DNA from: a virus
Length of the DNA: 36,473 nt
Virus record (IMG/VR): IMGVR_UViG_3300043409_003192
Location: 1-36,473 of that record
Direction: 5' to 3' (one strand)
Shown: positions 1 to 36,473 of the stretch, piece after piece
How the letters are laid out: each line of letters starts with the position of its first letter
How positions within the stretch are numbered: the first letter of the stretch is position 1
Position numbers and translations under genes: made by a program
Notes under the pieces: generated by a model
Seen by the model: only the letters and a program-made list of their open reading frames with translations
The model's database searches: none
What the model was told of the DNA's origin: nothing

Positions 1-66
1 CAAGGAGATGAGTTACGTGTTATTAATTCATATTATAATTCAGAGATATTAAAAATCAATATATAA
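1..66 (+). CDS. 3' end of an upstream gene (partial)
   Basis: The window opens inside a reading frame that runs without a stop from base 1 to TAA at 64-66. It gives a 21-residue C-terminus ending in EILKINI. The stop overlaps the next start codon as TAATG, the same coupling seen at 33117-33121 and 34343-34347, which supports it as a real gene end. The neighbour suggests a baseplate or tail protein, but the fragment is too short to identify. Confidence 0.6.
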   Translation, partial: QGDELRVINSYYNSEILKINI

Positions 67-3000
67 TGTTAACACAATATAAAAATATCAAACAAATACA
101 AACTGCATCAGGTTCTATATCTGCAGAACGTTTATCTACAAGTAAAACGGAATTTGCAAGTTTTGAAGATGAAATTGTTTATTTTAATACTGATATAAAT
201 AAACAAGATAATTCACAACGTGTTGAAATGCACGTGTATGCTGGCGATACATGGATTACTGGTAATCATAAAGTTCAATTACAAACTAAAATACCAGAAT
301 ATCGCAATAAACAAACTACGGCGTTAATTCAATTCCCAGCTCAACCATTAGCTATTGATTTATACAATGAATTTGATCAATTAAAATTATCTGCCGGAAC
401 ATTTCGTATTGCTGTTAATTTTTTTAAGAATTTAATTGGTAACTATGATCAACAATATCTACGAATAGATGAAATATCACCAGATCGTACAGAAATTAGA
501 TTACGTGCCATTGATGCTGATAATCCAGACTATTTAACACAAATCACATCATATATTCAATCTGTTAAACAAACTACCGATACATATTATAAAAACTATC
601 TATTAAATTTTAGTAGAAATAACTGTGTATTATTTGTTAATAGCGTAGTCGTTGGTGAATATTTATATGTTAAATTAGCAGATCCGCTAGACACAACGAT
701 CAATGTAGATTTTAAATGTTGGATAGTTGAAGAACAAAAAGATACTTATGTAGATCGGGTTTCAATTATATTAAAATCGCTGGAAAGGCAATTTAATAAA
801 TTATCTAATCCAAATTGGGATGCTAATTCTACAATTAATATTTCTTCGGAAACTGGATTTAAAACGTGGACTGATATATTAGGATCATCAACACAAACAT
901 CGCAACAAATTGTTGATAACTATTTTTCTGGAAGTTTATCCGGCGTTAAATTAAATATTGATTATACTGATTTTAATACTTTTGTATTCTATAGTTCAGC
1001 AACAGAACGTTTAGAAAATTTCAAATATAAATTACATCTACTTGAATATTATACTTCACAAAGTTTAGTTGTATCACAAATTTCTGGTTCAGTTGCTACA
1101 ACTAACCAATCAGATTTCCTGCAACAAAAAACTGGATTATTAAGCGGGTTTGATGAGTTTGAAAAATATCTATATTATCAATCTTCCTCAAATGTAACTA
1201 CCTATGAAATTCCTATTATTAATGCAAATGTATCTGATTTAACTGGAAGTTACATACAGCCTGTACCAAAATCTACGGCCACAGTACCATATACATTATA
1301 TCCAATAACTAGTAGTCAGTTTACAGCATGGTATGAAAATTTATTTAATTCTGCATCATATTATGATTCACTGAATATTAATTCATTAGCATACGCAATT
1401 CCAGAATTCATTAGATCTGATGTTAATAGTCAATCGGCAATTACATTTGTTAATATGTTAGGACATCATTTTGATATTCTATACACGTATATTAATCATA
1501 TGACCAAAACGTTGACCCGGGAAGAAAATCCAAAATTAGGTATGCCAAATGAATTACTATATTCTGTAGCAAAACAATTTGGGTGGAACTTAATTGATGG
1601 TAATCAGCAATCAGATTTATGGTCATATGTATTAGGTACTGATGAATCTGGTACACCTGAAACCGGTTCAAATTCTGTTAATGGAACTTCATTATCGGCT
1701 CAAGACCGAACATATACCATATGGCGTAGAATTGTAAATAATTTACCGTTACTTTTAAAATCTAAAGGTACAAAACGAAGTGTTCAAGCATTGTTATCAT
1801 GTTACGGTATTCCGCAATCAATGATTTCAATTAATGAATATGGCGGACCTAGATTAGAACGAGCTCCAATATATGAAAAATTAAATTTTGACTATGCATT
1901 AGATTTAAGTGGTAGTGCTGCAGGAACCGTTGCAGTTAACTATACATCCCCTATAAACGCAGTACAACTACGTTTCCGTGCCGATGATATCGTAGCAAAC
2001 CCATTTATCCCGAGCACGATGAACTTGTTCACAGTAGGGTCTAACACCGTCACAATCGATTTTACTAGTGGTAATAAAGGTACAATGCGGTTAAATGGTA
2101 CTAGTTCTGCAAATATTGAAATATATAATGATGAATGGCTTACGACTGTATTAAGAACTAATGGTACAAATTTAGATTTAATAACTAAAAAATCCAAGTA
2201 CGGTAAGATTGTTGCTGCGGTTTCGGCATCTGCTACCGCTTCATTTGCTGGTACCGGTACTGTTACATTAGGTGGTAGTACAAGTGGAAGTCGGTTTGTT
2301 GGTCAATTACAAGAATTAAGATTATGGTCATCTAGTTTACAAGATTCTGCCTTTGACAATCACGTTAAAGCACCAGCTGCCTATAATGGAAATGTTGATG
2401 CGTATTCTGAATTATTATTTAGATTACCACTTACACAAAAAATTAATCATGCACTTACTAGTAGTTTACCAGGTGTGCAACCAGTGTCTTCTAGTATCAC
2501 GGCATCATTTACAAGTTGGACATTACCGACTCCATATGATTCATATGAAGAAATGTATTATTATGATTCCATATCATTAGGAGCTGGAACATTTGATGAC
2601 AATAAAATACGTATTGAATCTAATGATTTAGTTGGTCAATTGGATGTTAAAACTAGTGCTGAACGCAGTCAATTTGATCGAGCACCATTAGACAGTAAAA
2701 AGTTAGGAGTATATTTTTCTCCGCAAACAATGATTGATGAAGATATCATTGCACAACTAGGCTTTACAGATTTAGATCAATATATTGGTGATCCAGGTGA
2801 ATCGGAAGCAAACTCATATCCTAGATTGATTCAAGCTGCCCAGGGCTATTGGAAAAAATATAACAATCGAAATGACATTAATGAATATATCAAAATATTT
2901 ACATTGTTTGATTTATCATTCTTCAAACAACTAGAACAACTTTTACCAGCCCGGGCAGATAAAATTACGGGTATTGTAATTCAACCAAATGTATTAGAAC

Positions 3001-3563
3001 GTAGCAAAGCCACTATACTGCCTAAATTAAAACAATTTGATTCTAGTTATTATGCATTAATTGAAGAAACTCATCCAACGGCATCTGGAGATTATTTACA
3101 ATATCTAGGCTCAATTGATGGAGATATATTAACAATTTCAGCACAAGATGATGATCAGTGGCAAATGTATTTAACGGCATCACAAGCTAAAAAATATGAT
3201 GGTACTACGTATTCATATGAATATCTAATTAGATCAGGTAGTACATATATTACGGCATCTACTCCGTATTGGAGAAGTGAAGCATTATGCCCAGCAATTA
3301 CCGGTAGTACATTATCAGAATATACGGAATACCGAGCTATTATCAATTTAACAGCAAGTTATACACCTTCACAGTTTAGTGATTTTTTACCAACCGGTAT
3401 TGACAATCAACGATATTCCGGTGCAAAAATGACATCGCCTGGATTTAATGTTAGTTCTACACAAACAACTGATGGCGGACCTGTGGTGGAATGGAGAACG
3501 GCAAATCCAAACCAATTGATATATCAAAACAATGGTGAACAAGGAAGTTTTGTATTGGTATAA
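66..3563 (+). CDS. Large baseplate/tail protein with gpI-like and LamG-like regions
   Basis: This 1165-residue virion protein is probably part of the baseplate or the tail-fibre attachment. Around residues 560-585 the stretch LPLLLKSKGTKRSVQALLSC followed by YGIP resembles the P2 gpI / baseplate wedge family, where a 'lpxLlktKGTkxai' segment is typical. Residues about 630-770 form a Ser/Thr/Gly-rich beta region ending in QLQELRLWSSSL, which looks like a LamG/concanavalin-type jelly roll. A second conserved-looking segment (FFKQLEQLLPARADK, about 952-966) lies near the C-terminus. The first 500 residues are not recognised. The start is the ATG of the TAATG overlap with the upstream gene, and no Shine-Dalgarno is present. 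The next three genes also look like tail proteins. A structural tail role is fairly certain; the exact T4 equivalent is not. Confidence 0.7.
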   Translation: MLTQYKNIKQIQTASGSISAERLSTSKTEFASFEDEIVYFNTDINKQDNSQRVEMHVYAGDTWITGNHKVQLQTKIPEYRNKQTTALIQFPAQPLAIDLYNEFDQLKLSAGTFRIAVNFFKNLIGNYDQQYLRIDEISPDRTEIRLRAIDADNPDYLTQITSYIQSVKQTTDTYYKNYLLNFSRNNCVLFVNSVVVGEYLYVKLADPLDTTINVDFKCWIVEEQKDTYVDRVSIILKSLERQFNKLSNPNWDANSTINISSETGFKTWTDILGSSTQTSQQIVDNYFSGSLSGVKLNIDYTDFNTFVFYSSATERLENFKYKLHLLEYYTSQSLVVSQISGSVATTNQSDFLQQKTGLLSGFDEFEKYLYYQSSSNVTTYEIPIINANVSDLTGSYIQPVPKSTATVPYTLYPITSSQFTAWYENLFNSASYYDSLNINSLAYAIPEFIRSDVNSQSAITFVNMLGHHFDILYTYINHMTKTLTREENPKLGMPNELLYSVAKQFGWNLIDGNQQSDLWSYVLGTDESGTPETGSNSVNGTSLSAQDRTYTIWRRIVNNLPLLLKSKGTKRSVQALLSCYGIPQSMISINEYGGPRLERAPIYEKLNFDYALDLSGSAAGTVAVNYTSPINAVQLRFRADDIVANPFIPSTMNLFTVGSNTVTIDFTSGNKGTMRLNGTSSANIEIYNDEWLTTVLRTNGTNLDLITKKSKYGKIVAAVSASATASFAGTGTVTLGGSTSGSRFVGQLQELRLWSSSLQDSAFDNHVKAPAAYNGNVDAYSELLFRLPLTQKINHALTSSLPGVQPVSSSITASFTSWTLPTPYDSYEEMYYYDSISLGAGTFDDNKIRIESNDLVGQLDVKTSAERSQFDRAPLDSKKLGVYFSPQTMIDEDIIAQLGFTDLDQYIGDPGESEANSYPRLIQAAQGYWKKYNNRNDINEYIKIFTLFDLSFFKQLEQLLPARADKITGIVIQPNVLERSKATILPKLKQFDSSYYALIEETHPTASGDYLQYLGSIDGDILTISAQDDDQWQMYLTASQAKKYDGTTYSYEYLIRSGSTYITASTPYWRSEALCPAITGSTLSEYTEYRAIINLTASYTPSQFSDFLPTGIDNQRYSGAKMTSPGFNVSSTQTTDGGPVVEWRTANPNQLIYQNNGEQGSFVLV

Positions 3564-3577
3564 TTTTTATACTATAC

Positions 3578-3590
3578 ATATTTATATAAA
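3578..3590 (+). promoter_or_regulatory. Candidate late promoter ATATTTATATAAA
   Basis: The core TATTTATA at 3579-3586 ends 22 nt before the ATG at 3608. It matches the motif repeated before many genes in this window. The transcript start has not been determined. Confidence 0.5.
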
Positions 3591-3607
3591 ATAAAGGTTA
3601 AAACAAT

Positions 3608-4258
3608 ATGGGATACTTAGATAATTCTAGCGTTACAATTGACGCAATACTAACATTAAAAGGTCGTGAATTACTTGCAAAGGGTGGAAATGCATTTCAA
3701 ATTACGCAGTTTGCATTAGGAGATGATGAAATTGATTATTCATTATGGAATCCAGATCATCCACTTGGAACTGATTATTATGGTACTATTATAGAAAATA
3801 TGCCAGTAACAGAAGCAATTCCGGATGAAACTCAAGCATTAAAATACAAATTAATTACACTTCCAAAACAAACAACTAATATACCAGTTGTGACAGTTGG
3901 AAATACTACACTTACATTATCAGCACCAGGTGATAGTACTATAATTGCCCCGAATACAAGCAATTTCCAAGGCGGAAATGCAAATTTAGGATATACAGCT
4001 ATTTTGTCTGATTCATCGGTTGCTGATATTCAAGTAACTAGAGCATTACAAAATTCAACACTTCCAACCACTCCACGTTTTATTGGAGATAATGAAGATG
4101 CACAAAGTGTTGCAGTTGCTGGATTTGAATTCCGTGTTGTTGCAAAAACTCAAATGATTGAAGATAAAACCGCAACGGTTACGGTAATTGGTAATGAAAC
4201 GGGTGGCAGTGTAACAATTACATTGACAGTTAAAAAAGCAACTACTGCAACTATATAA
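3608..4258 (+). CDS. Putative virion (tail/baseplate) protein
   Basis: This 216-residue protein begins MGYLDNSSVTIDAILTLKGR. I associate that opening (TIDAiLTxkGRelLA..) with small structural proteins encoded near baseplate genes of large marine myoviruses, but I cannot name a family. The C-terminal part (about residues 165-216) is a Val/Thr-rich beta region (ATVTVIGNETGGSVTITLTV) like a bacterial Ig-like domain. The gene follows a candidate late promoter and has a weak AAAGG 10 nt before the ATG. It is 13 nt from the next gene, so the two are probably co-transcribed. Function beyond a tail-associated role is unknown. Confidence 0.55.
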   Translation: MGYLDNSSVTIDAILTLKGRELLAKGGNAFQITQFALGDDEIDYSLWNPDHPLGTDYYGTIIENMPVTEAIPDETQALKYKLITLPKQTTNIPVVTVGNTTLTLSAPGDSTIIAPNTSNFQGGNANLGYTAILSDSSVADIQVTRALQNSTLPTTPRFIGDNEDAQSVAVAGFEFRVVAKTQMIEDKTATVTVIGNETGGSVTITLTVKKATTATI

Positions 4259-4271
4259 TAGGTAAAAAAAA

Positions 4272-5552
4272 ATGAATTATACAAATTTAAAATCTCAACC
4301 ACGCCATGGTGGTGTTCCTAGATTACCAGCACAACTAACACGAGAAAATCAGCAATTACGAGATCAAAATCAAGTATTAAGTACAGCTAACAATGGAATT
4401 ACCGATCAGGTACGGCAATTGGCACAACAACTTGCCAATCAAATGGTTGCAGAACAACAGCAAACTCAGATATTAGCTCGTAATGGTAGAACTTATACTA
4501 AATTTGATACTGCTAATGATATTATTTCGAATCAAACAGAAACTGTTACGGCAGGATTATGGTCGGATAATTTAGCAAGTTTAGAAACGTTTTTTACATC
4601 CTCAATTCAAACTACATCACAACGTAGATATTATGTTGATACATATCATAAAGCTACTACAGAAACTGGCTCCGCTGTACAATTTTCATTGGCATTTGGT
4701 CATGCATTAGGTAGTGGATCTGATTCGCAAGGTCAACTTAATGATTCTCCTAGTAAAGCAATTTATTCACAGTATAAACAATTATTGCTTTCTCCAACTG
4801 ATACACGTTTTACAACTGCTGGATCTGGAAGCACTGATTATATTTACATTGTTAACTTCAAACGTAATCGTTTAAAAGAACGTTTAGATGCTGGAAATTT
4901 TGAATTACCATTAAGAACAATATCAGGTTCTCGACCAACTAATGCTACCGGTAGTATTGTAACATCAGGTTCTAATATTATTACATTGATTGATGATTCA
5001 TCAATTTCATCAGCTGCCGTTGGTGATTCTGGTAAAGTATATAATATTGTATCTGGATCTATTAATAGTGGAGTATTTAATCCATCAGCGCCTGTTTATT
5101 ATGGATTAGCATACCCGGATTATGGAACTTTAATATTAGACGGCAAGATGCTTGATCAACAATTAAGATTTCAAACAAATACCGGTTCTAGTTCGGAAGG
5201 AAATAATCATTTTGCATTATTCCATTCAATATCAGGATCGGCAACTCAAACAAATCTTGCTACTGGTGATCCATATGGTTTCCTAGCACGTAATTCAGAA
5301 AAAGTAACAAGTACACATTATTTTGTAAGGGTAAAAAATGCGGAATATAATTTTTCTAATAATCCTTCGTATGTTACGGGGAGTGTTGGACAAATAGCAC
5401 AATCAACGTTTATTAGTGATCCTAAAACATATATTACTACAATTGGATTATATAATGATTCACAACAATTATTGGCGGTTGCAAAACTTTCTAAGCCGTT
5501 GTTGAAATCATTCCAACGAGAAGCATTGATTAGAGTCAAGTTAGACTACTAA
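4272..5552 (+). CDS. Tail/baseplate protein with N-terminal coiled coil
   Basis: In this 426-residue protein, residues about 22-65 form a Gln-rich coiled coil (LTRENQQLRDQNQVLSTA), which suggests oligomerisation. The remainder is Ser/Gly/Thr-rich and looks like a beta-structured virion protein. The last 45 residues carry TTIGLYxxxxQLLAxxKLxxP and LIRxxLD-type patterns that recur at the C-terminus of the product of 5608-7251, so the two proteins share a terminal module. A hairpin terminator follows 18 nt after the stop. No Shine-Dalgarno is visible beyond a weak 'agg'. A baseplate or tail-tip component is the likely role, inferred from context. Confidence 0.6.
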   Translation: MNYTNLKSQPRHGGVPRLPAQLTRENQQLRDQNQVLSTANNGITDQVRQLAQQLANQMVAEQQQTQILARNGRTYTKFDTANDIISNQTETVTAGLWSDNLASLETFFTSSIQTTSQRRYYVDTYHKATTETGSAVQFSLAFGHALGSGSDSQGQLNDSPSKAIYSQYKQLLLSPTDTRFTTAGSGSTDYIYIVNFKRNRLKERLDAGNFELPLRTISGSRPTNATGSIVTSGSNIITLIDDSSISSAAVGDSGKVYNIVSGSINSGVFNPSAPVYYGLAYPDYGTLILDGKMLDQQLRFQTNTGSSSEGNNHFALFHSISGSATQTNLATGDPYGFLARNSEKVTSTHYFVRVKNAEYNFSNNPSYVTGSVGQIAQSTFISDPKTYITTIGLYNDSQQLLAVAKLSKPLLKSFQREALIRVKLDY

Positions 5553-5570
5553 AAATAACAGTAATTTGAG

Positions 5571-5601
5571 CCCGTTATATTTATATGTATAACGGGTTTT
5601 T
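5571..5601 (+). terminator. Intrinsic terminator with promoter motif in its loop
   Basis: A perfect 9-bp stem, CCCGTTATA / TATAACGGG (5571-5579 and 5588-5596), has an 8-nt loop and is followed by TTTTT. It closes the 3608-5552 gene pair. The loop and stem edge contain the ATATTTATA motif. Confidence 0.8.
5577..5586 (+). promoter_or_regulatory. Candidate late promoter ATATTTATAT inside a terminator hairpin
   Basis: The core TATTTATA at 5578-5585 ends 23 nt before the ATG at 5608, the same geometry as the other copies. Here the TATAAAA half seen in most copies is missing. Confidence 0.45.
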
Positions 5602-5607
5602 ACTATT

Positions 5608-7251
5608 ATGGCAGAATCGAAAATACAAGAACAAACTACTTATAATGGCCCAATACCTACGGTCTTTAAAAAGATTAATGCATCTGATGTAAAAGTTACA
5701 CCATTTCAAACATATAAATCGTGGTCAGTTATATCAGGTAGTGCAACTTCTAGTGCTTTACCACTTCAAGCAATTTATTCTGATATAAATTATTTACCAG
5801 CATTAGGTTCAAATTTAACATATAATGATGCAAAAAATATAGATGATTCTTTGCAAACGATTACTTATTTTTCTGTTAATCATTTATATTATAAACATAA
5901 ATTAGATCCGATGAAAACATATGGTCCTACTAATTTAAACAGGACACCTAAATTTTTATATCAATCAGCATCTATATTATCATTTCCTCAAGTACGAATT
6001 GGCGAAGGTATTAAACCTGCTTCATTTATAATGTCATCTAGTTTTGAATATAGTATACCTAGTATATATGGTGGTAGTACATATGGTTCTAGTTTGTATG
6101 GCATTGCTTCAGTAATATCAATACCATTATATATAAACTCAGACCGTTACGGCAATTTATATAATGCATCGTATGATACAAGTTCAATAATTTCCGATGT
6201 AATGTTTTATGAAGGATTTAATGAATATTTTGATACATCTAGAATTGATTTTGAATATGCAAATGTAAATTTCAAACCAGGTATAAAATGTAGTCCTGAG
6301 TATACTAATAACTATGGTTTATTAGCAGAGTTTAATAATAATGGTTATATAAAAACAGAACTTAATGGCAATTACGATCGGAATCACGATTATGCAATTT
6401 CATTTTGGATTTATGCAACAGAAACCGTAGGTGTGTCAAATTTAATTATGGCTAAAGCTTCTAGTTCATTAACACCACAATATCCATTTAAAATTGAAGT
6501 AAATAACAATTTTTTAGTATATACAATTGCTGGCAGTACTACATTTAAATCACAACTAATATCTACAATAGAAATTGATGTTGTAAATCATATACATGTA
6601 GTATGTCAAAAATCCGGCAGTACTATGCAAATTTGGATAGATGGAAATGTAGATATATCTGCTACTAATAACCTATTAATTGATACAATGTCACCATTTA
6701 CAGCATCAGCTCGTATTGATAATTCAGATCCATTATATATTGGAGGTTGGGAATCTAATTCAAACATGACCGGAGATATAGATGAAATACGTATTTTTAA
6801 TCGAGCATTAACTGCAACGGAAATTGGATATTTAGCTAATAGAACCGAAGGTGGTACATTTATGCAAACCAATCATATAGGAAACATATTTACAAAACAA
6901 GGTGTTGCTGTTATTTCTACTCCAGATTATCGATTCAATAATATTTTAAATTTACCATATACTGCATCATATCGTAGTACTAAAACAATTTATGAATTAG
7001 GCGTTTTAGCAAATGCTGATGCGGGTGATTTTAATATGTCATCTAATATTTCATTAACTGCGGATGATGATTCCACTTATTATAATTTTGTAACCGGAAG
7101 CGCATTTGCACCATATGTTACTACAATTGGATTATATGACAATGCTGGACAACTTCTTGCAATAGGTAAATTAGCACAACCAATTCGCAAACGTCCGGAT
7201 GTGGATATGAATTTTTTAATTAGAATAGATTTAGATAAGAATATATCATGA
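5608..7251 (+). CDS. LamG/concanavalin-like tail protein
   Basis: This 547-residue protein has a convincing LamG-type jelly-roll domain at about residues 240-412, with the strand pattern YAISFWIYA, HIHVVCQKSG, MQIWIDGNVD and GDIDEIRIFNRALTATEIG. Such domains bind glycans or act as structural modules in phage tail proteins. The N-terminal 230 residues are Ser/Tyr-rich and not recognised. The final 45 residues repeat the TTIGLYxxxxQLLAxxKLxxP module found at the end of the 4272-5552 product. The stop overlaps the next start as ATGA (7248-7251), so the kinase-like gene is translationally coupled to it. A role in the baseplate or receptor-binding apparatus is inferred. Confidence 0.7.
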   Translation: MAESKIQEQTTYNGPIPTVFKKINASDVKVTPFQTYKSWSVISGSATSSALPLQAIYSDINYLPALGSNLTYNDAKNIDDSLQTITYFSVNHLYYKHKLDPMKTYGPTNLNRTPKFLYQSASILSFPQVRIGEGIKPASFIMSSSFEYSIPSIYGGSTYGSSLYGIASVISIPLYINSDRYGNLYNASYDTSSIISDVMFYEGFNEYFDTSRIDFEYANVNFKPGIKCSPEYTNNYGLLAEFNNNGYIKTELNGNYDRNHDYAISFWIYATETVGVSNLIMAKASSSLTPQYPFKIEVNNNFLVYTIAGSTTFKSQLISTIEIDVVNHIHVVCQKSGSTMQIWIDGNVDISATNNLLIDTMSPFTASARIDNSDPLYIGGWESNSNMTGDIDEIRIFNRALTATEIGYLANRTEGGTFMQTNHIGNIFTKQGVAVISTPDYRFNNILNLPYTASYRSTKTIYELGVLANADAGDFNMSSNISLTADDDSTYYNFVTGSAFAPYVTTIGLYDNAGQLLAIGKLAQPIRKRPDVDMNFLIRIDLDKNIS

Positions 7252-7793
7252 TACGATTAAAACAACTTTTACGAGAATTATCTGACTCAGAACAAACGAA
7301 ATTGTTGGATAAAATAAAAAACAAACAATTTCGTTTAATCGGCGGAGGTGATAATGGACGTGTTTATACAATTGATGGAGAAGACAAAGTTTTTAAAATT
7401 ACAACGGAACGAGATGAATTCGAAGTTGCTAAAATTATTGTAAATCGATCAGCTGAATTTACATGTTTTATTCCTGTATATTATGTTAGCGATCGAGAGC
7501 AATTGTATATAATGGCAAATGCAGAAACATTGCCAGAATCCGATCGTATCATTATTGATAAATTCATGGAACAATTCAAAGAATTTGCTCGAGCAGAAGG
7601 CGGTGAAGTTTCTATATTTGATTTTTTAGATGCAGATGGTGCACGTAATACAAATGTTTCACTTGTAAATTTTATACGTGCTTTGCAACGAGATGTTGAT
7701 AAATTAGATATTCCGGAATTTGAATTAGATTTAGATTTTAGTTCGGCAAATATGATGATATGGAATAATAAATTAGTATTAGTAGATTGGTAA
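7248..7793 (+). CDS. Minimal kinase-like (APH/protein-kinase fold) protein
   Basis: This 181-residue protein carries the landmarks of the protein-kinase/aminoglycoside-phosphotransferase fold in the right order. There is a Gly-rich loop, GGGDNGRVY (32-40), a candidate ATP-binding lysine K50 in VFKIT, a catalytic-loop Asp with Asn five residues later (D163 and N168 in LDFSSANMM), and a metal-binding Asp in the final VDW (D180). The chain ends one residue after that Asp, so everything C-terminal to the DFG-equivalent is absent, and the usual HxD/HGD histidine is missing. Family members are normally about 250-300 residues. It overlaps the upstream LamG gene by 4 nt. It could be an active mini-kinase or a binding pseudokinase; the target is unknown. 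Confidence 0.6.
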   Translation: MIRLKQLLRELSDSEQTKLLDKIKNKQFRLIGGGDNGRVYTIDGEDKVFKITTERDEFEVAKIIVNRSAEFTCFIPVYYVSDREQLYIMANAETLPESDRIIIDKFMEQFKEFARAEGGEVSIFDFLDADGARNTNVSLVNFIRALQRDVDKLDIPEFELDLDFSSANMMIWNNKLVLVDW

Positions 7794-7805
7794 ATAAAAT
7801 AAGTT

Positions 7806-8288
7806 ATGGCAAAAAATCACTTTCACAGCGCCGGTAATTCGAAACGAGCTACGGCAATTAAATATGGTTATAAATCTGGATTAGAACATACTGTAGCAGA
7901 TTGGATAAAAACTACTGAGTATGATTTGAAATACGAGACAGAAATCATACATTATATTGTACCCGAGCGTAAAGCAAAATATACACCTGATTTTGTATTC
8001 GTTAAACGCAACGGTCAATTTATGTTTGTTGAAACAAAAGGACGATGGACTACGGCTGATCGTACTAAAATGAAACATGTTCTACAATCAAATCCAGGTG
8101 TTGATATTCGTATGGTATTTCAAAATCCAAACCAAAGATTGTCAAAAACTAGTAAAACTACGTATGCTGAATTTGCATTAAAATTAGGAATAAATCAAGT
8201 TGCAAAAAAAGATATTCCTGAAGAATGGTTATTGGAATGTGTGAAATCTGGCGAATCTCCTATAAATGTTAAACGTTTCTTTGAATAA
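7806..8288 (+). CDS. T7 endonuclease I-type Holliday-junction resolvase
   Basis: This 160-residue nuclease is probably specific for branched DNA and would resolve recombination and replication junctions before packaging. The PD-(D/E)xK signature of the T7 endonuclease I family is complete: E27 in SGLE, D62 in YTPDF, and E76 and K78 in FVETKG. The spacing (35, 14, 2) is close to that of T7 gp3 (E20, D55, E65, K67). Length also fits the family (T7 protein 149 residues). It sits 12 nt after the kinase-like gene and upstream of primase and Mre11-Rad50, so it belongs to a DNA replication and repair island. T4 itself uses an unrelated resolvase (gp49), so this looks like a non-orthologous replacement. 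Confidence 0.85.
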   Translation: MAKNHFHSAGNSKRATAIKYGYKSGLEHTVADWIKTTEYDLKYETEIIHYIVPERKAKYTPDFVFVKRNGQFMFVETKGRWTTADRTKMKHVLQSNPGVDIRMVFQNPNQRLSKTSKTTYAEFALKLGINQVAKKDIPEEWLLECVKSGESPINVKRFFE

Positions 8289-8478
8289 GGTTGGATTTTA
8301 AAATTATTTTTAATATATTCATGATATGTTAATAAACTTTATTATATTAATTGATTAAATCATTTATTGATTTGATCGTTTGATCAGTAATGCAATGTAT
8401 GTGTCAAACATATATAATTATATTATTTATTATTAATAATTAATTGGATTATGTACAGTTTTTTATTATAATATTAAT
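8289..8478. other. AT-rich spacer with repeated TTGAT, upstream of primase
   Basis: This 190-nt non-coding gap is the longest in the window apart from 27367-27558. It is extremely AT-rich. Within 8351-8387 TTGAT occurs several times (attgattaaatcatttattg, then gatttgatcgtttgatcag), and TGATTAAATCA is close to palindromic. No ATATTTATA motif and no clear hairpin terminator is present. It may hold a promoter for the replication/repair genes or protein-binding sites; neither is shown. Confidence 0.4.
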
Positions 8479-9423
8479 GTGACGAATATTAAATTAATTC
8501 AATTATTGGAATCAGTATTAGGTAAAGGAAAACCTACATCTGGTGGTAATATTATATTCTTCTCTCCATTTACCTCACATCATAAACCTAAATTAGAAAT
8601 TAGGAGTACTCCGGATGAAGTAGGCAATTATACTTGGCATTGTTGGATTACTGATAAAAAAGGTAAAAGCATTCATTCATTGTTTAACCAATTGAATTTA
8701 CCTAAAGAGCGAATTGAACAACTTAATCGTATAATCGAATCAACTCGATATCGAGTAGCTAATAAAGAAATCAAAACCAATCAAACAATTCAACTACCTG
8801 CCGAATACGCACCACTTTGGATTAAAAAAAATACACCTGATTATCGCAACGCAATTCATTACTTAACAAACAGAGGTGTAACGGTTTTTGATATTTTAAA
8901 ATACAGAATAGGTTATTGTGAATCTGGAGAATATTCTGGTAAAATAATTATTCCTAGTTATGACCGAGATGGTCAACTAAATTATTTTGTAAGTAGAGCT
9001 TTTTATAAAGCAGATAAATTTAAACATAAAAATCCAAAAATTTCTAAAGATATAATTGGATTTGAAATGTTAATTAATTGGGCAGAACCAATTGTATTAT
9101 GTGAAGGTTCATTTGATGCAATTGCAGTTAAACGCAATGCAATACCGTTATTTGGTAAAATAATACAACCAGCATTACAAAAAAAGATTATAGAAGAACG
9201 AGTTAAAAACATTTACATATGTTTAGATGCCGATGCCTTAAAAAATGCATTAACAATCGCAGAAAAATTTATTGGTGAAGGTCTTAATGTGTATTTTGTT
9301 GAATTGCAAGATGATGATGCATCCGAATTAGGATTTCATCGAATTGCCGAAATTTTAGAAAACACAATTATATTAACATTTGAACGTATAATGGAACTCA
9401 GAATGGGATTATTATGGACATAA
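8479..9423 (+). CDS. DnaG/gp61-type DNA primase with degenerate zinc finger
   Basis: This 314-residue primase would make RNA primers for lagging-strand synthesis. The Toprim domain is clear: the metal-binding Glu is E209 in IVLCEGSFDA and the DxD pair is D250/D252 in ICLDADA. The N-terminus has the layout of the phage primase zinc ribbon, but three of the four expected cysteines are changed: SPFTSHHKPKL (29-39) where CPFC..HKPKL is usual, and WHCWIT (53-58) where WxCWxC is usual. Only C55 remains. Length is near T4 gp61 (342 residues). The start is GTG at 8479; there is no in-frame ATG near it and an in-frame stop lies at 8437-8439. It overlaps the Mre11-Rad50 gene by 10 nt. No helicase gene lies beside it. 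Confidence 0.8.
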   Translation: MTNIKLIQLLESVLGKGKPTSGGNIIFFSPFTSHHKPKLEIRSTPDEVGNYTWHCWITDKKGKSIHSLFNQLNLPKERIEQLNRIIESTRYRVANKEIKTNQTIQLPAEYAPLWIKKNTPDYRNAIHYLTNRGVTVFDILKYRIGYCESGEYSGKIIIPSYDRDGQLNYFVSRAFYKADKFKHKNPKISKDIIGFEMLINWAEPIVLCEGSFDAIAVKRNAIPLFGKIIQPALQKKIIEERVKNIYICLDADALKNALTIAEKFIGEGLNVYFVELQDDDASELGFHRIAEILENTIILTFERIMELRMGLLWT

Positions 9424-12400
9424 AACACATTGATACATCAATTGACAAAATTGATAAGATTTTTCATATTTCGGATATACATATTCGTACTTTAAAAAGA
9501 CACGGTGAATATCGACAAGTATTTGAAAATTTATTTAATTACATAGAAACACATTGTACTGGAAACAGTGTTGCAGTTGTTACCGGAGATATTGTTCATA
9601 GCAAACTCGATCTATCACCGGAACTAGTTCAAATGCTAGTTGATTTCTTTAACGGATTCCAAATACCTACAATTGTTATTCTAGGTAATCATGACATGAA
9701 TCTTAACAATATGCATCGAGTGGATGCTGTAAGTCCAGTATTAGATGTTATACGTAATCCAAATATTCATTTTATAAAAGACAATGGATTATTTGAATTA
9801 GGCGGTATTACGTGGAATCATATGGCTGTTGATAAAACACCTGCTGATTATATTAGAGCTGATCAATTTGATGCAACATATAAAATTGCATTACACCATG
9901 GTGCTGTTAATACTGCTAAAACTGATATTGGTTATCAAATTTCAAATGAACATGTAACTACAGAATTATTTAAAGGGCATAATATTACATTGTTAGGTGA
10001 TATTCATAAACCAGCCCAATTTTTAAATACAGAACGAACAATTGCATATCCTGGTTCATTAATTCAACAAAATCATGGAGAAGCATTAGATCATGGAATT
10101 TTAATTTGGGATGTAGCTACTAGTAGTGCTGAATTTGCGCAGATTGAAAATGATTATGGTTATGTAACTTTAGAAACTCAAGGCGATATAATTGTGTCAC
10201 ACCCACACCGTATGCCGAATAAACCTCGTATTAGAATCAAATTTAATGGTACTAGTGCAGCTGGGATGAAAAAACTTATTGCAACAATTCGTAAAAAATA
10301 CAATGTACAAGATATAACAATTCAACGTACAATTGACCATGCAACAAATTCTGCTTCATCAAGTTTATCTATAGGTAATGTCCGTGATGTTGAATATCAA
10401 AACACATTGTTATCAGATTATATTGATTCTAACTTTCCTCAAGCAACCGCTGAAGAAGTAGATGCAATCCGTCATATTAACCGAACAATTAACTCAAAAC
10501 TTCCGGCAGTAGAATCAATTAGACACACAACATGGCATCCTATATCTTTTGAGTTTGATAACATGTTTTCATATGGAGAAGGTAATATATTAAATTTCAA
10601 TAATCTGTCAGATGTATGTGGATTATTTGCAGCAAATACTAGCGGAAAATCTAGTTTGCTTGATGCAATAACATATACTATATTTGATAAGTGTAGTAAA
10701 ACTGGTAAAGCTAACGAAGTTTTAAATAACAAAAAAACATGGTTTCGCGGTCTATTTCGTTTTGAGATGAACGGAGTAACATATACAATTGAACGACGCG
10801 GTACAAAAAATAAAAAACATCCAACTCACGTAAAAGTAGATGTAGATTTTTATACGGACTCTGAAAATTTAAACGGTGATGAACGTAGCGATACAAATAA
10901 AAGCATACGTCGTTATTTAGGAAAGTATGATGATTTTATTTTAACGGCATTTTCATTGCAAGCAGATAATAACAATTTTATTGAAAAATCTCAAAAAGAA
11001 CGTAAAGATTTACTTTCACAATTTTTAGATATTACGGTATTTGAACAACTATATCAACTTGCAGCAGATGAAATAAAAGAGACGGCCGGTCGTTTAAAAG
11101 ATTATAAGAAAACAGATTTTGCTGAAATAATTGTTAGTGCTGATAATATTATTTCTGAGAATCAAGATACAATTACTGCATTAGAAACTCAAGAAGATGC
11201 AATGCAAGATGAACGCAACTTGTTGCAAGAACAAATTGTTACATTGATTGAAACTAAGATGCCAACAACATATACCGGGCCCGATATTAATGAATTGATT
11301 CAACAAGAAAATACTTTAATCGATCATGTTGAATCAATTCAAACTGATATTGAAACGGCTGAACAAGATTTAGACTCATTGATTGCAGAAATAGGTACAC
11401 TAAAACAACAACTTAAAGAATTTGATATAACGGCAATTTCAGAACAAACAACTCTATATAATGCAAAAGAACATTCAGTCAATATACATTTACAAAAATT
11501 ACGTCAACAACAGGAAATAGTCAATGCAAAACAAGAAAAAATTAATCACCTTACCGACCATAAGTATGATCCGCAGTGTGAATACTGTACATCTAACGTT
11601 TTCGTACAAAATGCAATTGAAGCTCAAAATACAATTGACCAAGATAGAAACGTATTAGATGATATAAACCAAAAAATTATATTATTAAATAATGAAATAG
11701 AAATATTGAAACCAGTATTTGACCAAGCTAACCAAGTTACTGCTTTACAAAATACTATTACAACAAACCAAATTACAGTAGAACGCAATGAGTTACAACT
11801 TCAATTATTAGAAAGCGAATTGCAAACCCGCGAATCTGAGTTAGAAACAACTACGGAACGTCAAGACTCATTTCGACAAAATGAAACAGCAATCAAACAT
11901 AATTTGATTATAGACACGCAAATTGAAACTTGTAAAAAAACTATAACGGCATTGTCTGATCAAATAAAAACAATTCAAAATCAAATTAAAAATAATTACG
12001 GGGCAATTGAAGTAGCAAAAACAAAAAAAGCTGCGGCCATGCAACAATTGGATCGATATCAACAACTTGAAACTGAATACAAAGCATATGGTTATTATTT
12101 AGAATCAGTTAAACGTGATGGTATTCCGTATGAAGTAATTACCAAAGCTCTTCCAAAAATTGAAGCAGAAATAAACAATGTACTCAATCAAATAGTTGAA
12201 TTTAACATGGTACTAAATACCGACGGTAAAAATATTAATGGTTATATTATTTATGATGAAGAAAATTATTGGCCATTAGAATTAACATCTGGAATGGAAC
12301 GTTTTATTTCTAGCTTAGCAATTCGCATAGCACTTATCAATGTATCCGCTTTGCCTCGTCCCAATTTTATTGCAATCGATGAAGGCTGGGGAAGTTTAGA

Positions 12401-12560
12401 TTCTGAACATATTTCTTCTGTAGTAAATCTTTTTGATTATTTCCGAACCAAATTTGATTTTTCAATTATTATATCACACGTTGATTCAATGCGAGATATG
12501 GTAGACAATTTGATTGAAGTAAATAAAATTGATGGATATAGTAAGATTAATCATGTTTGA
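9414..12560 (+). CDS. Fused Mre11-Rad50 (SbcD-SbcC, gp47-gp46) nuclease-ATPase
   Basis: This 1048-residue protein joins two subunits that are normally separate. Residues 15-260 are an Mre11/SbcD metallophosphoesterase: DIH (21-23), GDIVH (58-62), GNHD (91-94), HH (161-162) and GDIHKP (195-200). Residues from about 374 are Rad50/SbcC: Walker A AANTSGKSS (406-414), a long coiled coil interrupted by the zinc-hook CEYC (722-725), a signature LTSGMERF (957-964), Walker B FIAIDEGWGSLD (985-996) and H-loop H1022. In T4, gp46/gp47 process DNA ends for recombination-dependent replication and host DNA degradation. About 110 residues (260-373), probably the Mre11 C-terminal/Rad50-binding region, lie between the two halves. 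No stop or frameshift is visible. It overlaps the primase end by 10 nt. Confidence 0.9.
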   Translation: MDIKHIDTSIDKIDKIFHISDIHIRTLKRHGEYRQVFENLFNYIETHCTGNSVAVVTGDIVHSKLDLSPELVQMLVDFFNGFQIPTIVILGNHDMNLNNMHRVDAVSPVLDVIRNPNIHFIKDNGLFELGGITWNHMAVDKTPADYIRADQFDATYKIALHHGAVNTAKTDIGYQISNEHVTTELFKGHNITLLGDIHKPAQFLNTERTIAYPGSLIQQNHGEALDHGILIWDVATSSAEFAQIENDYGYVTLETQGDIIVSHPHRMPNKPRIRIKFNGTSAAGMKKLIATIRKKYNVQDITIQRTIDHATNSASSSLSIGNVRDVEYQNTLLSDYIDSNFPQATAEEVDAIRHINRTINSKLPAVESIRHTTWHPISFEFDNMFSYGEGNILNFNNLSDVCGLFAANTSGKSSLLDAITYTIFDKCSKTGKANEVLNNKKTWFRGLFRFEMNGVTYTIERRGTKNKKHPTHVKVDVDFYTDSENLNGDERSDTNKSIRRYLGKYDDFILTAFSLQADNNNFIEKSQKERKDLLSQFLDITVFEQLYQLAADEIKETAGRLKDYKKTDFAEIIVSADNIISENQDTITALETQEDAMQDERNLLQEQIVTLIETKMPTTYTGPDINELIQQENTLIDHVESIQTDIETAEQDLDSLIAEIGTLKQQLKEFDITAISEQTTLYNAKEHSVNIHLQKLRQQQEIVNAKQEKINHLTDHKYDPQCEYCTSNVFVQNAIEAQNTIDQDRNVLDDINQKIILLNNEIEILKPVFDQANQVTALQNTITTNQITVERNELQLQLLESELQTRESELETTTERQDSFRQNETAIKHNLIIDTQIETCKKTITALSDQIKTIQNQIKNNYGAIEVAKTKKAAAMQQLDRYQQLETEYKAYGYYLESVKRDGIPYEVITKALPKIEAEINNVLNQIVEFNMVLNTDGKNINGYIIYDEENYWPLELTSGMERFISSLAIRIALINVSALPRPNFIAIDEGWGSLDSEHISSVVNLFDYFRTKFDFSIIISHVDSMRDMVDNLIEVNKIDGYSKINHV

Positions 12561-12573
12561 TATTTATATAAAA
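12560..12573 (+). promoter_or_regulatory. Candidate late promoter ATATTTATATAAAA
   Basis: The core TATTTATA at 12561-12568 ends 19 nt before the ATG at 12587. It begins at the last base of the Mre11-Rad50 stop codon and marks the switch back to virion genes. Confidence 0.55.
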
Positions 12574-12586
12574 GATATTAAACTCA

Positions 12587-15061
12587 ATGAAACGCAAAGA
12601 AGCAGTATATAAAGGTTTACAGTTTACTCAAGTTTACTTTGAAGATTCATCGCTAACATCACCGGAATATTTTCAAATAACAGAATTTCCTACTAGATTA
12701 ACAGCAGGAAAGAATTTATTTAAGCTTAGAGGACATCCTACTAATTTAAAATTAGGCGGTGTATTAAATTTAGAAGTTTTAGATTATAATGGCGATCCAA
12801 TTTATACAGAAGTTATAGATTACATTGATGAAGACAAGTCTCGGGTAATTGCAATCTATATTTATTCTGAAACATCGCCTGGAGATTGTACCATAACTTT
12901 AGTTTCTGAAGCACAAACAATAAACAATCAACCGGCACCAACGCAATGGCAAGGACGTCCTAATGTTAGGTGGTCTCGAACAGTTCCTGTCAATCCAAAT
13001 GTATCAAATGTTTCAGAAATTATATTTTCTAAATTACCAGAAGTAACAGTTTCTGAACAAGTAGGCGTACAATTAGATAGAATTTATTCCGGAAGTCAAC
13101 AATTTCCTATATATACAACTGGCACAGTTAGAATGTTTACACTGAATGGTGCACCCGCAATAGAATTGACAGGAGGTAAATTCACCGGAGATATGCAGAC
13201 GGGTACCGTAACAGTTGCTACACCTCAATCTCCTACCCCTACGCCTAATTATCCGCTGGGCTCTGCGGTTTATACATCTACGGTAAAAAAGATATTGTCT
13301 GACACTACGGCATTGTTAGATCAAGAATATACGGTTTATAGTAGCCAAAGCATTTTTCCACATACTTATACGGAATTTGCAAATTCTACCTATTCATTGA
13401 CCTATGAACAAACACCGACATATGTTGCAACGGAAAATTCACAATCATTTGCTTTACTACAAATTAAAGGATTAGAACCAGCAACCGGCGATGTATCCCG
13501 CATAAAAGTTTATACAAACAATAAAGGTACGGTTGGAACATGGGAATTGGTTAATGATGTTGAGCTTGAAGAAACCGAGATATTTGTAACTAGCACGGCA
13601 TCATTGTTTCCAGATCAAAGCATTGGTACATTTACATCGCAAAGCATTATCAATACGTATTGGGATGGATTTACATACGTTGGTAAAACAACCGGTACAG
13701 CTCCAACCCTTGCTTGGTCAACTGCATCTTTAAATAACGCATTGAATATTACAAGTGCAACGGATATTGCTGCACGTAATTCGGTACTAGTTGTACAAAA
13801 TAAAGCGGCATATAATGGAGTATTTATTGCAACATCATCATATAAAGTTACAATAGACGCCTTAGGTACTCGGGATTCATCGGGACTTAATCCGAGGTTA
13901 TCAGTTTATATTTCTGGAAGTGCTGTAGCATTTGATCCTACAGATTATTTTAATCAAGAATTACCAAAGATACTAGGAAAACGAATTGGAGAATTAGAAG
14001 TAACCTCAGACTCACAACGTTTTGATGATGTAGTATTTAATTTTGAAATCAATTATGATGGTACCGGTGCCTTGTTATTTGTAGTAGAATCCGGGCAATG
14101 GCAAATTGCTGACATACGAACAACAACAGATAACGATCCCGGATATTCTCCAAATTATACTAGAATTAGATCACTTATCAATACACCACATAAAGCAAAC
14201 AATCAAATTTCATTTAAGGTAGAATATTACAATGTTGATGGTGTTGTTAGCAAACAAACCTCTTATCTTTATGATAATGCGTGGCAAGGTGGTAATCGTT
14301 ATATCGATGGCGATTATTCAATGCTTACTGGGTCACTGTATGTAGCAGATTCATTGAACAGTGGAGTTGCAATATCCGGATACTCAAATTCAGGTTTTGT
14401 TAGATCATTAGGTTATGAAGGATTTGATTCTGGCTTTCCAGGATTTTTATTATGGAGTGGATCTGCACTCAACGGACAACTATCAAAATACAATCAACCA
14501 TATTCCGGAGTAGGATTAGAACTTTATCTTAATACTGCTAGTTATTTTAGATATTCTACCGCAGACAATGAAATTTATGTTGCAACAGATAATTTCTTTT
14601 TTGGAAATCCAAATACTGCATATATTAGTGGTAGCAATGGCGCATTAGAAATTTCATCTAGCAATTTCTTACTTAGTAGTAGCGGTGATGTTTTTGCAAA
14701 TGATGCTACTTTCACTGGTATAAATGAAGCATCTGCATTTGCAAATACAACAGTAATAATTACAACTGCAAATTCATCAAGCTATATCGGAGCAGCTGGA
14801 TCAGGTACAATTGGTTCGCCATATTATTGGGAATTAGTTTTAGATGGCTCATTAGGCGGTCAAATTTGCCAAAAAGTAGTTATCGATTGTAATATATTAA
14901 CCGCACCGTTTAATGCTGTTGTTAATAATACAACTGCATACAGAGCAATTGGAGGAATTTTAATGCCAGTCCGTTCAACAGCAGGAACTACTGCAATTAT
15001 TGCAATTGCTACTAATCGCACTGTTTATTTAACCGATGAGTTTTCCATGGCACAAAATTAA
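12587..15061 (+). CDS. Fibre-like virion structural protein
   Basis: This 824-residue protein is rich in Ser, Thr, Gly and short beta strands. The N-terminal 110 residues look like a folded attachment or Ig-like domain (TRLTAGKNLFKLRGHPTNLK). The C-terminal third, with YISGSNGALEISSSNFLLS and a GDVFANDATFTG-like stretch, resembles modules of marine phage tail fibres. A Thr/Pro-rich segment lies near residues 206-222. It starts 26 nt after the end of the recombination gene, just downstream of a candidate late promoter, and lacks a Shine-Dalgarno. The 15074-15607 product follows 12 nt later and may be its partner or distal piece. A tail or baseplate-fibre role is inferred from composition and context. 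Confidence 0.6.
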   Translation: MKRKEAVYKGLQFTQVYFEDSSLTSPEYFQITEFPTRLTAGKNLFKLRGHPTNLKLGGVLNLEVLDYNGDPIYTEVIDYIDEDKSRVIAIYIYSETSPGDCTITLVSEAQTINNQPAPTQWQGRPNVRWSRTVPVNPNVSNVSEIIFSKLPEVTVSEQVGVQLDRIYSGSQQFPIYTTGTVRMFTLNGAPAIELTGGKFTGDMQTGTVTVATPQSPTPTPNYPLGSAVYTSTVKKILSDTTALLDQEYTVYSSQSIFPHTYTEFANSTYSLTYEQTPTYVATENSQSFALLQIKGLEPATGDVSRIKVYTNNKGTVGTWELVNDVELEETEIFVTSTASLFPDQSIGTFTSQSIINTYWDGFTYVGKTTGTAPTLAWSTASLNNALNITSATDIAARNSVLVVQNKAAYNGVFIATSSYKVTIDALGTRDSSGLNPRLSVYISGSAVAFDPTDYFNQELPKILGKRIGELEVTSDSQRFDDVVFNFEINYDGTGALLFVVESGQWQIADIRTTTDNDPGYSPNYTRIRSLINTPHKANNQISFKVEYYNVDGVVSKQTSYLYDNAWQGGNRYIDGDYSMLTGSLYVADSLNSGVAISGYSNSGFVRSLGYEGFDSGFPGFLLWSGSALNGQLSKYNQPYSGVGLELYLNTASYFRYSTADNEIYVATDNFFFGNPNTAYISGSNGALEISSSNFLLSSSGDVFANDATFTGINEASAFANTTVIITTANSSSYIGAAGSGTIGSPYYWELVLDGSLGGQICQKVVIDCNILTAPFNAVVNNTTAYRAIGGILMPVRSTAGTTAIIAIATNRTVYLTDEFSMAQN

Positions 15062-15073
15062 AAGGATATATTT

Positions 15074-15607
15074 ATGGGAGTTTATTTATTAAAACCAGGT
15101 GCATATCAAATTACAACGGTTGGCACAAACTCATCTACATTATCAGCAACGGGTGGGTCAAGTGAACCATTTTCAAAAACATTTCATTCTACTATTATAG
15201 TAGAATCTCAAGATGCAGCTAAATCTACATTTAAAGGTGATTTGCAAATTGATGAAACGTTAACGGTTAGCGGTTCATTATTAATTAATAATCATTTAAC
15301 TATTACTGCTAGTGGTACTACAACAATTTCTTCAACTGATTTAGAGTCAGTAATTTTAGTTTCCACAGCCGCCGGCGCAGTTACACTACAATTACCATCA
15401 ACCCCAATTGGATCTAAAGGACGAATTTATTTTATTAAAAAAATCGGCGGTACAAATACATTAACTATTGACCCTGCGACAACGACACGTATTGATGGTG
15501 CATTAACTCAAGCTACAACAGATGCATCAGCATCGATACAATTGATATCATCAGGTAACGCATCAGCAGGATATTATATATTATCTGAATATGGTACTTG
15601 GACATAA
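15074..15607 (+). CDS. Small fibre-like virion protein
   Basis: This 177-residue protein has beta-helix-like repeats: LTVSGSLLINNHLTITASG (about 60-80), then VTLQLPSTPIGSKGRIYFIK and TNTLTIDPATTTRIDG. This pattern is common at the tips of phage fibres and in fibre-associated head or tail proteins. It starts 12 nt after the previous gene with an AAAGGA about 8 nt before the ATG, so the two genes are likely co-expressed. No enzymatic motif is seen. It is probably a distal fibre or decoration subunit. Confidence 0.55.
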   Translation: MGVYLLKPGAYQITTVGTNSSTLSATGGSSEPFSKTFHSTIIVESQDAAKSTFKGDLQIDETLTVSGSLLINNHLTITASGTTTISSTDLESVILVSTAAGAVTLQLPSTPIGSKGRIYFIKKIGGTNTLTIDPATTTRIDGALTQATTDASASIQLISSGNASAGYYILSEYGTWT

Positions 15608-15608
15608 T

Positions 15609-15622
15609 ATATTTATATAAAA
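15609..15622 (+). promoter_or_regulatory. Candidate late promoter ATATTTATATAAAA
   Basis: The core TATTTATA at 15610-15617 ends 16 nt before the ATG at 15633. Confidence 0.55.
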
Positions 15623-15632
15623 AGAAAATAAA

Positions 15633-17705
15633 ATGAACAACATAACAACGTTATTTCCAGGAGGGTTTAAACCATTAACCGGAGCTCATTTAGCATTAGC
15701 AGAACGATATGCTCAACATCCTGATACAGATAAGGTAATTCTTCTTATTGGACCTAAAGACCGAGACGGCATTACCCGAGAAAAAACAATTGATATATTC
15801 AATTTGATTAATCGTAATACAAACATTACAATTCAACCTACTGAATTTAATTCTCCAATAATGGCGGCATATGAATATTTGTTTGCGTTGCCAGCAGATA
15901 CACAAGGTCGGTTTGCTATGGCAGCATCTACCAAAGGAGATGATTATGTCCGAGCAAAAGATTTTGTTCCGAATGTAGATAAATACAAAACTATTGGTGA
16001 CAAGAAAGGTCGAAAAATTCCTGCCGGTGTAGATGCAACCGAACTAAATTTAGATATTGATCCATTGCTATACAAATCCGGAGAACCAATATCAGCATCC
16101 ACTGTACGAGCAGCAATTGCAAACAATGACTACACAACCTTCCGCGCTTCATATCCAAATCAAAATGATGCTGAAGTTAAAAACATATGGCAAATTTTAA
16201 CAGGTTTGCAAGAATCATTGTTTTCAAAAGAATGGTGGGCTACAATTTTACAAGAAGACATTAAAACAGTTGTTGAAGGATATATGGATCCTAAAACTGC
16301 AGAAAAACACAAAGCAAAAATTAAAAAATTAAAGAAATTTTTAGATTCAAACATTGGTCGTTCATTTGTATATGATTTTGCAGATTTTGATAAAACTATT
16401 TATGGAGTTCCACTAACTGAAGCAATACAAATGATTGCAGAAGGCGGTGCAGCAGGCCATATGGCGCACCCATGGGATGATCATTCATTATCATTCGGAG
16501 ATATGAAAGAAATTGTAGCCCGGGCATTAGAAGGTCGTTTGGATATTGAACAAGCAGTAACTGAAAAGACTGATGGCCAAAATATTTTTGTAACTTGGAA
16601 AAACAATGAAATTGGGTTTGCTCGAGGATCTGGAACTATAATTAATCCAATGACAACATCTGCAATAATTGCAGATTTCCAACGCAAACAACAAAAAGCT
16701 ATAGCAGAAAAAGGAGCCGAAGCAGGAGCAAATTATCAACCGGTAGTTGATGCATATAAGGCTTGTGCTGAAGATTTAACACAAGCATTTAACGCTATTC
16801 CTGAAAATACTTTAGCTCAAATATTCAAAAACGGCCTCGTATTTGCTAACATGGAAATTATTTATCCAGCAACTAAAAATGTAATTGCATATGATAAAGC
16901 TCATTTACAATTTCATAATTTAGTTGAATATGATGAAAAAGGAAAAGTAGTTGAAACTGATTTAACTGGCGGTGCAATCATGCAAAAAATTATTCAAGAT
17001 GCAAACGCACATATGCAAAAAACATTTTCATTTATTCCACCGCAACGTATTAAATTAGGCCCAGTATATGATTTTGAAGATCAACAAGCAGCATTCTTTA
17101 ATGAAATTGCACAATTACAAGCAAAATTTAATCTTAAAGAAACAGACGTAATCAGCGAATACCATAAATCATGGTGGCGAGATGTTATTAAATCAAAAGC
17201 TCAACAATTAGGATATAATATTCCAGACGAGTTAGTTGACACATTAATGTATCGATGGTCATTTAATGATAAATCAACAAACATATCCATACTTAAAAAA
17301 CAAATTGCAAATCCTGAATTTTTAGCATGGGTTGATGAGTTTGATAAAAAAGATTTTAAACAATTCAAAAAACAAAATTTAGAACCATTTGAATCAATCT
17401 TTTTGCGATTAGGAGTTTTAGTATTGCAAAATGCAACCAATTATTTAGCAGCAAATCCAGACAAAACGGTTCAAGAAATAAAAACAGAATTAGCTCAACT
17501 TATCAAAGATTTGCAAGTCAAAGGGGATGCTGCTACAATACAAAAATTAGAACATGAACTAAGACGTATACAAAAACTAGGAGGATTTGATGCAATTGTT
17601 CCAACTGAAGGAGTTGTATTTACATTTCAAGGCAATACATATAAAATGACAGGGGCATTTGCACCAGTTAATCAACTTCTAGGAGTATTAAAATACGCGC
17701 GGTGA
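15633..17705 (+). CDS. NMNAT-like nucleotidyltransferase fused to RNA-ligase-like domain
   Basis: This 690-residue protein shows two nucleotidyl-transfer modules. Residues 1-190 match the HxGH nucleotidylyltransferase fold (NMNAT/cytidylyltransferase): FPGGFKPLTGAHLALA (8-23), where the first His of HxGH is Thr, and ISASTVRAAI (153-162), the usual ISSTxVR motif. Residues about 260-690 carry ligase-type motifs: EKTDGQNIFV (311-320; K312 as candidate AMP-accepting lysine in motif I), FANMEII (404-410; motif III), PTEGVVFTF (657-665; motif IV) and YKMTG (670-674; motif V-like, K671). About 230 mostly helical residues separate motifs IIIa and IV, an unusually large insert. It may build or use NAD, or seal or modify RNA; substrate and reaction are not shown. 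It is the first gene after a candidate late promoter. Confidence 0.6.
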   Translation: MNNITTLFPGGFKPLTGAHLALAERYAQHPDTDKVILLIGPKDRDGITREKTIDIFNLINRNTNITIQPTEFNSPIMAAYEYLFALPADTQGRFAMAASTKGDDYVRAKDFVPNVDKYKTIGDKKGRKIPAGVDATELNLDIDPLLYKSGEPISASTVRAAIANNDYTTFRASYPNQNDAEVKNIWQILTGLQESLFSKEWWATILQEDIKTVVEGYMDPKTAEKHKAKIKKLKKFLDSNIGRSFVYDFADFDKTIYGVPLTEAIQMIAEGGAAGHMAHPWDDHSLSFGDMKEIVARALEGRLDIEQAVTEKTDGQNIFVTWKNNEIGFARGSGTIINPMTTSAIIADFQRKQQKAIAEKGAEAGANYQPVVDAYKACAEDLTQAFNAIPENTLAQIFKNGLVFANMEIIYPATKNVIAYDKAHLQFHNLVEYDEKGKVVETDLTGGAIMQKIIQDANAHMQKTFSFIPPQRIKLGPVYDFEDQQAAFFNEIAQLQAKFNLKETDVISEYHKSWWRDVIKSKAQQLGYNIPDELVDTLMYRWSFNDKSTNISILKKQIANPEFLAWVDEFDKKDFKQFKKQNLEPFESIFLRLGVLVLQNATNYLAANPDKTVQEIKTELAQLIKDLQVKGDAATIQKLEHELRRIQKLGGFDAIVPTEGVVFTFQGNTYKMTGAFAPVNQLLGVLKYAR

Positions 17706-17718
17706 TTTAATTGATATG

Positions 17719-17738
17719 ATATTTATATTTATAAAAGA
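17719..17738 (+). promoter_or_regulatory. Doubled candidate late promoter ATATTTATATTTATAAAA
   Basis: Two overlapping copies of TATTTATA (17720-17727 and 17726-17733) end 28 and 22 nt before the ATG at 17755. The second has the spacing and downstream A-tract of the other copies. Confidence 0.5.
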
Positions 17739-17754
17739 AAAATAGGATTAACTG

Positions 17755-18609
17755 ATGGCTGAAACACACAAAAGCAAATACAAGAAACCGGAAAATACAA
17801 AATATAAATCTAGAACAGATTTGAAAGATTATACAATGGATGATAAAGACGGAAAACTTAATCCATATTCAAATAAAATTAAACTATCAAATATTTTGCG
17901 TAAAACAGATAAACCTGTGCAAGATGATGGTAATTATGATGTAAAGTATAATGCTGATGATCGTTTATATAAAGATCTAGAAGATGCTGAATATGATGCA
18001 AAGCATGCAGCAAAAGTATTTAAAAAACGTCAAGATGCTGAAGAAAAAGATGTATTAGATGTTCTTAAAGATAAAGTTGAAAATCTTACGAGAGAGCAAC
18101 GTGAACGTTTAGTTAGAGAATATGTACGTAAAAAAATAGTGAAAGTTATTTTAGAACAAACCACTCCAAAAGATGCACCTGAAGAAGAGGCACTAGCACC
18201 AACAGCAACTCCAGATCCAAATGCAGCGCCAGATCCAAATGCAGCGCCGGCACCTGATGCAGCACCAGCACCTGATGCAGCACCAGCACCTGATGCAGCA
18301 CCAGCACCTGATGCAACAACACCCGCACCAGCCACAGCACCCGCAGCCCCAGCGCCAACCGATACTGCCGAAAAGGATGCCGAAAGTCAAGTATCTCCGG
18401 AAACTAAAGAAGCATTAGACGTCGATCGTTTTGTACAATATCTTAAAAAACAAGAAGGAAATATTGCAAAACTTAAATCAATTATCAAAGTAATTGGATT
18501 ATCATTAAATAAAGCGGAAGTTGAAGATAAAGCAAATGTTTGGAAAATGTTAAAGATTACGTCTAATAAACAATTAGCTAAATTGAATACACAATCAAAC
18601 AATAAATAA
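17755..18609 (+). CDS. Unknown protein with Pro/Ala hexapeptide-repeat linker
   Basis: This 284-residue protein has three parts. Residues 1-140 are highly charged and Lys/Asp-rich, with a helical stretch (NLTREQRERLVREYVRKKIV, about 110-129). Residues about 150-205 are a Pro/Ala/Asp linker of six hexapeptide units (PDPNAA then PAPDAA). A helical C-terminal domain follows (about 215-284). The linker DNA is much richer in GC than its surroundings. The family is not recognised. The domain-linker-domain plan suggests a tether, possibly a virion or head-associated protein, since it leads the operon that runs into terminase. It ends 1 nt before the next start. Confidence 0.5.
   Translation: MAETHKSKYKKPENTKYKSRTDLKDYTMDDKDGKLNPYSNKIKLSNILRKTDKPVQDDGNYDVKYNADDRLYKDLEDAEYDAKHAAKVFKKRQDAEEKDVLDVLKDKVENLTREQRERLVREYVRKKIVKVILEQTTPKDAPEEEALAPTATPDPNAAPDPNAAPAPDAAPAPDAAPAPDAAPAPDATTPAPATAPAAPAPTDTAEKDAESQVSPETKEALDVDRFVQYLKKQEGNIAKLKSIIKVIGLSLNKAEVEDKANVWKMLKITSNKQLAKLNTQSNNK
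18211..18318 (+). repeat. Six 18-bp tandem repeats inside a coding region
   Basis: Units start at 18211, 18229, 18247, 18265, 18283 and 18301. The first two read ccagatccaaatgcagcg; the last four are close to ccagcacctgatgcagca. Each encodes one hexapeptide of the Pro/Ala linker. The repeats are in frame and likely vary in number by slippage. Confidence 0.9.
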
Positions 18610-18610
18610 T

Positions 18611-19258
18611 ATGTCGAATAATAAGTTACAAAACGTCAAAGCCGTACAACAAATGATTGACGGCACCCACCGGTTTCAAACCAAAAAAACAATTGGATTT
18701 TCTGATGCAGCAGCTGCAGCTAAAAAGGTCCAACGTCATGATGTAGGCGATATATGGGAAGAAACAGATCCCAATGGCAACATATACATTATAGAACAAA
18801 AAGCTGGATTCCGAATTAAAAAAACAAAAAATTCTGATTTATTTCAAGAAGTTCGAGATGAATTAAAAGCATTTCCTAATTGTCAAAAAGACACATGTAC
18901 ATGTTTTAAAGCAAATCAACTTGATGAAAAAATGAGAAAAATTCACGGAATGTGTTTTGATTGTGTAATTGAAATGGAACATCAATTAAAAATAGATGGG
19001 AAGTTTAATGAATATGAACACAATAAAATACGTGAAAATGCATTAGCATGGTTACATGATGCAGAACAAGATGTTGTAATGCTAAAAAAAGCATATACAG
19101 AAGTATCTAAATTTGTACTCAATGCAGACGGCGAAACTGAATCATATGCCGCAAAAATGACACCGGAAGAATTTGAAGAAAAAGTAGAAAAAAGTTTCAC
19201 AGAATTTAAACAACAATTTTTAAACCGATTAAATGGAGAAAACAATGAAAATAATTAA
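18611..19258 (+). CDS. Unknown protein with a Cys cluster (possible zinc site)
   Basis: This 215-residue, mostly helical and charged protein has a compact cluster of cysteines: C91, C96 and C98 (CQKDTCTC), then H112, C115 and C118 (HGMCFDC). The arrangement suggests one zinc-binding knuckle or treble-clef-like site. Residues 40-72 (GDIWEETDPNGNIYIIEQKA) could form a small beta hairpin domain. I do not recognise the family. It lies three genes before terminase, where other phages often keep the small terminase subunit, but no helix-turn-helix is evident, so that role is only a possibility. The next gene starts inside its last codons. Confidence 0.5.
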   Translation: MSNNKLQNVKAVQQMIDGTHRFQTKKTIGFSDAAAAAKKVQRHDVGDIWEETDPNGNIYIIEQKAGFRIKKTKNSDLFQEVRDELKAFPNCQKDTCTCFKANQLDEKMRKIHGMCFDCVIEMEHQLKIDGKFNEYEHNKIRENALAWLHDAEQDVVMLKKAYTEVSKFVLNADGETESYAAKMTPEEFEEKVEKSFTEFKQQFLNRLNGENNENN

Positions 19259-19580
19259 GAAATATTGGGCAATTATAGTAAGCTCAATAGTAGCCGCATT
19301 TGGAATAGCAATTGCTATTAATAAAAAAACAACTGTCAAAGCTGTTAAAAAACTAGATAAACAAATTGATGATAACAAACAACAAGTAGATATTATATCT
19401 GGAAAAGTAGATGCAATTGAAACACAAAAAATTGAAACAAAAAAAGATATTTCAACGGTAGAAACTAAAGTTAAAGCGTTAGAAACTAAAAAACAAAATA
19501 TTAAAGTTGATTTGACTAAAACAACAAACCAAGCTAAAACAAATATTTTGAATAAAACTAACAAGAAAAAGAAAAAATGA
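19245..19580 (+). CDS. Small membrane-anchored coiled-coil protein
   Basis: This 111-residue protein has one N-terminal transmembrane segment (YWAIIVSSIVAAFGIAIAI, about 7-25) followed by a Lys-rich heptad-like coiled coil and a basic tail (KKKKK). The ATG at 19245 is preferred over the in-frame ATG at 19233 because GGAG at 19235-19238 then sits 6 nt upstream and the overlap with the previous gene shrinks to 14 nt. It overlaps the next gene as ATGA (19577-19580), so the two membrane proteins are coupled. Topology (membrane anchor plus extracytoplasmic coiled coil) is like an inner-membrane spanin, but no sequence match supports that. Confidence 0.55.
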   Translation: MKIIKKYWAIIVSSIVAAFGIAIAINKKTTVKAVKKLDKQIDDNKQQVDIISGKVDAIETQKIETKKDISTVETKVKALETKKQNIKVDLTKTTNQAKTNILNKTNKKKKK

Positions 19581-19957
19581 AAAAATTATTAGTTATATTG
19601 TTATTTCCTGTATTTTGTTTCACTCAAACAATTCCAGATACATGTTTTACCGAACAACAATTGTTTGATATATCTGTTACAATTGATTCACTTTGGCAAG
19701 TAGATGAAATAAATACTGAAATAATTGCAAATCAACAACTTATTATTAAAAAACAAAAATCTGTTATGTATTTAGATTCTGTACAGATTGCGTTACAATA
19801 TCAACAAGTTGCTCTATTACAAACAAATATTGATTTATATGTTCAACGTGAAAAACGATTACAGCCAAAGTGGTATGATAATAAAAATATATGGTTTGGA
19901 TTAGGAATTATAACATCAATTGGCTCCGGAATATTAATTAATGAACTAACAAAATAA
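19577..19957 (+). CDS. Exported helical protein with C-terminal membrane segment
   Basis: This 126-residue protein has a signal peptide of flavobacterial style (MKKLLVILLFPVFCFTQ, probable cut near residue 17-18), a helical Gln/Ile-rich middle (30-95) and a C-terminal transmembrane segment (IWFGLGIITSIGSGILI, 105-121). C14 is preceded by Phe, so it is not a normal lipobox. A signal at one end, a membrane anchor at the other and a helical rod between would suit a spanin-type or other envelope-spanning lysis protein. It lies directly after another membrane coiled-coil gene and 1 nt before terminase. Function is inferred from topology only. Confidence 0.5.
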   Translation: MKKLLVILLFPVFCFTQTIPDTCFTEQQLFDISVTIDSLWQVDEINTEIIANQQLIIKKQKSVMYLDSVQIALQYQQVALLQTNIDLYVQREKRLQPKWYDNKNIWFGLGIITSIGSGILINELTK

Positions 19958-19958
19958 T

Positions 19959-21536
19959 ATGTCTCAATTAACAATAAAACAGATTATTCAGCAACAATAT
20001 CAAATGTGTGCTAAAGATCCTGTGTTTTTTATGAGACAATATTGTTATATACAACATCCTAAAAAAGGAAAGATAAAATTTAATTTATTTCCATTTCAGG
20101 AAGACTCATTAACTGAATTACGTGACAACCGATACAGTGTAATATTAAAATCACGACAATTAGGAATATCAACTCTGGCAGCAGGATTTGCACTATGGAG
20201 TATGTTATTTAATGAAGATTTCAATGTACTTGTTATTGCAACAACACAAGAAGTGGCAAAAAACTTAGTAACCAAAGTTCGTGTAATGCACGATAATTTG
20301 CCAAGTTGGCTGAAGGGAACGGTTGATGCAGATAATAAACTTTCACTTAAATTCCGTAACGGGTCGCAAATTAAAGCAGTATCATCCGCTTCCACCGGTG
20401 CACGTTCAGAAGCATTATCATTGTTGATTATAGATGAAGCTGCATTTATTAGGAACATTGAAGAAATATGGATAGCATCACAAGCAACCCTATCAACGGG
20501 TGGGGGCGCAATAGTTCTTTCAACACCAAATGGGGTCGGTAACTGGTTTCATCAAACATGGGCAGATGCAGAAGCTGCAATTAATGGTTTCCACACAATT
20601 AAATTGCATTGGACCGTACATCCAGAACGAGATCAACCATGGCGGGATCAACAAACACAATTATTAGGCGAACGTGGAGCAGCTCAAGAATGTGACTGTG
20701 ATTTTATTTCATCAGGTCATACCGTAATCGATGGTTCTATATTAATGGAATTTGATGAAAAATGTATAGATCCAATTGAAAAACGAGGTTATGACAATGC
20801 ATATTGGATTTGGGAATATCCAGATTATTCCCGCGATTATATGGTTATTGCTGACGTTGCTCGTGGAGATGGTGGTGACTGGTCAACATTCCATGTTATA
20901 GACACATTAGATGTACGGCAAGTAGCCGAATACAAAGGTAAAATTCCTCCTAATGATTTTGGAAACATGTTAGTTACTGTTGCAACAGAATGGAACAATG
21001 CATTGCTAGCAATTGAAAATGCAAACATAGGTTGGGCTGCAATTCAACCAGCATTAGATAGAGGCTATCAAAATCTGTTTTATACCTATAAAGATGATGG
21101 ATATACCGATGCTGATGTACAATTAAAAAAAGGTTATGATATGAAAGATAAGAGCCAAATGGTTCCTGGAGTATCAACAACCACACGTACACGTCCATTA
21201 ATGATATCAGCCCTTGAAATGTATATGCGAGAACGAACTCCTATAATTAGATCAAAAAGATTAATACAAGAATTATTTGTATTTATTTGGTTGAACGGAA
21301 AAGCTCAGTCACAAAGTGGTTATAATGATGACCTTGTAATGGCATTCTGTATTGGGTTATGGTTACGCGATACCTCACTTAAATTGCGACAACAAGGCAT
21401 TGAACTTAATAAGCGCGCCTTATCACATTTTACAAAAACCGATCCGGTTATATACACAAACAACCAAAAACGACAAGATACTGGTTGGACATGGAACAAT
21501 GGAAATACCGACGAAAGTTTAACTTGGTTGTTGTAA
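19959..21536 (+). CDS. Terminase large subunit (gp17-like)
   Basis: This 525-residue packaging motor and nuclease cuts and pumps DNA into the prohead through the portal. ATPase motifs are SRQLGIST (65-72), LLIIDEAAF (155-163, D159/E160) and LSTPNG (187-192). The nuclease domain has IADVARGDGGDWS (297-309, first catalytic Asp D299) and YNDDLVMAF (about 455-463). Walker A lacks the usual lysine (T4 has SRQLGKT), a variant I believe occurs in other phage terminases. T4 gp17 is 610 residues, so this one is shorter. It starts 1 nt after the previous stop without a Shine-Dalgarno and is followed by portal; tail sheath and tube genes, which separate these two in T4, are not here. Confidence 0.93.
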   Translation: MSQLTIKQIIQQQYQMCAKDPVFFMRQYCYIQHPKKGKIKFNLFPFQEDSLTELRDNRYSVILKSRQLGISTLAAGFALWSMLFNEDFNVLVIATTQEVAKNLVTKVRVMHDNLPSWLKGTVDADNKLSLKFRNGSQIKAVSSASTGARSEALSLLIIDEAAFIRNIEEIWIASQATLSTGGGAIVLSTPNGVGNWFHQTWADAEAAINGFHTIKLHWTVHPERDQPWRDQQTQLLGERGAAQECDCDFISSGHTVIDGSILMEFDEKCIDPIEKRGYDNAYWIWEYPDYSRDYMVIADVARGDGGDWSTFHVIDTLDVRQVAEYKGKIPPNDFGNMLVTVATEWNNALLAIENANIGWAAIQPALDRGYQNLFYTYKDDGYTDADVQLKKGYDMKDKSQMVPGVSTTTRTRPLMISALEMYMRERTPIIRSKRLIQELFVFIWLNGKAQSQSGYNDDLVMAFCIGLWLRDTSLKLRQQGIELNKRALSHFTKTDPVIYTNNQKRQDTGWTWNNGNTDESLTWLL

Positions 21537-21562
21537 ATTATCCATTGGATCTATATTTAGTT

Positions 21563-21576
21563 ATATTTATATAAAA
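21563..21576 (+). promoter_or_regulatory. Candidate late promoter ATATTTATATAAAA
   Basis: The core TATTTATA at 21564-21571 ends 13 nt before the portal ATG at 21584, in the 47-nt gap after terminase. Confidence 0.55.
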
Positions 21577-21583
21577 ATAATAT

Positions 21584-23419
21584 ATGGCATCATTAAGAAA
21601 ACGATTACAAAATCTATTTGCTACGAACGTTATCGTACGGGCATATGGAAAAGACCAAATTAAAGTTATAGATACCAATCGATTACAATCGATGGGCAAT
21701 CTAAATCAAACAAAAGTTGCTGACAGATATACTCGATTGCATGGTTCAAATCGCCATCGCGTTGGCGGTCATGGTGGGTATGATTCAAACTATTATATGC
21801 AACAAAATCGTATGCAGTTATACACTGATTACGAAATGATGGATAAAGACCCAATCATAAGTGCTGCATTAGATATTTATGCAGATGAATCAACTCTAGC
21901 AGATCAATTTGGCGATATGCTAACAATTAAAACAAATAAAACTCACATACAAAAAATACTTTATAATTTATTTTATGATGTATTAAACATAGAATTTAAT
22001 CTTTGGCCATGGATTCGAAATATGACTAAGTACGGCGATTTCTTTTTAAAACTAGATATTGCTAATGAATTAGGTATTATTAATGCCCGTCCATTTTCTA
22101 GCTACGAAGTTGAACGATGGGAAGAATTTGCTGAAGATACTGGAGAATATAAAATTAAATTCCGGCACGCATCTAGTCCAGGCTTAATGTATGATGTATT
22201 TGAAGTAGCCCATTTTCGAATGTTGTCAGATTCAAATTTTTTACCATATGGTAAATCAATGTTAGAAGGTGCTCGTAAAGAATTCCAAAAATTGACAATG
22301 TTAGAAGATGCAATGCTTATTCACAGAATTATGCGCGCACCAGAAAAACGTATTTTTAAAATTGATATTGGTAATATTCCGCCAAATGAAGTAGATACTT
22401 TCATGGAACAAGTTATCAATAAAATGAAAAAAATTCCACACGTTGATGTACAAACCGGTAATTACAATTTGAAATTCAATTTGAACAACATGTTGGAAGA
22501 TTATTATTTACCAGTTCGCGGAGGTCAATCATCTACATCAATAGACACATTACCAGGAATGACTTTTACAGGTATTGATGATATCAATTATGTTAAAGAC
22601 AAAATGATGGCTGCACTTAAAATTCCTAAACCATTTTTAGGGTATGCGGAGGCTGTTGAAGGTAAAACTACCTTAGCATCAATGGATATTCGATTTGCTA
22701 GAACAATTGAACGAATTCAAAAAATAGTAACATCAGAATTATATAAAATTGCAATTGTTCATTTATATGCACAAGGATATGAAGGTGAAGATTTAATTGG
22801 TTTTGAATTAGAATTAACAGCGCCATCAATTATATATGATCAACAAAAAGTTGCATTAATGACAGAAAAAATGACATTAGCAACATCAATGAAAGATTCA
22901 AAATTAGTTTCTGATAAATACATATATGAATACATCTTTAATATGACCGAAGAACAATGGTTATCAGAACGTACCAATGTAATTGAAGATTTAAAATTAC
23001 GTTTCCGTCAAAACCAGCTTGAACAAGAAGGTAATGACCCAGCTGTTACTGGAGTGTCATATGGTACACCACACGATTTAGCATCAATGCATATGAGTTC
23101 AGACGATGTTGAAGAAAAAGACAAAGGTGGCCGACCAAAAGAAGGAATTAAATTTGGACAACATAAAAATGCATTTGGGTGGGATCCTACCGGCAAAAAA
23201 GAATTAGATCAAGCATTTGATGTAGATAATCAAAAATCTGCATTTTTACCAGATCCTAGACGAGAACGTAAATTAGATTTAGCACATGAAAGTGTTATAA
23301 AAATAATGAAAAATTCAAAATACACAAAAACATCTAATATTATTTTAGAATCACTAGTAAAACCTAATCCAGGTGATTCTGATGCAGGAACCCTATTAGA
23401 CGAAAATAATATTTTATAA
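21584..23419 (+). CDS. Portal protein (gp20-like)
   Basis: This 611-residue protein forms the dodecameric ring at the head vertex through which DNA enters and leaves. It has features of T4-type portals: MDKDPIISAALDIYADES (about 86-103), a central segment with FLGYAEAVEGKTTLASMDIR (about 349-368) and a following helix (FARTIERIQKIVTSELYKIA). Length is close to T4 gp20 (524) with a longer, charged C-terminal tail (about 500-611). It follows terminase and precedes the protease-scaffold-capsid set, as expected. It has its own candidate promoter and no Shine-Dalgarno. Confidence 0.92.
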   Translation: MASLRKRLQNLFATNVIVRAYGKDQIKVIDTNRLQSMGNLNQTKVADRYTRLHGSNRHRVGGHGGYDSNYYMQQNRMQLYTDYEMMDKDPIISAALDIYADESTLADQFGDMLTIKTNKTHIQKILYNLFYDVLNIEFNLWPWIRNMTKYGDFFLKLDIANELGIINARPFSSYEVERWEEFAEDTGEYKIKFRHASSPGLMYDVFEVAHFRMLSDSNFLPYGKSMLEGARKEFQKLTMLEDAMLIHRIMRAPEKRIFKIDIGNIPPNEVDTFMEQVINKMKKIPHVDVQTGNYNLKFNLNNMLEDYYLPVRGGQSSTSIDTLPGMTFTGIDDINYVKDKMMAALKIPKPFLGYAEAVEGKTTLASMDIRFARTIERIQKIVTSELYKIAIVHLYAQGYEGEDLIGFELELTAPSIIYDQQKVALMTEKMTLATSMKDSKLVSDKYIYEYIFNMTEEQWLSERTNVIEDLKLRFRQNQLEQEGNDPAVTGVSYGTPHDLASMHMSSDDVEEKDKGGRPKEGIKFGQHKNAFGWDPTGKKELDQAFDVDNQKSAFLPDPRRERKLDLAHESVIKIMKNSKYTKTSNIILESLVKPNPGDSDAGTLLDENNIL

Positions 23420-23420
23420 C

Positions 23421-23435
23421 ATATTTATTAAAAAA
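23421..23435 (+). promoter_or_regulatory. Weaker candidate late promoter ATATTTATTAAAA
   Basis: The core TATTTATT at 23422-23429 (one change from the consensus) ends 21 nt before the ATG at 23450. Confidence 0.35.
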
Positions 23436-23449
23436 AGTATCATATTGAT

Positions 23450-24304
23450 ATGAAAAAATTAAAACATTCGAAGTATAAAAATACCGGCATTCTTTTTGAA
23501 ATGTTAGTACGTAAACTAACTTCAGAAACATTAACATCAGACAAATCAATAACTATTGATATTATAAAAAAATATTTTGGTAGAAATACTGAGCTTGCAA
23601 AAGAATTACAACTATACAATGCCTTGATAAAAGAACAACATAAATCGGAAGCCCGGGCATTAGATTTTATGCGTACAATAAAAGATGCGCATTCTAAATT
23701 AAATCATAACACATTAAAACGTCAAAAATATAATTTAGTTAAAGAAATTTCTGATAATTTTATATTTGAAAATATGTCTAAAATGCATATAAATAATTAC
23801 AAAGAATTGGCATCAATTTACATGTTATTTGAATATGAGGAAACTGATAATCCAAAACAAGTAATGGCGTGCAAATCCGTTTTACTTGAACACGCAATGC
23901 CTAAATCTAAGTTGGTTGAACAACGTGATCCGGTAATGGAATCATTTATAAACCAAGATAAAGATGTTCGGCTATTGACATATAAAATACTTGTTGATAA
24001 ATTTAATACTACATATTCTAGTGTATTATCGGAATCACAAAAACAACTATTAAACAAATATATTACACACGTTAATGATACTGAAGCACTTAAGGAATAT
24101 GTACAAAAGATAATACCTGCTATTAAAACAAAATTAGCTAATCATTCTAAACATATTACAGATAAAGTAGTTAAAATTAAAGTAGAAAAATTAGCAGAAA
24201 TGCTTTGCAACGTTGAGACAATAAAAAAATTAAATGAATCACATATATTAAACTTGATGCGATATATGGATTTGGTTGACGAATTAAATGAGATACATAA
24301 ATGA
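23450..24304 (+). CDS. Conserved-looking helical protein of the head module
   Basis: This 284-residue, Lys-rich and almost entirely helical protein begins KHSKYKNTGILFEMLVRKL. I have an impression of similar openings in other large myovirus head clusters but cannot name a family. There are no catalytic motifs, cysteine clusters or membrane segments. It lies between portal and protease, where T4 has the small core proteins gp67 and gp68, so a prohead-core or assembly role is possible from position alone. It overlaps the next gene as ATGA (24301-24304). Confidence 0.5.
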   Translation: MKKLKHSKYKNTGILFEMLVRKLTSETLTSDKSITIDIIKKYFGRNTELAKELQLYNALIKEQHKSEARALDFMRTIKDAHSKLNHNTLKRQKYNLVKEISDNFIFENMSKMHINNYKELASIYMLFEYEETDNPKQVMACKSVLLEHAMPKSKLVEQRDPVMESFINQDKDVRLLTYKILVDKFNTTYSSVLSESQKQLLNKYITHVNDTEALKEYVQKIIPAIKTKLANHSKHITDKVVKIKVEKLAEMLCNVETIKKLNESHILNLMRYMDLVDELNEIHK

Positions 24305-25059
24305 AATCATTCTTACAACAAATAGAAGAGGCATTTGAAGCTGTTGATACTCCTAATGATATTATTGATGAGCAAGAAAACTATGTAACTGATCCATCTA
24401 ATGAAGATTTAGAATTAGAAGAAATGTCAACTTCTGGGGCTGTTGGTTCATATATGACTCCTAATGCATTTTCAAATGCACCTAATTCCACAGTTCAGTC
24501 TGGCGGAATGAAACGGGTCAAAAATGTACGAGAAGGTATTAATACTCCTCCGAATTATAGATCAGGCGAATATCAAAAACCAGAATCTGAAGAAGAAGAA
24601 TATATGGATAAATTTCCGTTTGCTGACGATGACCAGAAATGGCAACATGCAAAATTTAAGTATCCTACAGAACCATTAGTAGACAAATATAGAAAATACA
24701 GCGATCGTCCTGCACATGTAACGGAAAAATCAAGTGTTGAATATGATTGGTCAGGTGTAAAAAATAAAACTAATGAAAGTGTATATGAAACAATGGATAA
24801 CAAATATGAACAACTCATTGAATCATACCGCAATTTCAAAAAAGGTGATGTAAAACCATCTAGCAAAGTAAAACAGACAATACAAGAAATTGCAATGAAA
24901 CTTCGCGAAATAGAATCATTGGTAAGTAATAATGCACGACTAAAAACGGAATCCGGTGTGACTTCATCACATTATGGACCATCGACAAACAAAGCATTGA
25001 ATAAGATATCTGAACGATTAATAAAAATATCTGAACGAGTAAGAGCATTAGGAGAATAA
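24301..25059 (+). CDS. Acidic, low-complexity protein of the prohead region
   Basis: This 252-residue protein has a strongly acidic N-terminal third (many Asp/Glu, LEEMSTSGAVGSYMTPNAFS), a central charged region rich in Lys, Tyr and Pro, and a helical C-terminal part (about 170-252). It appears largely disordered. Its place directly before the prohead protease matches the T4 core proteins gp67/gp68, which are acidic and processed by gp21; this is inference from position and charge. It is coupled to the previous gene by ATGA and followed 1 nt later by the protease, whose Shine-Dalgarno (AGGAG) lies inside its last codons. Confidence 0.5.
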   Translation: MKSFLQQIEEAFEAVDTPNDIIDEQENYVTDPSNEDLELEEMSTSGAVGSYMTPNAFSNAPNSTVQSGGMKRVKNVREGINTPPNYRSGEYQKPESEEEEYMDKFPFADDDQKWQHAKFKYPTEPLVDKYRKYSDRPAHVTEKSSVEYDWSGVKNKTNESVYETMDNKYEQLIESYRNFKKGDVKPSSKVKQTIQEIAMKLREIESLVSNNARLKTESGVTSSHYGPSTNKALNKISERLIKISERVRALGE

Positions 25060-25060
25060 T

Positions 25061-25690
25061 ATGTCAAAGCAGTTAATAGTAGAATATATACCATTTAAAC
25101 CAATAGGTGCATTAAATGAGAAAAGTGGTGCTGCATATGGAATTCCTGGTGGATATGTTGTTCAAGGAGTATTGCAACGGGCTGGTGCTAAAAATCAAAA
25201 CGGTCGAGTATATCCTAAAAATATATTGATGCGCGAATGCCAACGCTATCAACAAGAATATATTGATCAACACCGAGCATTAGGTGAATTAGATCATCCA
25301 GAATCATCAGTAGTCAATTTAAACAATGTTTCACACAATGTTTTAAAAATATGGTGGAATGGCGATGATTTATTAGGAGCAGTTCAAATACTAGAAACTC
25401 CGTCTGGCAATATTTTAAAATCATTGTTCAAAGCAGGAATTACTTTAGGTATTTCGAGTAGAGGATTAGGGTCAGTTAAAGAATTGCGAAATGAAGGTGT
25501 TGTAGAAGTACAAGAAGACTTTGAATTAATTTGTTGGGACTTCGTATCAAATCCATCGACTCAAGGTGCTTTTATGCGGCCTACTGGCATGAATGAATCA
25601 ACAAATAAAAATATAGCAACAAATAAATATAATGGTGTAAATGGTATTATTACGTCAATTTTATGCGAAGATGGGAAATGTAGGATATAA
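25061..25690 (+). CDS. Prohead core protease (gp21-like)
   Basis: This 209-residue serine protease of the T4 gp21/herpesvirus-assemblin type would cleave scaffold and capsid precursors during head maturation. Visible family motifs are NGRVYPKNIL (47-56), GELDHPESS (75-83, catalytic His H79), ITLGISSRGLGS (127-138, catalytic Ser S132 or S133) and ICWDFVSNPST (157-167). T4 gp21 has 212 residues, so it is full length. AGGAG at 25050-25054 sits 6 nt before the ATG, a better ribosome site than those of the preceding genes. It stands before the scaffold and capsid genes as in T4, though three extra genes intervene. Confidence 0.9.
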   Translation: MSKQLIVEYIPFKPIGALNEKSGAAYGIPGGYVVQGVLQRAGAKNQNGRVYPKNILMRECQRYQQEYIDQHRALGELDHPESSVVNLNNVSHNVLKIWWNGDDLLGAVQILETPSGNILKSLFKAGITLGISSRGLGSVKELRNEGVVEVQEDFELICWDFVSNPSTQGAFMRPTGMNESTNKNIATNKYNGVNGIITSILCEDGKCRI

Positions 25691-25694
25691 TAAT

Positions 25695-26111
25695 ATGAAA
25701 AAAAGTAATTTAGAAATTGTAAGAAATCTTTGGTTAGGCGAACAAGCAGCACCAAAACAAACAGTTTTCAGCGAAAAAGAACAACCATTATCAATTGATG
25801 AAAAACGAGCATTCGCAAACGCATTGCAAACATTTTCAGCAATGGCAGAAACAGTAATGGCCCGCGGACAAAAATTGCAAGATACCGTAGAGCAAGTTAC
25901 AAAAATGGTAGAAACTGCTAGTAAATTAGTAGGTGAATCTGGAGATGATATGGTAGAAAAGGTTGCAGCAGGAAGACACGTTAAACTAATGGAAAGTGCA
26001 TTAAAAGCATTTCAGCAATCTGCAAATGAAGTAATGATACATGAACGTAGAATGGAATCTGCATTTCAAGACATTACAGAAGCAATGAAAAAATATTATG
26101 ATGTTCGATAA
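25695..26111 (+). CDS. Helical protein of the head module
   Basis: This 138-residue, largely alpha-helical protein has coiled-coil-like stretches (LQDTVEQVTKMVETASKLVG and HVKLMESALKAFQQSANEVM). The ATG at 25695 is chosen over an upstream in-frame ATG at 25641: it lies 4 nt after the protease stop, has AGGA upstream, and avoids a 50-nt overlap with the protease. There are no motifs to assign. Position and composition suggest a scaffold or prohead-core accessory protein. Confidence 0.55.
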   Translation: MKKSNLEIVRNLWLGEQAAPKQTVFSEKEQPLSIDEKRAFANALQTFSAMAETVMARGQKLQDTVEQVTKMVETASKLVGESGDDMVEKVAAGRHVKLMESALKAFQQSANEVMIHERRMESAFQDITEAMKKYYDVR

Positions 26112-26154
26112 TTTGGATATTATAACATAATATTATATATTATAAAGGTATAGG

Positions 26155-27111
26155 ATGAATAAATTAAAAAAATTGTATAAAGACTTCTTTGGATATACGC
26201 TTAATGAAGCTGCACATGTACCATCCAATATAATGGATTTTGCTAAAAGAAAAGGGCCATATGTAGTAGCACTTGTTAAGAAAGCGGCTACGTGGGCAGA
26301 GAAATCTGGCAAACAAATTAGTGGTGGCACTGCTATTGGTAAAAATTATAATACCATTATTCTAGATATTAAATATCAAGGAGCTGAAATCTATATTAAT
26401 CTCGATAACGAAACAATTAAATTATTTGGAGAACCAGTTACCGATGCAAAATCATTTGCTCGTGTTTTTAATGGTATTGGTATGTCTAATTCAGATAATG
26501 TAATATTTTCAATTAACGATGAAAAATTAGATGATATATTACGTGCAAATCATGATCGAGAATTAGACTATAAAAAAGATGTAACTGGCGATGTATATTA
26601 TATTTTACCTAAAAAAGAATTCGATCGATTTATTGATTATGCAGATTCGTCTGGATATGATGTAGATTATGAAAATTCAGAAGATTCGGTAATTTATGTT
26701 AGAGATTCTGATACTAATTTACGGGAACAAGCCAACGGCAATGGTTCAACTAAAGAACCAGAACTAGACGAAGCTAAACTAGTTAATGGTATTGATGAAT
26801 ACCAAGGCGGAGTTGTATATGCAATCAAAGATCCAGCACAAGCACAAGCACTTTCTGATGATATTAAAGCGTGGGTTGAAAAAAAAGGTTTTACTATAAT
26901 TAAACGTACAATATCTAAAAGTGGTAAGAATGGATATTTTTATTTTAGATTAGGTGAAGATCCGGCTAAAGATGCGCAACGCATTCAAGGTTATTTTGCA
27001 CAACGTTTAGAATTAGCAGCATTCAAATTCAAAGTACGCGGTTCTGAAAACTCAGTTAGCAAATCACCAGCACCTGAAATGCAAACCAAACAACCAATAA
27101 GAAAAATTTAA
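26155..27111 (+). CDS. Unknown two-domain protein of the head module
   Basis: In this 318-residue protein, residues 1-115 and about 205-295 look like two separate alpha/beta domains, joined by an acidic stretch (about 125-200, VDYENSEDSVIYVRDSD). The C-terminus is basic and Pro-rich. It contains 'LNEA' and 'LDEAKL' near the likely domain edges, a flavour often seen in large-phage core proteins cut by prohead protease, but no cleavage site can be assigned. The family is not recognised. It ends 9 nt before the bS21 gene, so these two are co-transcribed and end at the terminator at 27391. Confidence 0.45.
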   Translation: MNKLKKLYKDFFGYTLNEAAHVPSNIMDFAKRKGPYVVALVKKAATWAEKSGKQISGGTAIGKNYNTIILDIKYQGAEIYINLDNETIKLFGEPVTDAKSFARVFNGIGMSNSDNVIFSINDEKLDDILRANHDRELDYKKDVTGDVYYILPKKEFDRFIDYADSSGYDVDYENSEDSVIYVRDSDTNLREQANGNGSTKEPELDEAKLVNGIDEYQGGVVYAIKDPAQAQALSDDIKAWVEKKGFTIIKRTISKSGKNGYFYFRLGEDPAKDAQRIQGYFAQRLELAAFKFKVRGSENSVSKSPAPEMQTKQPIRKI

Positions 27112-27120
27112 AACAGTTAT

Positions 27121-27366
27121 ATGAGTAAAAAAGAAAAACAACACAAATCAATTGTACCTGGCCATGCAACCGCAGTACATGTAGTAGGAACATTTAGAGA
27201 AGATTTTGCACAAGCAATGAAAATTTTTAAACGCAAAGTAAAATCGTCTGGTGTTTTAGAAAAAATTAAAGAAAATAAAACTTTTACAAAACCAAGTGCT
27301 AAACGTAGACAACAATTAAGCGCGGCTCGTTTTATTCAACATGTACGGGATTTGCACCGAGACTAA
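27121..27366 (+). CDS. rpsU: Phage-encoded ribosomal protein bS21
   Basis: This 81-residue homologue of small-subunit protein bS21 has the core FREDFAQAMKIFKRKVKSSG (25-44), followed by VLEKIKEN and FTKPSAKRR (55-63), which matches the bS21 layout: helix with FKR, Gly turn, then KPS and a basic helix. The C-terminal part (ARFIQHVRDLH, 69-79) resembles the extension of flavobacterial bS21, where as I recall a Tyr-Ile/Val-Gln occurs; here the aromatic is F71. About 20 extra N-terminal residues precede the core. In Bacteroidota ribosomes bS21, with bS18 and bS6, helps hide the anti-Shine-Dalgarno. Phage bS21 has been reported before and is linked to late expression. A terminator follows 25 nt later and the scaffold-capsid operon begins after it. 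It has no Shine-Dalgarno of its own. Confidence 0.85.
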   Translation: MSKKEKQHKSIVPGHATAVHVVGTFREDFAQAMKIFKRKVKSSGVLEKIKENKTFTKPSAKRRQQLSAARFIQHVRDLHRD

Positions 27367-27390
27367 TTGAATTTATTTTAATATATTAAG

Positions 27391-27418
27391 CCCTAGCCTA
27401 AAAAGTTAGGGTTTTTTT
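27391..27418 (+). terminator. Intrinsic terminator after bS21
   Basis: A 7-bp stem, CCCTAGC / GTTAGGG (27391-27397 and 27405-27411, one G-U pair), is followed by seven T. It separates the 25-27 kb genes from the scaffold-capsid operon. Confidence 0.85.
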
Positions 27419-27439
27419 ACTGGTTTTTTGTTCATGCCC

Positions 27440-27449
27440 ATATTTATTT
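27440..27449 (+). promoter_or_regulatory. Candidate promoter ATATTTATTT for scaffold-capsid operon
   Basis: The core TATTTATT at 27441-27448 matches the late motif at 7 of 8 positions and lies just after the terminator. If used, it gives a leader of about 100 nt before the scaffold ATG, far longer than elsewhere in the window. Confidence 0.4.
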
Positions 27450-27450
27450 G

Positions 27451-27523
27451 TAGAATACGCTATTCTATCTTATATAGCGTTACATAATTTTTATATTCTT
27501 ATTAAGATTTACAAATAATCTTA
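27451..27523 (+). promoter_or_regulatory. Structured 5' leader of scaffold-capsid mRNA
   Basis: Three perfect 7-bp inverted repeats are present: TAGAATA/TATTCTA (27451-27457 and 27461-27467, loop 3), ACGCTAT/ATAGCGT (27457-27463 and 27474-27480, loop 10) and TAAGATT/AATCTTA (27503-27509 and 27517-27523, loop 7). The first two share bases and cannot form together. They may protect the 5' end or regulate the operon. A run of 14 A follows at 27529-27542. Confidence 0.5.
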
Positions 27524-27545
27524 TTTCCAAAAAAAAAAAAAATTT

Positions 27546-27552
27546 AAGGAGA
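27546..27552 (+). promoter_or_regulatory. Strong Shine-Dalgarno AAGGAGA for scaffold
   Basis: AAGGAGA ends 6 nt before the ATG at 27559 and follows an A14 tract. This is a canonical site in a window where most genes have none. Confidence 0.85.
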
Positions 27553-27558
27553 ACTAGT

Positions 27559-28620
27559 ATGGCAAAATCAGATTTGCTAAAACAAGCAATCGCCGATGCA
27601 AAAGCAGTTAAAGAAACAGCATTAGCAAACGCAAAAATTGCATTACAAGAAGCATTTGCTCCAAGACTTGAAAGTATGCTACACAACAGCTTAGTAACCG
27701 AACTTGAAGACGATGACACAGACGTTAACATGGATATGGATGCAGATCTAGAAGCAGGTGCTGAAATGGGTGCTGAAGCAGGTGCTGAAATGGGTGCCGA
27801 AGCTGGTGCTGAAATGGGAGGATTTCCAGATTCAGTAAACGTTGGATTAGATTTCAATGATGATGGCGATTATGATTTAACTGGAATGTTAGGTGGTGAA
27901 GACGAAGAAGCAGGTGCTGTAAATGGTGTTGCTGCTGGTGCTGAAATGGGAGCGGAAGCTGGTGCTGAAGCTGGATTAGAGGCTGAAGAAGATGATCTTA
28001 ATCTTGAAGAAATTTTAAGAGAATTAGAAGAACCGGTTGATGCCATGGAAACGGAAGGTATGTATCATGAAGGTATGTATAATGAAGAAGAAATGTCAAA
28101 TGCAAATATGCCAATGGGTGGTATGGATCCAGAAGAGGATGATACTGACATTAACGAAATCATTGAAGCAATTCTACGTGAAGAAGATGCGATGTCAGGC
28201 GATGTTGCACCAACAGAAGACCCAGCATTATTAGCTAAAGAAAATGAAGAATTAACACAAAACTTAGAAGAAGCATACCGTACGGTTAAACACCTTAGGT
28301 CTGTTATCAACGAAGTTAATCTTTTAAATGCAAAACTTCTTTACACAAACAAGTTGTTCCGTAACTTTGATTTGAACAACGGACAAAAAATGAAAGTTAT
28401 TGAAAACTTTGATAGAGCATTTTCAACTAGAGAAGCAAAATTAGTATTTGCTACTTTAGCAGAAAGCTTTAACAAACCACAACAAAAACGCAAGATGGTA
28501 AAAGAATCCGCAGCATCTAGAGCAAGTTCTACGACTGCACCATCTCGACAAACAACGCAAATTTTATCTGAAGGTTTCGAAATGGCAAACCGTTGGAAAA
28601 AATTAGCAGGATTAATTTAA
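27559..28620 (+). CDS. Prohead scaffold/core protein (gp22-like)
   Basis: This 353-residue, strongly acidic protein sits between protease and capsid genes, where T4 has the main scaffold gp22, and has a strong ribosome site. Residues 1-45 are helical. Residues about 50-145 are an Asp/Glu/Ala/Gly/Met region built on EAGAEMGA octapeptides. Residues 225-310 form a helical and coiled-coil domain (LLAKENEELTQNLEEAYRTV). The end is ANRWKKLAGLI, which I associate with capsid-binding tails of large-phage scaffolds. The scaffold would fill the prohead and be degraded by the gp21-like protease. Sequence identity with T4 gp22 is not obvious, so the call rests on position, charge and expression signals. 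Confidence 0.75.
   Translation: MAKSDLLKQAIADAKAVKETALANAKIALQEAFAPRLESMLHNSLVTELEDDDTDVNMDMDADLEAGAEMGAEAGAEMGAEAGAEMGGFPDSVNVGLDFNDDGDYDLTGMLGGEDEEAGAVNGVAAGAEMGAEAGAEAGLEAEEDDLNLEEILRELEEPVDAMETEGMYHEGMYNEEEMSNANMPMGGMDPEEDDTDINEIIEAILREEDAMSGDVAPTEDPALLAKENEELTQNLEEAYRTVKHLRSVINEVNLLNAKLLYTNKLFRNFDLNNGQKMKVIENFDRAFSTREAKLVFATLAESFNKPQQKRKMVKESAASRASSTTAPSRQTTQILSEGFEMANRWKKLAGLI
27751..27822 (+). repeat. Three 24-bp tandem repeats in scaffold gene
   Basis: Units start at 27751, 27775 and 27799 (gaagcaggtgctgaaatggg plus tgct or a variant) and encode EAGAEMGA. Degenerate copies (GAEMGAEAGAEAG) recur at about 27936-27978. The repeats are in frame, so gain or loss would change only linker length. 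Confidence 0.85.
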
Positions 28621-28637
28621 TTTTAAAAAAAACAAAC

Positions 28638-28645
28638 AAGGAGAA
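28638..28645 (+). promoter_or_regulatory. Strong Shine-Dalgarno AAGGAGAA for major capsid protein
   Basis: AAGGAGAA ends 5 nt before the ATG at 28651, in an A-rich 30-nt spacer without a promoter motif. The capsid gene is therefore probably read from the scaffold transcript. Confidence 0.85.
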
Positions 28646-28650
28646 AAAAA

Positions 28651-30291
28651 ATGAGTTTAAATTCATTATTACAAAGTCCTGATAATTCTCAGAGAGCAGC
28701 TGCACAAGCAGGTGTTCGTAAATGGGAAAGAACAGGATTGTTAGAAGGTCTTAGAAATGAGACAGAAAGGGCAGGAATGTCTCAATTGCTTGAAAACCAA
28801 GCAAGACAATTAGTAAAAGAAGCATCACAAACAGGTACCGCAAATGGATCTGAAGAGTGGGCTGGTGTTGCACTTCCATTGGTACGTCGTATCTTTGCTG
28901 AATTTGCAGCTAAAGAATTTGTATCAGTTCAACCAATGAACTTACCATCAGGTCTAGTATTTTACTTAGATTTTAAATATGGTACAGCTCAGCCAGGATT
29001 TGACAATGACAATTCTAATAGAACAGGTGATCCATTTGGTAATCCTAATGCATTAGATTCATTGTTTGGTGTTACATCAACTGGTTCTGACGCAGCAGGT
29101 GGTCTTTATGGTGCAGGCCGTTTTGGTTATTCAATCAACGAAACATCTAGTGTTGCAGCGGCAGTTACTACTGGTTCTTTGGCAGGATCTGGATCTGTTA
29201 ATTATGATGGTAATTTTACAACTGCATTGACTTCTTATAAAAGAATCACTGTTGCAACTTCTTCATTACCTGGTTTAGATCCGTTGGCAATACGTTCATT
29301 TGCATTAGTTTCTGGATCAACTCCAATTGCTAATTATGCAGCATTTACTAAATTAAATGAAACAACTCAAGGTTCTGTTGACTTCATTATTGATTCAGCA
29401 GCAGTAACAACTGGTTCTTTCTCATTAACAGTTAAATATAGCAAACAACCAACTGATGTTTCAAGAGGTGATTTTGAAGATAACGTTGGTACTTTTTCTA
29501 ATGGATACAATGTAGATGTTGATATTCCAGAAATTAACTTGGAACTTCAATCAGATCCAATTGTTGCAAAAACACGTAAATTGAAAGCAGTTTGGACTCC
29601 TGAGTTTGCTCAAGATTTGAACGCATATCATTCAATTGATGCAGAAGCTGAATTGACTTCAATGTTATCTGAGTATGTATCAATGGAAATTGATTTAGAG
29701 ATCTTAGATATGTTGATTTCTGCGGCTCCAACAACTGAGTTTTGGTCAGCATTGAACAATAACATCTGGAATGGTAATGGATTTACACAAGCAGCAGCTG
29801 GTTCAGTTGGTACTGCAGGTGACGGATTCTATAACACTCAAGGTGGTTGGTTCCAAACTTTAGGTACTAAGCTTCAAAAAGTATCTAATAAGATTCACCA
29901 AAAAACATTACGCGGTGGTGCAAACTTCTTAGTAACATCTCCTTCAGTAGCAACTGTTCTTGAGTCTATCCCAGGATTTGCTGCAGACACTGATGGTACA
30001 AAAATGGAATTTGCTGCCGGTGTTCAAAAAATTGGTGCAATCAATAACCGATACACAGTATACAAAAACCCATACATGACAGAGAATGTAATACTTATGG
30101 GCTTCAGAGGTAGTCAGTTCCTTGAAACGGGTGCTGTTTATTCTCCATATATTCCACTTATCATGACTCCATTAGTGTACGATCCAGTTAACTTCACTCC
30201 GCGTAAAGGTGTTATGACACGTTACGCGAAGAAAGTGGTTCGTCCTGAGTTCTACGGTAAAGTGTATGTACACGGTCTTAATACTCTATAA
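28651..30291 (+). CDS. Major capsid protein (gp23-like)
   Basis: This 546-residue subunit of the head shell has T4 gp23 (521 residues) family features: an N-terminal helical region (1-57), then EWAGVALPLVRRIFAEFAAK (69-88), FVSVQPMNLPSGLVFYLDFK (about 90-109), and a C-terminal part with MTPLVYDPVNFTPRKGVMTR (about 508-527). LVKE|AS at residues 54-59 is a plausible prohead-protease cleavage site, since family proteases cut after Glu; this is inference. Codon use is more uniform and the Shine-Dalgarno is the best in the window, as expected for the most abundant protein. A strong terminator follows 36 nt after the stop. Confidence 0.95.
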   Translation: MSLNSLLQSPDNSQRAAAQAGVRKWERTGLLEGLRNETERAGMSQLLENQARQLVKEASQTGTANGSEEWAGVALPLVRRIFAEFAAKEFVSVQPMNLPSGLVFYLDFKYGTAQPGFDNDNSNRTGDPFGNPNALDSLFGVTSTGSDAAGGLYGAGRFGYSINETSSVAAAVTTGSLAGSGSVNYDGNFTTALTSYKRITVATSSLPGLDPLAIRSFALVSGSTPIANYAAFTKLNETTQGSVDFIIDSAAVTTGSFSLTVKYSKQPTDVSRGDFEDNVGTFSNGYNVDVDIPEINLELQSDPIVAKTRKLKAVWTPEFAQDLNAYHSIDAEAELTSMLSEYVSMEIDLEILDMLISAAPTTEFWSALNNNIWNGNGFTQAAAGSVGTAGDGFYNTQGGWFQTLGTKLQKVSNKIHQKTLRGGANFLVTSPSVATVLESIPGFAADTDGTKMEFAAGVQKIGAINNRYTVYKNPYMTENVILMGFRGSQFLETGAVYSPYIPLIMTPLVYDPVNFTPRKGVMTRYAKKVVRPEFYGKVYVHGLNTL

Positions 30292-30327
30292 TAGTTAATC
30301 AATTTAATTATTTAACTAGTTAAACAG

Positions 30328-30356
30328 AAAGGGATGGCTTCGGTCGTCCCTTTTTT
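30328..30356 (+). terminator. Strong intrinsic terminator after major capsid gene
   Basis: The stem GGGATGGC / GTCGTCCC (30331-30338 and 30343-30350, two G-U pairs) closes a TTCG tetraloop, is extended by AAA/TTT and followed by TTTTTT. A perfect 14-nt palindrome TTTAACTAGTTAAA lies just upstream at 30311-30324. Confidence 0.92.
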
Positions 30357-30365
30357 CATGTACAA

Positions 30366-30379
30366 ATATTTATATAAAA
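30366..30379 (+). promoter_or_regulatory. Candidate late promoter ATATTTATATAAAA
   Basis: The core TATTTATA at 30367-30374 ends only 11 nt before the ATG at 30385, directly after the capsid terminator. Confidence 0.55.
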
Positions 30380-30384
30380 AGAAT

Positions 30385-30660
30385 ATGGCAGTAGAAAGAA
30401 GTAAATATTCCATGGAAGCGATTATTCGTTATGATGGCCGACTAATTGACGTATTAGATAGAATACGCGCAGTACGTTTAGTATTAATGGTTCATATTGA
30501 ACAAGACTTAGGTACAGATAAAGAACGCATTACACTAAAAATTATGACTCCATATGCCCCCCGAGAAACATTCTTTGCAATTCGAAAAATGTGTTTAGGA
30601 AAAATTGAAACACTTAAAGATATGACTTTGCAGGAAACAACGCTTACAAAATTACACTAA
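30385..30660 (+). CDS. Small unknown protein after capsid gene
   Basis: This 91-residue protein starts MAVERSKYSMEAIIRYDGRL. The ATG at 30385 is chosen over the in-frame ATG at 30334, because the longer form would begin inside the terminator stem and cross the promoter. The predicted beta-alpha-beta pattern (EAIIRYDG, IDVLDRIRAVR, ERITLKIMTPYAP) suggests a small ferredoxin-like alpha/beta fold. The family is not recognised. PhoH-like follows 13 nt later on the same transcript. Confidence 0.6.
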   Translation: MAVERSKYSMEAIIRYDGRLIDVLDRIRAVRLVLMVHIEQDLGTDKERITLKIMTPYAPRETFFAIRKMCLGKIETLKDMTLQETTLTKLH

Positions 30661-30673
30661 TTTAAGGATAATT

Positions 30674-31339
30674 ATGGCAACCGCAAACAAAGAGAAAACA
30701 CCACCGAAGACTGATATTAAATATTCAATAACATTATCAGATGAACAAAAACAAGCAAAGGCAAAAATTATAGAAACCCCATTTAATTTTTTGCTAGGCC
30801 AAGCTGGTTCTGGAAAAACATTGTTAGCAGTACAAATTGCATTGGACCTGTTTTTTAAACGAAAAGTAGATAGAATTATTATAACACGCCCAACTGTTTC
30901 AAATGAAGATAATGGATTTTTACCGGGGTCATTAGCCGAAAAAATGGATCCATGGTTAGTTCCACTTCGTAGCAATATGCGTAAAGTTTACGATAAGCCG
31001 GACATACTTGATAAAATGGAAAAGGAAGAAAACATTGAATTGGTTTCATTAGCACACTTTCGAGGTCGTACATTTGATAATGCAATTTGTATTGTAGATG
31101 AATTTCAAAATTTAACTAAACAACAATTACAGATGGTTTTATCTCGATTAGGAAAAGACAGTTTAATGATATTAACCGGTGATAAACACCAAATAGATTT
31201 AAAATTTAAAAATGATTCAGCAATACATGATGTACCTAAAATCAAAGGTTCTAGATTTGTTAATGAGATTATTCTTACAGATAATCATCGACATGAAGCT
31301 TTAACTGAGATATTGCATCTCTTAAATGAATCATATTGA
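30674..31339 (+). CDS. PhoH-like P-loop ATPase
   Basis: This 221-residue PhoH-family ATPase has Walker A GQAGSGKT (42-49), TRPTVSNEDNGFLPGS (71-86, a PhoH hallmark segment), Walker B AICIVDEFQNLT (137-148, D142/E143) and sensor TGD (168-170). PhoH-like genes are common in marine and other large phages; proposed roles include phosphate-stress response and RNA metabolism with helicase-like activity, and the phage role is unsettled. AAGGA sits 5 nt before the ATG. The domain is full length and has no extra N- or C-terminal region. It is placed among head and neck genes, not with the replication island. Confidence 0.9.
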   Translation: MATANKEKTPPKTDIKYSITLSDEQKQAKAKIIETPFNFLLGQAGSGKTLLAVQIALDLFFKRKVDRIIITRPTVSNEDNGFLPGSLAEKMDPWLVPLRSNMRKVYDKPDILDKMEKEENIELVSLAHFRGRTFDNAICIVDEFQNLTKQQLQMVLSRLGKDSLMILTGDKHQIDLKFKNDSAIHDVPKIKGSRFVNEIILTDNHRHEALTEILHLLNESY

Positions 31340-31352
31340 TATTTATATAAAA
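31339..31352 (+). promoter_or_regulatory. Candidate late promoter ATATTTATATAAAA
   Basis: The core TATTTATA at 31340-31347 overlaps the PhoH stop codon region by position and ends 16 nt before the ATG at 31363. AAAAGGA follows as a ribosome site. Confidence 0.55.
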
Positions 31353-31362
31353 AAGGATTACT

Positions 31363-32586
31363 ATGGATTATTCACAAAGTTCACCAATATGGCCCGGCAG
31401 TTCGTCATTTACAACTGGCTCAACTCCATTCGGTTTCTTTGATGCCGATCCGGTATTCCAATCTCATGCAGATAAATTTGCTAAATTTGCCGCAAACACT
31501 GTTGGATATCCAATTATGGATGTTGAACTTCAAGATGTAAATTTTTATACAGCATTTGAAGCTTCGGTAGTTGAATATTCAAATCAAGTTAATCAAGTAA
31601 ACATTGTTAACAATTTATCAAATACCGTTGGTATGCCTACCGCATCTGCATTTATTGGCGCCTCTGGATTAACCGGAAAAGCCGTAGGAACATCATTATC
31701 ATACATTGTTAAATTAAGCAAAGCATATGGTACTGAAGCAGAATCTGGCGGTACTGTTCGATGGCATTCTGCATCATTTGACATAGTTCCTGGAAAACAA
31801 ACATATAGTATTAGAGAAGCAGTGTCAGCATCATTAGGATTTGTATTAAGCAATACTAGTTCAATTGAAATTCGTCGAGTATTACATAATCCACCGCCAG
31901 CAATTGTTCGGTATTTTGACCCATTTGTTGGAACTGGTTTAGGTTCTCAAGGTTTAATGGATGCATTTGATTTTGGAGGATTTTCGCCTGCAGTTAATTT
32001 CATGATGATGCCAATACACGCAGATTTATTGAGACTTCAGTCGATTGAATTCAATGACCAAATACGTAAATCACATTTCTCGTTTGATATTCATGGCGAT
32101 GATCTTAGAATATACCCAGTACCAGGAGCACGTGGATCTGCTGCAACTCCGTATTTTGGTAATGTGTGGTTTGAATATTTATTTGAAGAACAAAAAAATC
32201 AAGAAGCTCTATTATTTGGTAATACCGCCGTTTTAAACGGTGTTATAAGTGACGCATCAAATATACCATATACCTATCAACAATACGAGACAATTAATGA
32301 TATGGGGCGCGCGTGGATATTACGTTACGGTGTTGCACTTGTAAAAGAAATGTTAGGCTATGTCCGCAATAAATATTCATCAGTTCCTATACCAAATGGC
32401 GAAGTAACACTAAATGGATCTGATTTAGTATCACAAGGTCAAACAGAAAAAGGTGAATTGGTAACACAATTACGAGAATTTTTAGATAAAATGACAAAAG
32501 AGGCGATGCTAACCCGTCAAAACGTAGAAGCAACACAGATGAATGAATTGTTAGGTAAAGCACCATTACGTATATACGTTGGATAA
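31363..32586 (+). CDS. Putative neck protein (gp13-like by position)
   Basis: This 407-residue virion protein has a conserved-looking helical segment VELQDVNFYTAFEASVVEYS (about 50-69), of the type 'xFyxAFExAvxEYs' seen in neck or head-completion proteins of large myoviruses. A beta-rich middle and a helical C-terminus (GELVTQLREFLDKMTKEAML) follow. Together with the next two genes it forms a trio after the capsid gene that is consistent with T4 gp13-gp14-gp15. It would then sit at the portal-tail junction. The assignment rests mainly on order and my recollection of the motif. The stop overlaps the Shine-Dalgarno of the next gene. Confidence 0.55.
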   Translation: MDYSQSSPIWPGSSSFTTGSTPFGFFDADPVFQSHADKFAKFAANTVGYPIMDVELQDVNFYTAFEASVVEYSNQVNQVNIVNNLSNTVGMPTASAFIGASGLTGKAVGTSLSYIVKLSKAYGTEAESGGTVRWHSASFDIVPGKQTYSIREAVSASLGFVLSNTSSIEIRRVLHNPPPAIVRYFDPFVGTGLGSQGLMDAFDFGGFSPAVNFMMMPIHADLLRLQSIEFNDQIRKSHFSFDIHGDDLRIYPVPGARGSAATPYFGNVWFEYLFEEQKNQEALLFGNTAVLNGVISDASNIPYTYQQYETINDMGRAWILRYGVALVKEMLGYVRNKYSSVPIPNGEVTLNGSDLVSQGQTEKGELVTQLREFLDKMTKEAMLTRQNVEATQMNELLGKAPLRIYVG

Positions 32587-32597
32587 GGAGATAAATT

Positions 32598-33119
32598 ATG
32601 GCACTATTTGGCGGAATGCGGGATGCTAAATTTTTAGCCGCAATCAATTCAGAATTAATTAACGCAATTATAGACACAGAAATTGAATTTTTTAAACTAA
32701 TTGTTGAACAATCAGAATCAAATATATACGGAGAATCAGAACGCAAATCATATTATGATTCCGTGTTAATTCCATGTGTGATTACAAAAGATGAAAAATC
32801 GGCAGCAATGGATGATTATGGTCATACATATTCTAGAACTGCTAAATTTGCATTGTCTAGAGATTTATTAGAAACAGTCACATTGTATCCACAACCGGGT
32901 GATATTATACTGTGGGATAATGAATATTTTGAAATTGATAGTGTAGATGCAAATCAATATTTTACCGGAAAAAATCCAGAAACATGGCCAAATGGCGATA
33001 GTCATGGATACAGTGTATCTATAGTTGTTGACGCACATGTTACGAGACAAACACCACAAGGTATTAAAGATATTCGTCGAGGCGGAGATAATAATATACC
33101 AGCTAAAAAAGGATATTAA
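32598..33119 (+). CDS. Putative neck/head-completion protein (gp14-like)
   Basis: This 173-residue protein has an N-terminal helical part (INSELINAIIDTEIEFFKLI, 15-34), followed by NIYGESERKSYYDSV and a beta barrel-like region with GDIILWDNEYFEIDSVDANQ (about 96-115). The latter resembles the 'GDlixfxxxxFEIxxvexxxxFYq' signature of T4-type gp14 neck proteins. A strong AAGGAG (32585-32590) precedes the ATG by 7 nt. The stop overlaps the next start as TAATG (33117-33121), coupling it to the gp15-like gene. Role: connector between the filled head and the tail. Confidence 0.6.
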   Translation: MALFGGMRDAKFLAAINSELINAIIDTEIEFFKLIVEQSESNIYGESERKSYYDSVLIPCVITKDEKSAAMDDYGHTYSRTAKFALSRDLLETVTLYPQPGDIILWDNEYFEIDSVDANQYFTGKNPETWPNGDSHGYSVSIVVDAHVTRQTPQGIKDIRRGGDNNIPAKKGY

Positions 33120-34345
33120 TGCCTAGATTAAATAGACAAAATATTGACCGAAAAACAAATAAACCCGAACCAACTCAGGTAGAAAGTCTCTACGGCGATC
33201 GTTTATTAAATCGTGCTACACAAACACGTCGAGATGATGATGTTATTAGAACACCTCGAAGAACAATGTTTGATGTTGATTATGCAATAAAATGGTTTAT
33301 TGAAAATGAAATACAACCACAAATAAAATCAAATCAAGAAATAATATCTGTCCCAATAATATTTGCAAATGGTGAGAAATGGGACAATGTACAACGATTG
33401 GGGTATTTGCGTGACGAAAAAGGAAAATTACAATCTCCAATGATTATGTTAAAGCGAAGCAGTGTAGCTGAACGTGATAATTATCGAACATTGGATGTGA
33501 ATTGGCCACAAGCAGGAAATCAAATAATTCATCGCACAAAATACAATGAACGGAATCGGTATGAAGATGAATTATTTCCAATACCAAATCTAGTACCAGC
33601 AAATTCAAACAAAGTCTATTTAATTGATATACCAAAATATGTTACGGTTGAATATGAAATGATGTTGTGGTGTGATTTTACAACACAAATGAATAATTTA
33701 GTTGATCAAATATTACCGTATGGTAGATTTGCATGGGGCAATGAAGCAAATAAATTTGCAACGTCTATTGGTTCAATTAGTTTTGAAACTGTTAATACGG
33801 TTGGAGAAGATCGATTAGTTCGATCAACAATTCCATTAACCGTGCAAGCAACATTGCTAGCCGGACAAGAAGCTCGACTGGATACAATAAAAAAAATGTA
33901 TTCAGTTAAAAAAATATCATATGATACCGTTGTTGATGTTGGCAACTTAAATATATTTTCCACTACAACAATTCCACAAGCTATATTACAACAGAGTTCA
34001 CAAGTTATATCAGGTGGATCTGTAGTCGTTTCTGGAGGTGGATCTTCTACTACGATTAATGCAGCTATCATGTTATATTTAATAAATTTAACAGAAAAAA
34101 CTGGCCTATATGTATCCGGAACTACCATAACAATAAATGCATTTGCGGCAATTAATCCAAACAATTTAACTGTAGCAACCGTAAATGAATTTGATATATA
34201 CATTAACGGCCAATACATTGATAAAGCTATATATACATGGACTCCTAGTGATGTAGCAACCCAAACCATCACGTTTAATACTGCCTTGTTAGGATATGGT
34301 ATAGATCCTACCGACATGGTAATTATTAAAGGGAGATGGCAATAA
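33119..34345 (+). CDS. Tail-completion/sheath-terminator (gp15-like) with extra C-terminal domain
   Basis: In this 408-residue protein, residues 1-285 look like the T4 gp15/gp3 tail-terminator family. The best stretch is YGRFAWGNEANKFATSIGSI (about 200-219), then VGEDRLVRSTIPLTVQATLL (about 228-247), matching the usual 'Fw......F...i.s.....e...geeRivRstf.lxvxgyl' layout. A Gly/Ser linker (about 298-312) leads to a separate beta domain (313-408) ending DIYINGQYIDKAIYTWTPSD and MVIIKGRW. That domain resembles small display or fibre modules, which makes the protein longer than T4 gp15 (272 residues). It follows the gp14-like gene by a TAATG overlap and is coupled in the same way to the fibre gene downstream. 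Confidence 0.55.
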   Translation: MPRLNRQNIDRKTNKPEPTQVESLYGDRLLNRATQTRRDDDVIRTPRRTMFDVDYAIKWFIENEIQPQIKSNQEIISVPIIFANGEKWDNVQRLGYLRDEKGKLQSPMIMLKRSSVAERDNYRTLDVNWPQAGNQIIHRTKYNERNRYEDELFPIPNLVPANSNKVYLIDIPKYVTVEYEMMLWCDFTTQMNNLVDQILPYGRFAWGNEANKFATSIGSISFETVNTVGEDRLVRSTIPLTVQATLLAGQEARLDTIKKMYSVKKISYDTVVDVGNLNIFSTTTIPQAILQQSSQVISGGSVVVSGGGSSTTINAAIMLYLINLTEKTGLYVSGTTITINAFAAINPNNLTVATVNEFDIYINGQYIDKAIYTWTPSDVATQTITFNTALLGYGIDPTDMVIIKGRWQ

Positions 34346-36168
34346 TGAGACAGTTTAAACCTGGTCAATTACAAACAGGATCACTATATCCAATATCAGC
34401 AAGTTATGCACTTACAGCATCATATGCGTTAGCAGCTGGGATTGATACTGGATCATTAGTTACTACCGCGTCATTTAATGCATTCACTGCATCATACACA
34501 ACCGGATCATTTACAGGTTCATTTCGAGGTGATGGTTCTCAATTAACTGGAATTGTTTCTTCAAAATGGACTGGTTCAAATCCTATTTCCCGTCAAAGTG
34601 ATGTTGAGATTACCGGGTCACTGCGAGTACAAGGAAGCATCACCGGGTCTTTATTTGGAACCGCAAGTTGGGCTACAAATGCACAAACTGCTAGTTATGT
34701 TAATCCACTTAATCAAAATGTTATTATAACCGGCTCAGTATACTTAGCTACGCCGGGAGTAGCATCTGTATATTTTTCAGGATCGGCTGCCGCAAGTCAA
34801 TTGGTATGGAATGACACTGACGGAACACTAGACTTAGGTTTAAAGGGTGGTAACGTAACTTTACAAGTTGGTCAGGAACAAGTTTTAAGAGTAGTTAATA
34901 AAACAGCTACAAATATAAATTTATTAGAAGCTAATTATCAAGCGGTAAGGGTAACGGGTGCGCAAGGTCAGAGATTAAAAGTAGATTTAGCACAGGCAAC
35001 AAACGATGTATTAAGTGCTGAAACGATAGGACTTGTAACTGAAACAATAAACAACAACCAAGAGGGATTTATAACAACAAGCGGTTTAGTTAGGGGTATT
35101 AATACTACCGGGACATTGCAAGGTGAAACGTGGGCAGATGGTGATATTGTTTATCTAAGTCCAACAACAGCAGGTAATATTACCAATATTAAACCAACAG
35201 CACCTAATCATTTAATTATAATTGGATTTGTTGTATCAGCACACATAACACAAGGCTCTATATTTGTTAAAATAGATAATGGTTATGAATTAGATGAGTT
35301 ACACAATGTTAACATAACAACCGGATCACTTACAGCAGGACAGCTATTAGTTAGAAGCGGGAGTAATGCAACCGGTGTTTGGATTAATACAAATCAACTA
35401 ACCGGATCATATGGCTTAACTGGATCATTAACGGCTACATCATTTACTGGAAGTTTATCGGGTACAGCTTCGTCTGCTACTAGTGCATCATATGCCGTAT
35501 CATCGTCACTTGCAAATACAGCATCATATTACGAGGAAACAGATCCAGTATTCACTGCAATATCCGGGTCATTTGTTACTACATCGTCATTTAATACATT
35601 TACTAGTTCAATACAAGGACAAGTTAATTCATTAACCGCAGCAACATCAAGTTACACGTTAAATAGTGTTACCGCATCAATGTTAGCACCGTATGTATTA
35701 ACTTTACAAACCGCATCAATGACGGTGTTAAGTGCATCATATGCAGCAACAGCTTCATTTGTAACATCAAGTAACGTTGTAGGAACAGTAACATCAGCTT
35801 CATATGCATTAACAGCATCTTACCTAGAAGGTGGTGTAACAATTGACACCGGTTCTCTAGTTACCACTGCATCATTTAATGCATTTACCTCATCCTACGC
35901 CACCGGATCTTTTACTGGAAGTTTCACCGGTGATGGATCAGGCCTGACAGGAGTTGGAGCAGCAGAATACATTCGCAGAAGCGATTATACCGGATCTGCA
36001 GATCCAAACGTAAATTTACTATATTTAGGACAAGCACCTGCAGGTTCTTCAGAAGCAGCAACGGTTTGGAATATCGCAAGGCTGTCCATATCGTCATCAG
36101 GTGATACTTTAACACAATCAACATCTAGTGCTGCGTGGACCAATAGATACTCATATACATATTTATAA
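34345..36168 (+). CDS. Tail-fibre-like repeat protein
   Basis: This 607-residue Ser/Thr/Ala/Gly-rich protein is built of ASYALTASYA and TGSFTGSF units typical of myovirus fibre or virion appendage proteins. A 37-residue block beginning DTGSLVTTASFNAF occurs near both ends (about residues 34-69 and 501-536). The central part (about 165-320; VLRVVNKTATNINLLEANYQ, ADGDIVYLSPTTAGNITNIK) is a non-repetitive module seen in many phage fibres. I choose the ATG at 34345, which forms a TAATG overlap with the previous stop and has GGGAG 9 nt upstream; an in-frame ATG at 34336 would add three residues. No peptidase or chaperone domain is seen at the C-terminus. Receptor binding or capsid/tail decoration is likely. 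Confidence 0.7.
   Translation: MRQFKPGQLQTGSLYPISASYALTASYALAAGIDTGSLVTTASFNAFTASYTTGSFTGSFRGDGSQLTGIVSSKWTGSNPISRQSDVEITGSLRVQGSITGSLFGTASWATNAQTASYVNPLNQNVIITGSVYLATPGVASVYFSGSAAASQLVWNDTDGTLDLGLKGGNVTLQVGQEQVLRVVNKTATNINLLEANYQAVRVTGAQGQRLKVDLAQATNDVLSAETIGLVTETINNNQEGFITTSGLVRGINTTGTLQGETWADGDIVYLSPTTAGNITNIKPTAPNHLIIIGFVVSAHITQGSIFVKIDNGYELDELHNVNITTGSLTAGQLLVRSGSNATGVWINTNQLTGSYGLTGSLTATSFTGSLSGTASSATSASYAVSSSLANTASYYEETDPVFTAISGSFVTTSSFNTFTSSIQGQVNSLTAATSSYTLNSVTASMLAPYVLTLQTASMTVLSASYAATASFVTSSNVVGTVTSASYALTASYLEGGVTIDTGSLVTTASFNAFTSSYATGSFTGSFTGDGSGLTGVGAAEYIRRSDYTGSADPNVNLLYLGQAPAGSSEAATVWNIARLSISSSGDTLTQSTSSAAWTNRYSYTYL
36159..36167 (+). promoter_or_regulatory. Candidate late promoter ATATTTATA
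   Basis: The core TATTTATA at 36160-36167 overlaps the fibre stop codon and ends 16 nt before the ATG at 36183. AAAGGA follows as a ribosome site. Confidence 0.4.
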
Positions 36169-36182
36169 TAAAGGAATATGTT

Positions 36183-36473
36183 ATGCCAATTCAATCCACT
36201 AACCCAATTGTAGTAGACGGTGTTGAATACCCATACTATACTGTAAACCTAGCAATTTCTCCTATAGTTCGAGAAACTAGTGTAGGAGCAAGTGTTGCAA
36301 TGCGATTAACTCCGTACCGCGAAACTCCGGAAGGTGTTACTGATGTATTGCAAGGACATGATCGTCCTGTAGTTTATTTGGATGTATTTGAATCCGAGGA
36401 TATACCTGCAGAAACTGCAGCATATAATATACTTGGAACTATACAACAATTTATCATAGAAAAAGGACTATAA
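36183..36473 (+). CDS. Small unknown protein at window end
   Basis: This 96-residue protein is complete: its TAA is the last three bases of the window. It begins MPIQSTNPIVVDGVEYPYYT. The first half is beta-rich (VNLAISPIVRETSVGASVAM), and the C-terminal half is acidic with a final helix (NILGTIQQFIIEKGL). It is probably a virion-associated protein given its place after a fibre gene with its own candidate late promoter and AAAGGA 7 nt before the ATG. The family is not recognised. Confidence 0.6.
   Translation: MPIQSTNPIVVDGVEYPYYTVNLAISPIVRETSVGASVAMRLTPYRETPEGVTDVLQGHDRPVVYLDVFESEDIPAETAAYNILGTIQQFIIEKGL

Follow-up and report, generated by a model that had tools for sequence, protein, structure and literature searches.

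The 36,473-nucleotide virus sequence analysed here (the window) encodes a protein in which an adenylyltransferase-like domain is followed by an RNA-ligase-like domain. This arrangement raises the questions of what the two domains are, how general their union is, and what purpose it serves. The gene, at 15633–17705, belongs to a freshwater T4-like phage and adjoins the terminase-portal-head module. Its coordinates and every motif named in the original prediction were verified in the translation: GGFKPLTGAH at residue 10, ISASTVR at 153, EKTDGQN at 311, NMEII at 406, PTEGVVF at 657, and YKM at 670–672. Because sequence profiles scarcely detect the protein (a Pfam search of the 690 residues gave CTP_transf_like below the cut-off, E 0.026, and left RNA_ligase unmatched), the two halves were modelled separately with AlphaFold2. 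The models were built on alignments of homologues from IMG/VR, where at least 117 relatives of the whole ORF are present; sequences from annotated phage records were not included. The models and their structural matches bore out the identity proposed for each half.

Table 1. Features of the fusion gene and of its neighbourhood in the window.
Feature	Position	Strand	Basis
Whole ORF, 690-aa putative precursor: HIGH-type adenylyltransferase, linker, RNA-ligase-like domain	15633–17705	+	ATG to TGA
HIGH-superfamily (PPAT/NadD/NadM-like) adenylyltransferase domain, residues 1–190	15633–16202	+	Model and structural matches
GGFKPLTGAH nucleotide-binding motif (T/HxGH variant), residues 10–19	15660–15689	+	Invariant residues
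ISASTVR motif (ISSTxxR equivalent), residues 153–159	16089–16109	+	S154 and R159 invariant
Linker, residues 191–270: weak helices, then disorder; four L/I-x-E motifs	16203–16442	+	Model pLDDT, sequence
Candidate head-protease motif LQE↓S, residues 192–194	16206–16214	+	Sequence
Candidate head-protease motif LQE↓D, residues 206–208, within recurring SKxWWxxxLQE segment	16248–16256	+	Sequence
Candidate head-protease motif LTE↓A, residues 261–263	16413–16421	+	Sequence
Candidate head-protease motif IAE↓GG at the ligase junction, residues 268–270	16434–16442	+	Conserved in clade
ATP-dependent RNA-ligase-like domain, residues 271–690	16443–17702	+	AlphaFold2 model; RNA ligases top PDB matches
GHMAHPWDD family signature at start of ligase domain, residues 275–283	16455–16481	+	Conservation
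Ligase motif I EKTDG, K312 the predicted AMP-accepting lysine	16563–16577	+	Invariance
FARGSG segment (AR[NG] motif), residues 329–334	16617–16634	+	R331 invariant
Motif III NMEII, E408	16848–16862	+	E invariant
Helical insert ahead of motif IV, about residues 446–654	16968–17594	+	Model secondary structure
Motif IV PTEGVVF (E659–G660)	17601–17621	+	EG invariant
Motif V TYKMTG (K671)	17637–17654	+	K671, T673, G674 invariant
Large terminase	19959–21536	+	PF03237 E 4.8e-13, phrog_2 E 6e-44
T4 gp21-type head maturation protease, presumed processing enzyme	25061–25690	+	phrog_207 E 2.7e-54
gp23-like major head protein	28651–30291	+	phrog_138 E 1e-66

The first half was modelled with a pLDDT of 84 and a pTM of 0.71, its core (residues 1–190) lying mostly above 90. 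Its structural matches were PPAT, NadD and NadM, near-tied at Z 13.5, 12.8 and 12.3; the best Foldseek match had an E of 1.7e-5, and the first-half profile matched PPAT in the PDB (E 5e-9). P9, G10, F12, P14, H19, S154 and R159 are invariant (alignment A6), and in the window's clade the HxGH motif reads TGAH, with T replacing the first H and A replacing G. The predicted structure thus combines a Rossmann-like fold, the [T/H]xGH and ISSTxxR-type motifs and a Z of 13.5, as expected of the HIGH superfamily. The domain shares this fold and these motifs with NadM (NMNAT-Nudix), NadR (NMNAT-kinase), PPAT and NadD. It differs from them in its RNA ligase partner, in the lack of NadV from most records, and in a C-terminal extension (Dy..F..sYP) that it has in common with the cyanophage 'cytidyltransferase'. 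The adenylyltransferase fold originally proposed therefore stands, but the NMNAT label was too specific, because PPAT, NadD and NadM are tied as nearest folds.

The modelled fold alone cannot tell the substrate of this domain. NAD maintenance is a plausible role: the arginine of ISxSxxR presumably brings the motif closer to its NadD/NadM form than to its PPAT form, and the NaMN/NMN adenylyltransferase model TIGR00482 (E 0.016 with the window protein) is the best-scoring model for the S-PM2 relative (E 2.9e-6). Both points speak against a CoA-type, cytidylyl-type or other non-NAD enzyme whose linkage to the ligase reflects only co-packaging. Such an enzyme, which we consider somewhat unlikely, would suit the nominal first place of PPAT among the near-tied matches and the rarity of NadV (NAPRTase), detected in 2 of 16 homologue-bearing records, most of which are fragments. 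Set against the constant co-occurrence of phage NadM with NadV (PMC9503650), this low count means that NMN is not assured as the substrate.

The ligase half (residues 259–690) yielded a model with a pLDDT of 88 and a pTM of 0.85. Its best structural matches were Naegleria gruberi RNL (Z 9.2), Trl1 (8.8) and T4 Rnl1 (8.5); RNA ligases as a group scored from 9.2 to 6.7, against at most 6.4 for DNA ligases and capping enzymes, except for one viral-type ligase at 7.0. By sequence, the ligase profile found no relevant match in the PDB. Across 37 diverse ligase sequences, down to about 22% identity, E311, K312, D314, G315, R331, E408, E659, G660, K671, T673, G674 and H276 are invariant and H279 and P280 almost so. 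The assignment of K312 as the adenylation lysine agrees with this invariance and with the motif spacing of known RNA ligases (12 residues from E659 to K671, compared with 14 from E312 to K326 in N. gruberi RNL). The predicted structure, with motifs I (KxDG), III (E), IV (EG) and V (K), places the domain in the ATP-grasp RNA ligase superfamily. Of the nucleotidyltransferase/OB fold originally expected, the nucleotidyltransferase part is present and the OB domain is absent, because the chain stops 19 residues past the motif-V lysine.

The domain resembles T4 Rnl1 and Rnl2, fungal Trl1 and the Naegleria ligases in its fold and in the order of motifs I, III, IV and V. It differs from them in four respects: it starts with GGxxGHMxHPxDD, its motif V has the form YKxTGxFxPxNQ and is followed by neither a C-terminal nor an OB domain, and a helical insert separates motif III from motif IV. 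The insert, also foreseen from the sequence, comprises about 210 mostly helical residues in the model, placed between the strands that follow motif III and motif IV. The protein falls outside the T4 Rnl1/Rnl2 families, since the Pfam RNA ligase models give no hit above cut-off and the C-terminal domain of those families is missing. NAD-dependent ligation, one of the roles first suggested, was not upheld: Pfam and NCBIfam recognised no domain-Ia-like segment in the window protein, and a LigA match, weak and sub-threshold, was obtained for one homologous locus only (L003). For another suggested role, the attachment of a nucleotide to RNA or protein, the analysis gave no evidence in either direction. 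The ligase is a newly recognised family without a name in the libraries searched, with at least 586 relatives in aquatic T4-like phages in one scan. The dN/dS ratio is low in both folded halves (0.05–0.30), and the invariant residues in both domains argue for two working enzymes.

The union of the two domains proved to be widespread. Among 237 ligase loci, 40 are cut by a contig end and 197 have a complete ligase ORF; of the latter, 193 encode the adenylyltransferase within the ligase ORF itself and three have it in an adjacent ORF. In the one remaining locus, L003, it forms the C-terminal part of the immediately next gene. One fused protein (L246) has the reverse domain order, and at L197 the two domains are neighbouring genes on one contig. 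Adenylyltransferases without a nearby ligase occur in Lak phages and a few others, so the dependence lies chiefly on the ligase side. The original prediction was thus right about the fusion, which has fold-level support, and a search for the same fusion in other phages, as it had proposed, removed the impression of an isolated case. One cultured phage with the gene is Microcystis phage Mel-JY01. The departure from the NadR (kinase) and NadM (Nudix) pairings also holds, the partner here having an RNA-ligase fold. The available part of PMC9503650, in which 21,191 viral proteomes were surveyed, names phage NMNATs of the NadR and NadM types only, and the accessible portion of a broad survey (PMC7824862) likewise mentions only Nudix- and kinase-linked forms. 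A search of the literature brought up no paper that describes an adenylyltransferase–RNA ligase pairing.

A distant version of the pair exists in cyanophages. Among predicted viral structures, Foldseek matched the ligase model to S-PM2 A0A0M6VVW4 (E 3e-5, probability 1.00), and in the S-PM2 protein of matching length Pfam DUF6267 precedes a cytidylyltransferase-like domain, the order opposite to that in the window. At least 80% of this S-PM2 fusion is covered at one place in 201 phage records. DUF6267 (PF19782, phrog_455) lies directly upstream of a 'cytidyltransferase' gene in the other cyanophages examined in which both occur (S-RIM44, P-RSM6, S-SM1, S-8S55, ACG-2014i, S-CAM3, ACG-2014a, S-RIM12, ACG-2014d and S-RIM2). 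On profile comparison the two transferase groups clearly belong to one family (hhalign probability 96, E 3.7e-9). Between DUF6267 and the ligase, the relationship extends to fold and motifs only: hhalign barely aligns them (the motif-I region alone, E 0.034, probability 1.5%), so that the link depends on the Foldseek match and on the order of the motifs. In DUF6267 the segments TKWDGAP, GVIQGDLLF, PEGFV and KLVDRL follow the ligase order, a long stretch of about 190 residues separates the motif-III region from motif IV, and a HIGH-type transferase is fused or adjoining. It differs from the window ligase in its scant sequence similarity and in being mostly a gene of its own. An obvious targeting peptide is absent from DUF6267 proteins, and no literature text on DUF6267 was found.

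The homologues also reveal exchange between the halves. The first half of the window protein is closest to that of L008 and L236 (dN 0.05–0.07), whereas its ligase half is closest to that of L048 and L005 (dN 0.02–0.03), which points to recombination through the linker and fits two separately acting products. Domain combinations are modular, in ORFs of up to 1740 residues. Four marine homologues (L120, L139, L153 and L156) have an added AAA_33/zeta-type kinase and, in their sequence, a Pol-beta NTase-like signature, GSISNYNWSKFSDVDLH, giving them the apparent make-up of an RNA-repair polyprotein. Phage RNA ligases are known to work alongside kinase and NTase activities (PMC7824862). Given these added modules, RNA repair is the likeliest use of the ligase. 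Another T4-type RNA ligase (PF09511) is present in 2 of 16 homologue records, so a second RNA ligase is no general rule. About half of the close relatives contain an extra domain of about 150 residues near residue 265 (phrog_14518/23027; e.g., L063:6796–7230, FTHFIERLNDPRNEAPI...), which is present or absent between close relatives and is dispensable for the pairing.

The two folded domains are separated by a linker whose pLDDT falls from 62–73 at residues 191–240 to below 50 from residue 243. A HAD-phosphatase identity considered for its FADFDKTIYG segment was ruled out, as relatives have YDFDDFAKTVVGA and the DxDxT motif is lost. The linker is rich in L/I-x-E, the motif after which the T4 gp21 head protease cuts (PMC9026906), and 110 of 112 close relatives have L/I-x-E immediately ahead of GG..GH, at their junction with the ligase. 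With that junction excluded, [LI]xE[AGSD] occurred in the linkers 121 times in 53 proteins below 80% identity (44.8 ± 6.3 after shuffling), 32 times in 19 proteins below 60% (13.5 ± 3.4) and 17 times in 11 proteins below 50% (8.2 ± 2.7). The folded domains of the same protein sets showed no significant enrichment, and of the control motifs in the linkers L/IxD and L/IxK were at or below background and VFMxE slightly above it at one level (55 vs 41). In the window's own clade the linkers hold 29 sites against 6.9 ± 2.4 shuffled, and the ligase is not depleted of them (25 vs 18.2); in the window protein alone, 4 of 10 sites fall within 79 of 690 residues, a modest clustering (binomial P about 0.02).

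Evidence from homologues extends this link to the phage head. Some begin with targeting-like peptides, e.g., MNELTKFLVESVLSE, and in six cyanophage homologues the protein starts with MKKFSxFLxE↓A or MITFHVFITE↓A, which places L/IxE at exactly residues 8–10, similar to the 10-residue capsid-targeting sequence of T4 IPIII (PMC9026906). The S-SM1 adenylyltransferase, a homologue of the window's first domain, is T4-GC190, which mass spectrometry detected in purified S-SM1 virions and did not detect among the virion proteins of S-PM2 (PMC3037559). An N-terminal capsid-targeting peptide is absent from the window protein: its frame is closed four codons upstream and the fold begins immediately. Head packaging is accordingly well supported for the family and less so for the window member, since the N-terminal peptide is missing. 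In their L/I-x-E motifs, the 10-residue targeting-like peptides of homologues and the one virion-detected homologue, these proteins resemble the T4 internal proteins IPIII and Alt, which are packaged in the head, processed by gp21 and injected. Unlike IPIII and Alt, the window protein comprises two enzymes, has sites between domains and not only at the ends, and lacks the targeting peptide. Two neighbouring genes of its head region, 24301–25059 and 26155–27111, start with MKSFLQQIEE↓AF and MNKLKKLYKDFFGYTLNE↓AA, respectively, consistent with gp21-type processing in the same phage.

From the predicted folds, invariant residues, near-obligate pairing and linker motif enrichment, all obtained in this analysis, the best reading is a widespread, real pairing that constitutes a head-packaged enzyme set with a previously unnamed RNA-ligase family. 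We hypothesize that the precursor is co-assembled into the T4-type prohead, where the gp21-type head protease would cut the linker at its L/I-x-E sites and free the N-terminal HIGH-type adenylyltransferase and the C-terminal ATP-dependent RNA ligase. Both products would then be injected together with the DNA, to act within minutes of the start of infection. The ligase would transfer AMP from ATP to K312 and on to a 5'-phosphate end and seal broken RNA, most likely tRNA cut by host defence nucleases; the adenylyltransferase would produce a cofactor of the dinucleotide kind, NAD+ made from NMN being the likeliest, and so counter defence-driven depletion. We give this full scheme, with early RNA repair or NAD maintenance as its purpose, about an even chance of being correct. 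The linker motifs, the targeting peptides of homologues and the virion-detected homologue indicate that the joined state is probably that of a precursor. RNA repair and NAD metabolism, as first suggested, remain the best class of role.

NadM and NadR are themselves fused enzymes, and the window protein might likewise be a cytoplasmic bifunctional enzyme that stays uncut, a fused NAD-maintenance and RNA-repair protein made during infection. The missing targeting peptide in the window's clade and the persistence of the fusion in 193 of the 197 loci would agree with this. The enrichment of gp21 motifs in the linkers of that same clade, the homologous adenylyltransferase in S-SM1 virions, the swapping of halves between lineages and the unfused neighbour genes (L197 and the cyanophages) all count against it, and we judge it unlikely.

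An obligatory coupled reaction by one enzyme is also a less likely reading. Here, an AMP-containing dinucleotide (e.g., NAD or dephospho-CoA) would be joined to RNA or serve as an App-type donor, as might be expected of two AMP transferases working on phosphate ends, whose near-obligate pairing recurs in two distant families and in either domain order. Unfused versions and the head-protease sites that lie between the domains speak against channelling, and the kinase and NTase-like domains of marine homologues suit general RNA repair better, which makes this coupling improbable.

T4 gp63 (Rnl1), an RNA ligase, also helps in tail-fibre attachment. A structural or assembly protein that keeps its enzyme folds for a non-enzymatic role would match the gene's position next to the terminase-portal-head module and the presence of a homologue in virions, but it is just as improbable given the invariance of K312, E408, E659, K671, R331, H19 and R159 down to about 22% identity and the low dN/dS of both halves. 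Least probable of all, and a long shot, is that the pair forms one functional unit of T4-like phages of sea and lake whose dinucleotide is attached to, or activates, RNA ends in the freshly infected cell; if true, this injected RNA-modifying or RNA-repair chemistry would be new, with DUF6267 as its cyanophage form.

The preferred reading, a head-packaged precursor cut in its linker, brings together three hitherto separate threads: RNA repair by phages, their NAD/dinucleotide metabolism and virion-preloaded enzymes. It suggests how phages could mend tRNA or NAD damage ahead of any phage gene expression, offers a reason for the 'cytidyltransferase' in virions, and gives a testable function to DUF6267, a Pfam family of unknown function beside that gene in many cyanophages. 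The polyvalent proteins described by Iyer et al. in 2017 (PMC5512222) are similarly multidomain, modular and predicted to be injected, and some homologues of the present family contain ParB-like and kinase-type modules. Unlike polyvalent proteins, which have a built-in zincin-like peptidase, the family would be processed by the head protease; a term search of the PMC5512222 text did not find the pairing of a HIGH transferase with an ATP-grasp RNA ligase.

Several further observations concern the homologues and the surroundings of the gene. L054 and L061 carry an additional insert with weak endonuclease VII-like similarity, and in the huge phage LR756508 (L002:4507–7248) the counterpart of the window protein carries a ParB-like domain (PF02195, phrog_2859) at its N-terminus. 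At L273:1–5001 (LR756500.1 264500–269500, minus strand), a stand-alone ligase is followed by a gene for a 657-residue protein with a HIGH-type transferase at its C-terminus and a possible second ligase-like N-terminus (ENLDGSTVYVQ) in which the motif-I lysine is apparently lost. In the window, a proline/alanine-rich repeat protein (PDPNAAPAPDAAPAPDAA...) is encoded at 17755–18609, directly downstream of the fusion gene and ahead of the terminase region. A 181-residue protein with protein-kinase-like features (GGGDNGRVYTI ... NKLVLVDW) is encoded at 7248–7793; its N-terminus, MIRLKQLLRELSD, resembles a capsid-targeting peptide, and it is possibly another packaged enzyme.

Follow-up and report, generated by a model that had tools for sequence, protein, structure and literature searches.

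A phage bS21 with an N-terminal extension and the Shine-Dalgarno sequences that accompany it in T4-like phages

Among the ribosomal proteins that phages encode, bS21 is described as much the commonest (PMC9976891), and what phages gain from it has, so far, only been hypothesised. That a phage bS21 substitutes for the host protein is itself a published hypothesis (PMC9723584; PMC9976891, which cites PMC9723584 and Mizuno 2019) and, as cited in PMC9976891, the bS21 of Pelagibacter phage HTVC008M is incorporated into E. coli ribosomes. The fold is described as two helices joined by a loop, and the phage bS21s studied by Chen et al. 2022 keep an aromatic residue at position 54 that should preserve stacking on A1534 (PMC9723584). 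Tyr54 is described as uniquely conserved in Bacteroidia (PMC9976891). In F. johnsoniae, the Y54A mutation and C-terminal deletion of bS21 raise translation that depends on the Shine-Dalgarno sequence (SD); the regulation there needs very strong SDs, below -13, and a strong SD has been reported upstream of cellular rpsU (McNutt 2023, PMC9976891). The Bacteroidota species among those listed in PMC10783764 have SDs at 0.1-7% of their genes, most of them at 1-3%.

We describe here a bS21 gene in a 36,473-base linear IMG/VR fragment, referred to throughout as the window, of a T4-like phage whose terminase, portal, protease and capsid genes were identified with PHROGs. The locus resembles those of the freshwater Bacteroidetes myoviruses of Chen et al. 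2022 (PMC9723584), in which bS21 also stands beside terminase, portal, protease and capsid genes, position 54 is aromatic (Tyr in 54 of 61, another aromatic in 7) and substitution of the phage protein into host ribosomes late in infection is proposed, as it is here. Theirs have bS21 on the reverse strand; here all 119 bS21 loci among the matches listed have their best bS21 match on the strand of the capsid gene, as does the window. The available text of that paper holds no analysis of phage-gene SDs that we could find. With the rpsU autoregulation of F. johnsoniae the phage system shares the bS21 family, the C-terminal signature that contacts the 16S tail and a bS21-controlled SD switch, but the cellular arrangement, a strong SD on rpsU and none on virtually all other genes, is the inverse of that in the phage (McNutt 2023, PMC9976891). 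The rpS21 of huge phages likewise has an N-terminal extension rich in basic residues, predicted to aid ribosome binding or initiation on phage mRNA (Al-Shayeb 2020, PMC7162821); unlike here, we found nothing in the available text of that report that ties the type of rpS21 to where SDs occur, and SDs are discussed there with rpS1. The term Shine-Dalgarno is absent from the main text of PMC6375957. The replacement idea is already published, and in the literature searched, which lay outside subscription papers and preprints, we found no report linking phage bS21 or its type to the SDs of phage genes.

Two annotated phages, Microcystis phage Mel-JY01 (PP395634) and Flavobacterium phage immuto (MW353175), encode relatives of the capsid, terminase, portal and protease of the window, and their gene order is that of the window. 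By capsid the nearest is immuto (59.5% identity, with Mel-JY01 at 56.2%) and by terminase Mel-JY01 is the nearer (56.4% vs 54.4%). Mel-JY01 differs from the window in that its bS21, its one PF01165 match, is Lys-type and the gene for it also has an SD. In immuto, which differs in having no PF01165 match in its whole record, there is no SD at the protease, scaffold or capsid genes and the genome-wide SD fraction does not rise above background.

The bS21 gene and its surroundings

Judged by its profile matches, the open reading frame at 27121-27366 encodes a genuine bS21. The protein matches Pfam PF01165 (E 2.7e-12, 46.6 bits against a cut-off of 27), NCBIfam TIGR00030 (33.2 against 28.95) and PHROG 21469, ribosomal protein S21 (E 5.5e-6), which bears out the 81-residue homologue that a sequence-only reading of this DNA had proposed, pending an HMM search. 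Nor is it a chance frame, since relatives have the gene as well and share the arrangement protease - bS21 - scaffold - major capsid protein: seven IMG/VR loci carry a bS21 of the window type, at 62-99% identity, in the same gene order and on the same strand. Among annotated records of cultured phages, matches to two Tyr/Phe-type bS21 queries were few and weak, 3 records for this type and 6 for the second query. Among cultured phages the residue at position 54 was read in Mel-JY01 (Lys) and LR756508 (Met) only.

The gene sits between the protease and scaffold genes and is preceded by one other gene (26155-27111). The features of the region, all on the + strand, are as follows.

19959-21536, +, terminase large subunit, without an SD (PHROGs, SD scan)
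21584-23419, +, portal protein, without an SD (PHROGs, SD scan)
25050-25054, +, SD of the prohead protease gene, AGGAG, shared by the 7 IMG/VR rows compared, of which three are identical in this stretch
25061-25690, +, prohead protease, gp21-like (PHROG 207, E 2.7e-54)
27091-27120, +, initiation region of bS21, no SD, duplex energy 0.0 kcal/mol
27121-27366, +, phage bS21 (rpsU-like) gene, ATG frame of 81 aa with profile matches, Phe71 at the Tyr54 position
27388-27414, +, hairpin resembling a terminator, immediately following bS21, a stem of 10 pairs and then a T run
27415-27545, +, conserved scaffold-capsid leader with inverted repeats ACGCTAT...ATAGCGT and AAGATT...AATCTT, seen by eye in the alignment
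27546-27551, +, SD of the scaffold gene, AAGGAG, in the window and 6 aligned relatives
27559-28620, +, gene for an acidic protein of 353 aa, probably the scaffold (prohead core), so called from its position between protease and capsid
28638-28643, +, SD of the major capsid gene, AAGGAG
28651-30291, +, major capsid protein, gp23-like (PHROG 138, E 1.1e-66)
31353-31357, +, weak SD of gene 31363, AAGGA
32585-32590, +, SD of gene 32598, AAGGAG (AAGGAGG in L013)

Among solved structures the protein is best matched by the F. johnsoniae ribosome 7jil (PMC9723584), whose chain z aligns at residues 10-60 with residues 27-77 of the window protein. The core motifs K-R-K and K-P-S are in register with the solved protein, with FKR at residues 36-38 and KPS at 57-59, as the earlier reading had noted, and F71 falls on Tyr54 of F. 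johnsoniae, in keeping with the Tyr it had expected there. Its C-terminal ARFIQ extension is not one: ARFIQ aligns without a gap to the AAYIQ of F. johnsoniae in a normal C-terminal helix, and the extension is instead N-terminal, of 17 residues by the numbering offset in the same alignment. An AlphaFold model of the protein (mean pLDDT 78.6, pTM 0.46) has helices at 26-43, 45-51 and 60-80, and a Foldseek search of the model against the PDB gave no match with E <= 0.001.

Phe71 is aromatic and not Tyr, which is the residue in 9 of the 11 rows compared. Among the closest relatives, L003, L005, L007, L008 and L017 have Tyr at this position and L002 shares the Phe of the window; Phe also stands at the equivalent position of the more distant L018 and L027. 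The earlier suggestion that F71 helps to release the anti-SD is rejected: the close relatives with Tyr have capsid SDs of the same strength as those with Phe (-8.3 to -8.9), and Phe is, moreover, still aromatic.

That reading had also placed the gene directly upstream of a scaffold-capsid operon. The order is right, but 192 nt, with the hairpin and the leader, lie between. The hairpin (-12.1 kcal/mol, z -2.2) is equalled by 6 of 200 shuffles and a scan of the region for terminator hairpins found 1 where shuffles give 1.1, i.e. not above chance. Hairpin and leader are kept in the 6 aligned relatives, and by eye the stem is changed on both sides in L005 and L008. The leader repeats also show paired changes by eye, ACGCTAT/ATAGCGT in the window being ACGTTAT/ATAACGT in L007.

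A separate repeat, TATTTATATAAA, has six exact + strand copies in the window (3579, 12561, 15610, 21564, 31340 and 30367, the last inside a gene), five of which begin 20-30 nt before a start codon. Allowing at most one mismatch, both strands hold 11 matches against 2.7 expected, several being the mirror of the same site. It looks like a phage late promoter, and transcripts starting there could have very short leaders. Elsewhere, the protein encoded at 17755-18609 has Pro-Ala-Asp repeats (APDAAPAPDAA) in its middle part.

Shine-Dalgarno sequences and bS21 carriage

Of the 32 genes of the window, 9 can pair with the 16S tail at -5 kcal/mol or stronger, only about twice the rate among internal ATGs, 12.5% of which reach this value. 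The mean duplex is -3.0, against -1.35 in 300 shuffles (sd 0.27) and -2.03 at 833 internal ATGs. In each of the 7 IMG/VR rows compared, the protease, scaffold and capsid genes keep their SDs amid flanking bases that differ. The fraction of SD genes is 0.28, 0.29, 0.17, 0.47 and 0.26 in the window and four Tyr-type contigs (shuffled 0.06-0.10), 0.26 and 0.23 in two Arg-type contigs, 0.45 in the Mel-JY01 stretch, and 0.05, 0.01 and 0.03 in three bS21-less contigs (shuffled 0.03-0.05).

In the bS21 contigs scored, the motif stands at canonical SD spacing above background, as judged by AGGA/GGAG counts per position at spacers 4-10 and 21-40. In the window clade (163 genes) these peak 5-8 nt before the starts and come to 8.9 vs 0.6; three other Tyr-type contigs (361 genes) give 15.7 vs 2.25 and two Arg-type contigs (292 genes) 10.3 vs 1.45, and there is no such concentration in bS21-less contigs (390 genes; 1.1 vs 4.2). 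A control duplex with the reversed 16S tail was positive in 62 of the 68 aromatic-type loci among the matches listed; we set it aside as uninformative, since motifs of the AGGA type can pair with a reversed tail as well, and SD specificity therefore rests on the spacing test.

Genes within 25 kb of the capsid gene and on its strand were compared with the rest of each contig, leaving out G003, the capsid gene of which is split between fetched pieces. In the bS21 contigs scored, SDs are denser near the capsid than elsewhere. They stand at 15/45 vs 14/130, 22/36 vs 18/50 and 15/33 vs 11/67 genes in three Tyr-type contigs, at 12/26 vs 35/155 and 11/25 vs 14/86 in two Arg-type contigs, and at 1/48 vs 8/139 and 0/29 vs 1/87 in bS21-less contigs.

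For a wider comparison, five capsid scans, each giving the best 80 of 600 pattern matches, were pooled into 262 unique capsid loci (among the matches listed). PF01165 was found in 48 of the 84 records searched whole, namely 80 capsid loci among the matches listed and 4 phage records; absence of bS21 refers to the whole record in those 84 and to the fetched flanks in later loci (4.3 kb upstream in L306). The bS21-less class is limited to loci for which 4 kb or more of upstream sequence was available; 65 of the 262, with no bS21 but less than 4 kb, were set aside, and 35 of these 65 have a capsid SD (among the matches listed). An aromatic residue occupies position 54 in 68 of the 119 phage bS21s among the matches listed (Tyr 55, Phe 12, His 1).

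Across the phages compared, bS21 carriage and SD use co-occur, a pattern that the sequences establish. With an SD defined as a duplex of -4.9 kcal/mol or stronger, a cut-off set after the first-scan data had been seen, the capsid gene has an SD in 66 of 68 loci with an aromatic-type (Bacteroidia-like) bS21, 40 of 51 with another bS21 and 6 of 78 without bS21 (among the matches listed), or 42/44, 33/44 and 4/55 with one representative per cluster of those matches. Scored by core motif, the same matches give 64/68, 41/51 and 11/78, where shuffling gives 5.5, 2.8 and 1.3. The first scan by itself (among the matches listed) had SDs in 30 of 30 Tyr/Phe, 24 of 26 Arg/Lys/Met and 0 of 17 bS21-less loci, with 19 loci not assigned, L011 and L079 being the Arg/Lys/Met exceptions and L091 lying at the cut-off line; a Fisher test on 70 rows (p 2e-14) ignores relatedness and we place no weight on it. 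In the six MAG contigs outside the first-scan set, which are part of the 262, bS21 and SD agree in 6 of 6: L152 has a Phe-type bS21 and a capsid SD of -11.7, and L149, L150, L151, L153 and L154 have neither in the fetched sequence (about 3.5 kb upstream in L153). The earlier supposition that late mRNAs of this phage carry SDs is upheld for its structural genes. Among the matches listed, 13 bS21 loci lack a capsid SD, and the six bS21-less loci with one resemble each other at the capsid N-terminus and have weak motifs (-5.1 to -5.8) of the AAGGAAA kind.

On a capsid tree of 194 of 197 rows among the matches listed (the 65 set-aside loci excluded, the rest lost to a length filter), bS21 changes 6 times and the SD 17 times. 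There are only 3 starred pairs that differ in bS21, of which 1.7 agree, 0.3 oppose and 1.0 show no difference (aromatic vs none: 2.1 the same way, 0.2 opposite, 0.7 no difference), and therefore a sign test cannot reach significance. Eleven starred pairs differ in SD and 9.8 of these are alike in bS21. The informative events are two places inside the Tyr clade, the L042 clade and L306, where bS21 and capsid SD are both missing, and L152, which has both, unlike the adjacent L031, L033 and L034, which lack both.

The feature of bS21 that tracks the capsid SD in these loci is the N-terminal extension. An extension of at least 8 residues is present in 99 of 106 loci with a capsid SD vs 3 of 13 without one (119 phage bS21s among the matches listed, uncorrected for relatedness). 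L307, with an extended Phe-type bS21 and no capsid SD, is an exception. Five unextended bS21s that begin MLI or MII like host bS21 (L414, L415, L417, L436 and L437) come without a capsid SD, and seven other loci have an unextended bS21 with a capsid SD (L273, L423, L424, L425, L433, L475 and L491).

The host and the leader of the bS21 gene

From sequence signals we infer that the host of the window phage belongs to the Bacteroidota, which is probable. The signals come mainly from the best 30 Bacteroidota and best 20 Pseudomonadota bS21 loci of profile scans, Pseudomonadota being the only other phylum compared and the phylum names resting on the labels of records L151 and L150, the centres of the genome sets. 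In these best-scoring loci a phage-only Tyr/Phe profile scores 50-64 bits on the Bacteroidota and at most 42.1 on the Pseudomonadota, and the selecting profile, which includes one F. johnsoniae fragment, reaches 79.5 vs 41.7 bits. Aromatic-type bS21 is, on these scores, closer to Bacteroidota than to Pseudomonadota bS21. The Arg-type profile gives 38-58 bits on the Pseudomonadota vs 34-51 on the Bacteroidota (best-scoring loci).

Agreeing with a Bacteroidota host are the best capsid match among annotated phages, which is to Flavobacterium phage immuto, and the GroEL of a Tyr-type contig (G019), with a best score of 737.7 bits in 61 Bacteroidota genomes vs 676.6 in 60 Pseudomonadota. Mixed signals come from the terminase, from L160, a bS21 on a MAG labelled Pelagibacter that scores 49.4 on the phage-only Tyr/Phe profile, close to the Bacteroidota range, from the spread of profile A3 over Bacteroidota genomes (E values of 6.4e-22 to 2.6e-6), and from the FolE of window-clade contig G003, a weak indicator with 321.7 bits in a Flavobacteriales MAG, where the match may lie on a phage contig, then 147.8, and 125 in Pseudomonadota. 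A capsid-based genome scan returned only 6 MAG contigs with conflicting labels (Maricaulis, Flavobacteriales, Woesebacteria, Pelagibacter and two without a taxon) and was not used for the host.

A promoter-motif test of the host was uninformative, the Bacteroidota-type motif occurring only in the bS21-less contig G032 and being absent from the known Flavobacterium phage. In G032 (L142-L146), which also lacks SDs, TTG-N-TANNTTTG, which we take to be the Bacteroidota-type promoter motif, occurs 10 times against 0.3 expected.

The phage bS21 gene itself is SD-less in the window and in the 7 IMG/VR rows compared, and no SD was found at any of 68 aromatic-type genes when starts were placed by a length rule of 56-93 codons (among the matches listed). 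Under a first-ATG rule 3 of 30 Tyr/Phe loci (L003, L021 and L026) had apparent SDs, which belong to upstream in-frame starts and were rejected. Other-type genes have an SD in 13 of 46 cases among the matches listed, several of the Mel-JY01-like group, with 5 of the 51 loci left out as they offered no usable start or leader. With starts as called, Bacteroidota bS21 genes have an SD of -13 or stronger in 22 of the 30 best-scoring loci, and the strong SD of cellular rpsU autoregulation is found neither at 27121 (0.0 kcal/mol) nor at any of the 68 aromatic-type genes among the matches listed. In its leaders, then, the phage inverts the wiring of cellular rpsU, its own bS21 gene being SD-less and its structural genes SD-led.

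Some Bacteroidota genomes (G196, G211 and G291) have two or three bS21 matches. The copies L187 and L190 have no strong SD before the start as called, and their middle part differs.

Possible roles of the phage bS21

Cellular Bacteroidia ribosomes hold the 16S 3' tail in a pocket of bS21, bS18 and bS6 and ignore SDs. In the mechanism that we propose, phage bS21 acts late in infection. This protein, keeping the C-terminal tail-contacting signature and adding a 17-residue basic N-terminal extension, would replace or outcompete host bS21 on the Bacteroidota 30S subunit, which could then initiate on moderate SDs such as those that precede the protease, scaffold and capsid genes of the phage and several of its other genes. 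Being SD-less, the phage bS21 gene could be translated by unmodified host ribosomes and would escape the host's bS21-dependent autoregulation.

That phage bS21 causes the use of SDs is our best reading, with roughly an even chance of being right, and the type of host is its main rival. The particular form in which an N-extended bS21 displaces the host protein on the 30S subunit, and so enables ribosomes that are blind to SDs to start translation on the SD-led structural mRNAs, we hold tentatively, at slightly below an even chance. A little less probable still is the fuller proposal that the extended protein makes dedicated ribosomes with SD recognition in SD-blind Bacteroidota, with the SD-less bS21 gene as trigger and structural SDs that evolved for them. 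Several observations weigh against a causal role. The phage SDs are moderate (about -5 to -9), unlike the very strong ones of F. johnsoniae regulation, the retained aromatic residue argues for continued sequestration of the tail, and independent bS21 events are few, the SD state mostly changing without a change in bS21.

Host type could yield part of the pattern, since Arg/Lys-type phages with SDs may infect SD-using hosts. As a full explanation, in which bS21 phages infect SD-using bacteria, bS21-less ones infect SD-blind Bacteroidota and the benefit of bS21 is another, such as supply during ribosome turnover, it seems unlikely, though it draws on real observations: Mel-JY01, whose recorded host is Microcystis, has a Lys-type bS21 and SDs, also at the bS21 gene, the Arg-type profile scores as high or higher on Pseudomonadota than on Bacteroidota, and the host phylum of the window phage is one that we infer. 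It sits poorly with the likeness of aromatic-type bS21s to those of Bacteroidota, where Tyr54 is described as uniquely conserved in Bacteroidia (PMC9976891) and SD genes are few in the species listed (PMC10783764), and the absence of SDs from aromatic-type bS21 genes would be odd in phages of an SD-using host. Improbable, in our view, is that the phage protein works as the host's does, sequestration included, and secures bS21-replete ribosomes while AAGGAG acts otherwise, through mRNA stability or on bS21-poor ribosomes made by infection. The prevalence of aromatic residues, mostly Tyr, at position 54 speaks for this, and phage bS21 may function essentially as the host protein (Chen et al., PMC9723584); the motif, however, is positioned as a canonical SD, is missing from two bS21-less parts of the Tyr clade, the L042 clade and L306, and is tracked by the N-terminal extension. 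The same two absences, of bS21 and SD together, speak against plain co-inheritance of bS21, extension and SDs in a few clades with no functional linkage, as do L152, which has both traits amid neighbours with neither, and the keeping of the SD while flanking leader bases change. With only 6 bS21 changes on the tree and a pair test that is underpowered, shared ancestry retains some force, but we consider it the least probable of these accounts.

Should the coupling of bS21 and SD use be mechanistic, the question of what phages gain from bS21 becomes directly testable with the existing F. johnsoniae system, and the phages would offer bS21 variants in a natural series, some extended and some not, with Tyr, Phe or Arg at position 54, for studying how ribosomes expose or conceal the anti-SD. 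Such coupling would also mean that a virus makes its own specialised ribosome, with an mRNA code that can be read. If the fuller proposal is true, a virus would add a second initiation code to host ribosomes and invert the host's rpsU feedback.

L049, compared with L039, L052 and L067, has Tyr at position 54 within an otherwise Arg-type lineage of bS21 phages, and L414, L415, L417, L436 and L437, with host-like unextended bS21 and Arg or His at position 54, form a natural contrast set.
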